NCBI RefSeq assembly: GCF_030009775.1
Contig: NZ_JASCTH010000011.1
Coordinates: forward strand, 186,001 to 250,000
Direction: 5' to 3'
Length of the DNA stretch: 64,000 nucleotides
DNA from: Actinoplanes sandaracinus
Lineage (GTDB): Bacteria; Actinomycetota; Actinomycetes; Mycobacteriales; Micromonosporaceae
The translations under genes were made by a program, and so were the position numbers. Position 1 is the first letter of the stretch. Every line of letters starts with the position of its first letter. Shown here one piece after another: positions 1 through 64,000 of this stretch. A model generated the notes under the pieces. It had not been told where the DNA came from, searched no databases, and was given only the letters and a program-made list of their open reading frames with translations.

Positions 1-532
1 CCTCGAAGATGTCGAGGATGTACTCCCGCTCGCGGAAGCCGTACAGCATCATCGAGATCGCGCCGAGCTCCATGCCCGTGGTGGCGAGCCAGACCAGGTG
101 CGAGGCGATTCGCTGGAGCTCCATGAAGAGCACCCGGATCGTGGTGACCCGCTCGGTGATCTGGTCGGTGATGCCGAGCAGCTTCTCCACCGCGAGGCAG
201 TAGGCCGTCTCGTTGGACATGTTGGCGAGGTAGTCCATGCGGGTGACGAAGGTGACGCCCTGGGTCCAGTTGCGGTACTCCAGGTTCTTCTCGATCCCGG
301 TGTGCAGGTAGCCGATGACCGGGCGTACGTCGGTCACCGTCTCGCCCTCGAGTTCGAGCACCAGCCGGAGCACGCCGTGCGTGGACGGGTGCTGCGGCCC
401 CATGTTGACGACGATCTTCTCGTTGCTGAGCGGGTCGACGCTGGCGGTGAGGGAGTCCCAGTCCCCGCCGGTGACCGTGAAGACGCGACCTTCGGTGGTC
501 TCGCGTGCGCTCGCGTATTCGGACGTGGTCAC
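1..532 (-). CDS. nuoD: NADH-quinone oxidoreductase subunit D, 3' part outside window
   Basis: This is the 49-kDa, quinone-proximal subunit of respiratory complex I, in the peripheral arm next to NuoB. About 177 N-terminal residues are present, and the gene runs off the left edge. The family motif [15 protein letters not shown] is visible near residue 43, followed by the conserved stretch around [10 protein letters not shown]. The GTG start at 532-530 overlaps the nuoC TGA (GTGA), which implies translational coupling. Identity is certain from the motif and operon position. Only the length is unknown. Confidence 0.95.
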
Positions 533-1236
533 TGGTAGACCCTCCGCTGGTCGGGGGGCGGAATCTCGGCGCCCTTGTACTCGACGGGCACGCCGCCGAG
601 GGGGTAGTCCTTGCGCTGGGGGTGGCCCTCCCAGTCGTCCGGCATCAGGATCCGGGTGAGGTTCGGATGGCCGGTGAAGACGACGCCGAACATGTCGTAG
701 ATTTCCCGCTCCTGCCAGTCGGCGGTCGGGTAGACCTGGGTGACGCTCGGGACCGTGACTCCGTCGGCCACCGCGACCTCCAGCCGCACACGGCGCCGAT
801 AGGTCATCGAAGTCAATTGATAAGCGACGTGGAAACGGCGCTCGTCGGATCCGAGATAGTCCACCGCGTCGACCGAGGAACAGAGTTCGAACCGCAGGGA
901 GGCGTCGTCACGCATTACCTGACACACCTCGGCGATGTGTTCGGCGCGTACGTGAAGTGTGAGCTCCGCCCTATCCACGACCACCTTCTCGATTGCTTCC
1001 GAGAGGGCCGGATAAGCTTCCTCCAACGCGTCATAGACGTCGTCGAAATATTCGCCGTATGGCCGTGGGCTGTCAAAAACAGCAGGTCTAGGGCGGGCTA
1101 GGCGACCGAAGCCGGAGACGTCTCCGGTCCCCTTGACTCCGAACATGCCCTTATCCGGGCTAGGCGGCGTCTGTGCCGGAGCACCCAATTCGGCGCCCAC
1201 CGGGACGCTACTGTCGGTTCCGGGTTGAATACTCAT
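529..1236 (-). CDS. nuoC: NADH-quinone oxidoreductase subunit C
   Basis: This is the 30-kDa subunit of complex I (235 aa), part of the hydrophilic connecting module with NuoB and NuoD. The C-terminal half carries the diagnostic YDMFG and [19 protein letters not shown] blocks. An in-frame upstream extension to 1512 exists, but it is antisense-like sequence inside nuoB. The ATG at 1236 overlaps the nuoB stop as ATGA, which fits the tight operon style and decides the start. The first 60 residues are Pro/Gly-rich and variable, as is common in actinobacterial NuoC. Confidence 0.95.
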
Positions 1237-1904
1237 TTGTGAACCTCCCGCAAATGCGGCTGGAGTTTCATCCAGTTCTCGATCCGCAATTGCTCCTCGC
1301 GTCCCTCTTTCACTGCCTGAGTCCATTCCGCGCGGCGGACCTTGTCCACGCGGTATGACGACGGCATGGCGCCGGGCGCGACGATCGGAACTCGGCCCTC
1401 GGCCTGCCGAGCTTCGAGCATCTTGCGTCCGTTCGGCCCGAGTGGCTGCGCCATGACCTTCTCGCGCATCTTGAGGATCGCGTCGATCAGCATCTCCGGC
1501 CTCGGCGGGCACCCGGGTAGGTAGATGTCGACCGGAACGATGTGGTCGACGCCCTGCACGATCGCGTAGTTGTTGAACATCCCGCCGGACGAGGCGCAGA
1601 CCCCCATCGAGATCACCGAGCGCGGCTCAGGCATCTGGTCGTAGATCTGCCGGACCACCGGGGCCATCTTCTGGCTGACCCGGCCGGCCACGATCATCAG
1701 GTCGGCCTGCCGAGGCGAGGCCCGGAACACCTCCATCCCCCAGCGACCCAGGTCGTAGTGGGGACCGCCGGCGGCCATCATCTCGATGGCACAGCAGGCG
1801 AGGCCGAAGGTGGCTCCCCAGAACGACGACTTACGGGCCCAGTTGGACACCTTCTCCACGCTCGTCAGCAGGATGCCTGACGGGAGTTTCTCTTCGATAC
1901 CCAT
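1233..1904 (-). CDS. nuoB: NADH-quinone oxidoreductase subunit B
   Basis: This 223-aa subunit (PSST) carries iron-sulfur cluster N2, the last electron donor to menaquinone in complex I. The four cluster ligands are visible: adjacent Cys37-Cys38 in GLACCAIEM, Cys103 in MGVCASSGG and Cys132 in [10 protein letters not shown]. The C-terminal about 60 residues extend past the conserved core and are charged. It lies 43 bp downstream of nuoA and overlaps nuoC by 4 bp, in the standard nuo order. Confidence 0.97.
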
Positions 1905-1947
1905 AGCGCAGTGCCTTCCAGTGAGAAGACCTAAAAAAATCGTGGGG

Positions 1948-2313
1948 TTAGTCCCAGTTCAGGCCGCCACGCCGCCACACGTACGCGTAGGCGATGAAGA
2001 CGGTGAGGATGAACAAGACCATCTCCACGAACCCGAACAGACCGAGCGCGTCGAACGACACGGCCCACGGGTACAGGAAGATGGTCTCGATGTCGAAGAT
2101 GATGAAGAGCATCGCGGTCAGGTAGAACTTCACCGGGAACCGCCCGCCACCGATCGGTTGTGGCGCCGGCTCGATCCCGCACTCGTAAGCGTCGAGTTTG
2201 GCCCTGTTGTAGCGCTTCGGCCCGACGATGGGTGCGATGGACACCGAGAACAACGCGAAAAGGGCGCCGAGGATCAGCAACCCGACGATCGGGACGTAAG
2301 GGTTGATCGTCAT
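1948..2313 (-). CDS. nuoA: NADH-quinone oxidoreductase subunit A
   Basis: This small membrane subunit of complex I (121 aa) has three predicted transmembrane helices, at roughly residues 7-30, 62-84 and 92-114. The conserved loop DAYECGIEP lies between helices 1 and 2, and the FDIET motif in helix 2. It is the first gene of the nuo operon, preceded by GGGAG seven bases before the ATG. The 106 bp upstream (2314-2419) separates it from the flavoprotein gene on the same strand and probably holds the nuo promoter. No promoter boxes were convincing enough to call. Confidence 0.96.
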
Positions 2314-2419
2314 GTCTACTCCCGTACGACTGTCAGCCGCTTTACACTAGTTACTGTGGTTCTGTAGTCCTTTGGTCGGGGTACCCGCTGTGTCCGATTC
2401 GACCCTGGAGCCGCGCCGG

Positions 2420-3715
2420 TCAGACAGAGGGCGCCACCTTGGTCAGGCCGTTGATGATGCGATCCATGGCGTCGCCACCCCGGGGGTCGGTGAGGTTGGC
2501 CAGGAGCTTGAGGACGAACTTCATGAGCAGCGGCTGCGGCATGCCGTACTTCGTGGCGAGCCGCATGATCTGCGGATTGCCGATCAGCTTCACGAAGATC
2601 CCACCGATCCGGTAGTAACCACCGAACCGGAGACTCAACTCGGCGGGGTACGCCCGCAGGGCCCGCTCGCGCTCGGGGCCGAACGGGCGGGCCAGAGCCT
2701 GCACCGCCACCTCGGCCGCCATCTCGCCGGACTCCATCGCGTACGCGATGCCCTCGCCGTTCATCGGGTTGACCATGCCCCCGGAGTCGCCGACCAGCAT
2801 CACCCCACGGGTGTAGTGCGGCACGCGGTTGAAGCCCATCGGGAGCGCCGCCCCCAGCGTCGGGCCGTCCGCATTGGCCTCGTCACGCAAACCCCAGTCC
2901 TCCGGGGTGCTGCCGAGCCAGTCGGTGAGCAGGTTGCGGTAGTTCGTCTTGCCGAACGCGTCGGACGAGTTGAGGATGCCGAGGCCCACGTTCACCCGGC
3001 CGTCACCCAGGCCGAAGATCCAGCCGTACCCGGGGAGGAGCCGGCCCGGATCCTGCGCGCTGCGCAGCTCCAGCCAGGACTCCAGGTAGTCGTCATCGGC
3101 TTTCACCGCCGAGTGGTAGTAACGCCGGACCGCCACGCCGAGCGGCCGGTCGTCACGTTTCGCCAGGCCAAGGGCGAGCGGGAACTTGCCGGAGACGCCG
3201 TCCGCCGTGATCACCAGAGGCGCACGGAACTGCACCGATTCCTTCCCCGGGCCGACCTTGGCCTCGACGCCGATCACGTAGCCGTCGTCGTTCATCACCG
3301 GGCCGGTGACGTTCACCCCGGTCCGCAGCAGGGCGCCGGCCTCGGCGGCCTGCCGGGCCAGCATGTCGTCGAAGTCCATCCTGGTCCGGACCAGGCCGTA
3401 GCTGGGGAAGCTGGCGAGGTCGGGCCAGTCCAGCTCGAGCCGGACGCCGCCGCCGATCACCCGCAGGCCCCGGTTCTGCAGCCAGCCGGCCTTCTCGGAG
3501 GTGTCGATGCCCATCCGGATCAACTGGCGCACCGCGCGGGGCGTGAGGCCGTCGCCGCACACCTTCTCGCGGGGGAACTCGGTCTTCTCCAGGAGCAGCA
3601 CGCGCATGCCGTGCCGGGCCAGGTGGTAGGCCGCCGCCGAACCGCCGGGACCGGCTCCGACCACGATGACGTCCGCCTCGTCGCTGACGGGTCCACTCGC
3701 TACGTGGTCGTTCAC
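2420..3715 (-). CDS. geranylgeranyl reductase family FAD-dependent oxidoreductase (candidate menaquinone reductase)
   Basis: This is a 431-aa flavoprotein. The N-terminal dinucleotide-binding motif VVGAGPGGSAAAYHL (about residues 19-33), the CGDGLTPRAV substrate-region motif and the second FAD motif GDSGGMVNPMNGEG mark the geranylgeranyl reductase family. Members reduce isoprenoid double bonds. The mycobacterial homologue MenJ saturates one isoprene unit of menaquinone. Its place between menG and nuo makes a menaquinone side-chain reductase the best inference, but archaeal-type lipid or chlorophyll-type substrates cannot be excluded from sequence alone. An iron-box-like sequence and a palindrome lie upstream. 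Confidence 0.88.
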   Translation of the reverse strand: MNDHVASGPVSDEADVIVVGAGPGGSAAAYHLARHGMRVLLLEKTEFPREKVCGDGLTPRAVRQLIRMGIDTSEKAGWLQNRGLRVIGGGVRLELDWPDLASFPSYGLVRTRMDFDDMLARQAAEAGALLRTGVNVTGPVMNDDGYVIGVEAKVGPGKESVQFRAPLVITADGVSGKFPLALGLAKRDDRPLGVAVRRYYHSAVKADDDYLESWLELRSAQDPGRLLPGYGWIFGLGDGRVNVGLGILNSSDAFGKTNYRNLLTDWLGSTPEDWGLRDEANADGPTLGAALPMGFNRVPHYTRGVMLVGDSGGMVNPMNGEGIAYAMESGEMAAEVAVQALARPFGPERERALRAYPAELSLRFGGYYRIGGIFVKLIGNPQIMRLATKYGMPQPLLMKFVLKLLANLTDPRGGDAMDRIINGLTKVAPSV

Positions 3716-3744
3716 GGTCCAACCTCCGTCTCGCCGGGGCGCTC

Positions 3745-3758
3745 GTGAATTAGTTCAC
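3745..3758. promoter_or_regulatory. 14-bp palindrome upstream of the reductase gene
   Basis: GTGAA-TTAG-TTCAC is a perfect 5-bp inverted repeat, 30-43 bp before the reductase start. It resembles a CRP-type site (GTG-N6-TTCAC) but lacks the guanine of the Streptomyces CRP consensus. It could equally be the site of another dimeric regulator. Confidence 0.4.
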
Positions 3759-3806
3759 AAGCATGCCTCGATCGGAGTGTAGGCCGACAATCGAAGATCT
3801 TTGCGC

Positions 3807-3820
3807 TTAGGTTCGCCTAA
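3807..3820. promoter_or_regulatory. iron-box-like sequence (DtxR/IdeR type)
   Basis: TTAGGTTCGCCTAA matches the left half and centre of the DtxR/IdeR consensus TTAGGTTAGSCTAACCTAA, about 13 of 19 positions with its 3' flank. It lies about 90 bp upstream of the reductase start and just after the stop of the small upstream gene. Family knowledge supports the motif. Function is inference. Confidence 0.35.
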
Positions 3821-3834
3821 TTGTTTGGACTGAA

Positions 3835-4095
3835 CTAACGCCCCTGCTCAGGCGCCCGAAGGACCCGGTCCGCCACGCCGAGCGCCGGACCGTCAAGGTG
3901 TTTGCGGATGGTTCCGCCCATCGCCTGATCGAGCGCCACGATCAGGTCTTCGACGAGATCCTGGGCAAGATCGGGATCCTGCGCCGCGACCATCCGGAGC
4001 CGGGTGGCCAACTCGGTGGCGCGGCGCTCGCCCGCCTCGCCGTCGTCGATGGCGAGGTCGATGTCGGTGTCGTCCAGATGTCCGATATCAGTCAT
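3835..4095 (-). CDS. small acidic hypothetical protein
   Basis: This is an 86-aa acidic, helix-rich protein of unrecognised family. It starts MTDIGHLDDTDIDLAID and has strong third-position GC, so it looks coding. The ATG at 4095 is chosen over the in-frame ATG at 4116 because the latter lies in a predicted hairpin. Neither has a good ribosome-binding site. It sits between menG and the reductase on the same strand. No membrane segment, cysteine motif or known domain is seen. An accidental reading frame remains possible. Confidence 0.55.
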   Translation of the reverse strand: MTDIGHLDDTDIDLAIDDGEAGERRATELATRLRMVAAQDPDLAQDLVEDLIVALDQAMGGTIRKHLDGPALGVADRVLRAPEQGR

Positions 4096-4109
4096 GAATC
4101 GAGCTAAAC

Positions 4110-4142
4110 AGCGCATTTCGCGCTTTGTTTGGAGAATGCGCT
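4110..4142 (-). terminator. possible terminator after menG
   Basis: An 8-bp inverted repeat (AGCGCATT / AATGCGCT) with a 17-nt loop lies immediately after the menG stop. Read on the minus strand it is followed by GTTTAG, a short and weak T-run. Confidence 0.4.
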
Positions 4143-4144
4143 AT

Positions 4145-4840
4145 TTACACCCGGGTGGCGCGATGCAGAGCCACGATGCCGCCACTCAGGTTGCGCCAGC
4201 CCACCCGGTCCCACGGCCCGGACTCGGCGATCCGTGCCGCCAGCCCCTGCTGGTCCGGCCAGGCCCGGATCGATTCGGCGAGATAGACGTACGCGTCCGG
4301 ATTGCTGGCCACGCCCCGGGCGACCGCCGGCAGCGACCGCATCAGGTACTGCATGTAGACGGTCCGGAACGCCACGTTGGTCGGATGGCTGAACTCGCAG
4401 ACCACCAGGCGCCCGCCCGGCCGGGTCACCCGGGCGAACTCACGCAGCGCGGCAGCCGTGTCCACGACGTTACGCAGGGCGAAGGAGATCGTCACCGCGT
4501 CGAAGACCCCGTCCGCGAACGGCAGCCTCAACGCGTCACCGGCGAGCAGCGGCACCTCGGCCCGGACCCGCCGGCCGGCCCGCAGCATCCCCACCGAGAG
4601 ATCCGCGCCGACCGCGTACGCGCCGGAACGGCTCAACTCCTCCGTGGAGACACCGGTGCCGGCGCCGACGTCGAGCACCCGCTCACCGGGGCGCAGCCCC
4701 AGAGCGGTCCGGGTGGCCCGGCGCCAGCCCCGGTCCTGGCCGAGAGAGATGACGGTGTTGGTGAGGTCGTACCGGTGGGCCACGCCGTCGAACATCTCGG
4801 CGACCTCATGCGGCTGCTTGTCCAGATCTGCGCGCGTCAC
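4145..4840 (-). CDS. menG: demethylmenaquinone methyltransferase (UbiE/MenG)
   Basis: This 231-aa class I SAM methyltransferase catalyses the last ring methylation of menaquinone. The SAM-binding motif VLDVGAGTG is at residues 55-63. The UbiE signatures are present: FDGVAHRYD near residue 17, and the SFALRNV and [10 protein letters not shown] blocks. Length is typical. Upstream on the same strand is mqnC, separated by a strong terminator, so menG probably has its own promoter. Its position near mqnC, the reductase and nuo fits a quinone/respiration neighbourhood. Confidence 0.95.
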
Positions 4841-5132
4841 GCCTCAACTGTGCCACCCGGGAAAACAGCACGGGCGGGATGGTCTCCCATCCCGCCCGTG
4901 CCTTGTGCGTTATATATACGACCGCGTCGGTCGGGTCCGAATGCTCGTCACCGACGCTGACCGCGGCAGGCGACGTATCTGAGTTACCGGTGCCTTACAC
5001 AGGCAACGTAACCAGCCGGAACGACCCGGTACAGCCAACCGGCGGGCTCGTTACGAAGGAGCAACCCAGCCTCACCGGTCCGACGATCCGAACCTGGCCG
5101 AACGGTTGACTGCCACCCCCCGAAGGGACCGC
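4841..5132. other. non-coding stretch between menG and the mqnC repeats
   Basis: Apart from the terminator at 4868-4901, this stretch shows no convincing reading frame, RNA or repeat. It probably contains the menG promoter close to 4841-4867. Confidence 0.6.
4868..4901 (-). terminator. strong intrinsic terminator (minus strand)
   Basis: A perfect 15-bp stem (arms 4868-4882 and 4887-4901) with a 4-nt loop. On the minus strand it is followed by TGTTTTC, so it would end transcripts coming from mqnC before menG. Confidence 0.85.
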
Positions 5133-5215
5133 TTCACTCAGAAGACGTCGACTTCTTCACTCAGGAGACGTCGACTTCGCTCAGGAGACGTCGACTTCGC
5201 TCAGGAGACGTCGAC
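5133..5215. repeat. 20-bp direct repeat, four copies, spanning the mqnC stop codon
   Basis: Four copies of a 20-bp unit, TTCGCTCAGGAGACGTCGAC or close variants, lie at 5133-5152, 5156-5175, 5176-5195 and 5196-5215. Three are exactly head to tail and one is offset by a 3-bp insertion. The last copy encodes the VDVS end and TGA of mqnC. Because 20 is not a multiple of 3, successive copies place TGA in different frames. Confidence 0.9.
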
Positions 5216-6439
5216 CAGCGGAAGCTGCTTGCCCGCCCCGCCACCCGGCAGGGCGATCGAGGAGAAGTGCGAGACCACCCGGTCGTCGGTCGGGTCGTCG
5301 GCGGGCGTGTAGTGCACGGCCAGACGCTTGTACCAGGTGTCGCGCCACGCCGGGATGCGGTCCGCGGTGCGGATCATCGAGATCAGCTCCTGGAGGTTCG
5401 ACCGGTGCCGGGCGCCGGCCGAGGAGATCACGTTCTCCTCCAGCATGATCGAGCCCAGGTCGTCGACACCCATGTGCAACGAGAGCTGGCCGACGTCCTT
5501 GCCCGTGGTGAGCCAGGACGCCTGCAGGTGGGCGATGTTGTCGAAGAACAGCCGGGAGACCGCGATGAACCGCAGGTACTCCATCGTGGTGGCCTGGGTG
5601 CGGCCCTTGAGATGGTTGTTCTCCGGCTGGTAGGTCCACGGGATGAAGGCCCGGAAACCGCCGACCTCGTGCGACTCCTCCACACCGATGTCGCGGTAAC
5701 CGTTGGCCACGGCGAGGTCCTGCACGTCACGGATCATCCGGATGTGCTCGATGCGCTCGGCGTTCGTCTCACCCGTCCCCATCATCATGGTGGCGGTGGA
5801 GGAAAGGCCGTGCCGGTGCGCGACCGCCATCACCTCGAGCCAGCGGGCGCCGCTCTCCTTGAGCGGGGCGATCGCCTTGCGGGGGCGATCGGGCAGCATC
5901 TCGGCGCCGGCGCCGGCGATCGAGTCGAGCCCGGCGGCCTTGATCCGGATCACCGCGTCCTCGATGGAGACGCCGGAGACCTTGGCCATGTGCAGGATCT
6001 CGCTCGGGCCGATCGAGTGGATGGCGAGTTGCGGGTACGCCTGCTTGACGGCGGAGAACAGGCCCTCGTAGTACTCCACCCCGAAGTCGGGATGGTGACC
6101 GCCCTGAAGCATCACCTGCGTGGCGCCGAGATCGACCGCCTCACCGGCCCGGTGCAGGATCTCCTCGATCGGGTGGGCCCACCCCTCCTGATGCTTGGGA
6201 GCCCGGAAGAACGCGCAGAACTTGCACGCCGTGACGCACACGTTCGTGTAGTTGATGTTCCGGTCGATCAGGTAGGTGACGATCCCGTCGGGGAAGCGCC
6301 GGCGCCGGACCGCGTCGGCCGCCTCGCCCAGCGCGTGGAACGGGGCCTGCGTGTAGAGCAGCAGGGCCTCCTCGGGCGTGATGCGCCCGCCGTCGGCTCC
6401 GCGCTGCAGGATGCTGTCGATCTCCGGATTCGCGGTCAC
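5201..6439 (-). CDS. mqnC: cyclic dehypoxanthinylfutalosine synthase, radical SAM (MqnC)
   Basis: MqnC converts dehypoxanthine futalosine to its cyclic form in the futalosine route to menaquinone. From the GTG start there are 412 aa. The radical-SAM cluster motif CVTACKFC places three ligand cysteines at residues 68, 72 and 75, followed by the family motif MLQGGHHP. Homology to mqnE (31185-32354) is clear, but MqnC lacks that enzyme's features. A TTG 30 bp upstream is an alternative start. GTG (6439) better matches the usual length of about 400. The 3' end lies in a tandem repeat. Confidence 0.93.
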   Translation of the reverse strand: MTANPEIDSILQRGADGGRITPEEALLLYTQAPFHALGEAADAVRRRRFPDGIVTYLIDRNINYTNVCVTACKFCAFFRAPKHQEGWAHPIEEILHRAGEAVDLGATQVMLQGGHHPDFGVEYYEGLFSAVKQAYPQLAIHSIGPSEILHMAKVSGVSIEDAVIRIKAAGLDSIAGAGAEMLPDRPRKAIAPLKESGARWLEVMAVAHRHGLSSTATMMMGTGETNAERIEHIRMIRDVQDLAVANGYRDIGVEESHEVGGFRAFIPWTYQPENNHLKGRTQATTMEYLRFIAVSRLFFDNIAHLQASWLTTGKDVGQLSLHMGVDDLGSIMLEENVISSAGARHRSNLQELISMIRTADRIPAWRDTWYKRLAVHYTPADDPTDDRVVSHFSSIALPGGGAGKQLPLVDVS

Positions 6440-6485
6440 GATCCGAAGCGTACGTCCACCGGCCGTCAACCGTCAGCGGCGAGGG

Positions 6486-7265
6486 TCACCGGGAGTCCCC
6501 CGGAGCGCCCCGGCCCTCGATCAGGACCGCCAGCCCGTCGAGCACCCGTTGCAGCCCGAACACATACGCGTGCCCTGGGTCGTAGGCCGCGCCCAGCGCC
6601 TCGCCCGCCGCGGCGCCGACCCGGGTCGCGGTCGGGTAGCGGTGTGTGTCGAAGACCATCTCGAAGATCGGCCCCCGCTCGGACCACCACTCGTAGTCGG
6701 TGGCCCCGGAACGGGTCGCCGCGCTTCGCACGTCCGCCTCGGTCCGCGCCGCGGACTGCACGAACCCGATCAGGAAGGTGAGCGCCGAGTCGCGCTCGAC
6801 GTCGTCCAGCCCGCAGCCGTCGAAGGCGCGCAGCTCGTGCTCGTATTTCGCCATCAGGCCCGGCCCCAGAGGCGGGCGGCTGGCGGGCAGACTCGCCGCC
6901 CACGGGTGGTCGGCGTAGAGCCGGCGGTTCTCCTCGGCGACCGCGGTCAGGCGCTCCCGCCACGGCCGGTCCGGCCGCCCGGCCCGCGGCATCGCCAGGT
7001 AGAGCCGGTCCAGCATCAGATCGAGCAGGGCGTTCTTGTCCGGGACGTAGGTGTAGAGGGTCATCGGCACGACACCCAGCTCTTGGGCCACCCGCCGCAT
7101 CGAGACCGCGTCCAGCCCCTCGGCGTCGGCCATCGCGATCCCGGCCTCGACCACCCGCGTGACGGTCAGGCCTGGTCGGCGGCCACGTTTGCGGCCCCCG
7201 GCCTCGGCCGTCTCGTCCGGCTCGGGCAACCACAGCAGCTCGATGGTCCGGCGCACTTCGCCCAC
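6486..7265 (-). CDS. TetR family transcriptional regulator
   Basis: This 259-aa regulator has an N-terminal helix-turn-helix of TetR type at about residues 33-80 (AMADAEGLDAVSMRRVAQEL... then TLYTYVPDKNALLDL) and a C-terminal domain like that of the tetracycline repressor group (TetR_C). It is divergent from a small VOC protein. A 27-bp palindrome lies between them only 18 bp from its start, so autoregulation and control of the VOC gene are likely. The inducer is unknown. Confidence 0.9.
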   Translation of the reverse strand: MGEVRRTIELLWLPEPDETAEAGGRKRGRRPGLTVTRVVEAGIAMADAEGLDAVSMRRVAQELGVVPMTLYTYVPDKNALLDLMLDRLYLAMPRAGRPDRPWRERLTAVAEENRRLYADHPWAASLPASRPPLGPGLMAKYEHELRAFDGCGLDDVERDSALTFLIGFVQSAARTEADVRSAATRSGATDYEWWSERGPIFEMVFDTHRYPTATRVGAAAGEALGAAYDPGHAYVFGLQRVLDGLAVLIEGRGAPGDSR

Positions 7266-7282
7266 GGGTGGCGCTCCTTTCT

Positions 7283-7309
7283 TGTACGGTGTATTGTATA
7301 CGGCGTACA
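7283..7309. promoter_or_regulatory. 27-bp palindromic operator between tetR and VOC genes
   Basis: TGTACG...GTAT-TGT-ATAC...CGTACA is symmetric about base 7296 with 10 of 13 positions paired. It has the size and position expected of a TetR-family operator in a divergent promoter. Confidence 0.8.
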
Positions 7310-7351
7310 GATGAAGCCGCTCGTTATCGAGAAACCGCCTTGGAGGCCATC

Positions 7352-7741
7352 GTGCAGATCACCTCAACCGCAGTCTCACTCACCGTCGACGACGTCGCCG
7401 CTTCGAGCAAGTTTCTCGTGGACCACTTCGGTTATGCCGAACGGATGTCGGCGGACGGCTTCGCCTCGCTCGGCCGGGAGGACGGCGGCGTCGACCTGAT
7501 CTTCCTTCAGCGCGGTCTCGAGGTGCTGCCGCCCCATCTGCGCGAGGTGCGGGCGGCCGGCACGATCGTGGCCTTCGTCGTCAGCGACCTCGACGGCGAG
7601 CAGGCCCGGCTGCGGGCCGAGGGCGTCGAGCTGACTCTCCCCATCCGGGAGGAGCCGTGGGGCGAGCGGCTGCTGCTCGTGACCGACCCCAACGGTGTCG
7701 TTTATGAGCTGGTCGAGTGGGCCACACCCGCGGGTTCGTGA
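7352..7741 (+). CDS. VOC (glyoxalase/bleomycin resistance) family protein
   Basis: This is a 129-aa single-domain VOC protein with two beta-alpha-beta-beta-beta modules. The C-terminal metal-site strand LLVTDPNGVVYELVEW is visible. The GTG at 7352 is preceded by TGGAGG at 7341-7346, which decides the start over longer frames. It is divergent from the TetR gene and probably its target. VOC proteins include isomerases, dioxygenases and drug-sequestering proteins. Drug or electrophile handling is plausible but unproven. Confidence 0.85.
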   Translation: MQITSTAVSLTVDDVAASSKFLVDHFGYAERMSADGFASLGREDGGVDLIFLQRGLEVLPPHLREVRAAGTIVAFVVSDLDGEQARLRAEGVELTLPIREEPWGERLLLVTDPNGVVYELVEWATPAGS

Positions 7742-7832
7742 GGCTCCGCCCATGGGCCGCTAGCGTCTGTTCCGGGAGGGGAGCAGGTGCCGCAGCCCGG
7801 CCATCCCTGGTGAAACATGCCTTAGGTTCTCT

Positions 7833-7865
7833 CGCGGGTCACGTCGAAGCCGGGCGTGACCCGCG
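7833..7865. terminator. hairpin between VOC and SNF2 genes
   Basis: A perfect 11-bp inverted repeat (CGCGGGTCACG / CGTGACCCGCG) with an 11-nt loop, 90 bp after the VOC stop and 50 bp before the helicase start. There is no T-run, so it may be a terminator or a protein-binding site. Confidence 0.5.
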
Positions 7866-7915
7866 CGAGGCGTAATCCGCGAGACAGCACCTGATCTCGA
7901 CGAATCGTTCTGGGG

Positions 7916-10900
7916 GTGGAAGTGCTCGTCGTGCACGGCGGCTGGGTGCCGGGGGCAGGGAGTCCGGGCCGGCTCATCATCTGGGCCGAGGATCCCGGCG
8001 TGCCGTTGACCTCGACCTCCCGCGCCAGATCCCGCCCGCATCCGTTCGCCACCGCGGCCGCGCAGATCGCCGACGCCCTCGGGGAGGCGGTCGCCGCCGC
8101 CACCACCGAGTCGGTCACGATCTCCCTGCCCAGCACCGGCCGCGGTCCCCTGCCGTCGCCGGAGACCGGCGTCGAGGCCGAGTCGGCGACCCGCGGCGTC
8201 AAACTCGGCGCCTGGACGGTTCCGGCGCTGTCGGTGCCCGGCGACTCGGCCATGACGGCCCTGGGGCTGCTCGCCGACCCCGACCCCGACGGCCCGTGGC
8301 TGGCCGGAGCCTCGCTGCGCTACCTGAGCCTGCTCGCCGGTTACGCGTGTGACCTGGCCCGGCGCGGGCGCATGCTGCCGCAGTTGGTCATCGAGGCGGG
8401 CGTGCCCGCGGCCCGCTGGCGCCCGGTGCTCACCGGGGCCGACACCGTCACCTTCCGCGACTTCGCCGCCGGCATGCCGCCGGTGGTGCGGGCCGCCACC
8501 GGCGGGCATCCCATCGGGCGCACGGTCCGGGACGCTCTGGACTCGCTGCTCGACGGGGCGGCCCGCGACGCCCTGCCGGACCGGATCATGGTGGGCCAGC
8601 GGCCGGGGCCCAAGGCCGCCCTGCCGGACAGGTGGCTCGCCGCCCTGACCGCCGGCCCGGCCCTGCCCGGCGCCGCCGAGAGCGAGGTCCGTGACCTGCG
8701 CCGGGCTCTCGACGACTGGATGCGCGCGGCGAACGAGGCGAACGGGCCGGTCCGCGTCAGTTTTCGGCTGATCGAGCCGGCGCCGGAAACCGACGAGTGG
8801 GCGCTGGAGTTCGCACTCCAGTCGGCCGAGGACCCGAGCCTCTACCTGCCGGCGGAAGCCCTCTGGGACGGTGAGGGCTTTCCGGGCCTGCCCAAGCGGC
8901 CCGACGAGACGCTCCTCGCCGGGCTGGGCCGGGCGGTCCGGCTCTTCCCGCTGCTGCACGTGGCTCTGCTCGAGCAGCGGCCGGCCGCCATGCCGCTGAG
9001 CACCGCCGAGGCCCATGACTTCCTGGTTCAGGCGGCACCGCTGTTGCAGGCCGCCGGGTTCGGCGTGCAGTTGCCCTCGTGGGCCGGCCGTAAGGCGGTG
9101 GGCCTGAAACTGACCACCCGCACGAAATCGAAGACGAGCACGTCCCGGGCGGTGGCCGACTCCGGGTTCGGCCTCTCCGAGCTCGTCGACTTCCGCATCG
9201 ATCTGGTGATCGGCGACGGCGCGGTGAGCGCGGACGAGTTGGCCGAGCTGGCCCGCGCCAAGATTCCGCTGGTCCGGGTGCGCGGCCAGTGGGTGGAACT
9301 CGACGACCGGCAGCTCAAGGCCGCGCTCAAGGCCGTCAACCGGCGCCGCGAGGGCGAGATGACGGCGGGCGACCTGCTGCAACAGGTGGTCGAGGGCGGC
9401 GAGGAGGATCTTCCGCTGGTCGAGGTCGACGCCGACGGTGACCTCGGTGACCTGCTCTCGGGACAGGCGGCCGAGCGGCTCACCCCGATGCCGACCCCGG
9501 CCGGGTTCCAGGGGACGCTCCGGCCATATCAGGAGAGGGGCTTGTCCTGGCTGAACTTCCTCGGCCGTCTGGGGCTCGGCGGGATCCTCGCCGACGACAT
9601 GGGCCTGGGCAAAACCGCTCAGACGCTGTCCCTGCTGCTCACCGAGCAGGGTGACGGGAAAACGCTGCTCGTCTGCCCGATGTCGCTGGTCAGCAACTGG
9701 CACAAGGAGGCCGGCCGGTTCGTGCCGGGCCTGCGGGTCTACGTGCACCACGGCAGCACCCGGCTGCGCGGGCCGGAGTTCGACGACGCGGTGGCCGGCG
9801 CCGATCTGGTGATCACCACCTACGGCACGGCGCTGCGCGACCTGGAAACGCTGCGCGGGGTCCGGTGGAGCCGGGTGGTCTGCGACGAGGCCCAGGCGAT
9901 CAAGAACAGTGGCACCCGGCAGTCCCAGGCGGTTCGCGCCATCCCGGCCCGGACGAGGCTGGCGCTGACCGGCACACCCGTCGAGAACCACCTGGCCGAG
10001 TTGTGGTCGATCATGGACTTCTGCAATCCCGGGCTGCTCGGGCCGGCCAAACGGTTCCGCCGCCGGTTCCAGGAGCCGATCGAGACCCGGCAGGACGAGG
10101 ACGCGACCGCCGCGCTGAAACGGGCTACCGGGCCGTTCGTGCTGCGCCGGCTCAAAACCGATAAGAACATCATCTCGGACCTGCCGGAGAAGAACGAGAT
10201 GAAAGTGTGGTGCTCGCTCACCCCCGAGCAGGCCACCCTCTACCAGGCGGTCGTCGAGGACATGATGGCCGAGATCGAGAGCACCGAGGGCATTCAGCGC
10301 CGCGGCAACGTGCTGGCCGCGATGATGAAACTCAAACAGGTCTGCAACCACCCGGCGCATCTGCTCAAGGACGGTTCCCGGCTGCCCGGGCGGTCCGGCA
10401 AGCTGGCCCGGCTGGAGGAACTGGCCGATGAGATCGTCTCCGACGGCGACAAAGCGCTGGTCTTCACTCAGTACGCCGAGTGGGGATCACTCCTGCAGCC
10501 CTACCTGGCGGCGCACACCGACCGCCCGGTGCTGTGGCTGCACGGCGGGTTGAGCAAGGCCCGCCGGGACGATCTGGTCGAGCGGTTCCAGACCGCCGGA
10601 GAGCCGATGCTGTTCCTGCTCTCGCTCAAGGCTGCCGGCACCGGTCTCAACCTGACGGCGGCCAACCATGTCATCCATTTCGACCGGTGGTGGAACCCGG
10701 CGGTCGAGGACCAGGCCACCGACCGGGCGTTCCGGATCGGGCAGTCCCGTGACGTGCAGGTCCGGAAATTCATCTGCACCGGCACGCTGGAGGAGAAGAT
10801 CGACGCGATGATCGAGCGGAAGAAGGCACTGGCCTCCTCGGTGGTCGGCACCGGCGAGGAGTGGATCACCGATTTGAGCACCGACCAACTCCGGGAACTG

Positions 10901-10930
10901 TTCTCGCTCGACCCCGCGGCGGTGCGCTGA
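7916..10930 (+). CDS. SNF2-family DEAD/DEAH-box helicase
   Basis: This 1004-aa SWI2/SNF2 ATPase has an N-terminal half of the SNF2-associated bacterial type, starting VLVVHGGWVPGAG. The two RecA-like lobes begin near residue 530. Motif I is DDMGLGKT with Lys566, motif II is DEAQ near residue 657, ALTGTPVEN is motif III, and FRIGQ in the C-terminal lobe is motif VI. It would translocate on double-stranded DNA. The GTG start at 7916 is one of two close choices (7916 or 7922). It is followed one base later by a SWIM-domain gene, a known SNF2 partner arrangement. Confidence 0.93.
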   Translation: MEVLVVHGGWVPGAGSPGRLIIWAEDPGVPLTSTSRARSRPHPFATAAAQIADALGEAVAAATTESVTISLPSTGRGPLPSPETGVEAESATRGVKLGAWTVPALSVPGDSAMTALGLLADPDPDGPWLAGASLRYLSLLAGYACDLARRGRMLPQLVIEAGVPAARWRPVLTGADTVTFRDFAAGMPPVVRAATGGHPIGRTVRDALDSLLDGAARDALPDRIMVGQRPGPKAALPDRWLAALTAGPALPGAAESEVRDLRRALDDWMRAANEANGPVRVSFRLIEPAPETDEWALEFALQSAEDPSLYLPAEALWDGEGFPGLPKRPDETLLAGLGRAVRLFPLLHVALLEQRPAAMPLSTAEAHDFLVQAAPLLQAAGFGVQLPSWAGRKAVGLKLTTRTKSKTSTSRAVADSGFGLSELVDFRIDLVIGDGAVSADELAELARAKIPLVRVRGQWVELDDRQLKAALKAVNRRREGEMTAGDLLQQVVEGGEEDLPLVEVDADGDLGDLLSGQAAERLTPMPTPAGFQGTLRPYQERGLSWLNFLGRLGLGGILADDMGLGKTAQTLSLLLTEQGDGKTLLVCPMSLVSNWHKEAGRFVPGLRVYVHHGSTRLRGPEFDDAVAGADLVITTYGTALRDLETLRGVRWSRVVCDEAQAIKNSGTRQSQAVRAIPARTRLALTGTPVENHLAELWSIMDFCNPGLLGPAKRFRRRFQEPIETRQDEDATAALKRATGPFVLRRLKTDKNIISDLPEKNEMKVWCSLTPEQATLYQAVVEDMMAEIESTEGIQRRGNVLAAMMKLKQVCNHPAHLLKDGSRLPGRSGKLARLEELADEIVSDGDKALVFTQYAEWGSLLQPYLAAHTDRPVLWLHGGLSKARRDDLVERFQTAGEPMLFLLSLKAAGTGLNLTAANHVIHFDRWWNPAVEDQATDRAFRIGQSRDVQVRKFICTGTLEEKIDAMIERKKALASSVVGTGEEWITDLSTDQLRELFSLDPAAVR

Positions 10931-10931
10931 C

Positions 10932-11768
10932 ATGCCGGTCGACAACTCCGGCCGCTTCTACGAGGCGGGGCGCCCGATCGAGGTGGACGGCGGCCTCGCG
11001 GTCCGATCGAAACGGGGCAAGATCGGCGAGCAGTGGTGGTCACGGAAATTCGTCGACGTGCTGGAGGGCGTCTGCGATTCCGGGCGGCTGGCGCGCGGGC
11101 GGGCCTACGCCCGCAAGGGCCAGGTGATCGACTTCGCGCTCGAGCCGGGGCGCGTGCTGGCCCGGGTGCAGGGTTCGCGGCCGAAACCGTACGAGGTGAC
11201 GATCCGTGTCCCCGCCTACGACGACGCACAGTGGGCCGACGCGATCGACGCCCTGGCCGGCCGGGCGCTGTACCGTGCGGCACTGCTCGCCGGCGAGATG
11301 CCGCACGAGATCGTGGACCTCTTCACCGAGTTGGGCCTGCCACTCTTCCCGGACCGGCTGGACATCGACTGCTCCTGCCCCGACTGGGGAATCCCGTGCA
11401 AGCACGGGTCGGCGGTGCTCTACGTGATGGCCGAGGCGTTCGACGACGATCCGTTCCTGGTGCTGGCGTGGCGAGGGCGCGGCCGGGAAGAACTGCTCGA
11501 CGCGTTGCGCGGCACACCCGAGCCCTCCGAGACCGTGGACCCGCTGGCGGTCGATGAGGAACCGCTGGATGCCCGGCTCGCCGATTTCTGGTCGCCGGCG
11601 ATCAGCCTGGGACGGTTGAGGGAGCGGCCACCTCGCGGGGGCACTCCGCCGGAACTGCTGCTGCGGGCTCTCGACGCGCCGCCGGTCAAGGTCCGGCACG
11701 TGCCGCTGGTCGACGTGCTCCGGCCGCATTACCGCGACCTGAGGAGATCGGAGACGGCGGAGGAGTGA
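10932..11768 (+). CDS. SWIM zinc-finger protein
   Basis: This 278-aa protein has a central SWIM motif, CSCPDWGIPCKH (about residues 154-165), the CxCx(n)CxH zinc site associated with DNA-repair and chromatin-like factors. The ATG follows the SNF2 stop by one base, so the two are co-translated. Linked SNF2/SWIM pairs are common in Actinobacteria, and a shared complex is the natural inference. The flanking regions are conserved-looking but carry no named domain. It is the last gene before a 110-bp gap. Confidence 0.9.
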   Translation: MPVDNSGRFYEAGRPIEVDGGLAVRSKRGKIGEQWWSRKFVDVLEGVCDSGRLARGRAYARKGQVIDFALEPGRVLARVQGSRPKPYEVTIRVPAYDDAQWADAIDALAGRALYRAALLAGEMPHEIVDLFTELGLPLFPDRLDIDCSCPDWGIPCKHGSAVLYVMAEAFDDDPFLVLAWRGRGREELLDALRGTPEPSETVDPLAVDEEPLDARLADFWSPAISLGRLRERPPRGGTPPELLLRALDAPPVKVRHVPLVDVLRPHYRDLRRSETAEE

Positions 11769-11878
11769 TCGGGGCCGCGCCCATCGCGAACCGATCGTGG
11801 GCGAGTCCATGATGGACGCGACGTTACGTCACGCTACCAGGCGTAATTATCGACAACTAGCAATCTCGGAGCTATCGC

Positions 11879-12835
11879 ATGAGTGAGATGACCTACCGAC
11901 GCCTCGGTGACTCGGGACTAGCCGTGTCCGTGGTCGGGATCGGCTGCAACAACTTCGGCCGCAAGATCGACGCCGACGGTGTCCGTGAGGTCGTCGGCGC
12001 CGCCCTCGACGCCGGGATCACACTTTTCGACACCGCTGACATCTACGGCACGCCGCACGGATCCTCCGAGCAGCTTCTCGGCGCCGCTCTCAAGGGCCGC
12101 CGCGACGAGGTGGTGCTGGCCAGCAAGTTCGGTATGGACATGGAAGGCGTCAACGGGCGCGACTTCGAGGCGCGCGGGTCCCGGCGTTACATCGTCCGGG
12201 CGGTCGAGGCGTCACTGCGCCGGCTGGAAACCGATTACATCGACCTCTACCAGATGCACCAGCCCGACCCGGCGACGCCGATCGAGGAGACCCTCGCGGC
12301 CCTCGACGACCTGGTCCGCTCCGGGAAGGTCCGCTACCTGGGCAACTCGAACTTCTCCGGCTGGCAGATCGCCGACGCCGACTGGGTCGCCCGCAGCGGC
12401 AACCTGACCCGTTTCATCAGTGCGCAAAACCAGTACAGCCTGCTCAGCCGGGCGGCCGAGGCCGAGGTGATCCCTGCCTGCGAGCGGTTCGGGCTCGGGC
12501 TGCTGCCGTTCTTCCCGCTCGAGTCGGGCCTGCTCACCGGCAAGTACCGGCGTGGTGAGCAGCCGCCCGCCGGCACCCGGATGGCGCAGGAGCGGTATGC
12601 GTCGTGGCTCGCCCGCGCCGACTGGGACATGATCGAGGCTTTGACCGCCTTCGGGGCGGAGCGCGGGCGCAGCCTGCTGGAGGTGGGGATCGCCGGCCTC
12701 GCCGCACGGCCCGGGGTGGCCAGTGTGATCGCCGGCGCCGTCAGCGCCGAGCAGGTCCAGGCGAACGCCGCCGCGTCCGCCTGGGAGCTCACCGTCGCGG
12801 ATATGGCAGCGCTGGACGCCCTGCTCAGCGACTGA
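11879..12835 (+). CDS. aldo/keto reductase
   Basis: This is a 318-aa NADPH-dependent oxidoreductase with a TIM-barrel fold. The catalytic elements are visible: Asp and Tyr in FDTADIYG, Lys in LASKFG, and His in DLYQMHQPD. The C-terminal cofactor region ([17 protein letters not shown]) resembles the YajO/Tas-like subgroup. It stands alone, starting after a 110-bp intergenic region and ending at a strong hairpin. The substrate cannot be predicted. Confidence 0.93.
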
Positions 12836-12853
12836 TCACCACAAGCTCGGTCA

Positions 12854-12895
12854 CCTCGCGAAGGAGCCGAGCATGCACCCGGCTCCTTCGCGAGG
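12854..12895. terminator. bidirectional terminator between convergent genes
   Basis: A perfect 15-bp stem (12854-12868 with 12881-12895) and a 12-nt loop lie between the convergent aldo/keto reductase and surface-protein genes. There is no long T-run on either side. Confidence 0.75.
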
Positions 12896-12931
12896 GCGGC
12901 GGAAGATCCGCATGGTCCGCAGCCGGAACGG

Positions 12932-14524
12932 CTACTCGACGACGGTGACGATCCGGCGGCGACGCGCCGACCGGTATGCGATCACGCCCATCACCAGCAG
13001 CACCGCGCCACCGGCTCCGACCAGACCGGCCGGGGCGCCGGTGATCGGCAGGCCGCCACCACCGCCACCGGCGGTCAGCTCAACCGTGAGGGCGGCCCTG
13101 TCGTTGCCGCTCTTCGAGTCCTGCACACCACCGTCGACCTTGACGAATCCCGCCTTGTACTCGGCGGCGTCCACGATTTCGGCGGAGAGACTGAAGAGGT
13201 GACGGCCGTTGCCCGGCACGCTCTCCACGACCAGGCACACGAGGTTGGTGATCCCGGAGAGGTCGACGCCCTCGGACGGGCCGGCGCCCTCGGGCAGGCC
13301 GGCACCGTCCACCAGGCCGACATCGTCAGGCAGGTTGGCGAAATCCTCGTCGATGTCGGTGGGCGACGTGCCCGGCAGGCAACGCTCGTCGAGCCTGGTC
13401 AGCCGGACCCCGGCCGGGAGCTTGACATGCGCGTACTGGATCCAGCCCACGCTCGCCGGGATGGTCGCGGACGGCCCGAGGTTTCGCACGCCCACCTTGA
13501 CCGTGCTGCTGTCGCCGACCGCCCCCGAGAAGACGCCCCCGACAGCCGCGCTGTCCGCGTTCGTCTTCGGCACGGTCACCGAGAAGAGGGCCGCGTTGTC
13601 GTCCTTGTTGAGGTCGTCGGCGACTTCCGGCTCGGCGGCGGAGACCGAGGCGACGGTCTCCAACTCCAACTCCCGGCCGGCCGCGCCGGCGGTTCGCTTC
13701 GCGAAGTCGAACACGTATCTGTCTGCGAGGCCGATCGCCGCGACGTAGACCGGGTAGTCGTACGGCCCGGCAGTGCCCATGGGCACCGTGACCCGCAGCG
13801 GCGTGGCTTCGGGCAGGGCGAAGGAACCGCCGGCCGCCAGCGTCTCGTTGAAGACGCAGACGAAGCCGCCGAGCTCCCGGTCGGGCTCGCAGTTGCTGTA
13901 ATTCAGCACCGGCGTCACCCCGAGCGGTGCCATGACCAGCAGGCCCAGCGCTTTGACGTCTTTGCTACCGCTGTTGTGGATCGCCACCGGCACGTCCGCC
14001 GACTCGCCGGGACCGAGCTTCAGGTCGGCGAGATCGGCGACCTCGAGGTCGGCGCCGCCCTTGTCGGTGCGTACCACGGTGATCGACGTCTCGTCGCTGG
14101 CCCGCCCGCCGACCGAGGTGGAGAGCGCGAGGTTCCCCGCCGGGTCCGCGGCACCGGCGGCGGCCGGTTTCAGCGTGAACTTGACGCTGCGCCGCTCGCC
14201 CGCCTTGAGATCGCCGATGGCGCAGGTGTTCTGCTCGCACCCGGCGGGCGCGGTGAACCCGAGGTCCGCGCTGATCGGCCTGGCGGCGCTGCCGAACGTC
14301 AGAACGACGTCCTCCGCCGCGGCGCCCAGGTTGTAGAGGTCGAATCTGACCGTCTTCGACTGACCGTTGACGACGGTCACCGTCTCCGGGCCGAGAATGC
14401 CGACGTAGGCCAGTTCCAGGTCGTCAGCGGCCCGAGCGGGCAGGGCCAGACCGGTCAGGGTCAACCCGGCCGCCACGGTGGTCAGGGCGAGACGACGGAA
14501 CACGGCGTGCGGACGCATGGTCAC
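12932..14524 (-). CDS. secreted surface protein with LPxTG-like sorting signal
   Basis: This 530-aa protein has a Sec signal peptide (charged N-terminus, hydrophobic residues 12-30, cleavage near PARA-ADD). It has beta-rich repeats of CARDB/DUF11 style (ETVTVVNGQSKTVRFDLYNLG and similar blocks). At the C-terminus, after a glycine run, comes LPITG, a hydrophobic helix and the basic tail RSARRRR. That is a complete sortase signal. No sortase gene is in the window. It probably serves as a wall-anchored structural or adhesive protein. Confidence 0.85.
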   Translation of the reverse strand: MTMRPHAVFRRLALTTVAAGLTLTGLALPARAADDLELAYVGILGPETVTVVNGQSKTVRFDLYNLGAAAEDVVLTFGSAARPISADLGFTAPAGCEQNTCAIGDLKAGERRSVKFTLKPAAAGAADPAGNLALSTSVGGRASDETSITVVRTDKGGADLEVADLADLKLGPGESADVPVAIHNSGSKDVKALGLLVMAPLGVTPVLNYSNCEPDRELGGFVCVFNETLAAGGSFALPEATPLRVTVPMGTAGPYDYPVYVAAIGLADRYVFDFAKRTAGAAGRELELETVASVSAAEPEVADDLNKDDNAALFSVTVPKTNADSAAVGGVFSGAVGDSSTVKVGVRNLGPSATIPASVGWIQYAHVKLPAGVRLTRLDERCLPGTSPTDIDEDFANLPDDVGLVDGAGLPEGAGPSEGVDLSGITNLVCLVVESVPGNGRHLFSLSAEIVDAAEYKAGFVKVDGGVQDSKSGNDRAALTVELTAGGGGGGLPITGAPAGLVGAGGAVLLVMGVIAYRSARRRRIVTVVE

Positions 14525-14669
14525 CCGTTTCGAGCTGGGTCGGTCCAGCCGGGTTCCGTACCGCGGCTCGCAGGGAAGCGAGGCGAGACGGAACCTGAGT
14601 CACCGGCCGGAGGAGCCCGCGGATCCTAAGGCCTCTGACCAGGGAAGATCAAACATCGGGTGGGTGAGA

Positions 14670-15530
<861 letters not shown>

Positions 15531-15597
15531 TTATCCCCGATCTCGTCCCGCATGCTGGTCGGCGGAGTGCAGGGTGGCTCACGTCGCAGGCGATGAG

Positions 15598-15629
15598 TTG
15601 CTAAAGTCTTTCGCAAAAGTCTTTAGCAA
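15598..15629. promoter_or_regulatory. 32-bp palindrome overlapping the SD of the AlbA_2 gene
   Basis: TTGCTAAAG...CTTTAGCAA is symmetric about 15613.5 with 14 of 16 positions paired. Its right arm ends in the AAGGA ribosome-binding site, so a bound protein, or a folded RNA, would block both transcription and initiation. Confidence 0.75.
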
Positions 15630-15637
15630 GGATGCTT

Positions 15638-17356
15638 ATGACTCCCGAAGAACTGGCTCGCCTGATAGCACTCCTGCGCCGCAGTGGCACTGATCTCCAC
15701 GACGTGGAGGTCAAGGCTGCGGGCGGCGGTCTACCAAAGTCGGTTCGGGACACATTGAGCGCTCTCAGCAATGATCGAGGCGGGACTGTGATCCTCGGGT
15801 TGGACGAGGCGTCGGGCTTCCGTCCCGCTGCAGGTTTCGATGCCGCCCGAATCCGCGACGCACTGGCTTCGGCATGCAACGACGATCTGCATCCGCCGGT
15901 ACGCAGCGAGATCGAGATCGTGCCGTTCGAGGATGCCTTGGTGGTCATCGCTGAGGTAGGGGAACTCGACCCCCGTTTCAAACCCTGCTACGTGGCCGCG
16001 CGCGGTGAGTACAACGGTTCATTCACCCGTGGCGGCGACGGAGACCGTCGTCTGACCGACTTCGAGATCCATCTGCTGCACACGAACCGGGGACAGCCCG
16101 ACGACGATAGACAACCCGTGCCCGGCGCAACCCCAGCTGATCTCGACGAAACGGAGGTACAGCTTCTTCTAGCGCGCGTCCGCCAGAGGCAGCCACGAGC
16201 CTTCGCAGATCTGGGAAGCCAGCAGGCGCTCCGCCGACTCAACGTCCTAGCCGAAGATTCATCCAACATCCTTCGGCCGACGCTGGGCGCCCTCCTCACC
16301 TTGGGCGTCTACCCTCAGCAATTCTTTCCTCAACTGAACGCCACCCTGGTCGTGTACCCCGGCACATCCAACCAGGATGTCCCGGCCAACGGCCCGCGAT
16401 TCTTGGAGAACCGATCATTCGACGGTCCAGTCCCCATCATCGTGGACGAGGCGGTCAGCGCTGTCCTCCGGAACACCTCGGTCCGTTCGTTCATTGACGG
16501 CAGCGGCCGGATTGACCGATACGACTACCCGGCAGAAGTGATCCGTGAGGCGATCGCCAATGCACTTCTGCACCGTGACTACTCGTCCTACTCCCGCAGC
16601 ACCCCGGTGCAGATCACGTTGTACTCGGACCGTCTAGTCATCGCCAATCCCGGTGGACTGTTTGGCGCCGTCACCGAGGACGATCTGGGTGGTGAAGGGG
16701 TCACCTCTACTCGTAACCCGGTCCTCGCCCGCTTATTACAGGACGTGCGCCTCCCTGAAACTGGACGCATGGTCTGCGAGAACCGCGCAAGCGGAATTCC
16801 CACCATGCTCCGGGAGCTCCGGAGAGCCGGTTCGCCTCTTCCCGAGTTCCACAACCGCATCACCCGATTCAAGCTCCTTCTCCCCCGGCACACTTTGCTG
16901 GACGACGAGACAACAGCCTGGATCGCTGAACTGGGGCAGCAGAATCTGACCGCCACACAACAACTAGCGCTCGCGGAGATGCGCTCAGGCCGGGCGGTCA
17001 CCAATTCCTCTATGCGAAACCTCGGCTTGGAAGCTCACCGGGCAACCGCCGAACTCGCGGATCTTGTTCATCGTGGAATCGTGGTTCGCGTCGGAGAGCG
17101 TCGTCATTCGCGCTACCTTCTCGCTCCGCGCGAGGAGCAGCTGGCGTTGGACCTCAACTCAGGCGTAAGTGACGTGGAAATCGTTCTACGGGCCTTAACC
17201 GGCGGCTCCGAGCTGAGCCGCCGCGACATCGAGGAGCGCACTGGCCTGAGCTACATGAAGGTGCTGCGCGCTTTGCACAAGCTGGAGGCCGCCGGCCAGG
17301 TGCATCCCACAGCGCCGCCGCGCTCGCCACTACGCCGATACAGATCGGCTCACTGA
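15638..17356 (+). CDS. AlbA_2 (Schlafen-like) / HATPase_c_4 ATP-binding protein
   Basis: This 572-aa protein has an N-terminal AlbA_2 domain (about residues 20-130; VEVKAAGGG...SNDRGGTVILGLDE). A central GHKL-type region has the motif YPAEVIREAIANALLHRDYS. A C-terminal winged helix ends in SYMKVLRALHKLEAAGQV. Such proteins are annotated as RecG-like regulators, and some occur in defence islands. The second ATG (15638) has AAGGA at the right distance and is preferred to 15632. Codon use differs from its neighbours: TTA codons at 16733, 16736 and 17195, and lower GC. That suggests transfer or bldA-type control. Confidence 0.85.
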   Translation: MTPEELARLIALLRRSGTDLHDVEVKAAGGGLPKSVRDTLSALSNDRGGTVILGLDEASGFRPAAGFDAARIRDALASACNDDLHPPVRSEIEIVPFEDALVVIAEVGELDPRFKPCYVAARGEYNGSFTRGGDGDRRLTDFEIHLLHTNRGQPDDDRQPVPGATPADLDETEVQLLLARVRQRQPRAFADLGSQQALRRLNVLAEDSSNILRPTLGALLTLGVYPQQFFPQLNATLVVYPGTSNQDVPANGPRFLENRSFDGPVPIIVDEAVSAVLRNTSVRSFIDGSGRIDRYDYPAEVIREAIANALLHRDYSSYSRSTPVQITLYSDRLVIANPGGLFGAVTEDDLGGEGVTSTRNPVLARLLQDVRLPETGRMVCENRASGIPTMLRELRRAGSPLPEFHNRITRFKLLLPRHTLLDDETTAWIAELGQQNLTATQQLALAEMRSGRAVTNSSMRNLGLEAHRATAELADLVHRGIVVRVGERRHSRYLLAPREEQLALDLNSGVSDVEIVLRALTGGSELSRRDIEERTGLSYMKVLRALHKLEAAGQVHPTAPPRSPLRRYRSAH

Positions 17357-17560
17357 ACAACGGCGCAGTCGCCCAGCTCACACCCAGCGGCATGCGGGCA
17401 CCGTTATTCGGTAGACAAGGAGCTGGAATCGCGTAGCGTGGAGGGCCGCTTGACGGCCGTGGTGAGCATGCACCGCAGCGGGCGTCCCCGCGCCGGAGAA
17501 CGGCCTACCCGCCCTCCGGATACGCGAGCAAGCCCTGATCAGCCCTTCCGAGGACGACCT

Positions 17561-19636
17561 GTGCCTGCCCCTGAGCTAGACATGGAACTCGCCGCCGAAC
17601 GTACCCATCTGACCGCGTCACGGGCCGCGCTGCGCCGGATGCGCGACCGCGCCCAGGCGCTGTTCTCCACCGGTGACCGGGTCGCCGGGGACTCCTACAC
17701 CGCCGAACAGCTCGGCCGGCACATGGCCCGCCGGGTCAAGGAGCTGGCCGACGACCCGGACACCCCACTGTTCTTCGGCCGCCTCGACATCGAAAGCCGC
17801 CCCGACGCCGAAAACCGCCTCGACACCGGAAGCCGCCTCGGCATCGAAAACCGCCCCGACATCGGGAAGGAGACCTTCCACATCGGGCGGCGGCACGTCA
17901 CCGACGACGCCGGTGAACCGATGGTGCTGGACTGGCGGGCGCCGCTCTCCCGGTCCTTCTACCGGGCCAGCGTGCGAGATCCGCAGGGCATCGCCACCCG
18001 CCGCCGGTTCGGGTTCGTCAAGGGGGAACTGACCAGCTTCGAGGACGAGCATCTGGACCGCGGCGAGGAGCTCGGCACCAGCAGCCGCATCCTGACCGCC
18101 GAGATCGAGCGGCCCCGCGTCGGCCCGATGCGTGACATCGTCGCGACCATCCAGCCGGAGCAGGACGAGCTGGTCCGGGCCGATCTCGCCGACTCGATCT
18201 GCGTGCAGGGCGCGCCCGGCACCGGCAAGACAGCGGTCGGTCTGCACCGTGCCGCCTACCTGCTCTATCTGCACCGGGAGCGGCTGCGCAAGTCGAAGGT
18301 GCTGATCGTCGGGCCGAACACGGCGTTCCTCTCCTACATCTCCGCGGTGCTGCCGACTCTCGGCGAGGTCGAGGTGCAGCAGTCCACGCTGGACGACCTC
18401 GTCACACGGGCGCCGGTCAAGGCGGTCGACACACCCACGGCCACGGCGATCAAACATGACGTACGGATAGCCGAGGCCCTCCGCCGCACACTGTGGAACC
18501 GGATCACCCGGCCGACCGAGCCGATCATGGTGTCGGACGGTTCCTACCGGTGGCGGATCGACATCGAGCCGCTGCGCCGGATCATCGACGAGGCCCGCCG
18601 CGAGGAACTGCCGTATTCGGTCGGGCGCGAACGGGTCCGGGCCCGCGTCGTCGGCCTGCTGCAGCTCCAGTCGGAGTACCGGACCGGCAACTCGCCGGGC
18701 GACTCATGGCTTCGGAAGATGAGCAAGATCGGCCCGGTCACCGGCTTCCTGGAGGCGACCTGGCCGGCCGTCACCGCGGAATCGCTGGTCGCGGCTCTGC
18801 TGACCGATCCGTCTGCGGCCGGTGACCTGTTCACCGAGCAGGAGCAGGAAGCGATCCGCTGGGTCAAGCCGCCGAAGACCGCGAAGTCGGCCAAGTTCAG
18901 CGCGGCCGATCTGGTGCTGCTCGACGAGGCCGCGGGGCTCCTGGAGCGGGAGACCAGTTTCGGTCACGTCGTCATCGACGAGGCTCAGGACCTCTCCCCC
19001 ATGCAGGCTCGTGCGATCGCCCGGCGCAGCGAGCACGGCTCGATCACGCTGCTCGGTGACCTGGCGCAGGGCACCGACCCGTGGGCGGCGAACGACTGGC
19101 GTGACATCCTGCGGCACCTCGGCAAACCGGACGCGGCCGTGGTGCCGTTGACCGTCGGTTTCCGCGTACCGGAAGCTGTCGTGGCCCTGGCCAACCGCCT
19201 CCTGCCGGCGCTCGGGGTGAATGTGCCGGAAGCGGTGTCGCTGCGCCGCGACGGTGATCTCGCCGTCCGGGCGGTGAGCGAGGCCGACCTGGACGGCGCC
19301 GTCATGGCCGAGGTGACCGCGGCCCTGGCGCACGAGGGTTCGGTCGCGGTGATCGCGGCCGACACCGCGGTGGAGCGGCTCCGCGCGCACCTGGACGCCG
19401 CCGGGATCGGGCACGCGACGCCCGACGACGTCGACTCCGAGGCGCGCGTCATGGTGGTCCCTGCGATGATCGTCAAGGGCCTCGAGTACGACCACGTCAT
19501 CGTGCACGAGCCGGCCGACATCGTGGCCGCCGAGCCGAAGGGCCTGAACCGCCTCTACGTGGTGCTCACCCGGGCGGTGAGCCGGCTTTCCGTGCTGCAC
19601 GCGAAGCCGTTGCCGGAAGCGCTTACGCTCTCGTGA
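17561..19636 (+). CDS. HelD-like UvrD/Rep superfamily 1 helicase
   Basis: This 691-aa SF1 ATPase has a coiled N-terminal region, Walker A GAPGTGKT, Walker B VVIDEAQDLSPMQ and C-terminal motifs around VMVVPAMIVKGLEYDHVIV. In Gram-positive bacteria HelD removes stalled RNA polymerase from DNA and can give rifampicin tolerance. This protein is of that class by length and layout. GTG 17561, eight bases after CGAGGA, is preferred to longer starts. Residues 76-102 hold a tandem hexapeptide expansion. The stop overlaps the next start. Confidence 0.85.
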   Translation: MPAPELDMELAAERTHLTASRAALRRMRDRAQALFSTGDRVAGDSYTAEQLGRHMARRVKELADDPDTPLFFGRLDIESRPDAENRLDTGSRLGIENRPDIGKETFHIGRRHVTDDAGEPMVLDWRAPLSRSFYRASVRDPQGIATRRRFGFVKGELTSFEDEHLDRGEELGTSSRILTAEIERPRVGPMRDIVATIQPEQDELVRADLADSICVQGAPGTGKTAVGLHRAAYLLYLHRERLRKSKVLIVGPNTAFLSYISAVLPTLGEVEVQQSTLDDLVTRAPVKAVDTPTATAIKHDVRIAEALRRTLWNRITRPTEPIMVSDGSYRWRIDIEPLRRIIDEARREELPYSVGRERVRARVVGLLQLQSEYRTGNSPGDSWLRKMSKIGPVTGFLEATWPAVTAESLVAALLTDPSAAGDLFTEQEQEAIRWVKPPKTAKSAKFSAADLVLLDEAAGLLERETSFGHVVIDEAQDLSPMQARAIARRSEHGSITLLGDLAQGTDPWAANDWRDILRHLGKPDAAVVPLTVGFRVPEAVVALANRLLPALGVNVPEAVSLRRDGDLAVRAVSEADLDGAVMAEVTAALAHEGSVAVIAADTAVERLRAHLDAAGIGHATPDDVDSEARVMVVPAMIVKGLEYDHVIVHEPADIVAAEPKGLNRLYVVLTRAVSRLSVLHAKPLPEALTLS
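17786..17866 (+). repeat. 18-bp in-frame tandem repeat inside the HelD-like gene
   Basis: About four and a half degenerate 18-bp units (first unit GACATCGAAAGCCGCCCC) encode the hexapeptide DIESRP and variants. They sit between the N-terminal helices and the ATPase core. Confidence 0.8.
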
Positions 19637-20502
19637 TGCCCCGTATCGGAGTGATGTTCGACTGCAACCGCGCCCCCGAGGAGCTTCCGGAGTTCGCCGC
19701 GGCCGTGGACGCGGCCGGCGCCGACGACCTGTGGGTGGTGGAGGATCTCGGCTGGAACGGTGGCGTCAGCGCCGCCGCCCTGGCCCTGGCCGCCACCACC
19801 CGGCTGCGCGTCGGCATCGGCATCGCGCCCGCGCCGTTCCGCAATCCCGCGCTCTTCGCCATGGAGATCGCCACGCTGGCCCGGGTCCACCCCGGTCGCC
19901 TCGTGTGCGGAATCGGTCACGGCGTCGGTGACTGGGTGCGCCAAGCCGGAGCGGCGGTGAAGTCTCCGCTGGCCCTGCTGGAGGAGACCGTCGTGGCGGT
20001 CCGCGGCCTGCTCAAAGGTGAGACGGTCACCATCGACGGCCGTGAGGTGCACCTCGACGGGGTGCGCCTGGTCCACCCGCCGGCGGTGGTCCCGCCGATC
20101 GTCACCGGCGTGGTCCGGCCGCGCTCGCTGGAGCTGTCCGGCCGGGTCGCGGACGGCACCATCCTGGTCGAGGGCCTGCACCCGCCGCAGTTGGCCGAGG
20201 CCATCGCCCACCTGCGCCGGGGCGGCGCGACCGAGGACCACGAAGTCATCAACTTCGCGTTCCTGCACGTCGAGGACGACCCGGCGGCCGCCGCGCGAAC
20301 CCGGGCGACGGCGCTGGCCGGTCAGGCCGGTTTCCTCGGCGTAACCCCTGACGAGGTGTTCGCCCTCGTCGGCCCGGCCGCCGACATCCCGGGGAAAGTT
20401 CGGATCCTGACCGACGCGGGCGCCGGGACGGTCGTGCTGCGGCCGTTCGGCGAGGATCACCTCGGCGAGGTGCTGGCCGCCCTCAAGGCGCTGGGCCGGT
20501 AG
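19633..20502 (+). CDS. LLM-class flavin/F420-dependent oxidoreductase
   Basis: This 289-aa TIM-barrel luciferase-like monooxygenase family protein starts MMPRIGVMFDCNRAPEELPEF and has the typical RLRVGIGIAPAPFRNPALFAMEIATLARVHPGR-type core. The F420-dependent subgroup is common in Actinobacteria, but FMN use cannot be ruled out. The GTG at 19633 forms GTGA with the helicase stop, so the two are co-translated. A functional link is otherwise obscure. The convergent GNAT gene lies beyond a 270-bp spacer. Confidence 0.85.
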   Translation: MMPRIGVMFDCNRAPEELPEFAAAVDAAGADDLWVVEDLGWNGGVSAAALALAATTRLRVGIGIAPAPFRNPALFAMEIATLARVHPGRLVCGIGHGVGDWVRQAGAAVKSPLALLEETVVAVRGLLKGETVTIDGREVHLDGVRLVHPPAVVPPIVTGVVRPRSLELSGRVADGTILVEGLHPPQLAEAIAHLRRGGATEDHEVINFAFLHVEDDPAAAARTRATALAGQAGFLGVTPDEVFALVGPAADIPGKVRILTDAGAGTVVLRPFGEDHLGEVLAALKALGR

Positions 20503-20694
20503 AGCACAGAGCCGATCCATTTCGGACGCCGGCAGGACCGGGTTGGCGGCGGCCGTCGTCGCCACCCGGATCTGGGGGCCAGCGCCGAGCGGTGGACCCG
20601 GTCGGCCCACAGATTCGAGCCGACGAGATCAGAGCGGGCGGCGCACGATCGGCGACGGACGGCCGGTCGGCTACGCCGCCGCCGGTGTCGTCGG

Positions 20695-20730
20695 GTTATC
20701 CACAGCCCTGCACACCAAGCTGTGGATAAC
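20695..20730. other. inverted pair of DnaA boxes / hairpin
   Basis: GTTATCCACAG (20695-20705) and CTGTGGATAAC (20720-20730) are perfect inverted copies 14 bp apart. Each contains the canonical DnaA box TTATCCACA. The site lies between convergent genes and could also act as a terminator stem, though no T-run follows. The rest of 20503-20771 shows nothing recognisable. Confidence 0.7.
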
Positions 20731-20771
20731 TGACGCGCGAGTCGTGACAGGCCCGCTTTCCGGCAACCGGC

Positions 20772-21200
20772 CTACCGGGTGAGGGGCTTCACCCAGCGGG
20801 ACCACTCGCCCTGCCTGCGGTAGCCGTGCCGGGCCCAGATCCCGTGTGCGGCCACGTTCTCGTCGAGGACCATGGCGTCGGCTCGCGTACCGCCGAAGGA
20901 CCGGAACCGCTCCTCCGCGGCGGCGATCAGGCGGCCGCCGAGGCCTTCGCGGCGACGGTGCGGGGCGACCGCGAGCCGGTAGAGGTGACACCGCCAGCCG
21001 TCCCATCCGGCGATGACCGTGCCGATGATGTCGTCGCCGTCGACGGCCAGGATCAGTGCGTCCGGGTCGCGGCTATGCAGCGCCTCGATGGCGGCGCCGG
21101 TGTCCGCGGGACGACTGTCGTTCTCCGCCGCCACCTGCCAGAACTCCAGAATCGCCGGGAGTTCCGCGGGCACGGCCGCTCGCAAGATCACGTTACCCAC
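20772..21200 (-). CDS. GNAT family N-acetyltransferase
   Basis: This 142-aa acetyl-CoA-dependent transferase of the GNAT fold has motif A in LYRLAVAPHRRREGLGGRLI (about residues 72-91), including the R-x-x-G-x-G/A coenzyme A loop, and motif B in VLDENVAAHGIWARHGY. The GTG at 21200 gives the full N-terminal strand. It is divergent from a regulated ABC cassette. The substrate is unknown. Confidence 0.88.
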   Translation of the reverse strand: MGNVILRAAVPAELPAILEFWQVAAENDSRPADTGAAIEALHSRDPDALILAVDGDDIIGTVIAGWDGWRCHLYRLAVAPHRRREGLGGRLIAAAEERFRSFGGTRADAMVLDENVAAHGIWARHGYRRQGEWSRWVKPLTR

Positions 21201-21248
21201 GAGGCCACCTTAGAGTCACCCCATCAACTTTATGACACAAAGTTCTTT

Positions 21249-21267
21249 GACTTTGCGTTGTAAAGTC
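21249..21267. promoter_or_regulatory. 19-bp palindrome in promoter of the ABC cassette
   Basis: GACTTT-GCGTTGT-AAAGTC pairs at 8 of 9 positions or nearly so, and ends six bases before the ATG at 21273. It is flanked by further CTTTG/CAAAG elements at about 21238-21252. It is a likely site for the regulator encoded two genes downstream. Confidence 0.55.
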
Positions 21268-21272
21268 GGCGC

Positions 21273-21905
21273 ATGGCATCGATGGATGACGAATCGACCT
21301 TGGATGATCCGGGCGAGGCGCTGCGGCTGATCGAGCACGAGCAGGTCAACGTGATCCGGCACGTCACCCCGGACCCCCGGCTCATGTACTGGCCGTGGGG
21401 CCTCACCTGGCTGATCAGTTTCGGCCTGTCATTCCTGCGCTACGGGCCTGACGGGCGGGCTCTGGTCGCCCTCCCCGAGTGGGTCCCGCTGACGTCCCTG
21501 ACCGCCCTGATGATCGCTGCGGGCATCTTCACCGGGGTGGCGGGCGCGCGCTCGGGGCGGCACATCTCCGGTCCGTCGAGCCGCCAGGGGGTCATGTACG
21601 GCATCTCCTGGTCCGCGGGATTCAGCGGCCTCGCGATCCTCTTCGGACGCGTCAGCGACTCGATTCCCGACTCGCTGCAGGCCCTGCTCTGGGGTGGCGG
21701 CATGGTCACCCTGGTCGGCGCCCTTTACATGGCCGGCGGCGCGATCTGGAGCGCGTGGGACATGTTCGTCCTGGGCGCCTGGATCAGCGTCGTCAACGCC
21801 GCCGGTGTCCTGTGGGGACCGGGCTGGCACGCCCTGGTGGTGTCGGTCGCGGGTGGCGGCGGCCTGCTTGCCGCCGGCCTCATCGGCTGGATGCGGCGCC
21901 GATGA
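21273..21905 (+). CDS. multi-pass membrane protein of unknown function
   Basis: This 210-aa protein has a short acidic N-terminus and about five to six hydrophobic segments (near residues 42-60, 72-95, 108-128, 140-160 and 165-200). It ends in the basic tail WMRRR. No family was recognised. It overlaps the winged-helix regulator by 4 bp (ATGA), and that gene in turn overlaps the ABC genes. It could be a sensor or partner of that regulator or an accessory exporter subunit. This is inferred from coupling alone. Confidence 0.8.
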   Translation: MASMDDESTLDDPGEALRLIEHEQVNVIRHVTPDPRLMYWPWGLTWLISFGLSFLRYGPDGRALVALPEWVPLTSLTALMIAAGIFTGVAGARSGRHISGPSSRQGVMYGISWSAGFSGLAILFGRVSDSIPDSLQALLWGGGMVTLVGALYMAGGAIWSAWDMFVLGAWISVVNAAGVLWGPGWHALVVSVAGGGGLLAAGLIGWMRRR

Positions 21906-22225
21906 CCTCGGTGAACAACGAGCTGCCGGAACTGGACCCGGTCATCCACGCCCAGGCGCGGCTGCGGGTGGTGGCGGCCCTGTCTCAGCTCAGCCGGGGC
22001 GACCGGATCGCTTTCCCGAGGTTGCAGGAGATCCTGCGGATGACCGCCGGCAACCTGTCGGTGCACCTGCGCAAACTCGAGGACGCCGGATATGTCGAGG
22101 TCACCAAGACCCACCGCGGCCGCACACCGGCGACCCTCGTGCATCTCACCGCACGCGGCCGGCTGGCCTTCGACGACTACGTCAGCACCCTGCGCACCTT
22201 GATCGATCCGGGAGAGGGGACATGA
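21902..22225 (+). CDS. winged-helix (MarR/ArsR-like) transcriptional regulator
   Basis: This is a 107-aa single-domain DNA-binding protein. Helix-turn-helix and wing are seen at about residues 20-85: RLRVVAALSQLSRGD, then MTAGNLSVHLRKLEDAGYVEV and the wing KTHRGRTPATLVHLT. This small class of transcriptional regulator is usually found with membrane proteins. ATGA overlaps on both sides couple it to the membrane protein and the ABC ATPase. It probably controls the cassette through the palindrome at 21249-21267. Confidence 0.88.
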   Translation: MTSVNNELPELDPVIHAQARLRVVAALSQLSRGDRIAFPRLQEILRMTAGNLSVHLRKLEDAGYVEVTKTHRGRTPATLVHLTARGRLAFDDYVSTLRTLIDPGEGT

Positions 22226-23106
22226 TGATCCACGCCCGCGCACAGGGCGTCACCAAACACTTCGGCGGCACCGTCGCGCTGCACGGAGTCGATCTCGAGG
22301 TCCGGGCCGGTGAGCTGGTCGGGCTGCTCGGCCCGAACGGGGCCGGCAAAAGCACCCTGGTCGGCCTGCTCACCGGCAGCCGCCGGCCCAGCGGTGGGCG
22401 GGTCGAGCTGTGCGGCGGCGACCCGCGCGATCCGCGCAACCGGCGCACGCTGGGCGTCACACCGCAGGAGACGGGTCTGCCCGCCTCGCTTCGCGTCGGC
22501 GAGGTCGTCGATTTCGTACGGGCACACTTCCCGAACCCCATTGCCAAGGCTGAACTGCTGGACCGTTTCGGGCTCGGTGACCTGGCGAGGCGGCAGACCG
22601 GTGGCCTCTCCGGCGGGCAGAAGCGCCGCCTCGCGGTGGCGCTGGCCTTCGCCGGCCGCCCCGAGATCGTCTTCCTGGACGAGCCGACGACCGGCCTCGA
22701 CGTGGGCGCCCGCCGCGATCTGTGGGAGGCGATCCGCACGTTCCACGCCGACGGCGGCACCGTGGTCCTGACCAGCCACTACCTCGAGGAGATCGAGGCG
22801 CTGGCGCGGCGCGTGGTGGTGCTGGCAAACGGGCGTGTGCTGGCCGACGACAGCGTGGAGTCGGTGCGCGGGCTGGTGGGACTGCGCCGGATCAGCCTGA
22901 CCTCACCCGTACCGCTGACCGATCTTGATCTTGATGGTCTGGTGTCGGTGGAGCGCGCGGGTGACCGCCTGCATCTGCTGACGCCCGACGCGGATCGCAT
23001 GGTCCGCGCCCTTGTCGAGAGGAACGTGCCGTTCCGCGACCTGGAGGTGCGGCCGACCTCGCTGGAAGAGGCGTTCCTGACGTTGACCGGAAAGGAACAG
23101 CGATGA
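22222..23106 (+). CDS. ABC transporter ATP-binding protein
   Basis: This 294-aa ATPase of the drug/export class (CcmA/NatA type) has Walker A GPNGAGKST (about residues 37-45), signature LSGGQKRR, Walker B IVFLDEPTTGLD and the switch histidine in LTSHY. A C-terminal extension ends SLEEAFLTLTGKEQR, as in daunorubicin-type exporters. The ATG at 22222 overlaps the regulator stop, and its own stop overlaps the permease start, so the cassette is fully coupled. The substrate is unknown. Confidence 0.93.
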   Translation: MMIHARAQGVTKHFGGTVALHGVDLEVRAGELVGLLGPNGAGKSTLVGLLTGSRRPSGGRVELCGGDPRDPRNRRTLGVTPQETGLPASLRVGEVVDFVRAHFPNPIAKAELLDRFGLGDLARRQTGGLSGGQKRRLAVALAFAGRPEIVFLDEPTTGLDVGARRDLWEAIRTFHADGGTVVLTSHYLEEIEALARRVVVLANGRVLADDSVESVRGLVGLRRISLTSPVPLTDLDLDGLVSVERAGDRLHLLTPDADRMVRALVERNVPFRDLEVRPTSLEEAFLTLTGKEQR

Positions 23107-23843
23107 CGAGCCTCGCCCTGACCCACGGAAGATTCCAGATCCTGGAGGTCTTCCGGATCCCGATCGCGGTGGTCGGCAGTGCGTTCTGGCCGGCCGCGTC
23201 GATGCTGGCGTTCGTGGTGCCGTTCGTCGGTGACGATCCGGTGTACGCGACCTACGCCACCGTCTCGATGATCACGTTCGCGGTGATGAACACCAACCTC
23301 TTCCAGTACGGGGTCGGCGTCTCCGAGGACCGCGCGCAACCGTGGGATCCGTACGTGCGCACCCTGCCGGCCGGTGCGGCGCCCCGTTTCCTCGGCCGGA
23401 TCCTGGCGGGCCTTCTCATGATGGTGGTCTCGCTGGTCCCGGTGGTCGTGATCGCCGCGCTGTTCACCGAGGCCACGATGAGCACAGCCGCCTTCCTGAC
23501 CGCCGTCGTGGTGTGCGCCGCGATCTCGGTGCCGTTCATCCTGATGGGGCTGGCCATCGGTTACGCGCTGCCACAGAAGGCCGCGCTGGTGGTGGCTCAG
23601 GTGCTGTTCCTGCCGCTGGCCTTCGGTGGCGGGCTGCTGACGCCGCCGGGTGGCGCGCCGGGTTTCATCGCGTGGCTGTCGCCCTATCTGCCGACCGGGG
23701 GCGCGGCCCGGCTCATGTGGGCGACCGTGGGCGACTTCCCGTTCGACCTCGGCGCGACTGTGGCGCTGGTGGGGTGGACCGTGGCGCTCGCCGGTCTCGC
23801 GGTGCTGGCCTACCGGCGGGACGAGGGCCGCAGGTTCGGCTAG
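23103..23843 (+). CDS. ABC-2 type transporter permease
   Basis: This 246-aa integral membrane protein has six predicted helices. The ABC-2 pattern is clear: a cytoplasmic loop near EDRAQPWDPYVRTLPAGAAPRF, paired helices at residues 100-125 and 135-160, and the GGLLTPPGG loop. It forms the transmembrane half of an exporter with the preceding ATPase. It is the last gene of the coupled cassette, followed by an 81-bp gap. Confidence 0.9.
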   Translation: MTSLALTHGRFQILEVFRIPIAVVGSAFWPAASMLAFVVPFVGDDPVYATYATVSMITFAVMNTNLFQYGVGVSEDRAQPWDPYVRTLPAGAAPRFLGRILAGLLMMVVSLVPVVVIAALFTEATMSTAAFLTAVVVCAAISVPFILMGLAIGYALPQKAALVVAQVLFLPLAFGGGLLTPPGGAPGFIAWLSPYLPTGGAARLMWATVGDFPFDLGATVALVGWTVALAGLAVLAYRRDEGRRFG

Positions 23844-23924
23844 AGCCGCTGCTTCGGCCAGAGCTGTTTCGGAAGGCCGACAGTTTCATCCGGCCGGAGG
23901 CATGGAAATGCGACCATTCGCGGC

Positions 23925-24686
23925 ATGACCGTTCCGTTACCGGGAGTGCCCACCTGGGTGGATCTGGCCACCTCCGACCTCGAGAGCGCGATTCGTTTCT
24001 ACACCGCGCTGTTCGGCTGGACCGCCGACGTCTCCGGGGACGACTTCGGGGGCTACACGACGTTCCTGCTCAACGGCCTGCCGGTGGCCGGGGCCGGCCC
24101 GCTCCTCGGGGCGGGCCAGCCGACGGCCTGGAGCACCTATGTCGCCACCGCCGACGCCGACGCGGTCGCCGCCCGGGTCGAAGCCGCGCAGGGCAAGGTG
24201 CTGGTGCCGCCGTTCGACGTGGTGGACCAGGGCCGGATGGCGGCGTTCCTCGACCCGGCCGGGGCGCCGTTCAGCGTCTGGGAGGCGGGGGCGATGCGGG
24301 GCGCCGAGGTGTTCGACCTTCCCGGTGCCCTGACCTGGAGCGAGCTGAACACCCGCGACGTGGAGGGCGCGGTGGCGTTCTACGGAGCGGTGTTCGGCTG
24401 GACCTTCCGGGACAGCCAGGTCGGCGGCCTGCCCTACGTCGTCTGCGAGCGCGACCGCCTGCCGGTCGCCGGCATCCAGCTGATGGTCGGCAGCGGCTGG
24501 CCGGACGATCAGCTCCCGCACTGGCAGGTCTATTTCGCGGCCGGGGACTGTGACGTGGCGGCCGAGCACGCGTCACGGCTGGGCGGCCGGATCATCCATC
24601 CGCCGACGACGATTCCCGGCGCCCGGTACGCGGTTCTCGCCGATCCGCAGGGTGGCCAGTTCGCCATCCTCAACAAATATCGATAG
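23925..24686 (+). CDS. two-domain VOC family protein
   Basis: This 253-aa protein consists of two VOC domains. The first begins PTWVDLATSDLESAIRFYTALFGW and the second begins TWSELNTRDVEGAVAFYGAVFGW near residue 135, an internal duplication. Related actinobacterial proteins are annotated as hydroxylase or CFP30B-like. It ends in the typical FAILNKYR. It is a single gene between the exporter cassette and the subtilase. Its substrate is not predictable. Confidence 0.88.
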   Translation: MTVPLPGVPTWVDLATSDLESAIRFYTALFGWTADVSGDDFGGYTTFLLNGLPVAGAGPLLGAGQPTAWSTYVATADADAVAARVEAAQGKVLVPPFDVVDQGRMAAFLDPAGAPFSVWEAGAMRGAEVFDLPGALTWSELNTRDVEGAVAFYGAVFGWTFRDSQVGGLPYVVCERDRLPVAGIQLMVGSGWPDDQLPHWQVYFAAGDCDVAAEHASRLGGRIIHPPTTIPGARYAVLADPQGGQFAILNKYR

Positions 24687-24791
24687 AACTCGTTGTCGAC
24701 ACCGTGAAGAATCGTTGATCGTCAATCAAACATTCCTTCCTAACGTTCTCGGCACACGTCCAAACCGGACGTCGAGAACCCGGAGGAACCC

Positions 24792-25970
24792 ATGCGAGCC
24801 GTCACCCGAGGTGCCGCGATCCTCGTCGGCACCGCCGTCGGCCTGTCCCTGACCACCCCCGCGTTCGCCGCCCCGGCGACCGGCGAGATCCTCTACGCGG
24901 ACAGCGCCACCGCGATCGGCGGCTCCTACGTCGTCGTCCTCAAGAACGGCCAGGCCGACCAGGCCCGCGCCGACAGCCTCACCAAGCGGTACGGCGGCAC
25001 CGTGTCCCGCGTCTTCGGCCACGCCGTCGAAGGCTGGACCGCCAAGCTGAGCGCGCGACAGGCGGCCCGGCTCGCGGCCGACCCGGCGGTCGCGGCCGTC
25101 GAGGCCGACCAGACCATCCGGATCGCCGCCACCCAGACCTCCGCGCCGTGGGGGCTGGACCGGATCGACCAGCGGGCGCTGCCGTTGAGCACCACCTACA
25201 CGTACGGGCCGAGCAACGGCGTCACCGTCTACGTGGTGGACACCGGCATAACCGTCACCCACCAGGACTTCGGGGGCCGGGCGTCGTACGGCTACGACGC
25301 CGTCGACGGTGACAACATCGCGCAGGACGGCAACGGGCACGGCACCTTCGTGGCGGGCGTGGCGGTCGGCAGCACCTACGGCGTGGCCAAGAGCGCGAAC
25401 GTCGTCGGTGTCCGGGTTCTCGACGACAACGGGTCCGGCACCACCGCCGGGGTCATCGCCGGCATCGACTGGGTGACCGCCAACGCGGCGCCCGGCCGCT
25501 CGGTGGCGAACCTCAGCCTCGGCGGCGGGGCCAGCAGCACCCTGGACGCGGCGGTCCGGCGGTCGATCACGGCGGGGATCCCGTACACGATCGCGGCCGG
25601 AAACTCCGGTGTGAACGCCGGCAGCACCTCACCGGCCCGGGTCACCGAGGCCCTGACCGTCGGCGCCACCAGCAGCACGGACGCCAAGGCCTCGTGGTCG
25701 AACTACGGATCCGTGCTGGACCTGTTCGCACCCGGGGTCTCGATCACCTCGGCCTGGCGGACCGGCAACACCGCGACCTACACCGGCAGCGGCACGTCGT
25801 TCGCGGCGCCGCACGTGGCGGGGGCGGCGGCGCTCTACCTGGCCACGCACCCGGGGGCCTCGGTGAGCGCGGTCAACGCGGCGATCGTCAACGCGGCCAC
25901 CACCGGAGTGGTCACCAGCCGGGGCAGCGGCTCGCCCAACCGTCTGCTCCACACGGCCACACTCGGCTGA
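24792..25970 (+). CDS. secreted S8 subtilisin-like serine peptidase
   Basis: This is a 392-aa secreted protease. It has a signal peptide (residues 1-26, cleavage after AFA), then an I9 inhibitor propeptide (YVVVLKNGQADQ to VEADQTIRI, about 45-111), then the catalytic domain. The triad is Asp150 (VVDTGI), His183 (NGHGTFVAG) and Ser336 (GTSFAAPHVAG). It belongs to the aqualysin/proteinase K group, and the oxyanion Asn is in AAGNSG. It ends at a strong terminator. It is probably a scavenging or developmental exoprotease. Confidence 0.95.
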   Translation: MRAVTRGAAILVGTAVGLSLTTPAFAAPATGEILYADSATAIGGSYVVVLKNGQADQARADSLTKRYGGTVSRVFGHAVEGWTAKLSARQAARLAADPAVAAVEADQTIRIAATQTSAPWGLDRIDQRALPLSTTYTYGPSNGVTVYVVDTGITVTHQDFGGRASYGYDAVDGDNIAQDGNGHGTFVAGVAVGSTYGVAKSANVVGVRVLDDNGSGTTAGVIAGIDWVTANAAPGRSVANLSLGGGASSTLDAAVRRSITAGIPYTIAAGNSGVNAGSTSPARVTEALTVGATSSTDAKASWSNYGSVLDLFAPGVSITSAWRTGNTATYTGSGTSFAAPHVAGAAALYLATHPGASVSAVNAAIVNAATTGVVTSRGSGSPNRLLHTATLG

Positions 25971-25981
25971 CACCGCTTCTC

Positions 25982-26014
25982 GAAAGGCCGCCTTCTCCTT
26001 GAGGGCGGCCTTTC
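25982..26014. terminator. terminator after the subtilase
   Basis: An 11-bp perfect stem GAAAGGCCGCC / GGCGGCCTTTC with an 11-nt loop lies between the convergent subtilase and fliQ genes. The A and T runs at the stem ends fit a bidirectional terminator. Confidence 0.85.
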
Positions 26015-26023
26015 CGCCGGCAC

Positions 26024-26293
26024 TCAGGACAGCAGGGTAGGGATCTTCTCGAACATCTGAACCGTGAAGGTCATCATCTCGCGGAGCATCCAGTTGCCGG
26101 TGAGCAGCAGGGCCGCACCGATCGCGATCGCCTTCGGGACGAAGGAGAGCGTCGCCTCCTGGATCTGGGTGACCGACTGGAACAGCGAAATGGCGAAACC
26201 GACCCCGAGGGCGGTAAGCAGCACCGGAGCCGACATCTTGGCCGCGACGATCATCGACTGCATCGCGATCTCAATAACCAGCGTGTCCGTCAT
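26024..26293 (-). CDS. fliQ: flagellar export apparatus protein FliQ
   Basis: This 89-aa protein with two transmembrane helices (about residues 14-38 and 52-74) is a subunit of the flagellar type III export gate with FliP and FliR. The length, the core motif LTALGVGFAISLFQSVTQIQE, the loop TLSFVPK and the tail following NWMLREM are characteristic. The SD GGAAAGG precedes the ATG. No other flagellar gene is present in the window. Its neighbours are a protease and a B12 importer. It may be a displaced member of the flagellar set or a paralogue. Confidence 0.9.
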   Translation of the reverse strand: MTDTLVIEIAMQSMIVAAKMSAPVLLTALGVGFAISLFQSVTQIQEATLSFVPKAIAIGAALLLTGNWMLREMMTFTVQMFEKIPTLLS

Positions 26294-26373
26294 ACCTTTC
26301 CGTTCGGACGTCTCGGGTCCCGTCGGAGTGCAGCACGGTTGCCATTTGGTTCTCGCCGCCGAATTTCCTCAGG

Positions 26374-27144
26374 TCAGCCGCGCACCGGCACCACCAGCGG
26401 GCCCCGGTCACCGTCGATGATCCGCACCTTCACCCGGTAGTGCTCGGCGAGATTCCCCTCGGTCAGCACCTCGGCGGGAGTTCCGGCGGCGACCACCCGG
26501 CCTCCGGCCAGCAACACGATCCGGTCGGCGTACTCACCCGCCGTCGAGAGATCGTGCATGGTGGCCAGGACGGTCAGGCCCCGCTCGGCGCGCAGCCGGT
26601 CGACCAACTCCAGCACCTCCTGCTGGTGGCCGATGTCGAGGGCACTGGTCGGCTCGTCGAGCAGCAGGATCCCGGCGCCCTGGGCGAGCGCGCGAGCCAG
26701 GAAGACCCGCTGCCGCTCCCCTCCGGAGAGCGTGTCCAGGCGGCGCCCGGCGAACGGCGCCAGGTCCAGCGCGGCCAGAACGTCGTCGGCGACGGCCAGG
26801 TCCGCCGCCGACTCACGGCCCAGAGGCGGCACATAGGGGGTACGCCCCAGCAGCACATAGTCGAAGACCCGCATGCCCGGCGGCACCACCGGCGACTGCA
26901 GCACCGTGGCCACGGCCTTGGCCCGTTCCCGCCGGTGCAGCTTGTCCACTGCCCGGCCGTGCCACCGGATCGTCCCGCCGAACGGGAGCAGCCCGCCGAT
27001 CGCCCGCAGCGCGGTGGACTTGCCGGCCCCGTTCGGACCGATCACGGTCACCCACTCGCCCTCGGCCACCGCCAGGTCGACACCGTCGACGATCAGCGTC
27101 CCGTCCAGCCGGACCGTCAGCCCCGCCACCTCGATCGCGCTCAT
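26374..27144 (-). CDS. btuD: vitamin B12/iron-chelate ABC importer ATPase (BtuD type)
   Basis: This 256-aa ATPase of the FepC/BtuD/HmuV group has Walker A GPNGAGKST (about residues 36-44), signature LSGGERQR, Walker B ILLLDEPTSALD and the H-switch in ATMHDLS. It overlaps the permease by 4 bp. On sequence alone haem, siderophore or cobalamin could be the substrate. The cobalamin riboswitch at the head of the operon makes B12 or a corrinoid the best call. Confidence 0.88.
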   Translation of the reverse strand: MSAIEVAGLTVRLDGTLIVDGVDLAVAEGEWVTVIGPNGAGKSTALRAIGGLLPFGGTIRWHGRAVDKLHRRERAKAVATVLQSPVVPPGMRVFDYVLLGRTPYVPPLGRESAADLAVADDVLAALDLAPFAGRRLDTLSGGERQRVFLARALAQGAGILLLDEPTSALDIGHQQEVLELVDRLRAERGLTVLATMHDLSTAGEYADRIVLLAGGRVVAAGTPAEVLTEGNLAEHYRVKVRIIDGDRGPLVVPVRG

Positions 27145-28196
27145 ACCGCCACCGACCGGCTCGTCCGCAGCACGAGAATGAAGAACGGCGCGCCGAGGAA
27201 CGCGGTGACCACCCCGATCGGGATCTCCGCGTCCCCGCCCGCGGTCCGGGCCAGCAGGTCGGTCAGAACCAGGAACGCCGCACCGAACAGCACCGACAGC
27301 GGCAGCAGCGCCCGGTTGCCCGGCCCGGCCAGCAGCCGCAGCGTGTGCGGCACGATGATCCCGACGAAACCGATCAGCCCCGAGACGCTGACCGCGGCGG
27401 CCGTGCCCAGCGACGCCGCGATGATCAGCAGGTAGCGGCTGCGCTGCGGGTGCAGGCCCAGGCTGGTCGCCTCGGCGTCACCGACCGTCAGGACGTCCAG
27501 CTCACGCCGCAGCGCCAGGACGATCGCACTGGTGATCACCGTGTAGGGCAGCACCACCAGCACGTCGTGCCAGCCGGCCGTGGAGAGCCGGCCGAGCATC
27601 CACGAATAGACGTCGCGCACCGACTCCATGTGCCTCTGCAACAGGTAGGTCTGCGCCGCGGAGAGGAAGGCCGACACCGCCACCCCGGCCAGGATCAGTG
27701 TGGCCGGTGAGCGGTCCCGGCCACCGGCGGCGCCGAGCAGCCAGGTCAGGGCCACCGCGCCGAGCGCGCCGGCGAACGCGGCCATCGGCACCCCGATCGG
27801 CAGGCCGGTGATGCCGTCCGCCGACGTCGCACCGAGCACGATCACCGCCGTCACCCCGAGGCCGGCTCCGGCGGCCACGCCCAGCAGGTGCGGATCAGCC
27901 AGCGGGTTGCGGAACGCGCCCTGATAGGCGGCGCCGGCGAGGGCCAGCATCGCGCCGACCAGCAGACCGAGCACCACGCGGGGCAGCCGGAGCTGGGTCA
28001 GGATCGCCACCTCACGCTCGGTGAGGCCGCTGTCCAGCCGTACCCCCGGAATGAGGTTGAGCATCTCCACCGCGACGCCGCCGGGCGGCAGGGAGACCGA
28101 GCCGAAGGCGAGGCCCAGAATCGTCGCGAACAGCACCGTGAGCACGCCTGCGACCAGCCACGCCGGCCTCAGGCCGGCGGGCCGGCCGGCGCCCAT
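27141..28196 (-). CDS. btuC: FecCD-type permease of the B12 importer (BtuC type)
   Basis: This 351-aa polytopic permease of the FecCD family has about ten helices. It contains the family core RLPRVVLGLLVGAMLALAG, the GAAYQGAFRNPLADPHLLG motif and the ATPase-coupling region GLIGFVGIIVPHTLRLL. The ATG at 28196 shares its A with the btuF stop (TGATG), which fixes the start despite longer in-frame upstream sequence. It works as a dimer with two BtuD ATPases. Confidence 0.9.
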   Translation of the reverse strand: MGAGRPAGLRPAWLVAGVLTVLFATILGLAFGSVSLPPGGVAVEMLNLIPGVRLDSGLTEREVAILTQLRLPRVVLGLLVGAMLALAGAAYQGAFRNPLADPHLLGVAAGAGLGVTAVIVLGATSADGITGLPIGVPMAAFAGALGAVALTWLLGAAGGRDRSPATLILAGVAVSAFLSAAQTYLLQRHMESVRDVYSWMLGRLSTAGWHDVLVVLPYTVITSAIVLALRRELDVLTVGDAEATSLGLHPQRSRYLLIIAASLGTAAAVSVSGLIGFVGIIVPHTLRLLAGPGNRALLPLSVLFGAAFLVLTDLLARTAGGDAEIPIGVVTAFLGAPFFILVLRTSRSVAV

Positions 28197-29116
28197 CAGG
28201 CGGGGACCTTGCTCACCGCGTCCGCGACGGCCTTGACGAGATCGACGGTACGGGGACCCCAGCGCGACGCGATGTCGTCGTCGAGAGCGTAGATCTGGCC
28301 CTTCGCGACCGCGGTGACCGAGGCCCAGCCGGGCCGCGCCTTCACCGTCTCCACGGACTGCTGGCAGCACTTGGTGTCGGCCAGGAAGATGGTGTCCGGA
28401 TTCGCCGCGACCAGGGCCTCCTGGGAGAGCTTCGGGTAACCGCCGGACGTGCCGGCCGGGTCGGCGGCGTCGGCCACGTTGGTCATGCCGAAGAGGTTGA
28501 ACACCGAGCCGATGAACGTCGTCGAGGTCGCCGAGTACAGGTCCGGGCCGAGTTCGTAGTAGTAGCTCAGCGGCTTGCCGCGGGCCGGCACCGACTTCAC
28601 GATCTTGTCGATGTCCGCGATCATCCGCTCGTTCAGCGCCTTGGCCTCGGACTGGCGGCCGGTCAGCGCGCCGAGGTCGGTGATCTCGTCGTAGGTCTCG
28701 GCGATGGTGCCGGCGGCGGGCGACACGAAGACCGGGATCGCCAGCTTGCCGAGTTGGGCGACGATGCCGTCGGCGTCATTGGAGAGCACCACCAGGTCGG
28801 GGTTCTTGGCAGCGATCGCCTCGGCGTTGGGCTTGAAGCCGGACAGGTCGGTCCTCGGCGCGCCGGCCGGGAAGGTCGACTGGTCGTCGACCGCGGTGAC
28901 CTGCGGGCCGGCGCCGATGGCGAAGAGCATCTCGGTGGCGGTCGGGCTCAGCGAGACGATCTTCTCCGGCCGGGCGTCGAGCGTCACACCGTCAACCGTG
29001 ACGGGGTACGCCGCGGCGGCGCTGGCCGCGGTGGGCGCCGGTTTCGGGTCGTCACCGGCACATCCGGCGAGGAACAGGGCACTGGCCGCTATCGCGGCGG
29101 TGAGCAGGCGTTTCAT
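28196..29116 (-). CDS. btuF: cobalamin-binding lipoprotein (BtuF type)
   Basis: This 306-aa class III substrate-binding protein has a lipoprotein signal with lipobox LFLAGC (Cys19) and two lobes joined by a long helix. Motifs include RPEKIVSLSPTATEMLFAIGAG and NPDLVVLSNDADG, typical of the BtuF/FhuD fold. A CC pair in DTKCCQQ is unusual and may form a disulfide or vicinal site. It is the first gene of the operon, directly behind a riboswitch whose hairpin touches its SD. Confidence 0.9.
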   Translation of the reverse strand: MKRLLTAAIAASALFLAGCAGDDPKPAPTAASAAAAYPVTVDGVTLDARPEKIVSLSPTATEMLFAIGAGPQVTAVDDQSTFPAGAPRTDLSGFKPNAEAIAAKNPDLVVLSNDADGIVAQLGKLAIPVFVSPAAGTIAETYDEITDLGALTGRQSEAKALNERMIADIDKIVKSVPARGKPLSYYYELGPDLYSATSTTFIGSVFNLFGMTNVADAADPAGTSGGYPKLSQEALVAANPDTIFLADTKCCQQSVETVKARPGWASVTAVAKGQIYALDDDIASRWGPRTVDLVKAVADAVSKVPA

Positions 29117-29120
29117 GAGG

Positions 29121-29330
29121 TCCTCCTGTCGGCCGGGCTGGTGCTTCGCCGACAGGGGCCGCCGTGGGCCGCCGCCCGCGAGGCGCCCCTCCCCGAGAGC
29201 GCTGGATCGCGACCGGCACCCAGGCGACCTGGCTAGACCTCGTCAAGAGGCATCACAGTTGCGGGACAGCGCCGGTTTCCCACCGGCTTCGCTGCGGTGC
29301 GGTCCCTGAAACGCTAACCCACGACACTTC
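29121..29330 (-). ncRNA. cobalamin riboswitch with SD-sequestering hairpin
   Basis: Reading the minus strand, conserved aptamer blocks are visible: GAAGCCGGTG...GAAACCGGC, GCTGTCCCGCAACTGTGA (about 29254-29271) and the B12 box core AGCCAGGTCGCCTGG (about 29220-29234). GGGAC and GTCCC pair around the centre. Downstream, a 9-bp stem (29148-29156 with 29125-29133) abuts the AGGAGGA ribosome-binding site of btuF (29121-29127). This fits translational control by B12. The aptamer promoter may lie in the end of the upstream peptidase gene. Confidence 0.9.
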
Positions 29331-29362
29331 AGGAGCCCACACCGCCACAGATCGTGTCGATC

Positions 29363-29998
29363 TCAGCCGAAAAGGACGACTCGACCGATGACTGAATCCT
29401 CCGGTACGAACCCCGAGAAGCGCGAATCATTGGCTACGTCCCGATTGTCACCGAGCGTGTAGAGCGCCCCGTGCGGAACCGTGACCGACAGGCACTCGGT
29501 GGCCATACCGGACGGCAGGTAGGGCTCCTCGACGGCCGCGCCGTTGCGGAACACCCGGCCGTCCCGGCAGTCGACCCGGTCGCCGGCGACAGCCATGACC
29601 CGGCGCTCGGTCTCCTGCTCCGGGTGGTCCGGCAGCGGATGGATGACGATGTCCCCGTAATCGAGGCCGGTGAGGTGGAAGCTGACCTTGTCGACCAGGT
29701 GGCGGCTCGCGACGGTCAGCGTCGGCTCCATGCTGGAACTCGGGACATAGTTGACCGTGACGCCCGACAGGGCCGCCACCAGGAGTGCCACCGCGGCCAA
29801 CGCCAGGCGGTACGCGGTGGGACGGCGCGTGTATCTCTCCCGCGTCGCCACCCGCAGGCCGCCGGCCGCCCAGCGCAGCGCCGCCGCCGTGCCGGTCGTC
29901 TGGTCGAACTCGGCCAGCACCGCCTCGCCCCAGGGACCGCCCTGCTCCCGGCGGCCGCGCACGGCGAACCGCAGCACCCGGTAGGCCACCGCCCTCAT
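29363..29998 (-). CDS. S26 signal-peptidase-like protein lacking the catalytic lysine
   Basis: This 211-aa protein has a cytoplasmic N-terminal segment of about 60 residues, one transmembrane helix (about 62-82) and an S26 peptidase fold. The nucleophile motif SSSMEPT puts Ser at 89. Box E is GDNRDVANDSR. In box D, where signal peptidase I has Lys-Arg-Val, this protein reads ERRVMAVAGD, so the general-base lysine is replaced by Arg132. It overlaps the PadR gene by 4 bp. It may be an inactive or altered peptidase, or a processing enzyme with a different base. Confidence 0.82.
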   Translation of the reverse strand: MRAVAYRVLRFAVRGRREQGGPWGEAVLAEFDQTTGTAAALRWAAGGLRVATRERYTRRPTAYRLALAAVALLVAALSGVTVNYVPSSSMEPTLTVASRHLVDKVSFHLTGLDYGDIVIHPLPDHPEQETERRVMAVAGDRVDCRDGRVFRNGAAVEEPYLPSGMATECLSVTVPHGALYTLGDNRDVANDSRFSGFVPEDSVIGRVVLFG

Positions 29999-30321
29999 GC
30001 CGGCCTCACGATCGCCGCGGCCGTGCCGCGCCGTGGCGCCTTCTCAACCACCGCGCCGGCCAGGCGGACCTTGGCCAGGGCGACGCCGTCGCCGGTCAGC
30101 CGGTAGGTGTGCCGCGGCGGGCGGCCCGGCTGGTCGGAGGGCTCCCAGCCGGCCTCGAGCAGCGTCTGCTCGGTGAGGCGCATCAGGATCGGATAGAGCG
30201 TGCCGGACGCCAGACCGGTCTCCCGGCTCAGGTCGTAGCCGTAACGCCAGGTGGTGGGCTCCTTCATCAGGGCCTCGAAGAGCCGCAGAGTCTGCGGCGA
30301 AGTATGCGGTGTCCTGGGCAT
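29995..30321 (-). CDS. PadR family transcriptional regulator
   Basis: This 108-aa winged-helix regulator has the PadR signature: LRLFEALMKEPTTWRYGYDLSRETGLASGTLYPILMRL, then a wing with RPPRHTYRLTGDG. It overlaps the S26 peptidase gene (ATGA) and precedes it, so the two are co-transcribed. A perfect 7-bp inverted repeat lies just before its start codon. Autoregulation is likely. Confidence 0.92.
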   Translation of the reverse strand: MPRTPHTSPQTLRLFEALMKEPTTWRYGYDLSRETGLASGTLYPILMRLTEQTLLEAGWEPSDQPGRPPRHTYRLTGDGVALAKVRLAGAVVEKAPRRGTAAAIVRPA

Positions 30322-30326
30322 TGCGA

Positions 30327-30346
30327 AACTCTACATAACTAGAGTT
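30327..30346. promoter_or_regulatory. PadR-type operator
   Basis: AACTCTA-N6-TAGAGTT is a perfect inverted repeat, 6 bp before the padR start codon. It lies in an AT-rich patch that would also hold the -10 region. Confidence 0.75.
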
Positions 30347-30385
30347 ACGCGGTGTCAAGACTCCGGCACCTGTCGATGCCGGAGA

Positions 30386-30700
30386 TCAGGCGCCGGTTCG
30401 CTTCGGGTGTTCCACGATGTCGGCGGCGGTGACCCGGTCACCCTCGGCGGCCGCGTCCTCGTCACCGGCGAGCGCCGAGCGCAGCCGGTCCTTCTCCGCC
30501 GACCGGCGGGCGGCCATCTCGCCGAGCTGCTCCGCCATCTCGTCCCGCCAGCGGCGCAGCACGATGAAGGACAAGCCGGCCGAGGCCACGAACGCGACCA
30601 TCGCCTTGACCAGGATGTTCAGTGGAGTCGGGAACAACGCGGCGAACACGGCCAGAAACAGGCCGAGGCGGCCGAGCGTGTACTTGACGGCGGGTTTCAT
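30386..30700 (-). CDS. DUF4229 family membrane protein
   Basis: This 104-aa protein has two hydrophobic segments (about residues 8-24 and 28-47), then an amphipathic charged cytoplasmic tail rich in Arg and Glu (LRRWRDEMAEQLGEMAARRSAEKDRLRS). This matches DUF4229, small actinobacterial proteins usually linked to menaquinone/mqn genes. It follows the membrane protein and mqnE in the same direction, 55 bp downstream of the former. Its SD GAGGGAG lies within a duplicated segment. The function is unknown. Confidence 0.82.
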   Translation of the reverse strand: MKPAVKYTLGRLGLFLAVFAALFPTPLNILVKAMVAFVASAGLSFIVLRRWRDEMAEQLGEMAARRSAEKDRLRSALAGDEDAAAEGDRVTAADIVEHPKRTGA

Positions 30701-30776
30701 GCGTTATCTCCCTCAGCCGGGCCGGTGACTCAGCACCGCCAGGCCGTTGTCTTCCTCAATCGGACCGGTGATTCAG
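30701..30776. repeat. 33-bp imperfect direct duplication at a gene junction
   Basis: Segments 30701-30733 and 30744-30776 match at 26 of 33 positions. The second contains the stop region of the upstream membrane protein. The first supplies the SD of the DUF4229 gene. Confidence 0.7.
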
Positions 30777-31166
30777 CGACCGGAGACCGTAGAACCAGAG
30801 CAGGCAGTACACGACCGTACCGGTGACCGCGCCGGTCCCGCCGCTGACCAAGGGTGGAGCGACCTCGGCCACCCCACCGGCGATCGTCATGCCGACGGCG
30901 ACGCCGAAGCCGGCGGCCAGAGCGCCGACCACGATGCGGTGCCCACCGAAGCCCTCGGCCCGGAACTCCTCGATGAAGAGCCAGACCGGCAGGATCAGCA
31001 CCAGCCAGCCGTTCGACTCGCCGAACTCACCGAGCCCCGTCAGCGCCATCACCGCCTCGAAGACCAGCAGCACCGCGGTGCCGACCGCCAGTCCGGCGAA
31101 AGCGGAACCCAGCAGATCACCGATCGTCGCCAGACGGCCGGTCGCGTCCTTCTTCAACTGGGTCAT
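30756..31166 (-). CDS. small membrane protein of unknown function
   Basis: This 136-aa protein has four hydrophobic segments (about residues 17-42, 52-66, 78-98 and 110-128) and a charged start MTQLKKDATGR. No family was recognised. It starts 18 bp after the mqnE stop on the same strand, so it is probably in the mqnE operon. That position suggests a role near the membrane end of menaquinone metabolism, but there is no direct evidence. Confidence 0.75.
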   Translation of the reverse strand: MTQLKKDATGRLATIGDLLGSAFAGLAVGTAVLLVFEAVMALTGLGEFGESNGWLVLILPVWLFIEEFRAEGFGGHRIVVGALAAGFGVAVGMTIAGGVAEVAPPLVSGGTGAVTGTVVYCLLWFYGLRSLNHRSD

Positions 31167-31184
31167 CGACTCCCCGTCCCCGGA

Positions 31185-32354
31185 TCAGGCCCAGATCTTC
31201 TGGGGCTCGCTGCGGCGCTCGGCCAGTGTGGGCGCCTTCTCGTACTCCCGCACCACCTGATAACGAGTGTCCCGCTCGACCGGCTGGAAACCGGCGTCCC
31301 AGATCAGGTGAAGAAGGTCGTCGCGGTGCATCGTGTGCGGCGTGCCGTACGAGTCGGCGTCGTGGGTGATCTTGTATTCGACCACCGAGCCGTCCAGGTC
31401 GTCGGCCCCGAAGTTCAGCGAGAGCTGAGCCACCGACAGGCCGTGCATGACCCAGAAGTTCTTCAGATGGGGCACGTTGTCGAACAGCAGCCGGGAGACC
31501 GCGAACGTCTTCAGCGACTCGGCCGGCGCGGCCATCGTGGTCCGCGCCTGGATCCGGTTGCGCACGATGCCGTCGGCCGAGTCGTGGAAGTCGTGCTGGT
31601 ATCGCAGCGGGATGAAGACCGCGAAACCACCGGTCTCGTCCTGCAGCTCGCGCAGCCGCAGCACGTGGTCGACCCGATGCCGAGGCTCCTCGATGTGGCC
31701 GTACAGCATGGTCGCCGGGGTTTTCATGCCTCTCTCATGGGCCAGCCGGTGGATCCGCGACCAGTCCTCCCAGTGGCAGTTGTGGTCGACGATGTGCTGC
31801 CGGACCTCCCAGTCGAAGATCTCGGCGCCACCGCCGGTCAGCGACTCCAGCCCGGCGTCCATCAGCTCGTCCAGGATCTCGCCGGCCGACAGCCCGCTGA
31901 TCTTCTCGAACCACTGCACCTCGGTCGCGGTGAAGCACTTGAGCTTCACGTTCGGCAGCGCGGCCTTCAGCTCGCGCAGTACCTTCGGGTAGTACCGCCA
32001 GGGCAGGGTGGGGTGCAGGCCGTTGACGATGTGCAGCTCGGTGAGCTGCTCGTCCTCCATCTCCTTCGCCTTACGGACCGCTTCGTCGATCCGCATGGTG
32101 TAAGCGTCTTTCTCGCCCGGCTTGCGTTGGAACGAGCAGTACGCGCAACTGGCGGCACAGACATTGGTGAGGTTCAGGTGCCGGTTGACGTTGAACATCA
32201 CCCGGTCGCCGTTCATGACGGTGCGCTTGTGATGTGCCAACCTGCCGAGCCAGGTCAGGTCATCACACGCGTAGAGCGCCACACCGTCCTCTCGGGACAG
32301 CCGCTCACCCGCGTAGACCTTCGCCTCCAGCTCACGCTTCAGCCCGGCATCCAT
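31185..32354 (-). CDS. mqnE: aminofutalosine synthase, radical SAM (MqnE)
   Basis: This 389-aa radical SAM enzyme joins 3-enolpyruvyl-benzoate (the MqnA product) to SAM-derived adenosine to make aminofutalosine. The cluster ligands Cys66, Cys70 and Cys73 lie in CAASCAYC. Further motifs HIVNGLHPTLPW and GGGAEIFDWEVR are typical of MqnE rather than MqnC. It heads a run with two small membrane proteins. The 186 bp upstream (32355-32540) is a divergent promoter region shared with the NlpC/P60 gene. Confidence 0.95.
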   Translation of the reverse strand: MDAGLKRELEAKVYAGERLSREDGVALYACDDLTWLGRLAHHKRTVMNGDRVMFNVNRHLNLTNVCAASCAYCSFQRKPGEKDAYTMRIDEAVRKAKEMEDEQLTELHIVNGLHPTLPWRYYPKVLRELKAALPNVKLKCFTATEVQWFEKISGLSAGEILDELMDAGLESLTGGGAEIFDWEVRQHIVDHNCHWEDWSRIHRLAHERGMKTPATMLYGHIEEPRHRVDHVLRLRELQDETGGFAVFIPLRYQHDFHDSADGIVRNRIQARTTMAAPAESLKTFAVSRLLFDNVPHLKNFWVMHGLSVAQLSLNFGADDLDGSVVEYKITHDADSYGTPHTMHRDDLLHLIWDAGFQPVERDTRYQVVREYEKAPTLAERRSEPQKIWA

Positions 32355-32540
32355 CTGCGCCCCCTGTCGTCACCTCGTGGTCGAGAGTACGTCCCGCCCC
32401 TGACGGGACCTGCGGCACCGGTAAGCCGAATAATTCTCAGCGTGCTTTCACCTTCATTCGATCGACACCGGTACGGCGCTTGCGGTATGAACCTTTAGGG
32501 ACGACAAGCGACGGTCGGGACCATCGCGGACGGGGAGCTC

Positions 32541-34292
32541 ATGGGTAAGGCACAACGGCACGGGACGCATCGCAGGCGCTTCGTGCGCCCGCGCCTACGG
32601 CCGTTCGTCTGCTCGGCAGCCGTGGCGGCCGCGATCGCTGCGCTGTTCCAGCCGATCCCGGCGATGGCCGACCCGATCAACGTGACCGGCATCACCGCAA
32701 TTCCCGACTCCGGCTCGCGGCCCACCCAGACCGGCGCCCTGGTGCTCCCCGGCGCGCCCACCCCCAGCCCCACCACCCCGACCACCCCGTCACCGACCAC
32801 CATCGGCGCCGTCACCAGCCCGATCCTCCAGAAAGTGGAGAAGGGCCGCGCCGAGATCGCCACGATCGGCGACCAGTTGATCCGGCTGGGCCAGGACCGC
32901 GACCTCGCCCAGACTCAGCTCACCGCCGCGTCGCAGCGGGTCAGCGGCACCCAGCAGGCGCTCACCCAGGCCCGCGCCGACGCCGCGGCCGCCGCGTCGG
33001 CCACCATCGAACAGGCCGCCGCACTGCCGCCCGGCACTCTCGACACCGGCCTCGCCGACCTCGACGCGCTGGCGCGCATCCAGCGCGGCGACGCCACCTC
33101 CTACGAGTCTGCCGCTCGTCACCTGCTCGCCGCCGAGGACGCCGCGAAGATCGCGGCCGCGGAGCACCTCGCCGCCGACAGCCGGTACTCCACCCTCGCC
33201 GCCCAGTGGACCGCGCTCAGCGCCGACCTCACCAAGAAGCAGGCGGCCCAGGCGAAATTCGAGGCGGACAACCGCAAGGAGATCAGCGCCGCCGAGAGCA
33301 CCGCGACCGCGGCCGACCAGCAGCTCGGCAAGGAATACCTCGCGGGCGCCGACGCCGGGCGCGGCGCCGACCCGAAAGCGGTCCAGGCGCTGCAGTTCGC
33401 GCTGGCCCAGCGTGGCGACCCCTATGTGTGGTCCGAGGAGGGCCCGGACCAGTACGACTGCTCCGGCCTGATGTACGCGGCGTACCGCTCGGTGGGCTTC
33501 AACCTCACCCGGGTGTCGCGCGACCAGTACTACCAGACCCGCGACCGGGCCGTCTCTCGCTACTCGCTACTCCCCGGCGACCTGCTCTTCTTCAGCTCCT
33601 CCAGCAGCTGGACGGGCATCCACCACGTCGCGATGTACGCCGGCGAGGGCATGATGGTCGAGGCCCCGCGCAGCGGCCTCAACGTCCGCCTCTCGCCCGT
33701 CCGGTGGACCCGCCTCTTCGCCGCGACCCGGGTGTTCGGCTCCATCGAGGGCGAGACCGAGGTCCCCGACATCGGGGCGCCCGATCCCGACGAGCCGGTC
33801 CGCACCCAGTCGCCGACCCCGGGCGCCACGACGACCAAGCCTGGGAACAGCCCGTCTCCGAGCCAGTCGACGACGAAACCAGGCTCCTCCAACCCCGCCC
33901 CCGGCACCTCGTCGCCGTCGAGCAACCCGCCGTCGAGCAACCCGCCGTCGAGCAACCCGCCGTCGAGCAACCCGCCGTCGAGCAACCCGCCGTCGAGCAA
34001 CCCGCCGTCGAGCAACCCGCCGTCGAGTGGCACGCCGTCCTCGGATACTCCCGCGCCCACGCCGACCCCGAGCGCGAGCACGTCGACCTCACCGGCCGCC
34101 TCCGCGTCGGCCGCGGACACATCGTCGAAGGCTGACACGTCCTCGTCCACGACGAAGTCCGCGTCGTCGTCCAAGTCCGCGTCGTCGTCCAAGTCCGCGT
34201 CGTCGTCCAAGTCCGCGTCGTCAACCGGATCCGCATCATCGGAAACGGCCTCGAAGTCCGCTTCCTCGTCGGCGAGTTCAGACGACGACTAG
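32541..34292 (+). CDS. secreted NlpC/P60 peptidoglycan endopeptidase with Ser/Pro-rich tail
   Basis: This 583-aa protein has a signal peptide (cleavage near AMA-DP, residue 43), a Pro/Thr linker, and a coiled-coil region (about 90-270). The NlpC/P60 domain (about 275-400) has catalytic Cys307 in YDCSG and His362 in GIHHVAMY. The layout resembles RipA-type D,L-endopeptidases that cut stem peptides. Residues 415-583 are low complexity: seven SSNPP units, then KSASSS units. This gives a long, possibly wall-spanning or wall-binding tail. The ATG follows GGGGAGC. Confidence 0.93.
   Translation: MGKAQRHGTHRRRFVRPRLRPFVCSAAVAAAIAALFQPIPAMADPINVTGITAIPDSGSRPTQTGALVLPGAPTPSPTTPTTPSPTTIGAVTSPILQKVEKGRAEIATIGDQLIRLGQDRDLAQTQLTAASQRVSGTQQALTQARADAAAAASATIEQAAALPPGTLDTGLADLDALARIQRGDATSYESAARHLLAAEDAAKIAAAEHLAADSRYSTLAAQWTALSADLTKKQAAQAKFEADNRKEISAAESTATAADQQLGKEYLAGADAGRGADPKAVQALQFALAQRGDPYVWSEEGPDQYDCSGLMYAAYRSVGFNLTRVSRDQYYQTRDRAVSRYSLLPGDLLFFSSSSSWTGIHHVAMYAGEGMMVEAPRSGLNVRLSPVRWTRLFAATRVFGSIEGETEVPDIGAPDPDEPVRTQSPTPGATTTKPGNSPSPSQSTTKPGSSNPAPGTSSPSSNPPSSNPPSSNPPSSNPPSSNPPSSNPPSSNPPSSGTPSSDTPAPTPTPSASTSTSPAASASAADTSSKADTSSSTTKSASSSKSASSSKSASSSKSASSTGSASSETASKSASSSASSDDD
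33915..34019 (+). repeat. 15-bp coding repeat, seven copies
   Basis: The unit CCGTCGAGCAACCCG is repeated seven times without interruption and encodes (PSSNP)7 in the tail of the NlpC/P60 protein. Confidence 0.95.
34155..34226 (+). repeat. 18-bp coding repeat, four copies
   Basis: The unit AAGTCCGCGTCGTCGTCC is repeated four times, the last slightly changed, and encodes KSASSS units near the C-terminus of the NlpC/P60 protein. Confidence 0.95.
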
Positions 34293-34471
34293 TCCGGTAA
34301 GCAGATGAAGGACACCGGGCGAAGGGGCGCCGAACGGCTGGTCGGCCATCGGACGGCAGGAGCCGGGCGAGTGACGCCGATGCCGGGTTTGTTCACACCG
34401 GCTGATGTGGCACGGTTAAGGTCAGCGCCCGGCGTCCGAACCGTCGTCGGCAGCGGTGGTCGGGAGGACTC

Positions 34472-36652
34472 ATGGACGAGCAGCAGGCGACCAGGGACGG
34501 CGACATCGAGACGCCGTCCGCTGCGCGGCCGCCCGCGAACGACGCCGAGGGGTTCGCTCCTCCGCCGCCGCCCGCCCCGGGCGCGTTGTGGGCCGCCCCT
34601 GACGGGGTCTCCGCGTCGGCGTCTTCTTCGTCACCCGGTTCTTCCCCGGCGCCCGGCGCGTCTCCCGTGTCTGGCGCTTCTCCCGCCGCCGGTGAGGCCG
34701 GCACGTCTTCTGACGCGCCCAGCACCGATCCCACGTCGGGCGCGCCCCACACTTCTGCCACGTCGGACGCAGCCAGCACTCCGCCCACGTCAGGAGCGCC
34801 CGGTACCTCTGCCACGTCCGGCGCACCCAACACTTCTGCCCCGTCGTCTGACGCAGTCGGCACTCCGCCCACGTCAAGCGCGCCCACCACTTCTGCAACG
34901 TCTGACGCAATCGGCACTCCTTCCACGTCGGGCGCGTCCAGCGTCTCTACGGCCTCTGACGCGCCCAGCACGCCGTCGGCGCCTGCCGCACCAGCCCCTT
35001 CTTCCTCGTCGGGTGCGCTCGATCCCTCCGCCGCTCCGGCTTCTTCTCCCGCGTCTGAAGCGGTCAGCAGTTCGTCCGGCACGGACGCGCCCCATTCCCC
35101 TCCGGCATCCACCCCATCGACGGTGAAGGCGTCCGCGTCGGTGCCGGTGTCCACGCCTCCGGCCACCCGGATCAGCGCCTCCGCGCCGGTCTCGGCCGCT
35201 CCCGTCGTGTCCGCTTCCGCAGCGCCCGCACCCGGTTCCGCCACGCCGTCCGCCGTTCCGGTCTCCGGCCCGCACGGTTCTGCCGTGCCGGTCTCTGCCG
35301 CGCCGGTCTCCGCCGCACCCGTTTCTGCCGCGCCCATCGCCCGGGCTTCCGCGTCGGTGGCTCCGGTCTCGGTCGCGCCGGTCTCCGCCGCTCCGGCGCC
35401 CCGAAGCCCCGCATCGTCCTCAGCACCGGCCGCCGGTTCCTCGGCACGGCCGATCTCCGCGGTGCCGAGTTCCGGCGCCGCACGGGCCGCCGTGCCCGGC
35501 GTCATCCGCCCCGGGGCAGCCGAGGTGCCCACCTCGGCCCGCGCGGCGGCGCAGCCGACGGTCTACGGCTCCACACCACGCCTCGACGGCGCCGCCGGAG
35601 TAGCCGAGCCCGAGAAGCCGGCCGACCCGGAGAAGCCAGCCGACCCGGAGAAGCCAGCCGACCCGGAGAAGCCAGCCGACCCGGAGAAGCCAGCCGACCC
35701 GGAGAAGCCAGCCGACCCCGCCCCGGACGAGCCGAAGCCCCAGAAGCCCGAGCCGGACGACCCGAAGACTCCCGAGCCGGAGAAGCCGCAGCCGGTGCCC
35801 GCACGCCCGGTCCCGCCGAAACCCGCGGACCCCGACCCCGACCCCGCCCGGCCTGAGCCGATCCAGCCGTCGCCGGCGCCGTTCCCCGCACCGCCGACCC
35901 CGTTCCCGGCGCCCACCCCGGAGCCGTCACCCCGGCCGGGTCCTGTCCCGCCGACTCCCGTGCCTCCGGTCCCGAGCCCGGTGCCGCCAGGCCCAGGCCC
36001 CAGCCCGGTCCCACCGGGTCCCGGCCCCAGCCCGGTTCCGCCAGGCCCAGGACCGAACCCGGTCCCACCGGGCCCGGGTCCCAGCCCGGTTCCGCCAGGC
36101 CCAGGCCCCAGCCCGGTCCCGCCGGGCCCCAGCCCGGTCCCGGGTCCGATTCCGCCGTTGGTCCCGCCGCCCCCGATGATCGGAAACGGGCTGCCCAGCT
36201 ACACCCTTCCGCCCAGCGCCGCGTCGGCGGGACTGCCGCCGGCCCCGCAGAGCGCGCCGCGCGGAACGCCGTACCGGGGTTACCCGTCGTCACCGGAGAA
36301 CATCGAGATGACCCAGCCGGTCTCCACCGGGACCTCGCAGACCACGCCGATCAGCCCGGTCTCCGGTGGGGTTCCGCAGCAGCGCGGCCAGGGCACGGTC
36401 TACGGCACCGGCGGCTATCCGGCGATCGACATGACGATGCCGGTCTCCGACCCGGCCGAGAACTCCGGCTCGCTGACCGGCCACATCCTGGCCCAGGGGT
36501 GGTACGACGCCCCTGTAGACCAGCGCCGCAGCAACGTCAAGGTGGTCATCGCCATGCTCGCGGTGCTCGGCCTGCTGGTGACGGTCAGCCTGGTGTTCGT
36601 GTTCACAGCGGGTGACGCGTTCACCGATTTCGTCGGCAATCTGGCGAACTGA
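34472..36652 (+). CDS. 726-residue Pro/Ala/Ser-rich tail-anchored membrane protein
   Basis: No family was recognised. It has no signal peptide (start MDEQQATRDGDIETPS). About 640 residues of Ala/Ser/Thr/Pro-rich and then Pro-rich sequence include six EKPADP units and about six PSPVPPGPG units. The C-terminal block of about 100 residues is less repetitive, followed by one transmembrane helix (about 690-714) and a short tail. Basic residues (QRRSN) before the helix predict the long repeat region to be cytoplasmic. The ATG is preceded by GGGAGG. It follows the NlpC/P60 gene on the same strand after 179 bp. Such sequence may act as a disordered scaffold. Confidence 0.85.
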   Translation: MDEQQATRDGDIETPSAARPPANDAEGFAPPPPPAPGALWAAPDGVSASASSSSPGSSPAPGASPVSGASPAAGEAGTSSDAPSTDPTSGAPHTSATSDAASTPPTSGAPGTSATSGAPNTSAPSSDAVGTPPTSSAPTTSATSDAIGTPSTSGASSVSTASDAPSTPSAPAAPAPSSSSGALDPSAAPASSPASEAVSSSSGTDAPHSPPASTPSTVKASASVPVSTPPATRISASAPVSAAPVVSASAAPAPGSATPSAVPVSGPHGSAVPVSAAPVSAAPVSAAPIARASASVAPVSVAPVSAAPAPRSPASSSAPAAGSSARPISAVPSSGAARAAVPGVIRPGAAEVPTSARAAAQPTVYGSTPRLDGAAGVAEPEKPADPEKPADPEKPADPEKPADPEKPADPEKPADPAPDEPKPQKPEPDDPKTPEPEKPQPVPARPVPPKPADPDPDPARPEPIQPSPAPFPAPPTPFPAPTPEPSPRPGPVPPTPVPPVPSPVPPGPGPSPVPPGPGPSPVPPGPGPNPVPPGPGPSPVPPGPGPSPVPPGPSPVPGPIPPLVPPPPMIGNGLPSYTLPPSAASAGLPPAPQSAPRGTPYRGYPSSPENIEMTQPVSTGTSQTTPISPVSGGVPQQRGQGTVYGTGGYPAIDMTMPVSDPAENSGSLTGHILAQGWYDAPVDQRRSNVKVVIAMLAVLGLLVTVSLVFVFTAGDAFTDFVGNLAN
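35612..35719 (+). repeat. 18-bp coding repeat, six copies
   Basis: The unit GAGAAGCCAGCCGACCCG (first copy with one change) is repeated six times and encodes (EKPADP)6. Confidence 0.95.
35971..36150 (+). repeat. 27-bp degenerate coding repeat
   Basis: About six degenerate 27-bp units encode PSPVPPGPG-type blocks, with synonymous changes between copies. The amino-acid pattern is better conserved than the DNA. Confidence 0.8.
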
Positions 36653-36925
36653 CGCGAGTCCGACACGCACAGATGCCCTGGTGTTTTGCCGCCCAGGCCC
36701 TCGACCATCTAGACTGGCGAGGTTGCTCTCTGGGGTGAGCAGGCCCACTACCCGCCTGGAATGCGGTCGGCGGTTCCGACGTTCACCCGTACACTGATGG
36801 TAGTTATTGACGCGGCGTGCCCACCCGGTGCACGCCACGGGCGTTCTTGCGGGCATTTCAGCGAGCGGTCATCAAAGACCGCGGCGGGCCATTTCGCGAG
36901 CATGCGCCCCCGTAGAGAGGTTCTC
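36653..36925. other. long leader region upstream of the DEAD-box helicase
   Basis: This 273-bp stretch has no convincing gene. It holds a GGCGTG...CACGCC hairpin near 36813-36835 and an AT-rich patch (TAGTTATTGA) near 36800 that may be the promoter. A long structured 5' leader would suit a cold- or RNA-responsive helicase gene, but this is inference. Confidence 0.5.
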
Positions 36926-38977
36926 TTGACCACTTTCGCTGACGCCAGCACGTTCCCGTCCGTCTTCAACAACAGCACTGAGAACGAATCCCCCGAAACG
37001 CCCGTCGTCGAGGCCCCGGCTGCCGACATCGCCGGCACTGAGACGCCCGTCACCGAGATCACCGTCACCGAGCCGGCCGCCGCCGCTGAGGTCGCCGAGG
37101 TCGCCGTGACCGAGACGGTCGTCGCCGAGGTCGCCGTGACCGAGGTCGCCGCGGAGGCTTCCGAGCCCGCCGCCCCCACGCTCGGCTTCGCCGACCTGGG
37201 CCTGCCGGCTGAGATCGTCCGGGTCCTCACCCGCGAGGGCATCACCACGCCGTTCGAGATCCAGGCCGCGACCGTGCCCGACGCGCTTGCCGGCCGGGAT
37301 GTTCTCGGCCGCGGCCAGACCGGCTCCGGCAAGACGCTCGCCTTCGGCCTGCCGGTCCTGACCCGCGTGTCCCAGGGTGGCCGGGCTCGCCCGCACCACC
37401 CCAAGGCCCTGATCCTGGTCCCGACGCGCGAGCTGGCGATGCAGGTCGCCGACTCGCTGATGCCGGTCGGCCGCTCGGTCGGTGTCTTCCTGAAGACCGC
37501 CGTCGGCGGCGTTCCGTACGACCGTCAGATGGACGCGCTGCGTCGCGGCGTCGAGGTGATCGTCGCCACGCCGGGCCGGCTCGCCGACCTGATCGAGCGT
37601 GGCGCCTGCAAGCTCGACGACGTCGAGGTCACCGTTCTGGACGAGGCCGACCAGATGGCTGACATGGGCTTCCTGCCCGAGGTCACCGATCTGCTGGCCA
37701 AGACGCCGGAGAACGCCCAGCGGCTGCTGTTCTCGGCCACTCTGGATGGCGACGTCGACACCCTGGTCCGGCGCTTCATGCACGACCCGGTGACGCACTC
37801 CACCGCTCCGGCGGAGGCCAGTGTGTCCACGATGGATCACCACCTGCTGCTGATCCCGCCGGCGGACAAGTTCCCGATCACCTCGTGGATCGCCAACCGG
37901 ACCGGCAAGACCATCGTCTTCGCCCGCACCCAGATGGGCGTGGACCGGCTGGTCGAGCAGCTCGCTGCGGTCGGTGTCCGGGCCGGCGCCCTGCACGGTG
38001 GCAAGACCCAGCGGGTGCGTACCCGTACGCTCGCCGAGTTCAAGGAAGGCCGGACGAACGTCCTGGTCGCGACGGACGTGGCGGCCCGCGGCATCCACGT
38101 CGACGGCATCTCGCTGGTCGTGCACGTCGACCCGCCGAAGGACCCGAAGGACTACCTGCACCGGGCCGGCCGCACCGCACGGGCCGGCGAGTCCGGCGCG
38201 GTGGTCACGCTGGTTCTGCCGAAGCAGCGCCGCACCACCCAGGCGATGATGTCGAAGGCCGGTGTCACCCCCGGTGAGTACCGCGTCCGCGTGGGCGACG
38301 AGAAGCTGGCTGAGATCACCGGCGCCCGCGAGCCCAGTGGCATCCCGGTCATCGAGGAGCCGGAGCCCCGTCGCGAGCGTTCCGGCGGTGCCCGCCGGTT
38401 CGGCGACCGCCCGCAGCGTTCCTTCGGCGACCGGCCGCAGCGCTCTTACGGCGACCGCCCGCAGCGCAGCTTCGGTGACCGCAACGAGCGCACCTTCGGT
38501 GACCGCCCGCAGCGTTCCTACGGTGACCGGCCCGCCGGCGACCGCCCCACCGGCGACCGCTCGTTCGGTGACCGGCCGCAGCGTTCCTTCGGGGACCGCC
38601 CGACCGGCGACCGTTCCTTCGGTGACCGGCCGCAGCGTTCCTACGGTGACCGGCCCGCCGGTGGCGACCGCAGCTTCAGCGACCGCCCGTCGGGCGACCG
38701 CGGTTTCGGCGGCCAGCGGAGCGAGCGCCCCTCCGGCGACCGTTCCGTCGGGGACCGCCCGGCCGGCGACCGCTCCTTCGGTGACCGGCCCGCCGGTGAC
38801 CGCCCGCAGCGTTCCTTCGGCGACCGCCCGCAGCGTTCGTTCGGTGACCGGCCCGCCGGTGGCGACCGCTTCGGCGACCGCCCGGCCGGCCAGCGCCGCG
38901 ACAGCGGGAACCGCACCGATCGCCGCGAGGGCCCGGGTGGCCGTTTCGGCACCTCCCGCCCGGCCCGCAGTTACTGA
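36926..38977 (+). CDS. DEAD-box RNA helicase with GDRP-repeat tail
   Basis: This is a 683-aa ATP-dependent RNA helicase. A Glu/Val/Thr-rich N-terminal extension (about 1-85) is followed by the core: FADLGLPAEIVRVL and PFEIQ (Q motif), GQTGSGKT (I), PTRELA (Ia), LDEADQM (II), FSAT (III) and HRAGRTARAG (VI). Residues from about 490 are tandem GDRPQRSFGDRP-like repeats, an RGG-like RNA-binding tail. TTG 36926 is chosen because AGAGAGG lies 5 bp upstream. An ATG at 36903 is the alternative. It ends at a strong terminator. Confidence 0.93.
   Translation: MTTFADASTFPSVFNNSTENESPETPVVEAPAADIAGTETPVTEITVTEPAAAAEVAEVAVTETVVAEVAVTEVAAEASEPAAPTLGFADLGLPAEIVRVLTREGITTPFEIQAATVPDALAGRDVLGRGQTGSGKTLAFGLPVLTRVSQGGRARPHHPKALILVPTRELAMQVADSLMPVGRSVGVFLKTAVGGVPYDRQMDALRRGVEVIVATPGRLADLIERGACKLDDVEVTVLDEADQMADMGFLPEVTDLLAKTPENAQRLLFSATLDGDVDTLVRRFMHDPVTHSTAPAEASVSTMDHHLLLIPPADKFPITSWIANRTGKTIVFARTQMGVDRLVEQLAAVGVRAGALHGGKTQRVRTRTLAEFKEGRTNVLVATDVAARGIHVDGISLVVHVDPPKDPKDYLHRAGRTARAGESGAVVTLVLPKQRRTTQAMMSKAGVTPGEYRVRVGDEKLAEITGAREPSGIPVIEEPEPRRERSGGARRFGDRPQRSFGDRPQRSYGDRPQRSFGDRNERTFGDRPQRSYGDRPAGDRPTGDRSFGDRPQRSFGDRPTGDRSFGDRPQRSYGDRPAGGDRSFSDRPSGDRGFGGQRSERPSGDRSVGDRPAGDRSFGDRPAGDRPQRSFGDRPQRSFGDRPAGGDRFGDRPAGQRRDSGNRTDRREGPGGRFGTSRPARSY
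38402..38890 (+). repeat. coding repeats in the DEAD-box tail
   Basis: Degenerate 12- to 27-bp units built around GGCGACCGCCCGCAGCGT encode about 25 copies of GDRP/GDRS motifs with QRSF or QRSY inserts. Confidence 0.85.
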
Positions 38978-38993
38978 TCCACACCTGCTTCAC

Positions 38994-39030
38994 CCGAAGC
39001 CCCGGTCGCGCTCCGCGATCGGGGCTTCGG
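38994..39030 (+). terminator. terminator after the DEAD-box helicase gene
   Basis: A 17-bp stem with one G-T wobble (CCGAAGCCCCGGTCGCG / GCGATCGGGGCTTCGG) lies 17 bp after the stop, followed by CCTTTCCC. Confidence 0.88.
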
Positions 39031-39195
39031 CCTTTCCCGCCCGCGCCAGCCGCCGCCCCGCAAAGGGGAAGGGGTACGGCCGCCTCCTTCAAGAGGAAGC
39101 GCCCTTGGAGATGAAAAGGGATGCCGCGCTCTTGAAAGGGTGAAAGGGATGCGCCCGGCGCCCACCCAGCGGGGTTGATCTTTATAGGAGGAACG

Positions 39196-39219
39196 GTGGA
39201 CCGCGGCGGAAACGGGTAG
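39196..39219 (+). CDS. seven-codon upstream ORF
   Basis: GTG followed by six codons and TAG (VDRGGNG) is preceded at 39186-39192 by AGGAGGA, the best SD in this region. It ends nine bases before the ATG of the next gene, which has no good SD of its own. It may couple or attenuate translation of that gene. An alternative reading is that the main gene simply uses a distant SD. Confidence 0.4.
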   Translation: MDRGGNG

Positions 39220-39228
39220 GTTACCGGC

Positions 39229-39858
39229 ATGCCGCTGCCTTCCGTGCTGTTCTGGGAGCGTAAGGACGTTCCCGGTGCCGAACATGCCCTGCTGGACGCG
39301 CGCGACGGCCTGTATGCGCACGGAACCGTCCTGGCCGCCGCCCCCGTGCCGTTCACCTGTCGCTATGAGGCGCGGACCGGGCCGGACGGGGCGACCGTGA
39401 GGGTCGATGTTCGCGCCGAGGGAGCGGGCTGGGCTCGTGGGGTGCGGCTGGAGCTGGCCTCCGGGCGCTGGCGGGTGACCGCCTCCGAGCAAGGTGATCT
39501 GGATGCGGCGCTGGTCGCGACGGGGCATGCGAGCGCGGGCCTACCCGGCTGCGCCGACCCGGATCTGTTGTTCGGCGCGTTCGACGTGGACCTGGGCGGA
39601 TCACCGCTGTTCAACTCCCTGCCGATCCGCCGCCTCGGCTTGGAGAGCGCGACGGACGGCGTCTCGCACCGGCTCAGCGTCGCGTTCGTGCTGGTGCCGA
39701 GCCTGGAGGTGGTGCAGGCGGACCAGATCTACACGCCGTTGGGCGACAACCGGGTCCGGTTCGCGAGCGAGACCTTCAGCGCCGACCTGACCTGCGACGG
39801 CGATGGTTTCGTGGTCGACTATCCGGGTCTGGCCCGGCGGGTCACAGCTGCTTCCTGA
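39229..39858 (+). CDS. putative glycolipid-binding domain protein
   Basis: This 209-aa protein resembles the putative glycolipid-binding family (formerly DUF1089). It starts VLFWERKDVPGAEHALL, has the block GCADPDLLFGAFDVDLGGSPLFNSLPIRRLGL-like core, and ends in DGFVVDYPGLARR. It is a single-domain beta-rich protein without a signal peptide. It overlaps the convergent metallopeptidase gene by 17 bp. The biological role of the family is poorly known. Confidence 0.8.
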   Translation: MPLPSVLFWERKDVPGAEHALLDARDGLYAHGTVLAAAPVPFTCRYEARTGPDGATVRVDVRAEGAGWARGVRLELASGRWRVTASEQGDLDAALVATGHASAGLPGCADPDLLFGAFDVDLGGSPLFNSLPIRRLGLESATDGVSHRLSVAFVLVPSLEVVQADQIYTPLGDNRVRFASETFSADLTCDGDGFVVDYPGLARRVTAAS

Positions 39859-41155
39859 TCCAGTTCACGCAGGTCTTGTCGACGGTCTTGAACGGTTTGC
39901 CGAAGGCCACCTGGGAGGCCGGGTCGAGGTCCATGCCCTCGTACACCACCATCTGGACGAAGGTGATCATCTTGGGTTCGCCGAACTGGTCGGCCATGCA
40001 GCCCGCCGCGAAATGGCCGGTGGCGTACAGCCTGGTGACGGTGAGGTCGTCGGCCTTCTCGGCGAGCTGCGGCACAGCCATCGTCTTGACGGCGCCGCGG
40101 CGGGACTGGACGTAGCGGAGCGCATCCCGGCTGTCGGTGTTCTGCGGCTTCCGGGGCTGGTAGCCGATGTATTCGGCGATCCCCTCGACCAGCCACTGGT
40201 CCTGGCCCTCGTCCCGGTTGCGGTTGCCGTTCAGGGTGACGGCGTGGGCCATCTCGTGCTGGATGAGCTCGGTGATCTCGCGGTCGGTGCCGGACATCAC
40301 CTTGCCCGCCCTCATGACGATGTCGCTGCCGACGCCGTTGAACTGCCGGTGGTAGGCGGCGGACCACTTCGGCGCCGCGTCGTCGTACCAGGTCTTCCAT
40401 GACTTGTCGTCGGCCATGTAGATCCGGTACTTCTTCTGCGGGTTGTTGAACTGCCCGGCGTAGCGGTCGGCGACCGTGGCCGCCTTCTCGGCGAGCGGCA
40501 GGGCGCGTTTGATGTTCTTCGCCTGTGACTTCGGTCCCGCGACGATCACCCGTGCCCCGTGGGCGAAGGTCAGCGCGGCGTTCTCCCACGGTGCCGGCTG
40601 CATGTGATTGGGGACGCCGGAGTCGGCCATGCCCGTGATCACGTACGAATCAGCGCGGGGTGTCCAGGTGAGCATGTAGATCATCTTCGGTGCCCCGAAG
40701 TTGGCGTCGGCCCGGAAGGCGGGGCAGTCGACGCCGCTGAAGCAGTAGTTGAGCCAGACCCGGGCCTTGATCGCGGCGCCGTCCATCTTCGGCTGCTCGT
40801 CGATCGCCAGGTCGGCGGAGGTCACCTCGAGCGCCCGCAGGTTCTGGAAGATCGTCCGGTAGCGCGGGTGCAGTTTCTGGTCGACGGGAGCGAGCCAGCC
40901 CGCCTCGTCGCCCTTGACCAGCGCCTGCGCCTGGGCGTCCAGCAGCGCATCCACCTGGTTGACCGGAGTCGCCTTCTCCAGCGGGGGAGACACCGGCAGC
41001 GAGGGAGAAGCCGAGGCCGACGGAGCCGGGGTCGCCGTGGCGGCCTGCTCGCGGTCCGGCCAGAACACCACCGCGCCGGCGCCGACGGCCAGCACCAGGA
41101 CCGCGAGGCACGCGGCCAGCACCGGTCTCTTCGACGGCGTGGGTTGATCATCCAT
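39842..41155 (-). CDS. membrane-anchored HExxH metallopeptidase-like protein
   Basis: This 437-aa protein has a short cytoplasmic start (MDDQPTPSKRP), one transmembrane helix (about 12-32), a Ser/Pro linker, an NTF2-like middle region (about 65-190) and a C-terminal gluzincin-like domain. The zinc motif is HEMAH, with the third ligand probably the Glu in WLVEGIAEYIG (18-20 residues later). This layout resembles the peptidase MA-like family. The ATG at 41155 is preferred to an upstream start because the helix then lies at the usual distance. The 3' end overlaps the convergent gene. Confidence 0.8.
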   Translation of the reverse strand: MDDQPTPSKRPVLAACLAVLVLAVGAGAVVFWPDREQAATATPAPSASASPSLPVSPPLEKATPVNQVDALLDAQAQALVKGDEAGWLAPVDQKLHPRYRTIFQNLRALEVTSADLAIDEQPKMDGAAIKARVWLNYCFSGVDCPAFRADANFGAPKMIYMLTWTPRADSYVITGMADSGVPNHMQPAPWENAALTFAHGARVIVAGPKSQAKNIKRALPLAEKAATVADRYAGQFNNPQKKYRIYMADDKSWKTWYDDAAPKWSAAYHRQFNGVGSDIVMRAGKVMSGTDREITELIQHEMAHAVTLNGNRNRDEGQDQWLVEGIAEYIGYQPRKPQNTDSRDALRYVQSRRGAVKTMAVPQLAEKADDLTVTRLYATGHFAAGCMADQFGEPKMITFVQMVVYEGMDLDPASQVAFGKPFKTVDKTCVNWIRKQL

Positions 41156-41189
41156 GATCGGGGATCTAACCATGCCGTTCGACAGGCTT

Positions 41190-42290
41190 CTATCCCGGCC
41201 AGTCACCGCCGTCGAGGAATTCCCGGATCACTTCGGCGTGCGGCGCGAGATCGAGTTCCTGCGCGGCCACCCACTCGTCGGAGTAGTAGGTGTCGGCATA
41301 CCGTTCGCCGCCGTCGCAGATGAGTGTGACGACGGAGCCGGTCCGCCCGGCCGCGCGCATCTCGGCGATGAGCCGGAACGCGCCCCACAGGTTGGTGCCG
41401 GTGGATCCGCCGAGCCGCCTGCCCAGGACTTCCGAGCCGGCCCGCATGGCGGCGAGCGACGCCGCGTCCGGCACGTGGATCATCCGGTCCACGACCGAGG
41501 GCAGGAAGGACTGCTCGACCCGGGGCCGTCCGATCCCTTCGATGCGTGAGCCCCGGCCGGTGGCGACGGTCCAGTCGCCGGCGAGGTAAGCCTGCCAGAA
41601 CGCGGACCCTTCGGGGTCGACAACGCAGACCCTGGTCTCCAGCCGGCGGTAACGGGCGTAGCGGCCGATGGTCGCGCTGGTGCCGCCGGTGCCCGCGCCG
41701 ACGACGACCCACGCCGGCACCGGGTGCCGTTCCAGTGACAACTGGCTGTGGATCGACTCGGCGATGTTGTTGTTGCCGCGCCAGTCGGTGGCTCGCTCGG
41801 CGTACGTGAACTGGTCCATGAAGTGCCCGCCGAGGTCGGCCGCGAGTCGCCGGGCCTCGGCGACCACCTGGTTCGGATCGGCGACCAGGTGGCAGCGGCC
41901 GCCCTGGAACTCGATGAGCGAGATCTTCTCCGGCGAGGTGGCCGCCGGCATGACGGCGATGAACGGCAGGCCGAGCATGCGCGCGAAGTAGGCCTCGCTG
42001 ACCGCGGTGGATCCGGAGGACGCTTCCACGACGGTGGTGGCCGGGCCGATCCAGCCGTTGCAGAGCGCGTACAGGAACAGCGACCGTGCCAGGCGATGCT
42101 TGAGTGAGCCGGTGGGGTGCGACGACTCGTCCTTGAGGTAGAGGTCGATCCCCCAGGAGGCGGGCAGCGGAAACGGCAGCAGGTGGGTGTCGGCGGACCG
42201 GTTCGCGTCCGCTTCGACGAGGGCGATCGCGTCGCGGGCCCAGTCTCGGGCGACGCAGTCGGAGCGGTCGAGCTTCGTGATGTCCATCAT
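41190..42290 (-). CDS. PLP-dependent cysteine synthase-family enzyme (Cds1-like)
   Basis: This 366-aa fold-type II PLP enzyme has the PLP lysine in [10 protein letters not shown], the substrate loop [12 protein letters not shown] and the phosphate loop [14 protein letters not shown]. It resembles the mycobacterial L-cysteine desulfhydrase Cds1, which releases sulfide, pyruvate and ammonia from cysteine. Cysteine synthase is the alternative. The ATG at 42290 shares its base with the stop of the Lrp regulator (TGATG), so they are co-translated. A cysteine-responsive pair is a reasonable inference. Confidence 0.85.
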
Positions 42291-42757
42291 CAGCCGCCGT
42301 TGTGCCCGTCGGCCCAGCCGGGCTGCGGGCGGTTCTCCCACTTGGTGGAGAGGGCGATCCCTGTCCGGGTCGTGGCGACGCCAGGGGTCCGGTTGATCCG
42401 CACGATCAGCTGCTCCAGTTCCGCGATCGTGCCGACCCGCACGATGAGTTGGTACGACTCGACGCCCGCCATGAAGTAGCAGCTCTCCACCTCGGGCATG
42501 GCCCGCACCGCGGCGAGCACGTCGTCGGTGTCGGCGCCCGAGTCCTCGATGATGCCGATCAGCGCGGTGACGCCCAGCCCGATCGCCTCGTGGTCGATGT
42601 CGGCCCGGTAGCCGCGGATGGTCCCCGCGGTCTCGAGCTTACCGACTCGCTCGTGCACGGCGGGGGCGGAGAGCCCGACCTTGCGGGCGAGTTCGGCGTA
42701 CGACGAGCGCGCGTTCTCTCGTAGCAGGTCGATCAGCCGGAGGTCGATGGAGTCCAT
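42290..42757 (-). CDS. Lrp/AsnC family transcriptional regulator
   Basis: This 155-aa regulator has an N-terminal helix-turn-helix ([41 protein letters not shown], about 2-42) and a C-terminal RAM effector domain (VTALIGII... to ATTRTGIAL). It lies directly upstream of and overlaps the Cds1-like gene. AsnC-type regulators often sense the amino acid used by the neighbouring enzyme, so cysteine is the likely ligand. The 212 bp upstream to bldC is a divergent promoter region in which no operator stands out. Confidence 0.92.
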
Positions 42758-42969
42758 GCATGAAACCCTAATCGGGTGGCGCTCCGACCTTCACGCCCGG
42801 TAGCGGCGAATGGGGGGCAGGATAATGACCACTGTCGCAATCGGGGCTTTTTCCGCATTTCACGGACTTGGTTCAGGGGCGGTGCTCTAATGGCTTTACG
42901 TCCAGATCGAGCATGCCGACACTCACCGTGACCACCGGCCGCTCCAGATACCGAACCGAGGAGGGGGTT

Positions 42970-43245
42970 GTGGACACTGGAGATCGTCTGCTGACACCGG
43001 GCGAGGTGGCCGCGTTGTTCCGCGTCGACCCCAAAACGGTCACGCGCTGGGCCGCCGCCGGCCGTATCGGCAGCATCCGTACTCCGGGTGGACACCGCCG
43101 ATTCCGTGAATCCGAAGTTCGCGCACTGCTTGAGGGCGATGGCGTGATCGAGGAAATGCGCGAGGACGACGCCGCCAACAAACCGCGAAACAACGGTCCC
43201 AGCAATCCGGGACCGGGCTACGGCCCGCCCAACGGCCTGCGCTAA
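42970..43245 (+). CDS. bldC: BldC-type MerR-like developmental regulator
   Basis: This 91-aa protein has a single winged helix-turn-helix: LLTPGEVAALFRVDPKTVTRWAAAGRIGSIRTPGGHRRFRESEVRALL. It matches Streptomyces BldC, a head-to-tail DNA-binding regulator of development. The C-terminal about 30 residues are Asn/Pro/Gly-rich and longer than in the 68-aa Streptomyces protein. GTG 42970 follows GAGGAGGGG (42958-42966). An ATG at 42913 is less well placed. It overlaps the convergent UbiX-type gene by 4 bp. Confidence 0.9.
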   Translation: MDTGDRLLTPGEVAALFRVDPKTVTRWAAAGRIGSIRTPGGHRRFRESEVRALLEGDGVIEEMREDDAANKPRNNGPSNPGPGYGPPNGLR

Positions 43246-43865
43246 GCCCGCCCCTCACCCAATTCGCCGGTCCATCTGCGAAACAGCGTGTGGGGTACGC
43301 CCAACGCGTCCAGCACCTTTCCCGCTACGAAGTCGATCAGTTGTTGTGCCGTCGCGCCGGCCCCGGAGCCGTAAAATCCGGGGCTGGCCGGCAGCACGAC
43401 GGCCCCGGCGTCGTGCAGGGCGATCAGGTGCTGCAAGTGACTGCGGGTGACCGGGGTCTCCCGGGGGACGACCACCGTGCGTCGTCGCTCCTTGAGGTTC
43501 ACCTCGGCCGACCTCTGCAACAGGTCCTTCGACAATCCGATGGCGATCCCGGCGCATGCCGCGGTGCTGGCCGGCACGATCGCCATCCCGCGCGCCGGAT
43601 AGGAACCACTGCTCGGCCCGGCGGCCAGGTCCCCGGCCGGCCAGTAGGCCAGATCACCGAGGTCCCGGCCGAGCCAGGCCGCCACGTCGTCCTTCCAGTG
43701 CGCGTCCCGGATCGTCGCGCCGGTCTCGTCCAGCAGGGTGAGCCGGGCCGCCCGGGAGACCACCAGGTCGACGGACTCACCGGCATCCAGCAGTGCGGTG
43801 AGCACCGCCTTGGCATACGGGGTGCCGGACGCTCCGGAGACGCCGACGATCCATGGTTCGCGCAT
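43242..43865 (-). CDS. UbiX-family flavin prenyltransferase (MqnM-like)
   Basis: This 207-aa enzyme makes prenylated FMN, the cofactor needed by UbiD-type decarboxylases. The FMN-binding start WIVGVSGASGTPYAKAVL and the later VPRETPVTRSHLQHLIAL and PGFYG blocks are diagnostic. With the UbiD-type decarboxylase (46342-47802) and UbiA-type prenyltransferase (45452-46345) it forms the late futalosine set. It is separated from them by a sigma factor and its partner gene. Confidence 0.9.
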   Translation of the reverse strand: MREPWIVGVSGASGTPYAKAVLTALLDAGESVDLVVSRAARLTLLDETGATIRDAHWKDDVAAWLGRDLGDLAYWPAGDLAAGPSSGSYPARGMAIVPASTAACAGIAIGLSKDLLQRSAEVNLKERRRTVVVPRETPVTRSHLQHLIALHDAGAVVLPASPGFYGSGAGATAQQLIDFVAGKVLDALGVPHTLFRRWTGELGEGRA

Positions 43866-43877
43866 GTGACCAGTGTG

Positions 43878-44924
43878 CTACTCGGCCCGGAGCCGGTATG
43901 CCTCCGGGACCGCTTCCGGGACCGGAGCCCACGTCGACGGGTCGCCGGGGGTGTATACGGTCACCGAGTCGAGCACCTTCTGCGCCTCGGCCTTCGAGAT
44001 GCTGCCACCGACCTCGAACTGATAGCGGCCGCCGGGCAGCACTCGCCGGGCAAGGCACGCATCGTGGGCGCAGTCAGGAATGTCTCCCGGCACCGGCACC
44101 TGACTCATGATCAGCTGGATGTTGCCCTTGGTCAGGTCACCGTCGGCGAAAGGCCGGTTCTTGGGCGCGGTGAACTGCTGACGCACCACCTCGGTCGGCA
44201 GGAACTCCGCCAGTGAGAACTTCTCGTCCTGGGCGATGCTGGACAGCCGGAACCCATCCGGCAGGTAGCTGACCTTGAAGGCGAGGGTGACCGGTCGCTC
44301 CGCGGTCAGGCGGAACCCTTCGGCCACCTCCCGCAGGCCGTCCCCGGTCAGGCCGAGCGCGTCACCGACGAGCACGGCCGAGGCGCCGTCCGCGTACTCC
44401 CAGATCAGACCCTCACTGGGGCCGGCAGCGGTGAAAACGTATGCCGGGCGCCCGTTGATCGATTGGGCGGCGGTGAGCTCACCGATCCCCATCCGGGCGA
44501 CCGGGTCAGCGCCGGGCTCGAAGACCCGCAGCGTCGCGCCCCGGTGGAACTTGACGTCATTCCTCCCGCTCGGGCTCACGCTGGCAAACGCGTAGCCGAG
44601 GTTGAAGTTCGTCGGCTCCCCGAGCGTGAAGGACTTCGTCTGGTATCCGCTGAACCGGACCACGGAAGGGATCCGGTCGCCACCGGCCGGGGCGGGCGCA
44701 GGGGTGGTCGCCGCCGGAGGAGGTGGACTCGGCGCCGTGTGCCTCGTGACGAGTTGTGGAACCCCCATCGCGGCGGTCACCGCCGCCACGGCGGCGAGCG
44801 CCCACCCGGAGTTGCGGCGCCGCACCCGCCGTCGGCCGGCCGCCAGTACGTCGTCCACGCTGTGCCGGAGCGGCGGCGCGTCAGTCCTGCTCTCTTCCTG
44901 CAACAGCTCAGACAGCGGCTTCAT
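43878..44924 (-). CDS. membrane-anchored protein co-encoded with a sigma factor
   Basis: This 348-aa protein has an N-terminal cytoplasmic part of about 42 residues (MKPLSELLQEESR...RRRVRRRN), one transmembrane helix (about 43-60), a Pro/Ala linker and a large extracytoplasmic beta-rich domain with two cysteines near CAHDACL. No named family was recognised. Its ATG (44924) lies 17 bp inside the sigma gene, so expression is coupled. It could be an anti-sigma or sensor partner, but no zinc anti-sigma motif is present. Confidence 0.75.
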   Translation of the reverse strand: MKPLSELLQEESRTDAPPLRHSVDDVLAAGRRRVRRRNSGWALAAVAAVTAAMGVPQLVTRHTAPSPPPPAATTPAPAPAGGDRIPSVVRFSGYQTKSFTLGEPTNFNLGYAFASVSPSGRNDVKFHRGATLRVFEPGADPVARMGIGELTAAQSINGRPAYVFTAAGPSEGLIWEYADGASAVLVGDALGLTGDGLREVAEGFRLTAERPVTLAFKVSYLPDGFRLSSIAQDEKFSLAEFLPTEVVRQQFTAPKNRPFADGDLTKGNIQLIMSQVPVPGDIPDCAHDACLARRVLPGGRYQFEVGGSISKAEAQKVLDSVTVYTPGDPSTWAPVPEAVPEAYRLRAE

Positions 44925-45420
44925 GGCGGGCCTCCATCTCGGTGCCGAGGACTTGGCGGAGCGCGTCGAGACCACGTGCGGTGTAGACCTTCACGGTCCC
45001 TTCCGGGCACTTCAGCGCGACGGCGGTCTGCTGCACGCTGAGCCCTTCCAGGAAGCGCAACACCAGCACCGCCCGTTGCCGGGACGGCAGGCCCCCAAGG
45101 GCCTGCTGTACCCGGAGCCGCTCGTCGACTGCCCCCGTGGCGTCGTCGGGCACCACGGAATCGGGCATGGCGTGGCTGCGGGACTGTTCGCGACGCCACC
45201 ACGGCCGACGAGTCTCGTCGATGGCGGCTCGCACCACGGCGGTTCGCGCGTATGGCTCCGGGTTGTCCACCCGGTTCCACTTCACGTACAGCTTGGCCAG
45301 GGCGGACAGCACTGCGTCCTCGGCCACCTGCCAGTCGCCGCAGGTGAGGTACGCGAGCCCCCGTAACGGCTCCATCCGCACCGCGACGAACTCGCGGAAC
45401 TCGGCCTCTCGATCACTCAC
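44908..45420 (-). CDS. SigE-family (ECF) RNA polymerase sigma factor
   Basis: This 170-aa sigma-70 family protein has region 2 in FVAVRMEPLRGLAYLTCGDWQVAEDAVLSALAKLY (about 10-46) and region 4 in GLPSRQRAVLVLRFLEGLSVQQTAVALKCPEGTVKVYTARGL. This is the SigE subfamily common in Streptomyces and Actinoplanes. The downstream membrane protein overlaps its 3' end. It would direct RNA polymerase to a stress or envelope regulon. Confidence 0.93.
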   Translation of the reverse strand: MSDREAEFREFVAVRMEPLRGLAYLTCGDWQVAEDAVLSALAKLYVKWNRVDNPEPYARTAVVRAAIDETRRPWWRREQSRSHAMPDSVVPDDATGAVDERLRVQQALGGLPSRQRAVLVLRFLEGLSVQQTAVALKCPEGTVKVYTARGLDALRQVLGTEMEARHEAAV

Positions 45421-45451
45421 GCGGATAAGACGGAGCGGCCGGTGGATTCGG

Positions 45452-46345
45452 TTACAGCAGGATCAGATCGGCGAGCGCGAAGAGGAACAGGCCGATCGCG
45501 ATGAATCCGTTGGCCGTGAAGAACGCGCGGTTGACCTTGGAGAGGTCGTTCTCGGTCACCACCACGTGCTGGTAGACCAGGCCGGCCGCGGTCAGCAGCA
45601 GGCCGGCCCACCAGAACCAGCTGAAGCCGGCGAGCTGACCGAACCACAGGAAGAGCGCGAACGAGACGACGTGCGTGACGGTGGAGATGTGCAGTGCGGT
45701 CCGCACCCCGAACCGGGCCGGGGTGGAGTGCACCCCGATCTGGCGATCCACCTCGGCGTCCTGGCAGGCGTAGATGATGTCGAACCCGCCGATCCACAGG
45801 CCGACCGCGACCCCGAGCACCCAGGCCGGCCAGGAGCCGGAGAACGTGCCGGTGATCGCCAGCCAGGCGCCGACCGGGGCGACCGCCTGAGCCAGCGCGA
45901 GGACGTAGTGGGGGAAGTTCGTGAACCGTTTCGCGTACGGGTAGATCACCAGCGGGATGACCGCCAGTGGTGACAGCGCCAGGCAGAGCGGGTTCAGCAG
46001 GCCGGCCGCGACGATCAGGACGACCAGCGAGACCAGCGCGCCGGTCCAGGCGGTACGGACGCTGACCGCACCGGTGACCAGCTCGCGGTTCTGTGTCCGC
46101 GGGTTGAGCGCGTCGATCCGGCGGTCCAGGATGCGGTTGGCGGCCATCGCGAAGGTCCGCCCGGCCACCATCGCGATCGTGACCAGCACCAGGTCGAGCC
46201 AGTGCTCGCCGATCCCGGCATCCAGGGAGGCGATGGCGACCAGCGCCGACAGGTAGGCGAACGGCAGCGCGAAGATCGAGTGCTCGATCATCACGAGCCG
46301 CAGGAAGGACTTGACCTTGCCCGGTTTTTCCTCGACGGCTGTCAC
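45452..46345 (-). CDS. mqnP: UbiA-family prenyltransferase (MqnP-like)
   Basis: This 297-aa integral membrane enzyme attaches the polyprenyl chain to the menaquinone ring precursor. It has about nine helices and the two Asp-rich motifs of UbiA enzymes: NRILDRRID (about residue 71) and the second in ACQDAEVDRQIG. The GTG at 46345 forms GTGA with the stop of the UbiD-type gene, which decides the start over an ATG 18 bp upstream. The pair is co-translated. Position beside the UbiD- and UbiX-type genes supports MqnP. Confidence 0.9.
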   Translation of the reverse strand: MTAVEEKPGKVKSFLRLVMIEHSIFALPFAYLSALVAIASLDAGIGEHWLDLVLVTIAMVAGRTFAMAANRILDRRIDALNPRTQNRELVTGAVSVRTAWTGALVSLVVLIVAAGLLNPLCLALSPLAVIPLVIYPYAKRFTNFPHYVLALAQAVAPVGAWLAITGTFSGSWPAWVLGVAVGLWIGGFDIIYACQDAEVDRQIGVHSTPARFGVRTALHISTVTHVVSFALFLWFGQLAGFSWFWWAGLLLTAAGLVYQHVVVTENDLSKVNRAFFTANGFIAIGLFLFALADLILL

Positions 46346-47802
46346 AGCCCGTATTCCTTCCACCGCTTGTCGACCAGGGAGACCACCTCGGGCGACATGA
46401 CCATCGACTCCGGCCAGCCGCGGGTGTAGCCCTCGGCCGGCAGCTTACGGGTGGCGTCGACGCCCGCCTTGCCGCCCCAGAACTGCTGGTAGGACGAGTG
46501 GTCCAGGTGGTCCACCGGGCCCTCGGTGAGCAACAGGTCGCGGGCGTAGTCGACGTTGCCGAAGGCGCGGAACGCCACCTCGTTGTAGTCGTGGACGTTG
46601 CAGTCCTCGTCGACCACCACGATGAGCTTGGTCAGCGACATCAGGTGAGCGCCCCAAACGGCGTTCATCACCTTCTGCGCGTGCTTCGGGTAACGCTTCC
46701 TGATCGACACGATCAGGCAGTTGTGGAAGACACCGGCCGCCGGCATGTCGTAATCGACGATGTCCGGGATCAGGATCTTGAGCAGGGGCTGGAAGATCCG
46801 CTCGGTGGCCTTGCCGAGGCCGTGGTCCTCCTGCGGCGGCTGCGACGTGACGATCGAGTGGTAGACCGGCTTCTTGCGCATCGTCATCGTCTCGATGTGC
46901 AGCACCGGGAACGGCTCGACCGGGGTGTAGAAGCCGGTGTGATCGCCGAACGGGCCCTCGGGCAGGCGCTCGCCGGGCTCCAGATAGCCCTCCAGAACGA
47001 TCTGCGCCTCGGCGGGGACCTGGAGCGGGACTGTCAGGCAGTCGACCATCTCGATCCGCTCGCCCTTGAGGAAACCGGCGAACAGGTACTCGTCGATGTC
47101 GGCCGGCAGGGGGGCGCTCGCGGCGTACGACACCACGGGGTCGCAACCGAAGGCGACCGCGACCGGAAGGCGCTGGCCCAGCCGCTCGGCCACCGCGTGA
47201 TGCGCGGTGGAGTCCTTGTGGATCTGCCAGTGCATGCCGAGGGTGTTCTTCGAGTGCTGCTGCAGGCGGTAGAGGCCGAGATTGCGCTTGCCGGTCTCGG
47301 GGTGCTTGGTGTGGGTGAGCCCGAAGTTGTGGAAGATCCCGCCGTCGCCGGGCCAGACCTGCAGGCCGGGCAGCAGGCCCAGGTCCACTTCGTCGCCTTT
47401 CAGGACGACCTCCTGGCAGGGGGCGGTCCTGACCTTCTTCGGCGGCAGCGATTTGAGCTGCAGCACCTTGCCGATGCCCTCGCGGATGCCGGACCAGCCG
47501 ACCGGCAGCTCCGGCTTGACCAGCTCACCGATGCGTTCGCCGACCTCGTCCAGATGGTCGACGCCGAGGGCCATCGCCATCCGCTTCTCGGTGCCGAACA
47601 GGTTGATCACCAGCGGCATGTCGCCCCGGGTCGGCCGCTCGAAGAGCAGTGCCGGGCCACCGGCCCGCACAGTCCGGGTCACGATCTCGCTGATCTCCAG
47701 CGTCGGGTCCACCGGCACGGTGACCCGTCGCAGCTCACCCGCCTTCTCGAGAGCAGCGATGAAGCTCTGCAGATCGGCATAGGGAAATCCACGCGGCGCC
47801 AT
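46342..47802 (-). CDS. mqnL: menaquinone biosynthesis UbiD-family decarboxylase (MqnL-like)
   Basis: This 486-aa prenylated-FMN-dependent decarboxylase removes a ring carboxylate in the late futalosine pathway. UbiD signatures include LRRVTVPVDPTLEISEI, GPALLFE, LQQHSKNTLGMHWQ, the EGPFGDHTGFYTP block and the C-terminal YTRGWPESMVMSPE. The full length is typical. It is upstream of and overlaps the UbiA-type gene. Its cofactor would be supplied by the UbiX-type protein encoded nearby. Confidence 0.92.
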   Translation of the reverse strand: MAPRGFPYADLQSFIAALEKAGELRRVTVPVDPTLEISEIVTRTVRAGGPALLFERPTRGDMPLVINLFGTEKRMAMALGVDHLDEVGERIGELVKPELPVGWSGIREGIGKVLQLKSLPPKKVRTAPCQEVVLKGDEVDLGLLPGLQVWPGDGGIFHNFGLTHTKHPETGKRNLGLYRLQQHSKNTLGMHWQIHKDSTAHHAVAERLGQRLPVAVAFGCDPVVSYAASAPLPADIDEYLFAGFLKGERIEMVDCLTVPLQVPAEAQIVLEGYLEPGERLPEGPFGDHTGFYTPVEPFPVLHIETMTMRKKPVYHSIVTSQPPQEDHGLGKATERIFQPLLKILIPDIVDYDMPAAGVFHNCLIVSIRKRYPKHAQKVMNAVWGAHLMSLTKLIVVVDEDCNVHDYNEVAFRAFGNVDYARDLLLTEGPVDHLDHSSYQQFWGGKAGVDATRKLPAEGYTRGWPESMVMSPEVVSLVDKRWKEYGL

Positions 47803-47910
47803 GACACCCAGTCTGGCACTAGGTCCTGGCCGATGGATCAGGTGGGAGCGCGGCGAGGGTCAGGTGGTGGCTCGCGTCACTGGAGATCCGGGAGTCCCGT
47901 TGGGCGTTCT

Positions 47911-48771
47911 GTGAAGCTGCGGAACGTGACCCGATGGTGCCTGCTGACCGGTCTGACCGCGGCGCTCGCCGTCGCGGCCCCGGCGAACTCGGCCACCGAA
48001 CCCCGTCTGCCCGTGTGCGCGCCGGGCCCGGCGTCCTCCCGGCCGCCCACCGGGCCGCCCACCCTGAACAGTCCGCGGGCCTGCCGCTCATCAGCCCCGC
48101 TGCTGGAATCCGGAGGGACCCCGAAGCTGCCCGCCAACGCGTTCACGCCGAGCGGCTACCACCACCTCGGCGCCGGGACCAGCGGCGAGTGGGGTGGGGT
48201 GTCCGGCCGGTTCTCCGTGGTCGACGGCTCGATCCGGCCGCAGACCTACGACTTCGTGGTCGGCCGGTTCATGGCGAAACGCCACCTGGGCGGCGGCCGG
48301 ATCGCCTGGCTGGAGGCCGGCTGGTCGGAGACCGGCTGGGCCTCCCCCGGCCGCCAGCACATCTACACGTTCAACACGAACACCAACCGGTGGCAGTTCT
48401 ACGACCAGTACCCGGTCCGCCCCGGCGACCAGGTCTGGCTGGACATCAACGGCGACCCGGCCGGCGTCTGGCGTGCCTGGCTCTGGTGGAACAACCGGTG
48501 GAACCTGCTCACCCAGCAGCAGCTGCCGCTCGGCGATCGCGCCCACATCGAGCAGTACGTCGAAGTGCACGTCGACGCCTCACGCCAGACCAAGATCGAC
48601 GTGCCGAAGGTCACCGTGGACAACGTGCGGTTGCGGCCGTCCGGCGGAGGGCCGTCCCGGTTCTGGCGCGAGGACGTCCCGACCGAGACAGCGGCGGCCG
48701 CACGTGGTGGTTTCTGCCTGGACTGGAAGACCCGTTACGACACCTGGACGGCCGGCGACTGCCCGGACTGA
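47911..48771 (+). CDS. secreted protein of unknown function
   Basis: This 286-aa protein has a signal peptide (VKLRNVTRWCLLTGLTAALAVAAPANSA, cleavage near 28). The C-terminal domain is rich in Trp and Tyr (WLEAGWSETGWASPGRQH, WRAWLWWNNRWNLL) and looks like a beta-sandwich carbohydrate- or surface-binding fold. No family was recognised. GTG 47911 is chosen because it gives a complete signal peptide. The upstream in-frame sequence is antisense to the decarboxylase gene. It abuts the convergent ccsB stop with no spacer. Confidence 0.78.
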   Translation: MKLRNVTRWCLLTGLTAALAVAAPANSATEPRLPVCAPGPASSRPPTGPPTLNSPRACRSSAPLLESGGTPKLPANAFTPSGYHHLGAGTSGEWGGVSGRFSVVDGSIRPQTYDFVVGRFMAKRHLGGGRIAWLEAGWSETGWASPGRQHIYTFNTNTNRWQFYDQYPVRPGDQVWLDINGDPAGVWRAWLWWNNRWNLLTQQQLPLGDRAHIEQYVEVHVDASRQTKIDVPKVTVDNVRLRPSGGGPSRFWREDVPTETAAAARGGFCLDWKTRYDTWTAGDCPD

Positions 48772-49719
48772 CTAGCCGGCGTCGGCGTACGAGTGCAGGC
48801 CCTCGAAGAACAGGTTCACGCCGAACAGGTTCATCAGCATCGTCACGAAGCCGAGGATCGCGATCCAGGTCGCGGTGGTCCGCCGCACGCTCGGGGTCGC
48901 CCGGGCGTGCAGGTAGGCGGCGTAGACGATCCAGGAGATGAACGCCCAGACCTCCTTGGGGTCCCAGCCCCAGTACCGGCCCCAGGACGCCTCCGCCCAC
49001 AGCGGACCGGCGATCAGCGCGCCGAACGTGAACAGCGGGAAGGCGAACGCGTGCAGGCGGAAGGTGAGCCGCTCCAGCGTCCCGGCGTCGCCGACCCGCC
49101 GGCCCAGCGTGTACGGGAAGCCGCGCTTACCGGAGTCCCACCCGTTCTTGATCAAAAACATCGCGGCCGGCACCACGCCGACCAGGAAGATCCCGGACGA
49201 GACGATGATCGTCGAGACGTGGAAGACGTACCAGTACGAGTTCAGCGCCGGCACCAGCGGGCCGACCGGGGTGTAGGCGACCAGCGCGGCCGCGCCCAGC
49301 AGCACCACCAGCGTCAGCGTGGCGAACAGGCCCAGGTGCCGGACGGCCGGCTTGCGCAGCAGCACCCCCGCCCAGACCGCGGCGCCGATCAGCGCGGTGG
49401 AGAGGATGTACTCGTACATGTTGCCCCAGGGCATCCGCTCCGCGGCGACGCCCCGGGTGACCGTGGTGCCCAGGTGCAGGGCCAGGCCGAGCAGGTTGAG
49501 GACCACCGCGACGCGTCCCGACCAGTCGCCGCGTGACGGCTTGAGCCGCTCTGCCGCCTCCTCGTAGGTGGCGGGACCACCGGCGCCCACCAGCTCTCGG
49601 GTCGCGGCTCTGCCGATGTGGCTGCGCTTGCCGAACGCGTATTCCCCGGCATAGCAGACCATGGCGGCCAGGTAGGCCAGCACGGTCAGCGCCATGAGCT
49701 GATTGGACAACTCCGCCAT
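48772..49719 (-). CDS. ccsB: cytochrome c biogenesis protein CcsB (ResC/CcsA type)
   Basis: This 315-aa polytopic haem-handling protein of system II cytochrome c maturation has the tryptophan-rich WWD haem motif in WGRYWGWDPKEVWAFISW (about residues 245-262), with flanking histidines in helices. It works with ResB to deliver haem across the membrane. Its ATG shares the TGATG junction with the resB stop. It is the last gene of the hemL-to-ccsB run. Confidence 0.93.
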   Translation of the reverse strand: MAELSNQLMALTVLAYLAAMVCYAGEYAFGKRSHIGRAATRELVGAGGPATYEEAAERLKPSRGDWSGRVAVVLNLLGLALHLGTTVTRGVAAERMPWGNMYEYILSTALIGAAVWAGVLLRKPAVRHLGLFATLTLVVLLGAAALVAYTPVGPLVPALNSYWYVFHVSTIIVSSGIFLVGVVPAAMFLIKNGWDSGKRGFPYTLGRRVGDAGTLERLTFRLHAFAFPLFTFGALIAGPLWAEASWGRYWGWDPKEVWAFISWIVYAAYLHARATPSVRRTTATWIAILGFVTMLMNLFGVNLFFEGLHSYADAG

Positions 49720-51326
49720 CAGGACTTCCCTTCCTTGATGTGGCGGGTGAGTGCCGCGAACTCCTCGCCGAAACCTGAATAGTCGGTGCGGGGCAGGCCA
49801 CCGGCTTCGACCACGCTACCGCCCGCCGCCTCGGGATCCGCCGGGAGAACCCGGAACCAGACCCGACGGCGGTGCACGGACAGCGACAGCATCAGCCCGG
49901 CCAGCCCGAGGACCGCCCCGGCCAGCATCACCCCTTGGGTGGGGTCGTGGCGGATGGAGATCGTGGCGAACCTGCGCGTGCCGACGAACTCCAGCGTGGT
50001 GCCGTCGTCCAGAGTCCACTTCTCGCCCGGGCGCAGCACGTAGGGGCGCTCGCCGCTGACCTTCTTCAGGTCGCCGTCGGCGATCCGGTCGCGGTCCAAG
50101 GCGTAGACCGATCCTGGCCGGCCGGTGTCCAGACCCAGGTCACCGCGGTAGGCCGCGAGGTAGAGCACCGGATTGTTCTCGGCCGGGAACTGGGACACGG
50201 CACTGCCGTCGGTGCCGCCCGTCGGCAGGAAGACCCCCTCGAAACCCATCTGCAGAGCCGGGTCGCGCTTGCCGGTCGCCGGGTCGATGTTGACATCCGG
50301 GAACTGGACGACGCCCTCGCTGGTCAGCATGCCGTCGGTGGGCAGGAACGGAACGGGCTTGGTCTGCTGGGCGCCGAACCGGTCGGTGTAGCGCAGCACC
50401 GGGGCGTAACCCTGGCCGAGCAGATAGACGTTGGCGCCGTCGAGCCGCAGCGGATCGTTGACCGTGAACGTCTCGGGCCGGTACCGCTTGCCGCCGTCCT
50501 CGCTCACGTCGACCGTGGCCCGGAACGATTTCGGCACTCCGGTGGTCTGGAAGGTGGCGTCGAACTCGGTCAGCCGCAGGCAGAAGTCCGGCAGGTCGCC
50601 CGCGTCGACCCGGGGACCGAGGACCGACTCGTCGTGCTGCGTGACGATGTTGCAAAAGCCCTGGTCCGTGCCTTCCACCAGCAGGCGGTTGCCGTGCCAG
50701 CCGTACCACTGCCCGAACCCGACACCGACCAGCACGGCCAGCATGGCGACGTGGAAGAGCAGGTTGCCGGTCTCCTTCAGGAAACCCTTCTCGGCCGAGA
50801 CCGTCCAGCCTTCCGGCGTCTCCCGCAGCCGGGTGCGGAAACGCCGGCGGCGCAGCAGCTTCGCGATCTCCGCGACCGCGGCCGCGGGATCCTCCGGGCG
50901 TCGCTCTCCGCCGACATGGTGCGGCAGCCTCTCCAGACGCTTCGGAGCATCCGGCGGTACGGTCGTGAGCGCCCGGATGTGATCGCGGAGGCGGGGCAGC
51001 ACGCACCCGATCAGCGAGGTGAACAGCAGCAGGTAGATCGCCGCGAACCACGGTGACGCGTAGACGTCGAAGGCGAAGAACCGGTCCAGCACGGGCGCCA
51101 GTTCCGGGTTCGCGGTGAAGTACTCGGCGACGTTCTCCCGGTTCACCGACCGCTGCGGGAAGATCGAGCCGGGCACCGCGGCCACCGCGAGCAGGAAGAG
51201 CAGGATCAACGCCGTACGCATGCTGGTGAGCTGTCGCCAGGAGTTGCGCAGCAGCGCCCACAGCGGGTTGCCGCGGCGCGGCGGGGGTGTCTCGGCGGTG
51301 GCGGGCCGGTCCTCGACGACGGTCAC
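49719..51326 (-). CDS. resB: cytochrome c biogenesis protein ResB
   Basis: This 535-aa membrane protein is the ResC partner in system II. It has four helices (about 36-54, 85-105, 180-198 and 465-485) with a large periplasmic domain between the third and fourth. Motifs include NSWRQLTSMRTALILLFLLAV, PGSIFPQR and KGFLKETGNLLFH. The GTG at 51326 overlaps the ccdA stop (GTGA). Longer in-frame sequence upstream is antisense-like over ccdA and not real. Confidence 0.93.
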   Translation of the reverse strand: MTVVEDRPATAETPPPRRGNPLWALLRNSWRQLTSMRTALILLFLLAVAAVPGSIFPQRSVNRENVAEYFTANPELAPVLDRFFAFDVYASPWFAAIYLLLFTSLIGCVLPRLRDHIRALTTVPPDAPKRLERLPHHVGGERRPEDPAAAVAEIAKLLRRRRFRTRLRETPEGWTVSAEKGFLKETGNLLFHVAMLAVLVGVGFGQWYGWHGNRLLVEGTDQGFCNIVTQHDESVLGPRVDAGDLPDFCLRLTEFDATFQTTGVPKSFRATVDVSEDGGKRYRPETFTVNDPLRLDGANVYLLGQGYAPVLRYTDRFGAQQTKPVPFLPTDGMLTSEGVVQFPDVNIDPATGKRDPALQMGFEGVFLPTGGTDGSAVSQFPAENNPVLYLAAYRGDLGLDTGRPGSVYALDRDRIADGDLKKVSGERPYVLRPGEKWTLDDGTTLEFVGTRRFATISIRHDPTQGVMLAGAVLGLAGLMLSLSVHRRRVWFRVLPADPEAAGGSVVEAGGLPRTDYSGFGEEFAALTRHIKEGKS

Positions 51327-52153
51327 AGCAGGGTCCCCCCGCCGAAGTTGAAGGTGGTCAGCAGCCAGGTCAGGAAGTACGACCACTGGCCGGTGACCAA
51401 CGACAACCCGACCAGGATCAGCAGCACCCCGCCGGCCCGGGTGACCCACCGGCTGTTGCGGCGGATCGCCTGGAAGACACCGAGCAACCGGCGGAAGAAG
51501 AGCCCGAACAGGATGAACGGCAGGCCGAGCCCGAGGCTGTAGGCCAGCGCGAGCATGACGGCCCGGTCGGTCTGTCCGGTCGTGACGGCCAGGATGTTGA
51601 CCGCGCCGAGCGTCGGGCCCACGCACGGCATCCAGGAGAGCGCGAAGATCGCCCCGAAGACCGGAGCGCCGGCCAGGCCGGCCGCGGGCAGCTTGCTGAA
51701 CCGGGCTTCCCGCTGCAGGCCGGGGACCCAGCCCAGGTAGGCCACGCCCAACAGGATGATCAGGACGCCGAGGACGATGTTGAGCTCGTCCCGGTGGGTG
51801 ATCATGGTGAAGCCGATGCTGGTCAGCAGGGTCGTCAGGGTGAAGACGACCGAGAAGCCGAGCACGAACAGGCCGGTGCCGGCGAGGATCCGGCCCTTGA
51901 CCGCCCATCGGCGGGTCCGTGTGGCCACCGCCACCGCTCCGGGCTCCGCCTCGGGCGCGGCGCCGGCCGCTGGATCCCGTCCGGCGACCACCTCCAGATC
52001 GGAACCGGCCAGCCCGGTCACGTAGGACAGGTAGCCTGGGAGCAGCGGCAACACGCACGGCGACAGGATGCTGACCAGGCCGGCGAGGAGGGCCGCGCCG
52101 ATGGCCAGCAGCAGCGGGCCGTCGGCGACCGCGGTCGTGAACGCGTCGTCCAT
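51323..52153 (-). CDS. ccdA: cytochrome c biogenesis thiol transporter CcdA
   Basis: This 276-aa membrane protein carries reducing equivalents outward to ResA for reduction of apocytochrome c. The two redox-active cysteines are visible in LSPCVLPLLPGYLSYVTG and MPCVGPTLGA, each at a helix start. The family's six-helix layout is complete. An insert of about 40 residues between the first helices is rich in Ala/Glu. The ATG follows directly on the resA stop. Confidence 0.94.
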   Translation of the reverse strand: MDDAFTTAVADGPLLLAIGAALLAGLVSILSPCVLPLLPGYLSYVTGLAGSDLEVVAGRDPAAGAAPEAEPGAVAVATRTRRWAVKGRILAGTGLFVLGFSVVFTLTTLLTSIGFTMITHRDELNIVLGVLIILLGVAYLGWVPGLQREARFSKLPAAGLAGAPVFGAIFALSWMPCVGPTLGAVNILAVTTGQTDRAVMLALAYSLGLGLPFILFGLFFRRLLGVFQAIRRNSRWVTRAGGVLLILVGLSLVTGQWSYFLTWLLTTFNFGGGTLL

Positions 52154-52716
52154 CAGCCGGCCGCCTCTGCCGCGATCTTCTCGACCAGGGGTTGCAACTC
52201 ACCCAGGGTGGTGGAGCGGCGGATCGCGGCCGCGATGCGGCCCTGCCGGTCCAGGACCAGGGTGTTCGGGATCGCGCTCTGGGTAACGTCGAACTTCAGG
52301 CCCACGTCGCCCTGGAAGTCGTAGAGGCTGGCGTAGGTGACCTGGTAGGCCCGCTCGAACGCCTTCGCCGAGTCCCGCTCGTCACGGGTGTTGATGCCGA
52401 GGAACGTGACGTCCTTGGCCTTCGTCGCCTGGTAGGCCTTCTCCAGGTCGTCCGCCTCGGCCCGGCAGGGCGAGCACCACGAACCCCAGAAGTTGACCAC
52501 GACCACCTTGCCGCGGTCGGCCTCGAGGTCGTAGGCGCGGCCGTCCAGAAGCTCCCCGGTCACGCCGGAGATCAGGGGCCGGTGCGCCGCGTCGCACTCC
52601 ACCACCATGTTGGTGGTGGAGCACTTCTTCGCCCAGTTCTCCTCGCCGCCGCAGCCGCTCAGGACTGCGGCGGTGGTGACCGCCGCGAGGGCGGCGACGG
52701 CGAGGCGGCGCATCAT
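52153..52716 (-). CDS. resA: TlpA/ResA-family thiol-disulfide lipoprotein
   Basis: This 187-aa lipoprotein has lipobox LSGC (Cys21). Its thioredoxin fold has the active site WCSPC in VVNFWGSWCSPCRAE (about 75-89) and a conserved cis-Pro in AIPNTLV. It reduces apocytochrome c cysteines before haem attachment and receives electrons from CcdA. The first ATG (52716) overlaps the phosphatase stop by 4 bp. Confidence 0.93.
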   Translation of the reverse strand: MMRRLAVAALAAVTTAAVLSGCGGEENWAKKCSTTNMVVECDAAHRPLISGVTGELLDGRAYDLEADRGKVVVVNFWGSWCSPCRAEADDLEKAYQATKAKDVTFLGINTRDERDSAKAFERAYQVTYASLYDFQGDVGLKFDVTQSAIPNTLVLDRQGRIAAAIRRSTTLGELQPLVEKIAAEAAG

Positions 52717-53369
52717 GCCCCCTTGGCGGTCTTGGCCGTCGCGGACATGGCGACCAGGTGCGCGGCCGGCTCCGAGTAGTCGATTCCGACCACCTTGGAC
52801 CCCTCGAACCGGAACGAGGTCAGACTGGCCAGGCCGCACTCGCGGCGTCTCGGATCGTGCCAGAGACGTTTGCCCTCGACATACCGGCGCAGTGTCCAGA
52901 TCGGCAACTGGTGCGAGACACAGACCGCCTCGTGGCCCTCGGCGGCGACCCGGGCGGCCTGCACAGCGGCGAACATCCGCTGCGCGATCGCCAGGTAGGC
53001 CTCGCCCCAGGACGGGGTGATCGGGTCACGCAGCACCCACCAGTGCCGCGGGTTGCTGAACGCGCCGTCGCCGACCGAGACCTTCTTGCCCTCGAAGTAG
53101 TTGGCGCTCTCGATCAGCCGGACGTCGGTGGTGATGTCCAGTTTGAACTCCGCGGCGAACGGGGCGGCCGTCTCCTGGGCACGCTCCAGCGGGCTGGCCA
53201 CCACGTGGGTGATGTCCCGGCCGGACAGCACCTCGGTGGCCGCCTTCGCCATCTGGTTACCCAGCTCGGAGAGGTGGAAGTCGGGCAGGCGCCCGTACAG
53301 GATCTGGGCGGGGTTGAAGACCTCACCGTGCCGCAGCACGTGGACCGTGGTCTTGGTCGGCTCGGACAA
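52713..53369 (-). CDS. histidine phosphatase (phosphoglycerate mutase-like) family protein
   Basis: This 218-aa protein has the catalytic RHGEVFNP at the N-terminus, ASPLERAQETA with the second Arg, and CVSHQLPIW with the second His. The TTG at 53369 lies seven bases after AGGAG and three bases after the hemL stop, and is preferred over a start inside hemL. This gene is regularly found between hemL and resA in Actinobacteria. The substrate is unknown. Confidence 0.88.
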   Translation of the reverse strand: MSEPTKTTVHVLRHGEVFNPAQILYGRLPDFHLSELGNQMAKAATEVLSGRDITHVVASPLERAQETAAPFAAEFKLDITTDVRLIESANYFEGKKVSVGDGAFSNPRHWWVLRDPITPSWGEAYLAIAQRMFAAVQAARVAAEGHEAVCVSHQLPIWTLRRYVEGKRLWHDPRRRECGLASLTSFRFEGSKVVGIDYSEPAAHLVAMSATAKTAKGA

Positions 53370-53371
53370 AA

Positions 53372-54709
53372 TCAGGCTCCTGCTGCCGCTCGGGCCGCGT
53401 GCGGCAGCGCCGCGGCGATCTGTTCCAGCGCTGCGTCGTCGATCGCCGTCGACACGAACCACGACTCGAAGGCGCTCGGCGGCAGGTAGACGCCCCGGGC
53501 CAGCATGCTGTGGAAGAACGCCTTGAACGCGGCCGCGTCCTGGGTCTTCGCGGAGTCGTAGTCGTACACCTCGGCGTCGGTGAAGAAGATCGAGAACATG
53601 TTTCCCGCGTACGAGAGCCGGTGCGGCACACCGGCGGCGGTCAGCGCGCCGGACGCGAGCGAGCCGACCGTCCCGGCCAGTTCGTCCAGCCGCTTGTAGG
53701 CCGCCTCGTCGGCGAGCCGCAGCGAGGCCAGACCGGCCGCGCAGGCCAGCGGGTTCCCGGAGAGCGTGCCGGCCTGATAGACCGGACCGGCCGGGGCGAG
53801 GCGGGACATGATCTCCCGGCGACCGCCGAACGCCGCAGCGGGCAGGCCGCCGCCCATCACTTTGCCGAAAGTGAACAGGTCGGCGTCGACCGGGTGCAGC
53901 CCGGCCCAGCCACCGGCGGAGACCCGGAAGCCGGTCATCACCTCGTCGACGATGAGCAGGGCGCCGTGCCGGTGGGCGATCTCGGCGAGCGAGGAGTTGA
54001 AGCCGTCGCGCGGCGTGACCACGCCCATGTTGCCGGGCGCCGCCTCGGTGATGACCGCGGCGATGTCGGCGCCCTGCTCGGCGAAGACGGCCTCGACGGC
54101 CGCGACGTCGTTGTACGGCAGGACGATCGTCTCGCTGGCCGCCGCTCCGGTGACGCCGGGCGAGTCGGGCAGGCCGAGCGTCGCGACGCCGGAGCCGGCC
54201 GCGGCGAGCAGCGCGTCCACGTGGCCGTGGTAGCAGCCGGCGAACTTGACGATCTTCGACCGGCCGGTGAAGCCGCGGGCCAGCCGGATCGCGGTCATGG
54301 TCGCCTCGGTGCCCGAGTTGACCAGCCGAACCTCGTCGATCGGGGTGCGCCGGACGATCTCCTCGGCCAGGTCGACCTCACCCGCGGTGGGCGTGCCGAA
54401 GCTGGTGCCGAGGGCCGCGGCCCGCTGCACCGCCTCGATGATCTCGGGGTGCGCGTGTCCGTGGATCAGCGGGCCCCAGGAGCAGACCAGGTCGACGTAA
54501 CGCCGCCCGTCCGCGTCGGTCAGCCAGGGGCCGGAGCCCGAGGCCATGAACCGGGGTGTGCCGCCGACCGCACGGAACGCACGCACAGGTGAATTCACCC
54601 CGCCGGGCACGATTGCCTGGGCGCGGTCGAACAGGGCCTGGGAGACCGGGGCATCCTCCGGGTACGGAAGTCCCACGGCGGGATTTTTCGTGGTCACAGC
54701 GGTCCCCAT
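53372..54709 (-). CDS. hemL: glutamate-1-semialdehyde 2,1-aminomutase
   Basis: This 445-aa PLP enzyme converts glutamate semialdehyde to 5-aminolevulinate in tetrapyrrole synthesis. The PLP lysine lies in [28 protein letters not shown] and DEVMTGFR are typical, and the start [13 protein letters not shown] is diagnostic. It leads the run that supplies haem for the cytochrome c maturation genes downstream. It is divergent from the STAS gene. Confidence 0.96.
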
Positions 54710-54834
54710 TCTGTCAGCGGCATGGAACGAGTATTGCGAGAGGGTTCTTCACGTCACCGGATGATGTCCTGCAAGCACTCGGCCGGACCGCGCCGGACGG
54801 GCTGATTCGCCCCGAAGAGGATAGGCTGAGCCGC

Positions 54835-55161
54835 GTGGAACGACCCGAGCTGTCCATCACGGTTCAGCGCGCGCCCGATGAGGTGGTGATCGAGCTCGCC
54901 GGCGAGATCGACGTGCTCACGGTCACCGAGTTGTCCACGGTCGTCAACGAGTTGCTCGGCGATGACCAGCCCAATCGCATCGTGCTCGATATGGCTGGCG
55001 TCACTTTCTGTGACTCGCAGGGCCTCGGCACGCTGGTGGTGCTGAGCCGTAAGGCCCAGCATTCGCAGGTCGTTCTGGCTCTCGCGAACGTCGGCGACTT
55101 CCTGATGCGTGTGCTCGACATCACCGGATTGCGCTCGGCCCTGATGATCAGCAGCAGCTGA
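54835..55161 (+). CDS. STAS-domain anti-sigma factor antagonist
   Basis: This 108-aa single STAS domain of the SpoIIAA/RsbV type has the phosphoserine site in FCDSQGLGTLVVL (about residue 58). In its unphosphorylated form such a protein binds an anti-sigma kinase and frees its sigma factor. The GTG at 54835 gives the standard length and lies after GAGGATAGG. A phosphatase of RsbU type is encoded at the right edge of the window and could act on proteins of this class. Confidence 0.92.
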   Translation: MERPELSITVQRAPDEVVIELAGEIDVLTVTELSTVVNELLGDDQPNRIVLDMAGVTFCDSQGLGTLVVLSRKAQHSQVVLALANVGDFLMRVLDITGLRSALMISSS

Positions 55162-55168
55162 CGGACGA

Positions 55169-55211
55169 GCTGTCAGTGCGGTCTCGACGTCGCTGAGACC
55201 GCACTGACAGC
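55169..55211. terminator. bidirectional terminator after the STAS gene
   Basis: A perfect 17-bp stem (55169-55185 with 55195-55211) and a 9-nt loop lie between convergent genes, 8 bp after the STAS stop. Confidence 0.85.
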
Positions 55212-55223
55212 CAGCCGGGTTCT

Positions 55224-55244
55224 TGTGGACAGCGTTGTGGATAA
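55224..55244. other. tandem DnaA-box-like sequences
   Basis: TGTGGACAG (55224-55232, eight of nine to the Streptomyces box TGTGGACAA) and TGTGGATAA (55236-55244, a perfect DnaA box) lie in the same orientation, 12 bp apart, just after the terminator. Confidence 0.55.
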
Positions 55245-55247
55245 CTT

Positions 55248-56042
55248 CTAGCGGAAGTCGCCGCTGACGGCCGGAGCCGCTCCATCCCCGGTGGTCGCCG
55301 CCCCGGCGTAAGAGTCACCGTTCGCGTCCCGCCCGCCCTTGGGGTAGGTGTACCGCGCGGAGAAGGTGTACGTCCCCGGCTCGACGGTGTCTCCCGAGGA
55401 GAGCACGAAGCGGTAGACCATCGCCCCGCCCTCCTCGGTGACCGTGCTGGTCACGCTCGCACCCGGCACCTGCTGGCTGCCCCCGCGAGCCACCAGGCCC
55501 GGGGTGCGCGCGACCCGGATCGTCACCTCGAGCGCGGTGAGCCGCTCGCCGGTGGTCACCGTCACGACACTGCTCGCCTGGGAGTCGCCGTCGGGGATGA
55601 CCGAGCCGTCCGCCCAGAGCACGTTCTTCGCGGTGGCCGTGCCGCCGCCGGGGGCCGTCGACGGGCTCGCCGACCGCCCGGCCGAACGCGACTTCGTCGT
55701 CCTGCTCGGCGAGGAAGCGGGGGTCGTGGTGGGCCCGGTGGCGCTCGACGACGCCGGAGCGCTCGGCGTCGGAGCCACGGTGACGACCGCTGTCGGGATG
55801 GGCCCGGGACGCGGCTCGCTGTCGCCGGCGACCGCCCACTGCGCGAAGCCACCGCCGCCGAGCACCGCGGCGACCGCGGCAGCGGCGCCGGCTATCCGCA
55901 ACCGTGGGGCCGGGCGTCTCTTCGCAGCATGGTTGCGCACGGCGGTCCGGCCGATGCGGTCGAGCATGGCCTCACGGTCCGGACGGTGCACTGCCGCCTC
56001 CGCGCGCAGTGCCGCGCGCAGCTCCTCTTCGATGAGCGTCAT
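55248..56042 (-). CDS. single-pass membrane protein with extracytoplasmic domain, unknown function
   Basis: This 264-aa protein has a cytoplasmic N-terminus of about 45 residues (MTLIEEELRAALRAEAAVHRPDREAMLDRIGR), one helix (about 47-66), a Ser/Thr/Pro linker to about 125 and a beta-rich outer domain. The layout recalls the partner of the sigma factor at 43878-44924, but no sigma gene is adjacent here. The ATG at 56042 follows GGGAGGCGG. No family was recognised. Confidence 0.75.
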   Translation of the reverse strand: MTLIEEELRAALRAEAAVHRPDREAMLDRIGRTAVRNHAAKRRPAPRLRIAGAAAAVAAVLGGGGFAQWAVAGDSEPRPGPIPTAVVTVAPTPSAPASSSATGPTTTPASSPSRTTKSRSAGRSASPSTAPGGGTATAKNVLWADGSVIPDGDSQASSVVTVTTGERLTALEVTIRVARTPGLVARGGSQQVPGASVTSTVTEEGGAMVYRFVLSSGDTVEPGTYTFSARYTYPKGGRDANGDSYAGAATTGDGAAPAVSGDFR

Positions 56043-56165
56043 CGCGCCGCCTCCCAACCGTTGATTCGTGCCGGAGCGACACCGCTGCCGCCGAGTGGTT
56101 CCGCGAGAGTCGCGGTGCGCTACGGGAGGTCGTGCTCGTGACCGCGCCCGCCGAGGTGCCCCGTG

Positions 56166-56200
56166 CCGTGGCCGCCGGGATCGGGTCCCGGCGGCCACGG
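56166..56200 (-). terminator. terminator after the pectate lyase
   Basis: A perfect 15-bp stem (56166-56180 with 56186-56200) and a 5-nt loop end 5 bp after the lyase stop. Confidence 0.82.
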
Positions 56201-56204
56201 TCGA

Positions 56205-57707
56205 TCACTTGAAGGTGATGTCGGACTCGGTGTACTTGCAGAACGTGCCGTCCGGGCCGGCGCCGATCTTGGTCGGCTCCTTGCCGGTGTTGTTGCCGGT
56301 GAACTTGACGCAGATGTCCAGGCTCTTCTTGCCGACCACGGTGACCTTGGAGATCGTGGCGGTGTCGCCGAAGTTCTGGTTGATGCCGACCAGGCTGCCG
56401 ACCGGAGCGGTGACGACCACGTTCTGCACCACGACCGCACGCTTGTGCTGGGTGGAGCAGTTGCCGCAGGAGCGGTAGAGCTTGCCGAAGTCGGAGACCT
56501 GGAAGTTCTTGATGGTCAGCGTGCCGCCGCCGTTGTGCTGGAAGACCTTGTCGTCCGCGCCCTTGGCGCCGCCGCCGTCGACGGTGTAGGTCGCCGAGGC
56601 GCCGCCCTTGAAGGTGGCGGCGTCCTCACCGACGTTCTCCCACCACACGTTGATCAGCGTGCAGGAACCGGAGCAGTGGATGCCGTCTGCGGCCGGGGCG
56701 CCGAGGATGACGTTCTTCAGCACCGCGCCGTCGGCCAGCTTGAACAGCGGGTCCTGGCCCTCGTCCTGGCCGTCGCCGCCCAGGGCGCCGCTGCCGAAGT
56801 AGCGGGCGTTGCCGCCGTCCACCGTGCCGGAGACCGGGATCGTCGCGGTGACCGGCTTGTCGACGGTGGCCTTGGGCCACGCCACGCTGGGGGCGGCGGG
56901 GGCGGCCGTCGGGGCCGGGGCCGCCGTCTTCGTCGCCGTGGGAGTGGCGCCGGCGGTCTTGGTCGCCGTCGGTGAAGCCGTCGCGGTCTTGGTGGCGGTC
57001 GGCGACGCGGTGGCCGGCTTGGTGGCGGTGGGCGTCGCGGCCGGCGCGGACGTGGCCGGCCCGGCGCCCAGCGGGTTCACCGAGACGTCGTCGAACTCAG
57101 CCGCGGCGTAGCTGGTGACCAGGCCGATACGGCCGGTGCCGGGCAGCGCGCCGGCGCCGGAGGCGACCTTGGCGCCGTCGACGTAACCGGTGATGGTGCT
57201 GCCCGAGACGTCCACCTTCAGGGTGTGCCACGCGGCCGGGTTGCTGACCGGGGCCGAACCGATGGTGGTGATGGCGCTGCCCTTGACCGCCTGGAGCTCG
57301 GCCTTGCCGGCTGAGGTCAGGGCGAGACGGTACATGGTGGACGATCCGCTGGCGCGCGCCGCGACGCCGGCCAGGCCGGAGCCGAGGTCGAGTGCCTTGA
57401 CCTTGGCCTCGACCGAGTAGTTCGTCCAGGAGGTCTCACCGGCGAAGACGCGGGCGAGCTCGCTCTCGGTCTTCGCCTGCTTGTAGACCTTGGATCCGTC
57501 GGAGACCAGGGACCAGTCGCCGCCGGACTTGGTCCAGTTGCCCGCGCCGTTCTCGAAGTCGTCGCTGAACTGGGTGCCGGCCGAGGCGGACGGAACGAGG
57601 ATGGCGACCAGCGCGGTGACGGCGCCGGCCGCACCTGCCGCGCCGAGACCCACGACCAGACGACGACGACGCCGGCTCGGAGTCGCGCTGGGCATTGCGT
57701 GCCGCAT
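56205..57707 (-). CDS. secreted pectate lyase (PL3 family) with N-terminal LamG-like module
   Basis: This 500-aa protein has a long basic signal peptide (cleavage near PSASA). A concanavalin-like module follows (about 45-210; FSDDFENGAGNWTKSGGDW), then a Pro/Thr/Ala linker with PTATKTA units and a C-terminal parallel beta-helix. The latter shows PL3 features: DGIHCSGSCTLINVWWENVGEDAATFKG and the VFQHNGGGTLTIKNF block. It cleaves pectate by beta-elimination outside the cell. The ATG at 57707 has AGGAGC upstream. A CRP-like palindrome lies 115-130 bp before the start. Confidence 0.9.
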   Translation of the reverse strand: MRHAMPSATPSRRRRRLVVGLGAAGAAGAVTALVAILVPSASAGTQFSDDFENGAGNWTKSGGDWSLVSDGSKVYKQAKTESELARVFAGETSWTNYSVEAKVKALDLGSGLAGVAARASGSSTMYRLALTSAGKAELQAVKGSAITTIGSAPVSNPAAWHTLKVDVSGSTITGYVDGAKVASGAGALPGTGRIGLVTSYAAAEFDDVSVNPLGAGPATSAPAATPTATKPATASPTATKTATASPTATKTAGATPTATKTAAPAPTAAPAAPSVAWPKATVDKPVTATIPVSGTVDGGNARYFGSGALGGDGQDEGQDPLFKLADGAVLKNVILGAPAADGIHCSGSCTLINVWWENVGEDAATFKGGASATYTVDGGGAKGADDKVFQHNGGGTLTIKNFQVSDFGKLYRSCGNCSTQHKRAVVVQNVVVTAPVGSLVGINQNFGDTATISKVTVVGKKSLDICVKFTGNNTGKEPTKIGAGPDGTFCKYTESDITFK

Positions 57708-57820
57708 GTTGCTCCTACTCACAGGGGGATGAGTGCCGCCGTCGGGGACGGCGGACATCGCGCATGATCAAAAGCGATCACGCCCCGGTAGTGGTGCGAC
57801 TGCCCAACAAGGTTGTTCGC

Positions 57821-57836
57821 AGTGACCCAGGTCACA
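57821..57836. promoter_or_regulatory. CRP-like site upstream of the pectate lyase
   Basis: GTGACCCAGGTCAC (57822-57835) is a perfect 14-bp palindrome around CA and fits GTG-N6-GNCAC, the consensus reported for Streptomyces CRP. It lies between the response regulator stop and the lyase gene. Confidence 0.55.
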
Positions 57837-57848
57837 TTTGGCCCGGAG

Positions 57849-58397
57849 TCAGTCTCCCCAGCGTGCCCTCTCCAACAGTTCGAGCGCCTCGACGGCGGCC
57901 TTGTCGCCGCCGGCCCGGAGCACCCGGGCCGCCTCGTCGATCGTCCCGGTCAGCCGCTGCCACTGGGCCTCCCGCTCCTTGGAGGCCTCGGCCTGAGCCT
58001 TGAGCTGCTGACTCTTCGTCCAGAGCTCGACGAAGATGGAGACCTTGGCACGGAGCACCCACGGATCGAACGGCTTCGTGAGGTAATCGACGGCGCCGAC
58101 GGCATAACCCCGCAGGGCGAGCTGCGCGTCACGGTCGGCGGCGGTGAGGAACAGGATCGGCACGTGCCTGGTCCGCTCGCGCCGCTTGATGTGACTGGCC
58201 GTCTCGAAGCCGTCCATGTTGGGCATGTGCGCGTCCAGCAGGATCACCGCGAAGTCGTCGGTGAGCAGCTGCTTGAGCGCGGCCTCACCGCTCTCGACAG
58301 CGACCGCGGTGACGGGCAGGCCCTGCAGGATCGCCTCCAGGGCCAGCAGGTTGTCTCGCCGGTCGTCGACCAGAAGCGCCTTGGCACGCTCACCCAC
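57849..58397 (-). CDS. response regulator with short C-terminal helix region
   Basis: This 182-aa protein has an N-terminal receiver domain (about 5-125): acidic pair in LLVDDRRDNLLAL, phospho-Asp55 in VILLDAHMPNMDGF, Thr in LFLTAADRD and Lys in YLTKPFDP. The last about 55 residues are helical and carry no DNA-binding or enzymatic output. It follows the large hybrid kinase by 61 bp on the same strand and is probably its phosphate partner or a diguanylate-independent relay protein. Confidence 0.92.
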   Translation of the reverse strand: MGERAKALLVDDRRDNLLALEAILQGLPVTAVAVESGEAALKQLLTDDFAVILLDAHMPNMDGFETASHIKRRERTRHVPILFLTAADRDAQLALRGYAVGAVDYLTKPFDPWVLRAKVSIFVELWTKSQQLKAQAEASKEREAQWQRLTGTIDEAARVLRAGGDKAAVEALELLERARWGD

Positions 58398-58458
58398 CCG
58401 TACTCACCTCACCCACCGGTAGATCCTTCCCCATGGCGCTACCCCGTCGCGACCGGTT

Positions 58459-62853
<4,395 letters not shown>

Positions 62854-62966
62854 GCTGTCCTCACTCGCTGTCTACTGCCGGGGGGTTACCTATCCTCTCT
62901 CGCTCGACCGGGTCAATGCGAGAGACGACTTTGTGCATACACCCGTTCACGGGAGAGGATGCATGG

Positions 62967-64000
62967 GTGCCAGCCGAGGTCGGAACCAGGACGAGCATCC
63001 CGTCGGGTGCGCCGTCCGAGGCCCTGGTGCGCCGGAACAGGTTGCCCAACGATCGGCGGACCCCCGCGGCGGCCCGCGCCCTCGTCCGCTCCGTGCTGGA
63101 GGAGACCGGCCTCGTCGGTCTGCTCAACGAGGCTCTGCTGCTCACCACCGAGCTTTCCACGAACGCGGTGGTGCACGCGAACACCGAGCTGGAGATCGAG
63201 GTCAGCGCCGACTCGGGCGGCCTCACCGTGACCGTCACCGACTTCGCGTCCGGCCCGGTCGAACAGCTCACCATCGGCCCGCGCAACGAGAGCGCCGACA
63301 TCGGCGAGGTGGCCGAGCGCGGCCGCGGCCTGCTCCTGGTCGACCACTTCGCCAGCCGCTGGGGCACCGTGCACGAGGGCGACGGCAAGGGCGTCTGGTT
63401 CCGGCTCGACCAGCGCGCGGACGCCGTCGGCATGGTCCGCCTGCCGAGCGCGTCCGAGAACCCGAGCCTCGGCGCCCTCACCGGCCTGCTGCGCAGCGGC
63501 ACCGACCGGCACTCCGACGAGGGCCTCACCGACCTCGCCACCGACCTTCTCTCCCGGCTCGCCCGGCTCACCGGCGCGGCCGGCGGCGTCGTCCGCCTCG
63601 ACCGCGGCGACGGCATGGGGCGGCAACTTCTCGCACGGTACGGCAGAGCCCCCCGTGACAACGCCGACACCATCCGCGTCCCCCTGGCCGTGCATCGGCC
63701 GTACTCCGGCGAGCTGGAACTGGACGCCGCCCCCGAGGGGTACGCCCTGGCCCTGGCCACCATGGTCGCCGAACGGTTCGCCCTGCACCTGGAGAACGAC
63801 CGCCTGCGCCGCGCCGACATCCGCCGGCAGACGTGGATAACCTTCCTCGCCGAGGCCAGCGAGTTGCTCGCCCAGTCCCTCGACGTGAACCTGACGATGG
63901 CCCTCATCCCGCAACTGGTCGTGCCACGGCTGGGGCAGTGGTGCGCGGTCCACACCACCGACGCGTGGGGCCGGCTCCAGCTCGCCGCCGCCACCCACGC
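62967..64000 (+). CDS. RsbU-like regulatory protein with HATPase and GAF domains, 3' part outside window
   Basis: The first about 344 residues are present. The N-terminal domain (about 20-150) is an anti-sigma-type HATPase (LLTTELSTNAVVHANT, then DIGEVAERGRGLLLVD). A degenerate GAF-like region follows, and from about 300 a second GAF domain starts (TFLAEASELLAQSLDVNLTM). This order usually leads to a C-terminal SpoIIE/PP2C phosphatase, which would lie outside the window. GTG 62967 has GGAGAGGA seven bases upstream. It shares a 113-bp promoter region with the HAMP kinase. Confidence 0.85.
   Translation, partial: MPAEVGTRTSIPSGAPSEALVRRNRLPNDRRTPAAARALVRSVLEETGLVGLLNEALLLTTELSTNAVVHANTELEIEVSADSGGLTVTVTDFASGPVEQLTIGPRNESADIGEVAERGRGLLLVDHFASRWGTVHEGDGKGVWFRLDQRADAVGMVRLPSASENPSLGALTGLLRSGTDRHSDEGLTDLATDLLSRLARLTGAAGGVVRLDRGDGMGRQLLARYGRAPRDNADTIRVPLAVHRPYSGELELDAAPEGYALALATMVAERFALHLENDRLRRADIRRQTWITFLAEASELLAQSLDVNLTMALIPQLVVPRLGQWCAVHTTDAWGRLQLAAATH

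Follow-up and report, generated by a model that had tools for sequence, protein, structure and literature searches.

The window, a 64,000-nucleotide stretch of Actinoplanes sandaracinus DNA, carries an accessory gene for a Schlafen-type protein composed of an AlbA_2 domain, a GHKL-type ATPase domain and two winged helices. Its promoter contains a short repeated word that, in the genome of the window, is confined to this promoter; among homologs the word turns over, and its identity is linked to that of the second, C-terminal winged helix (wHTH2). The gene is probably a patchily distributed, self-repressed Schlafen-type effector whose private operator is recognised by the C-terminal winged helix of the protein itself. 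Self-regulation through wHTH2, with binding deduced from sequence comparison, is the firmest part of this reading and appears highly probable. That the protein is a nuclease effector has an even chance, and an anti-phage role falls slightly short of that. The features of the locus are given below in window coordinates.

15589–17404, no strand: approximate accessory segment, absent where mqnA adjoins the uvrD-like gene; bounds set by eye, ±10–20 bp
15598–15629, no strand: candidate operator, an imperfect palindrome, with AAGWCTTTAGCAA copies at 15598–15610 (−), 15617–15629 (+) and 15604–15616 (+, one mismatch)
15628–15632, + strand: Shine–Dalgarno-like AAGGA, sharing the final two bases of the operator; read from the sequence
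15638–17356, + strand: Schlafen-type gene, stop included; preferred start ATG 15638, picked from homologs, alternative ATG 15632
15701–16054, + strand: SLFN_AlbA_2 domain, predicted nuclease; Pfam, profile match to solved Schlafens, acidic residues kept
16601–16882, + strand: HATPase_c_4, GHKL-type ATPase domain; Pfam, structural match to histidine kinase
16733–16738, + strand: two adjacent TTA codons, only the first common to two orthologs (L032, L033)
16898–17131, + strand: first winged helix (wHTH1), from the model; AbiEi_4 match below cut-off
17159–17353, + strand: second winged helix (wHTH2), varying with the operator word, from the model and covariation; MarR_2 match below cut-off
17195–17197, + strand: third TTA codon; read from the sequence
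17252–17290, + strand: predicted recognition helix of wHTH2, residues 539–551 counted from ATG 15638
17438–19636, + strand: UvrD-like helicase gene, conserved beside several orthologs; counted as outside the system

The open reading frame spans 15632–17356, and its product has 572 or 574 aa, depending on whether translation starts at ATG 15638 or ATG 15632. ATG 15638 appears to be the better start: its position is the start in 78 of 136 homologs and lies no more than 9 nt from it in 131, an agreement partly built in by the rule that assigned to each homolog the start codon nearest to the expected position. A scan for sigma-70 promoters and terminators found no match. The gene is present in one copy in the 10.19-Mb genome, and its closest named relative, with about 85–86% identity, is found in Actinoplanes flavus (L030).

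Pfam detects AlbA_2 with 32.1 bits (cut-off 25.3) and HATPase_c_4 with 80.1 bits (cut-off 26), the MarR_2 and AbiEi_4 matches being under their cut-offs; no NCBIfam model matched the protein. PADLOC returned only partial pAgo-type matches, in agreement with the AlbA_2–pAgo fusions recorded in the accessible portion of PMC6299218. The structure predicted from 49 sequences of the window and related loci has a mean pLDDT of 87.7; model residues 232–420 align with a histidine kinase (Z 9.6, 124 residues), and a profile built from the 49 sequences hits solved Schlafens, including 5yd0 and 7lrc (best E 5.8e-6). In the ATPase domain, E304 and N308 do not vary across the 132 aligned homologs. An E occupies position 24 in 132/132, while position 19 is D or E in 131/132 and position 57 is E or D in 130/132; these three positions we take to be the Schlafen acidic catalytic triad. 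The retention of the acidic and ATPase residues suggests a working nuclease and ATPase.

The first-pass annotation had described a 32-bp near-perfect palindrome with the ribosome-binding site in its right arm. The palindrome is genuine: its arms (15598–15611 and 15616–15629, with a 4-nt spacer) are complementary at 13 of 14 positions, and the pattern has no match in 100 shuffles of the window. The placing of the ribosome-binding site was overstated, since the palindrome overlaps AAGGA by 2 nt without containing the whole of it. The 13-mer AAGTCTTTAGCAA, with up to one mismatch, occurs three times in the 10.19-Mb genome, always within the operator; a search for the operator as a whole, allowing three mismatches, returns a single site there. 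Orthologs L030–L034, L155 and L159 conserve the operator, which is diverged in L035 and L156.

A search of 15 genomes for AAGWCTTTAGCAA located the word at the promoter of the Schlafen-type gene in eight carriers; two stray single-mismatch sites lie off the promoter (G022 and G128). The word was not found in two carriers with diverged words (G018 and G164), nor in five genomes without an ortholog of the window gene, four of which (G028, G065, G041 and G047) have no homolog at E ≤ 1e-30, the fifth (G016) having a homolog of 44% identity whose word is different. The AAGWCTTTAGCAA pattern read backwards, used as a control, gives 0–4 matches per strand; lone one-mismatch hits or absence from a genome are therefore uninformative alone, and it is clustering at the promoter that counts. 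In the AAATGTAA clade, paired words are present in 15 of 17 genomes, and 22 of the 23 sites are upstream of the family's gene. The remaining site (G644 contig 39, 10031–10050) lies apart from the homologs known in that genome and may belong to another family member or be a second target.

This confinement bears on an unlikely alternative, according to which the protein is an ordinary one-component ATP-sensing regulator of itself and other genes, with AlbA_2 and GHKL used for sensing or oligomerisation and not for cutting RNA. Two winged helices and operator repeats would suit such a regulator, and a solved relative, 3LMM, is listed with function unknown in the part of PMC8780604 available. A set of further targets is, however, hard to reconcile with a word that, in the window's genome, has no location other than the gene's promoter, although a target with a weaker site could escape, and with the distribution of the paired AAATGTAA sites; the acidic residues, kept in nearly all homologs, also argue against a purely sensory AlbA_2 domain.

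Promoter repeats are common among the homologs. Exact 7-mers recurring on either strand in the 110 bp before the start were compared with dinucleotide shuffles; arrays at p < 0.01 precede 91 of 132 homologs, with 41 failing this threshold, versus 19 of 283 control promoters, which are upstream regions of other long ORFs at the same loci. The 132 homologs are what is left of 166 loci after removal of nine in which the match begins after residue 70, two that were too short, 19 duplicate proteins and four with a start more than 30 nt off. When each clade below 60% core identity is represented once, repeats are found in 20 of 29. Among the 94 homologs with a clear word, 74 have four or five copies, the last of which ends a median of 13.5 bp before the start. 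Same-strand spacings (n = 221) concentrate at 10–12 bp (126) and 19–22 bp (63), about one or two helical turns. The words vary by member and include TTGCTAAAGTCTT in the window's clade, CTTCACAC, CTTCGCAC, CTTAACAC, CTGTGTGG, TCACTG, ACAACTTA, AAATGTAAC and others.

In the window the palindrome abuts the Shine–Dalgarno sequence, as would be expected of an RNA hairpin that hides the ribosome-binding site and is perhaps bound by AlbA_2. This explanation is extremely improbable. All copies found face one way in 11 of the 94 homologs with a clear word (L017, L022, L164 and L166 among these), so that no palindrome is formed, and the hairpin was rejected as a general mechanism; moreover, the spacings follow the helical turns of DNA, and the word is linked with a winged helix.

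Some distant homologs were inspected by eye. On a faecal phage clone (L203) the homolog is preceded by a run of TTTAGTGTTGATC repeats, at 1230–1400, and on an Acetoanaerobium plasmid (L201) by three TTTGYATAAAA repeats; phage clones L202 and L204 have no obvious array. The array of L203 means that promoter arrays may extend beyond Actinobacteria.

The covariation tests, which took in 97 of 99 full-length proteins, connect the word with wHTH2. When pairs are matched for identity outside wHTH2, those sharing a word are more alike in wHTH2 in all six identity bins holding both kinds of pair. The partial correlation with word sharing is 0.213 for wHTH2 (p 0.001, from a permutation that ignores relatedness) and is not significant for wHTH1, AlbA_2 or GHKL. 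Across the 29 clades, word sharing rises with resemblance in the recognition helix of wHTH2 (r 0.277) and in the remainder of that domain (r 0.323; p 0.0002 each), while AlbA_2, the middle region and GHKL all give p > 0.1; wHTH1 as a whole gives p 0.53, but its recognition helix gives p 0.004 and 0.008. In 37 phylogenetically disjoint pairs the wHTH2 effect has the same direction and is not significant (p 0.13 with 7-mers, 0.08 with 6-mers). The top covarying column, L543, falls inside the predicted recognition helix of wHTH2; D111, E353 and A77, outside wHTH2, are also high among the covarying columns. In proteins about 80% alike, helices starting with SRN, SRR and SRT accompany the words CTTCACA, CTTCGCA and CTTAACA, respectively; in the SRT group, the word finder returned no clear word for L102. 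Taken at the level of sequence, these results suggest that word and C-terminal winged helix of the encoded protein change in step.

Binding of the word by the encoded protein is an inference, and the repeats could be bound by another regulator, such as a host factor or a phage repressor. This is quite improbable: the words differ between homologs in a way that tracks the encoded protein's wHTH2, and the window's word is absent in the five tested genomes without an ortholog. The self-repression that had been proposed from the palindrome thus gains as a candidate, resting on a word that is linked to the gene, limited to its own promoter in the window's genome and variable along with the winged helix. 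A promoter motif of this kind could serve activation as well as repression.

The second winged helix is the least constrained domain, with pN/pS of 0.30–0.36 versus 0.08–0.20 elsewhere and no value above 1. Positive selection on the recognition helix was considered and rejected (pN/pS is 0.21 where the word is shared, over 36 pairs, and 0.30 where it differs, over 18 pairs). None of the 18 co-resident homolog pairs examined in 14 genomes, a set that leaves out some copies in G012, G316, G565 and G621, such as those lacking a usable upstream region, share a repeated 7-mer; since sharing is rare among distant proteins anyway (63 of 4,293 pairs), this does not establish selection for orthogonal words.

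The distribution of the gene is patchy. A homolog at E ≤ 1e-30 is present in 23 of 67 genomes of the genus; seven of these carriers, including that of the window, have a close homolog (72–100% identical), and the others have homologs of 40–47% identity. At E ≤ 1e-60, homologs are found in 42 of 300 genomes in the family and 33 of 394 in the class. The neighbouring gene mqnA is present in 67/67 genomes of the genus, and of 30 mqnA loci read, just two have the Schlafen-type gene adjoining it, namely the window and L179, which represents the L030 site. Nine of the 28 other loci have a uvrD-like match within 1.5 kb of mqnA, eight of them at a distance of 75–427 bp. The segment missing elsewhere consists of the operator, the gene and a few tens of flanking bases; inspection by eye revealed no transposase, integrase, inverted ends or target duplication, and both loss at an old site and gain of the gene are possible. 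The patchy presence, together with the adjacency of mqnA and the helicase gene in genomes without it, supports the view that the Schlafen-type gene is accessory; universal conservation with the same codon use, part of what would have spoken against the earlier proposal, was not seen in this comparison. An ortholog of Winogradskya consettensis (L037; also L007 and L158) has no match before residue 102 and carries an in-frame stop within the match, and is therefore probably a decaying copy.

The UvrD-like gene is a common neighbour within the ortholog group, through either old synteny or partnership. It follows the Schlafen-type gene in the window, where it is on the same strand, and in L030, L155 (with mqnA about 2 kb upstream) and L032; the unit may therefore hold two genes, the protein working with the helicase. 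Fragments of uvrD-like genes flank the Schlafen-type gene on both sides in L033, and in L031 and L035, where the gene adjoins mqnA, the uvrD-like gene is located about 2 kb further downstream. A two-gene unit is nevertheless highly improbable. Eight relatives have the helicase gene beside mqnA and no Schlafen-type gene, so the helicase is probably the old neighbour of the site; conversely, L034 and L159 have the gene without a helicase within 6 kb on each side. Neither mqnA nor a uvrD-like gene was found within about 6 kb in L034, L159, L036 and L156. The UvrD-like gene of the window gives weak PADLOC matches to GajB; in Dactylosporangium (L032 and L033) uvrD-like genes occur in extra or broken pieces. 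In the window's copy, about five 18-bp tandem units are located at 17779–17868, within its N-terminal coding part.

The search for co-occurring defence genes gave a largely negative result, with two positive loci. The window locus, flanked by mqnA and the UvrD-like gene, has neither a known defence gene nor a recognisable BREX gene beside it. The neighbour scan covered 93 of 181 listed proteins, from 46 of 48 loci; four of the 93 are type I specificity proteins, and no Pfam family is found in more than four. A recurrent partner gene, such as a toxin–antitoxin pair would have, was thus sought across the 46 loci and not found, but the uvrD-like gene is frequent beside the orthologs of the window gene. 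The positive loci are Geodermatophilus L039 and Brevibacterium L052, in which the homolog sits after hsdM and hsdS; in L039, an ORF of hsdR size comes after the homolog.

The three TTA codons reported earlier (16733, 16736 and 17195, two of them adjacent) are real and unusual for the region: they account for three of the four TTA codons of the window, counted over 17,344 codons of mechanically chosen ORFs of at least 200 aa. In the earlier reading, such codons were taken as a frequent mark of bldA-dependent or recently acquired genes in Actinobacteria. A bldA-type developmental switch, in which translation is gated by TTA codons, would draw on their number and adjacency in a nearly TTA-free region and on codon 366, which is also TTA in Dactylosporangium L032 and L033 (two of nine orthologs compared). 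It is very improbable, as none of the nine has TTA at codon 367 or 520, no TTA is present in L030, at 85% identity, or in L031, L034, L035 and L159, and just 17 of 64 homologs from GC-rich loci contain TTA. The switch is thereby weakened as a candidate, with no TTA codon conserved. The lower GC content noted earlier was borne out, GC3 being 0.70 in the Schlafen-type gene versus 0.91 and 0.89 in two neighbour genes. Coding GC falls short of that of the surrounding DNA in 70 of the 84 homologs whose flanks are long enough to compare; low GC thus characterises the family as a whole, which fits horizontal movement.

According to the model favoured here, the locus would be an accessory element, most likely of one gene, in which an AlbA_2 nuclease and a GHKL ATPase are fused to their own repressor, formed by the two winged helices. 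The second of these would read the repeated word of the gene's promoter, which is present virtually nowhere else in the genome, and expression of the gene would thus be kept low. A trigger, perhaps phage infection, acting via the ATPase or via loss of operator binding, would raise both the amount and the activity of the protein; AlbA_2 would then cut RNA, probably tRNA, and growth would be arrested.

A broader and rather doubtful proposal is that the family comprises mobile, mostly one-gene immune elements, each with its own lock (the word) and key (the winged helix) changing together; the co-resident pairs with no shared 7-mer agree with it. If it is true, several such elements can coexist in one cell without mutual silencing, an element would fire on entry into a cell that lacks its repressor, and operator diversity would be selected, as in phage immunity groups. 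The control of bacterial immune genes is poorly known, and here the question of what switches a bacterial Schlafen on becomes testable with one gene and its own promoter. The natural series of words and recognition helices may make a winged-helix DNA code readable and, if binding is confirmed, would provide a set of naturally distinct self-repressors.

The union of an effector with its own regulator has a parallel in the C-protein–REase fusions, whose effector and regulator are of kinds unrelated to those of the window protein. In these fusions, as proposed here, effector and transcription regulator are combined in one protein, but they belong to a type II system with a methyltransferase partner (PMC3850674, available text). 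RptR represses its own defence-island promoter via three direct repeats and so resembles the window protein in having repeats in its own promoter; it is, however, a separate 9-kDa protein whose TAGCTA site is reported to be highly conserved, whereas the word of the window's family changes between relatives (PMC12255303, portion available).

TrlG, an AlbA_2–HATPase_c_4 protein that arrests growth of Photorhabdus on warming, shares both domains with the window protein; according to the accessible sections of PMC7554251, its wild-type allele is dominant and, unlike the window gene, it is encoded in an operon of three genes, with TrlR as a small putative regulator distinct from it. The best structural match is DIP2311 (PDB 3LMM), which is alike from AlbA_2 to the ATPase and, by profile, to the C-terminal end, with 16–20% identity; its function is given as unknown in the available text of PMC8780604.

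The closest described proteins are fusions of a Schlafen domain, a minimal histidine kinase and a wHTH, predicted to be anti-phage RNase effectors, encoded beside BREX and listed as BREX back-up RNase effectors (PMC12839542, in part). Their domain order (AlbA_2, GHKL ATPase, wHTH) is the same as in the window protein. They are BREX-linked, whereas the window gene has no recognised BREX neighbour, and operator repeats, present before the window gene, are not mentioned in the portion of that paper available. The locus had been put forward as an undescribed single-gene system; the protein itself has thus been described, and a single gene is likely, with some uncertainty owing to the conserved helicase neighbour downstream. 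Searches of one open library, which leaves most subscription papers and bioRxiv uncovered, turned up no description of private operator repeats for this family of proteins. As far as these searches tell, the kind of protein is already known, and what is new is a private, diversifying, self-only operator tied to its own winged helix.
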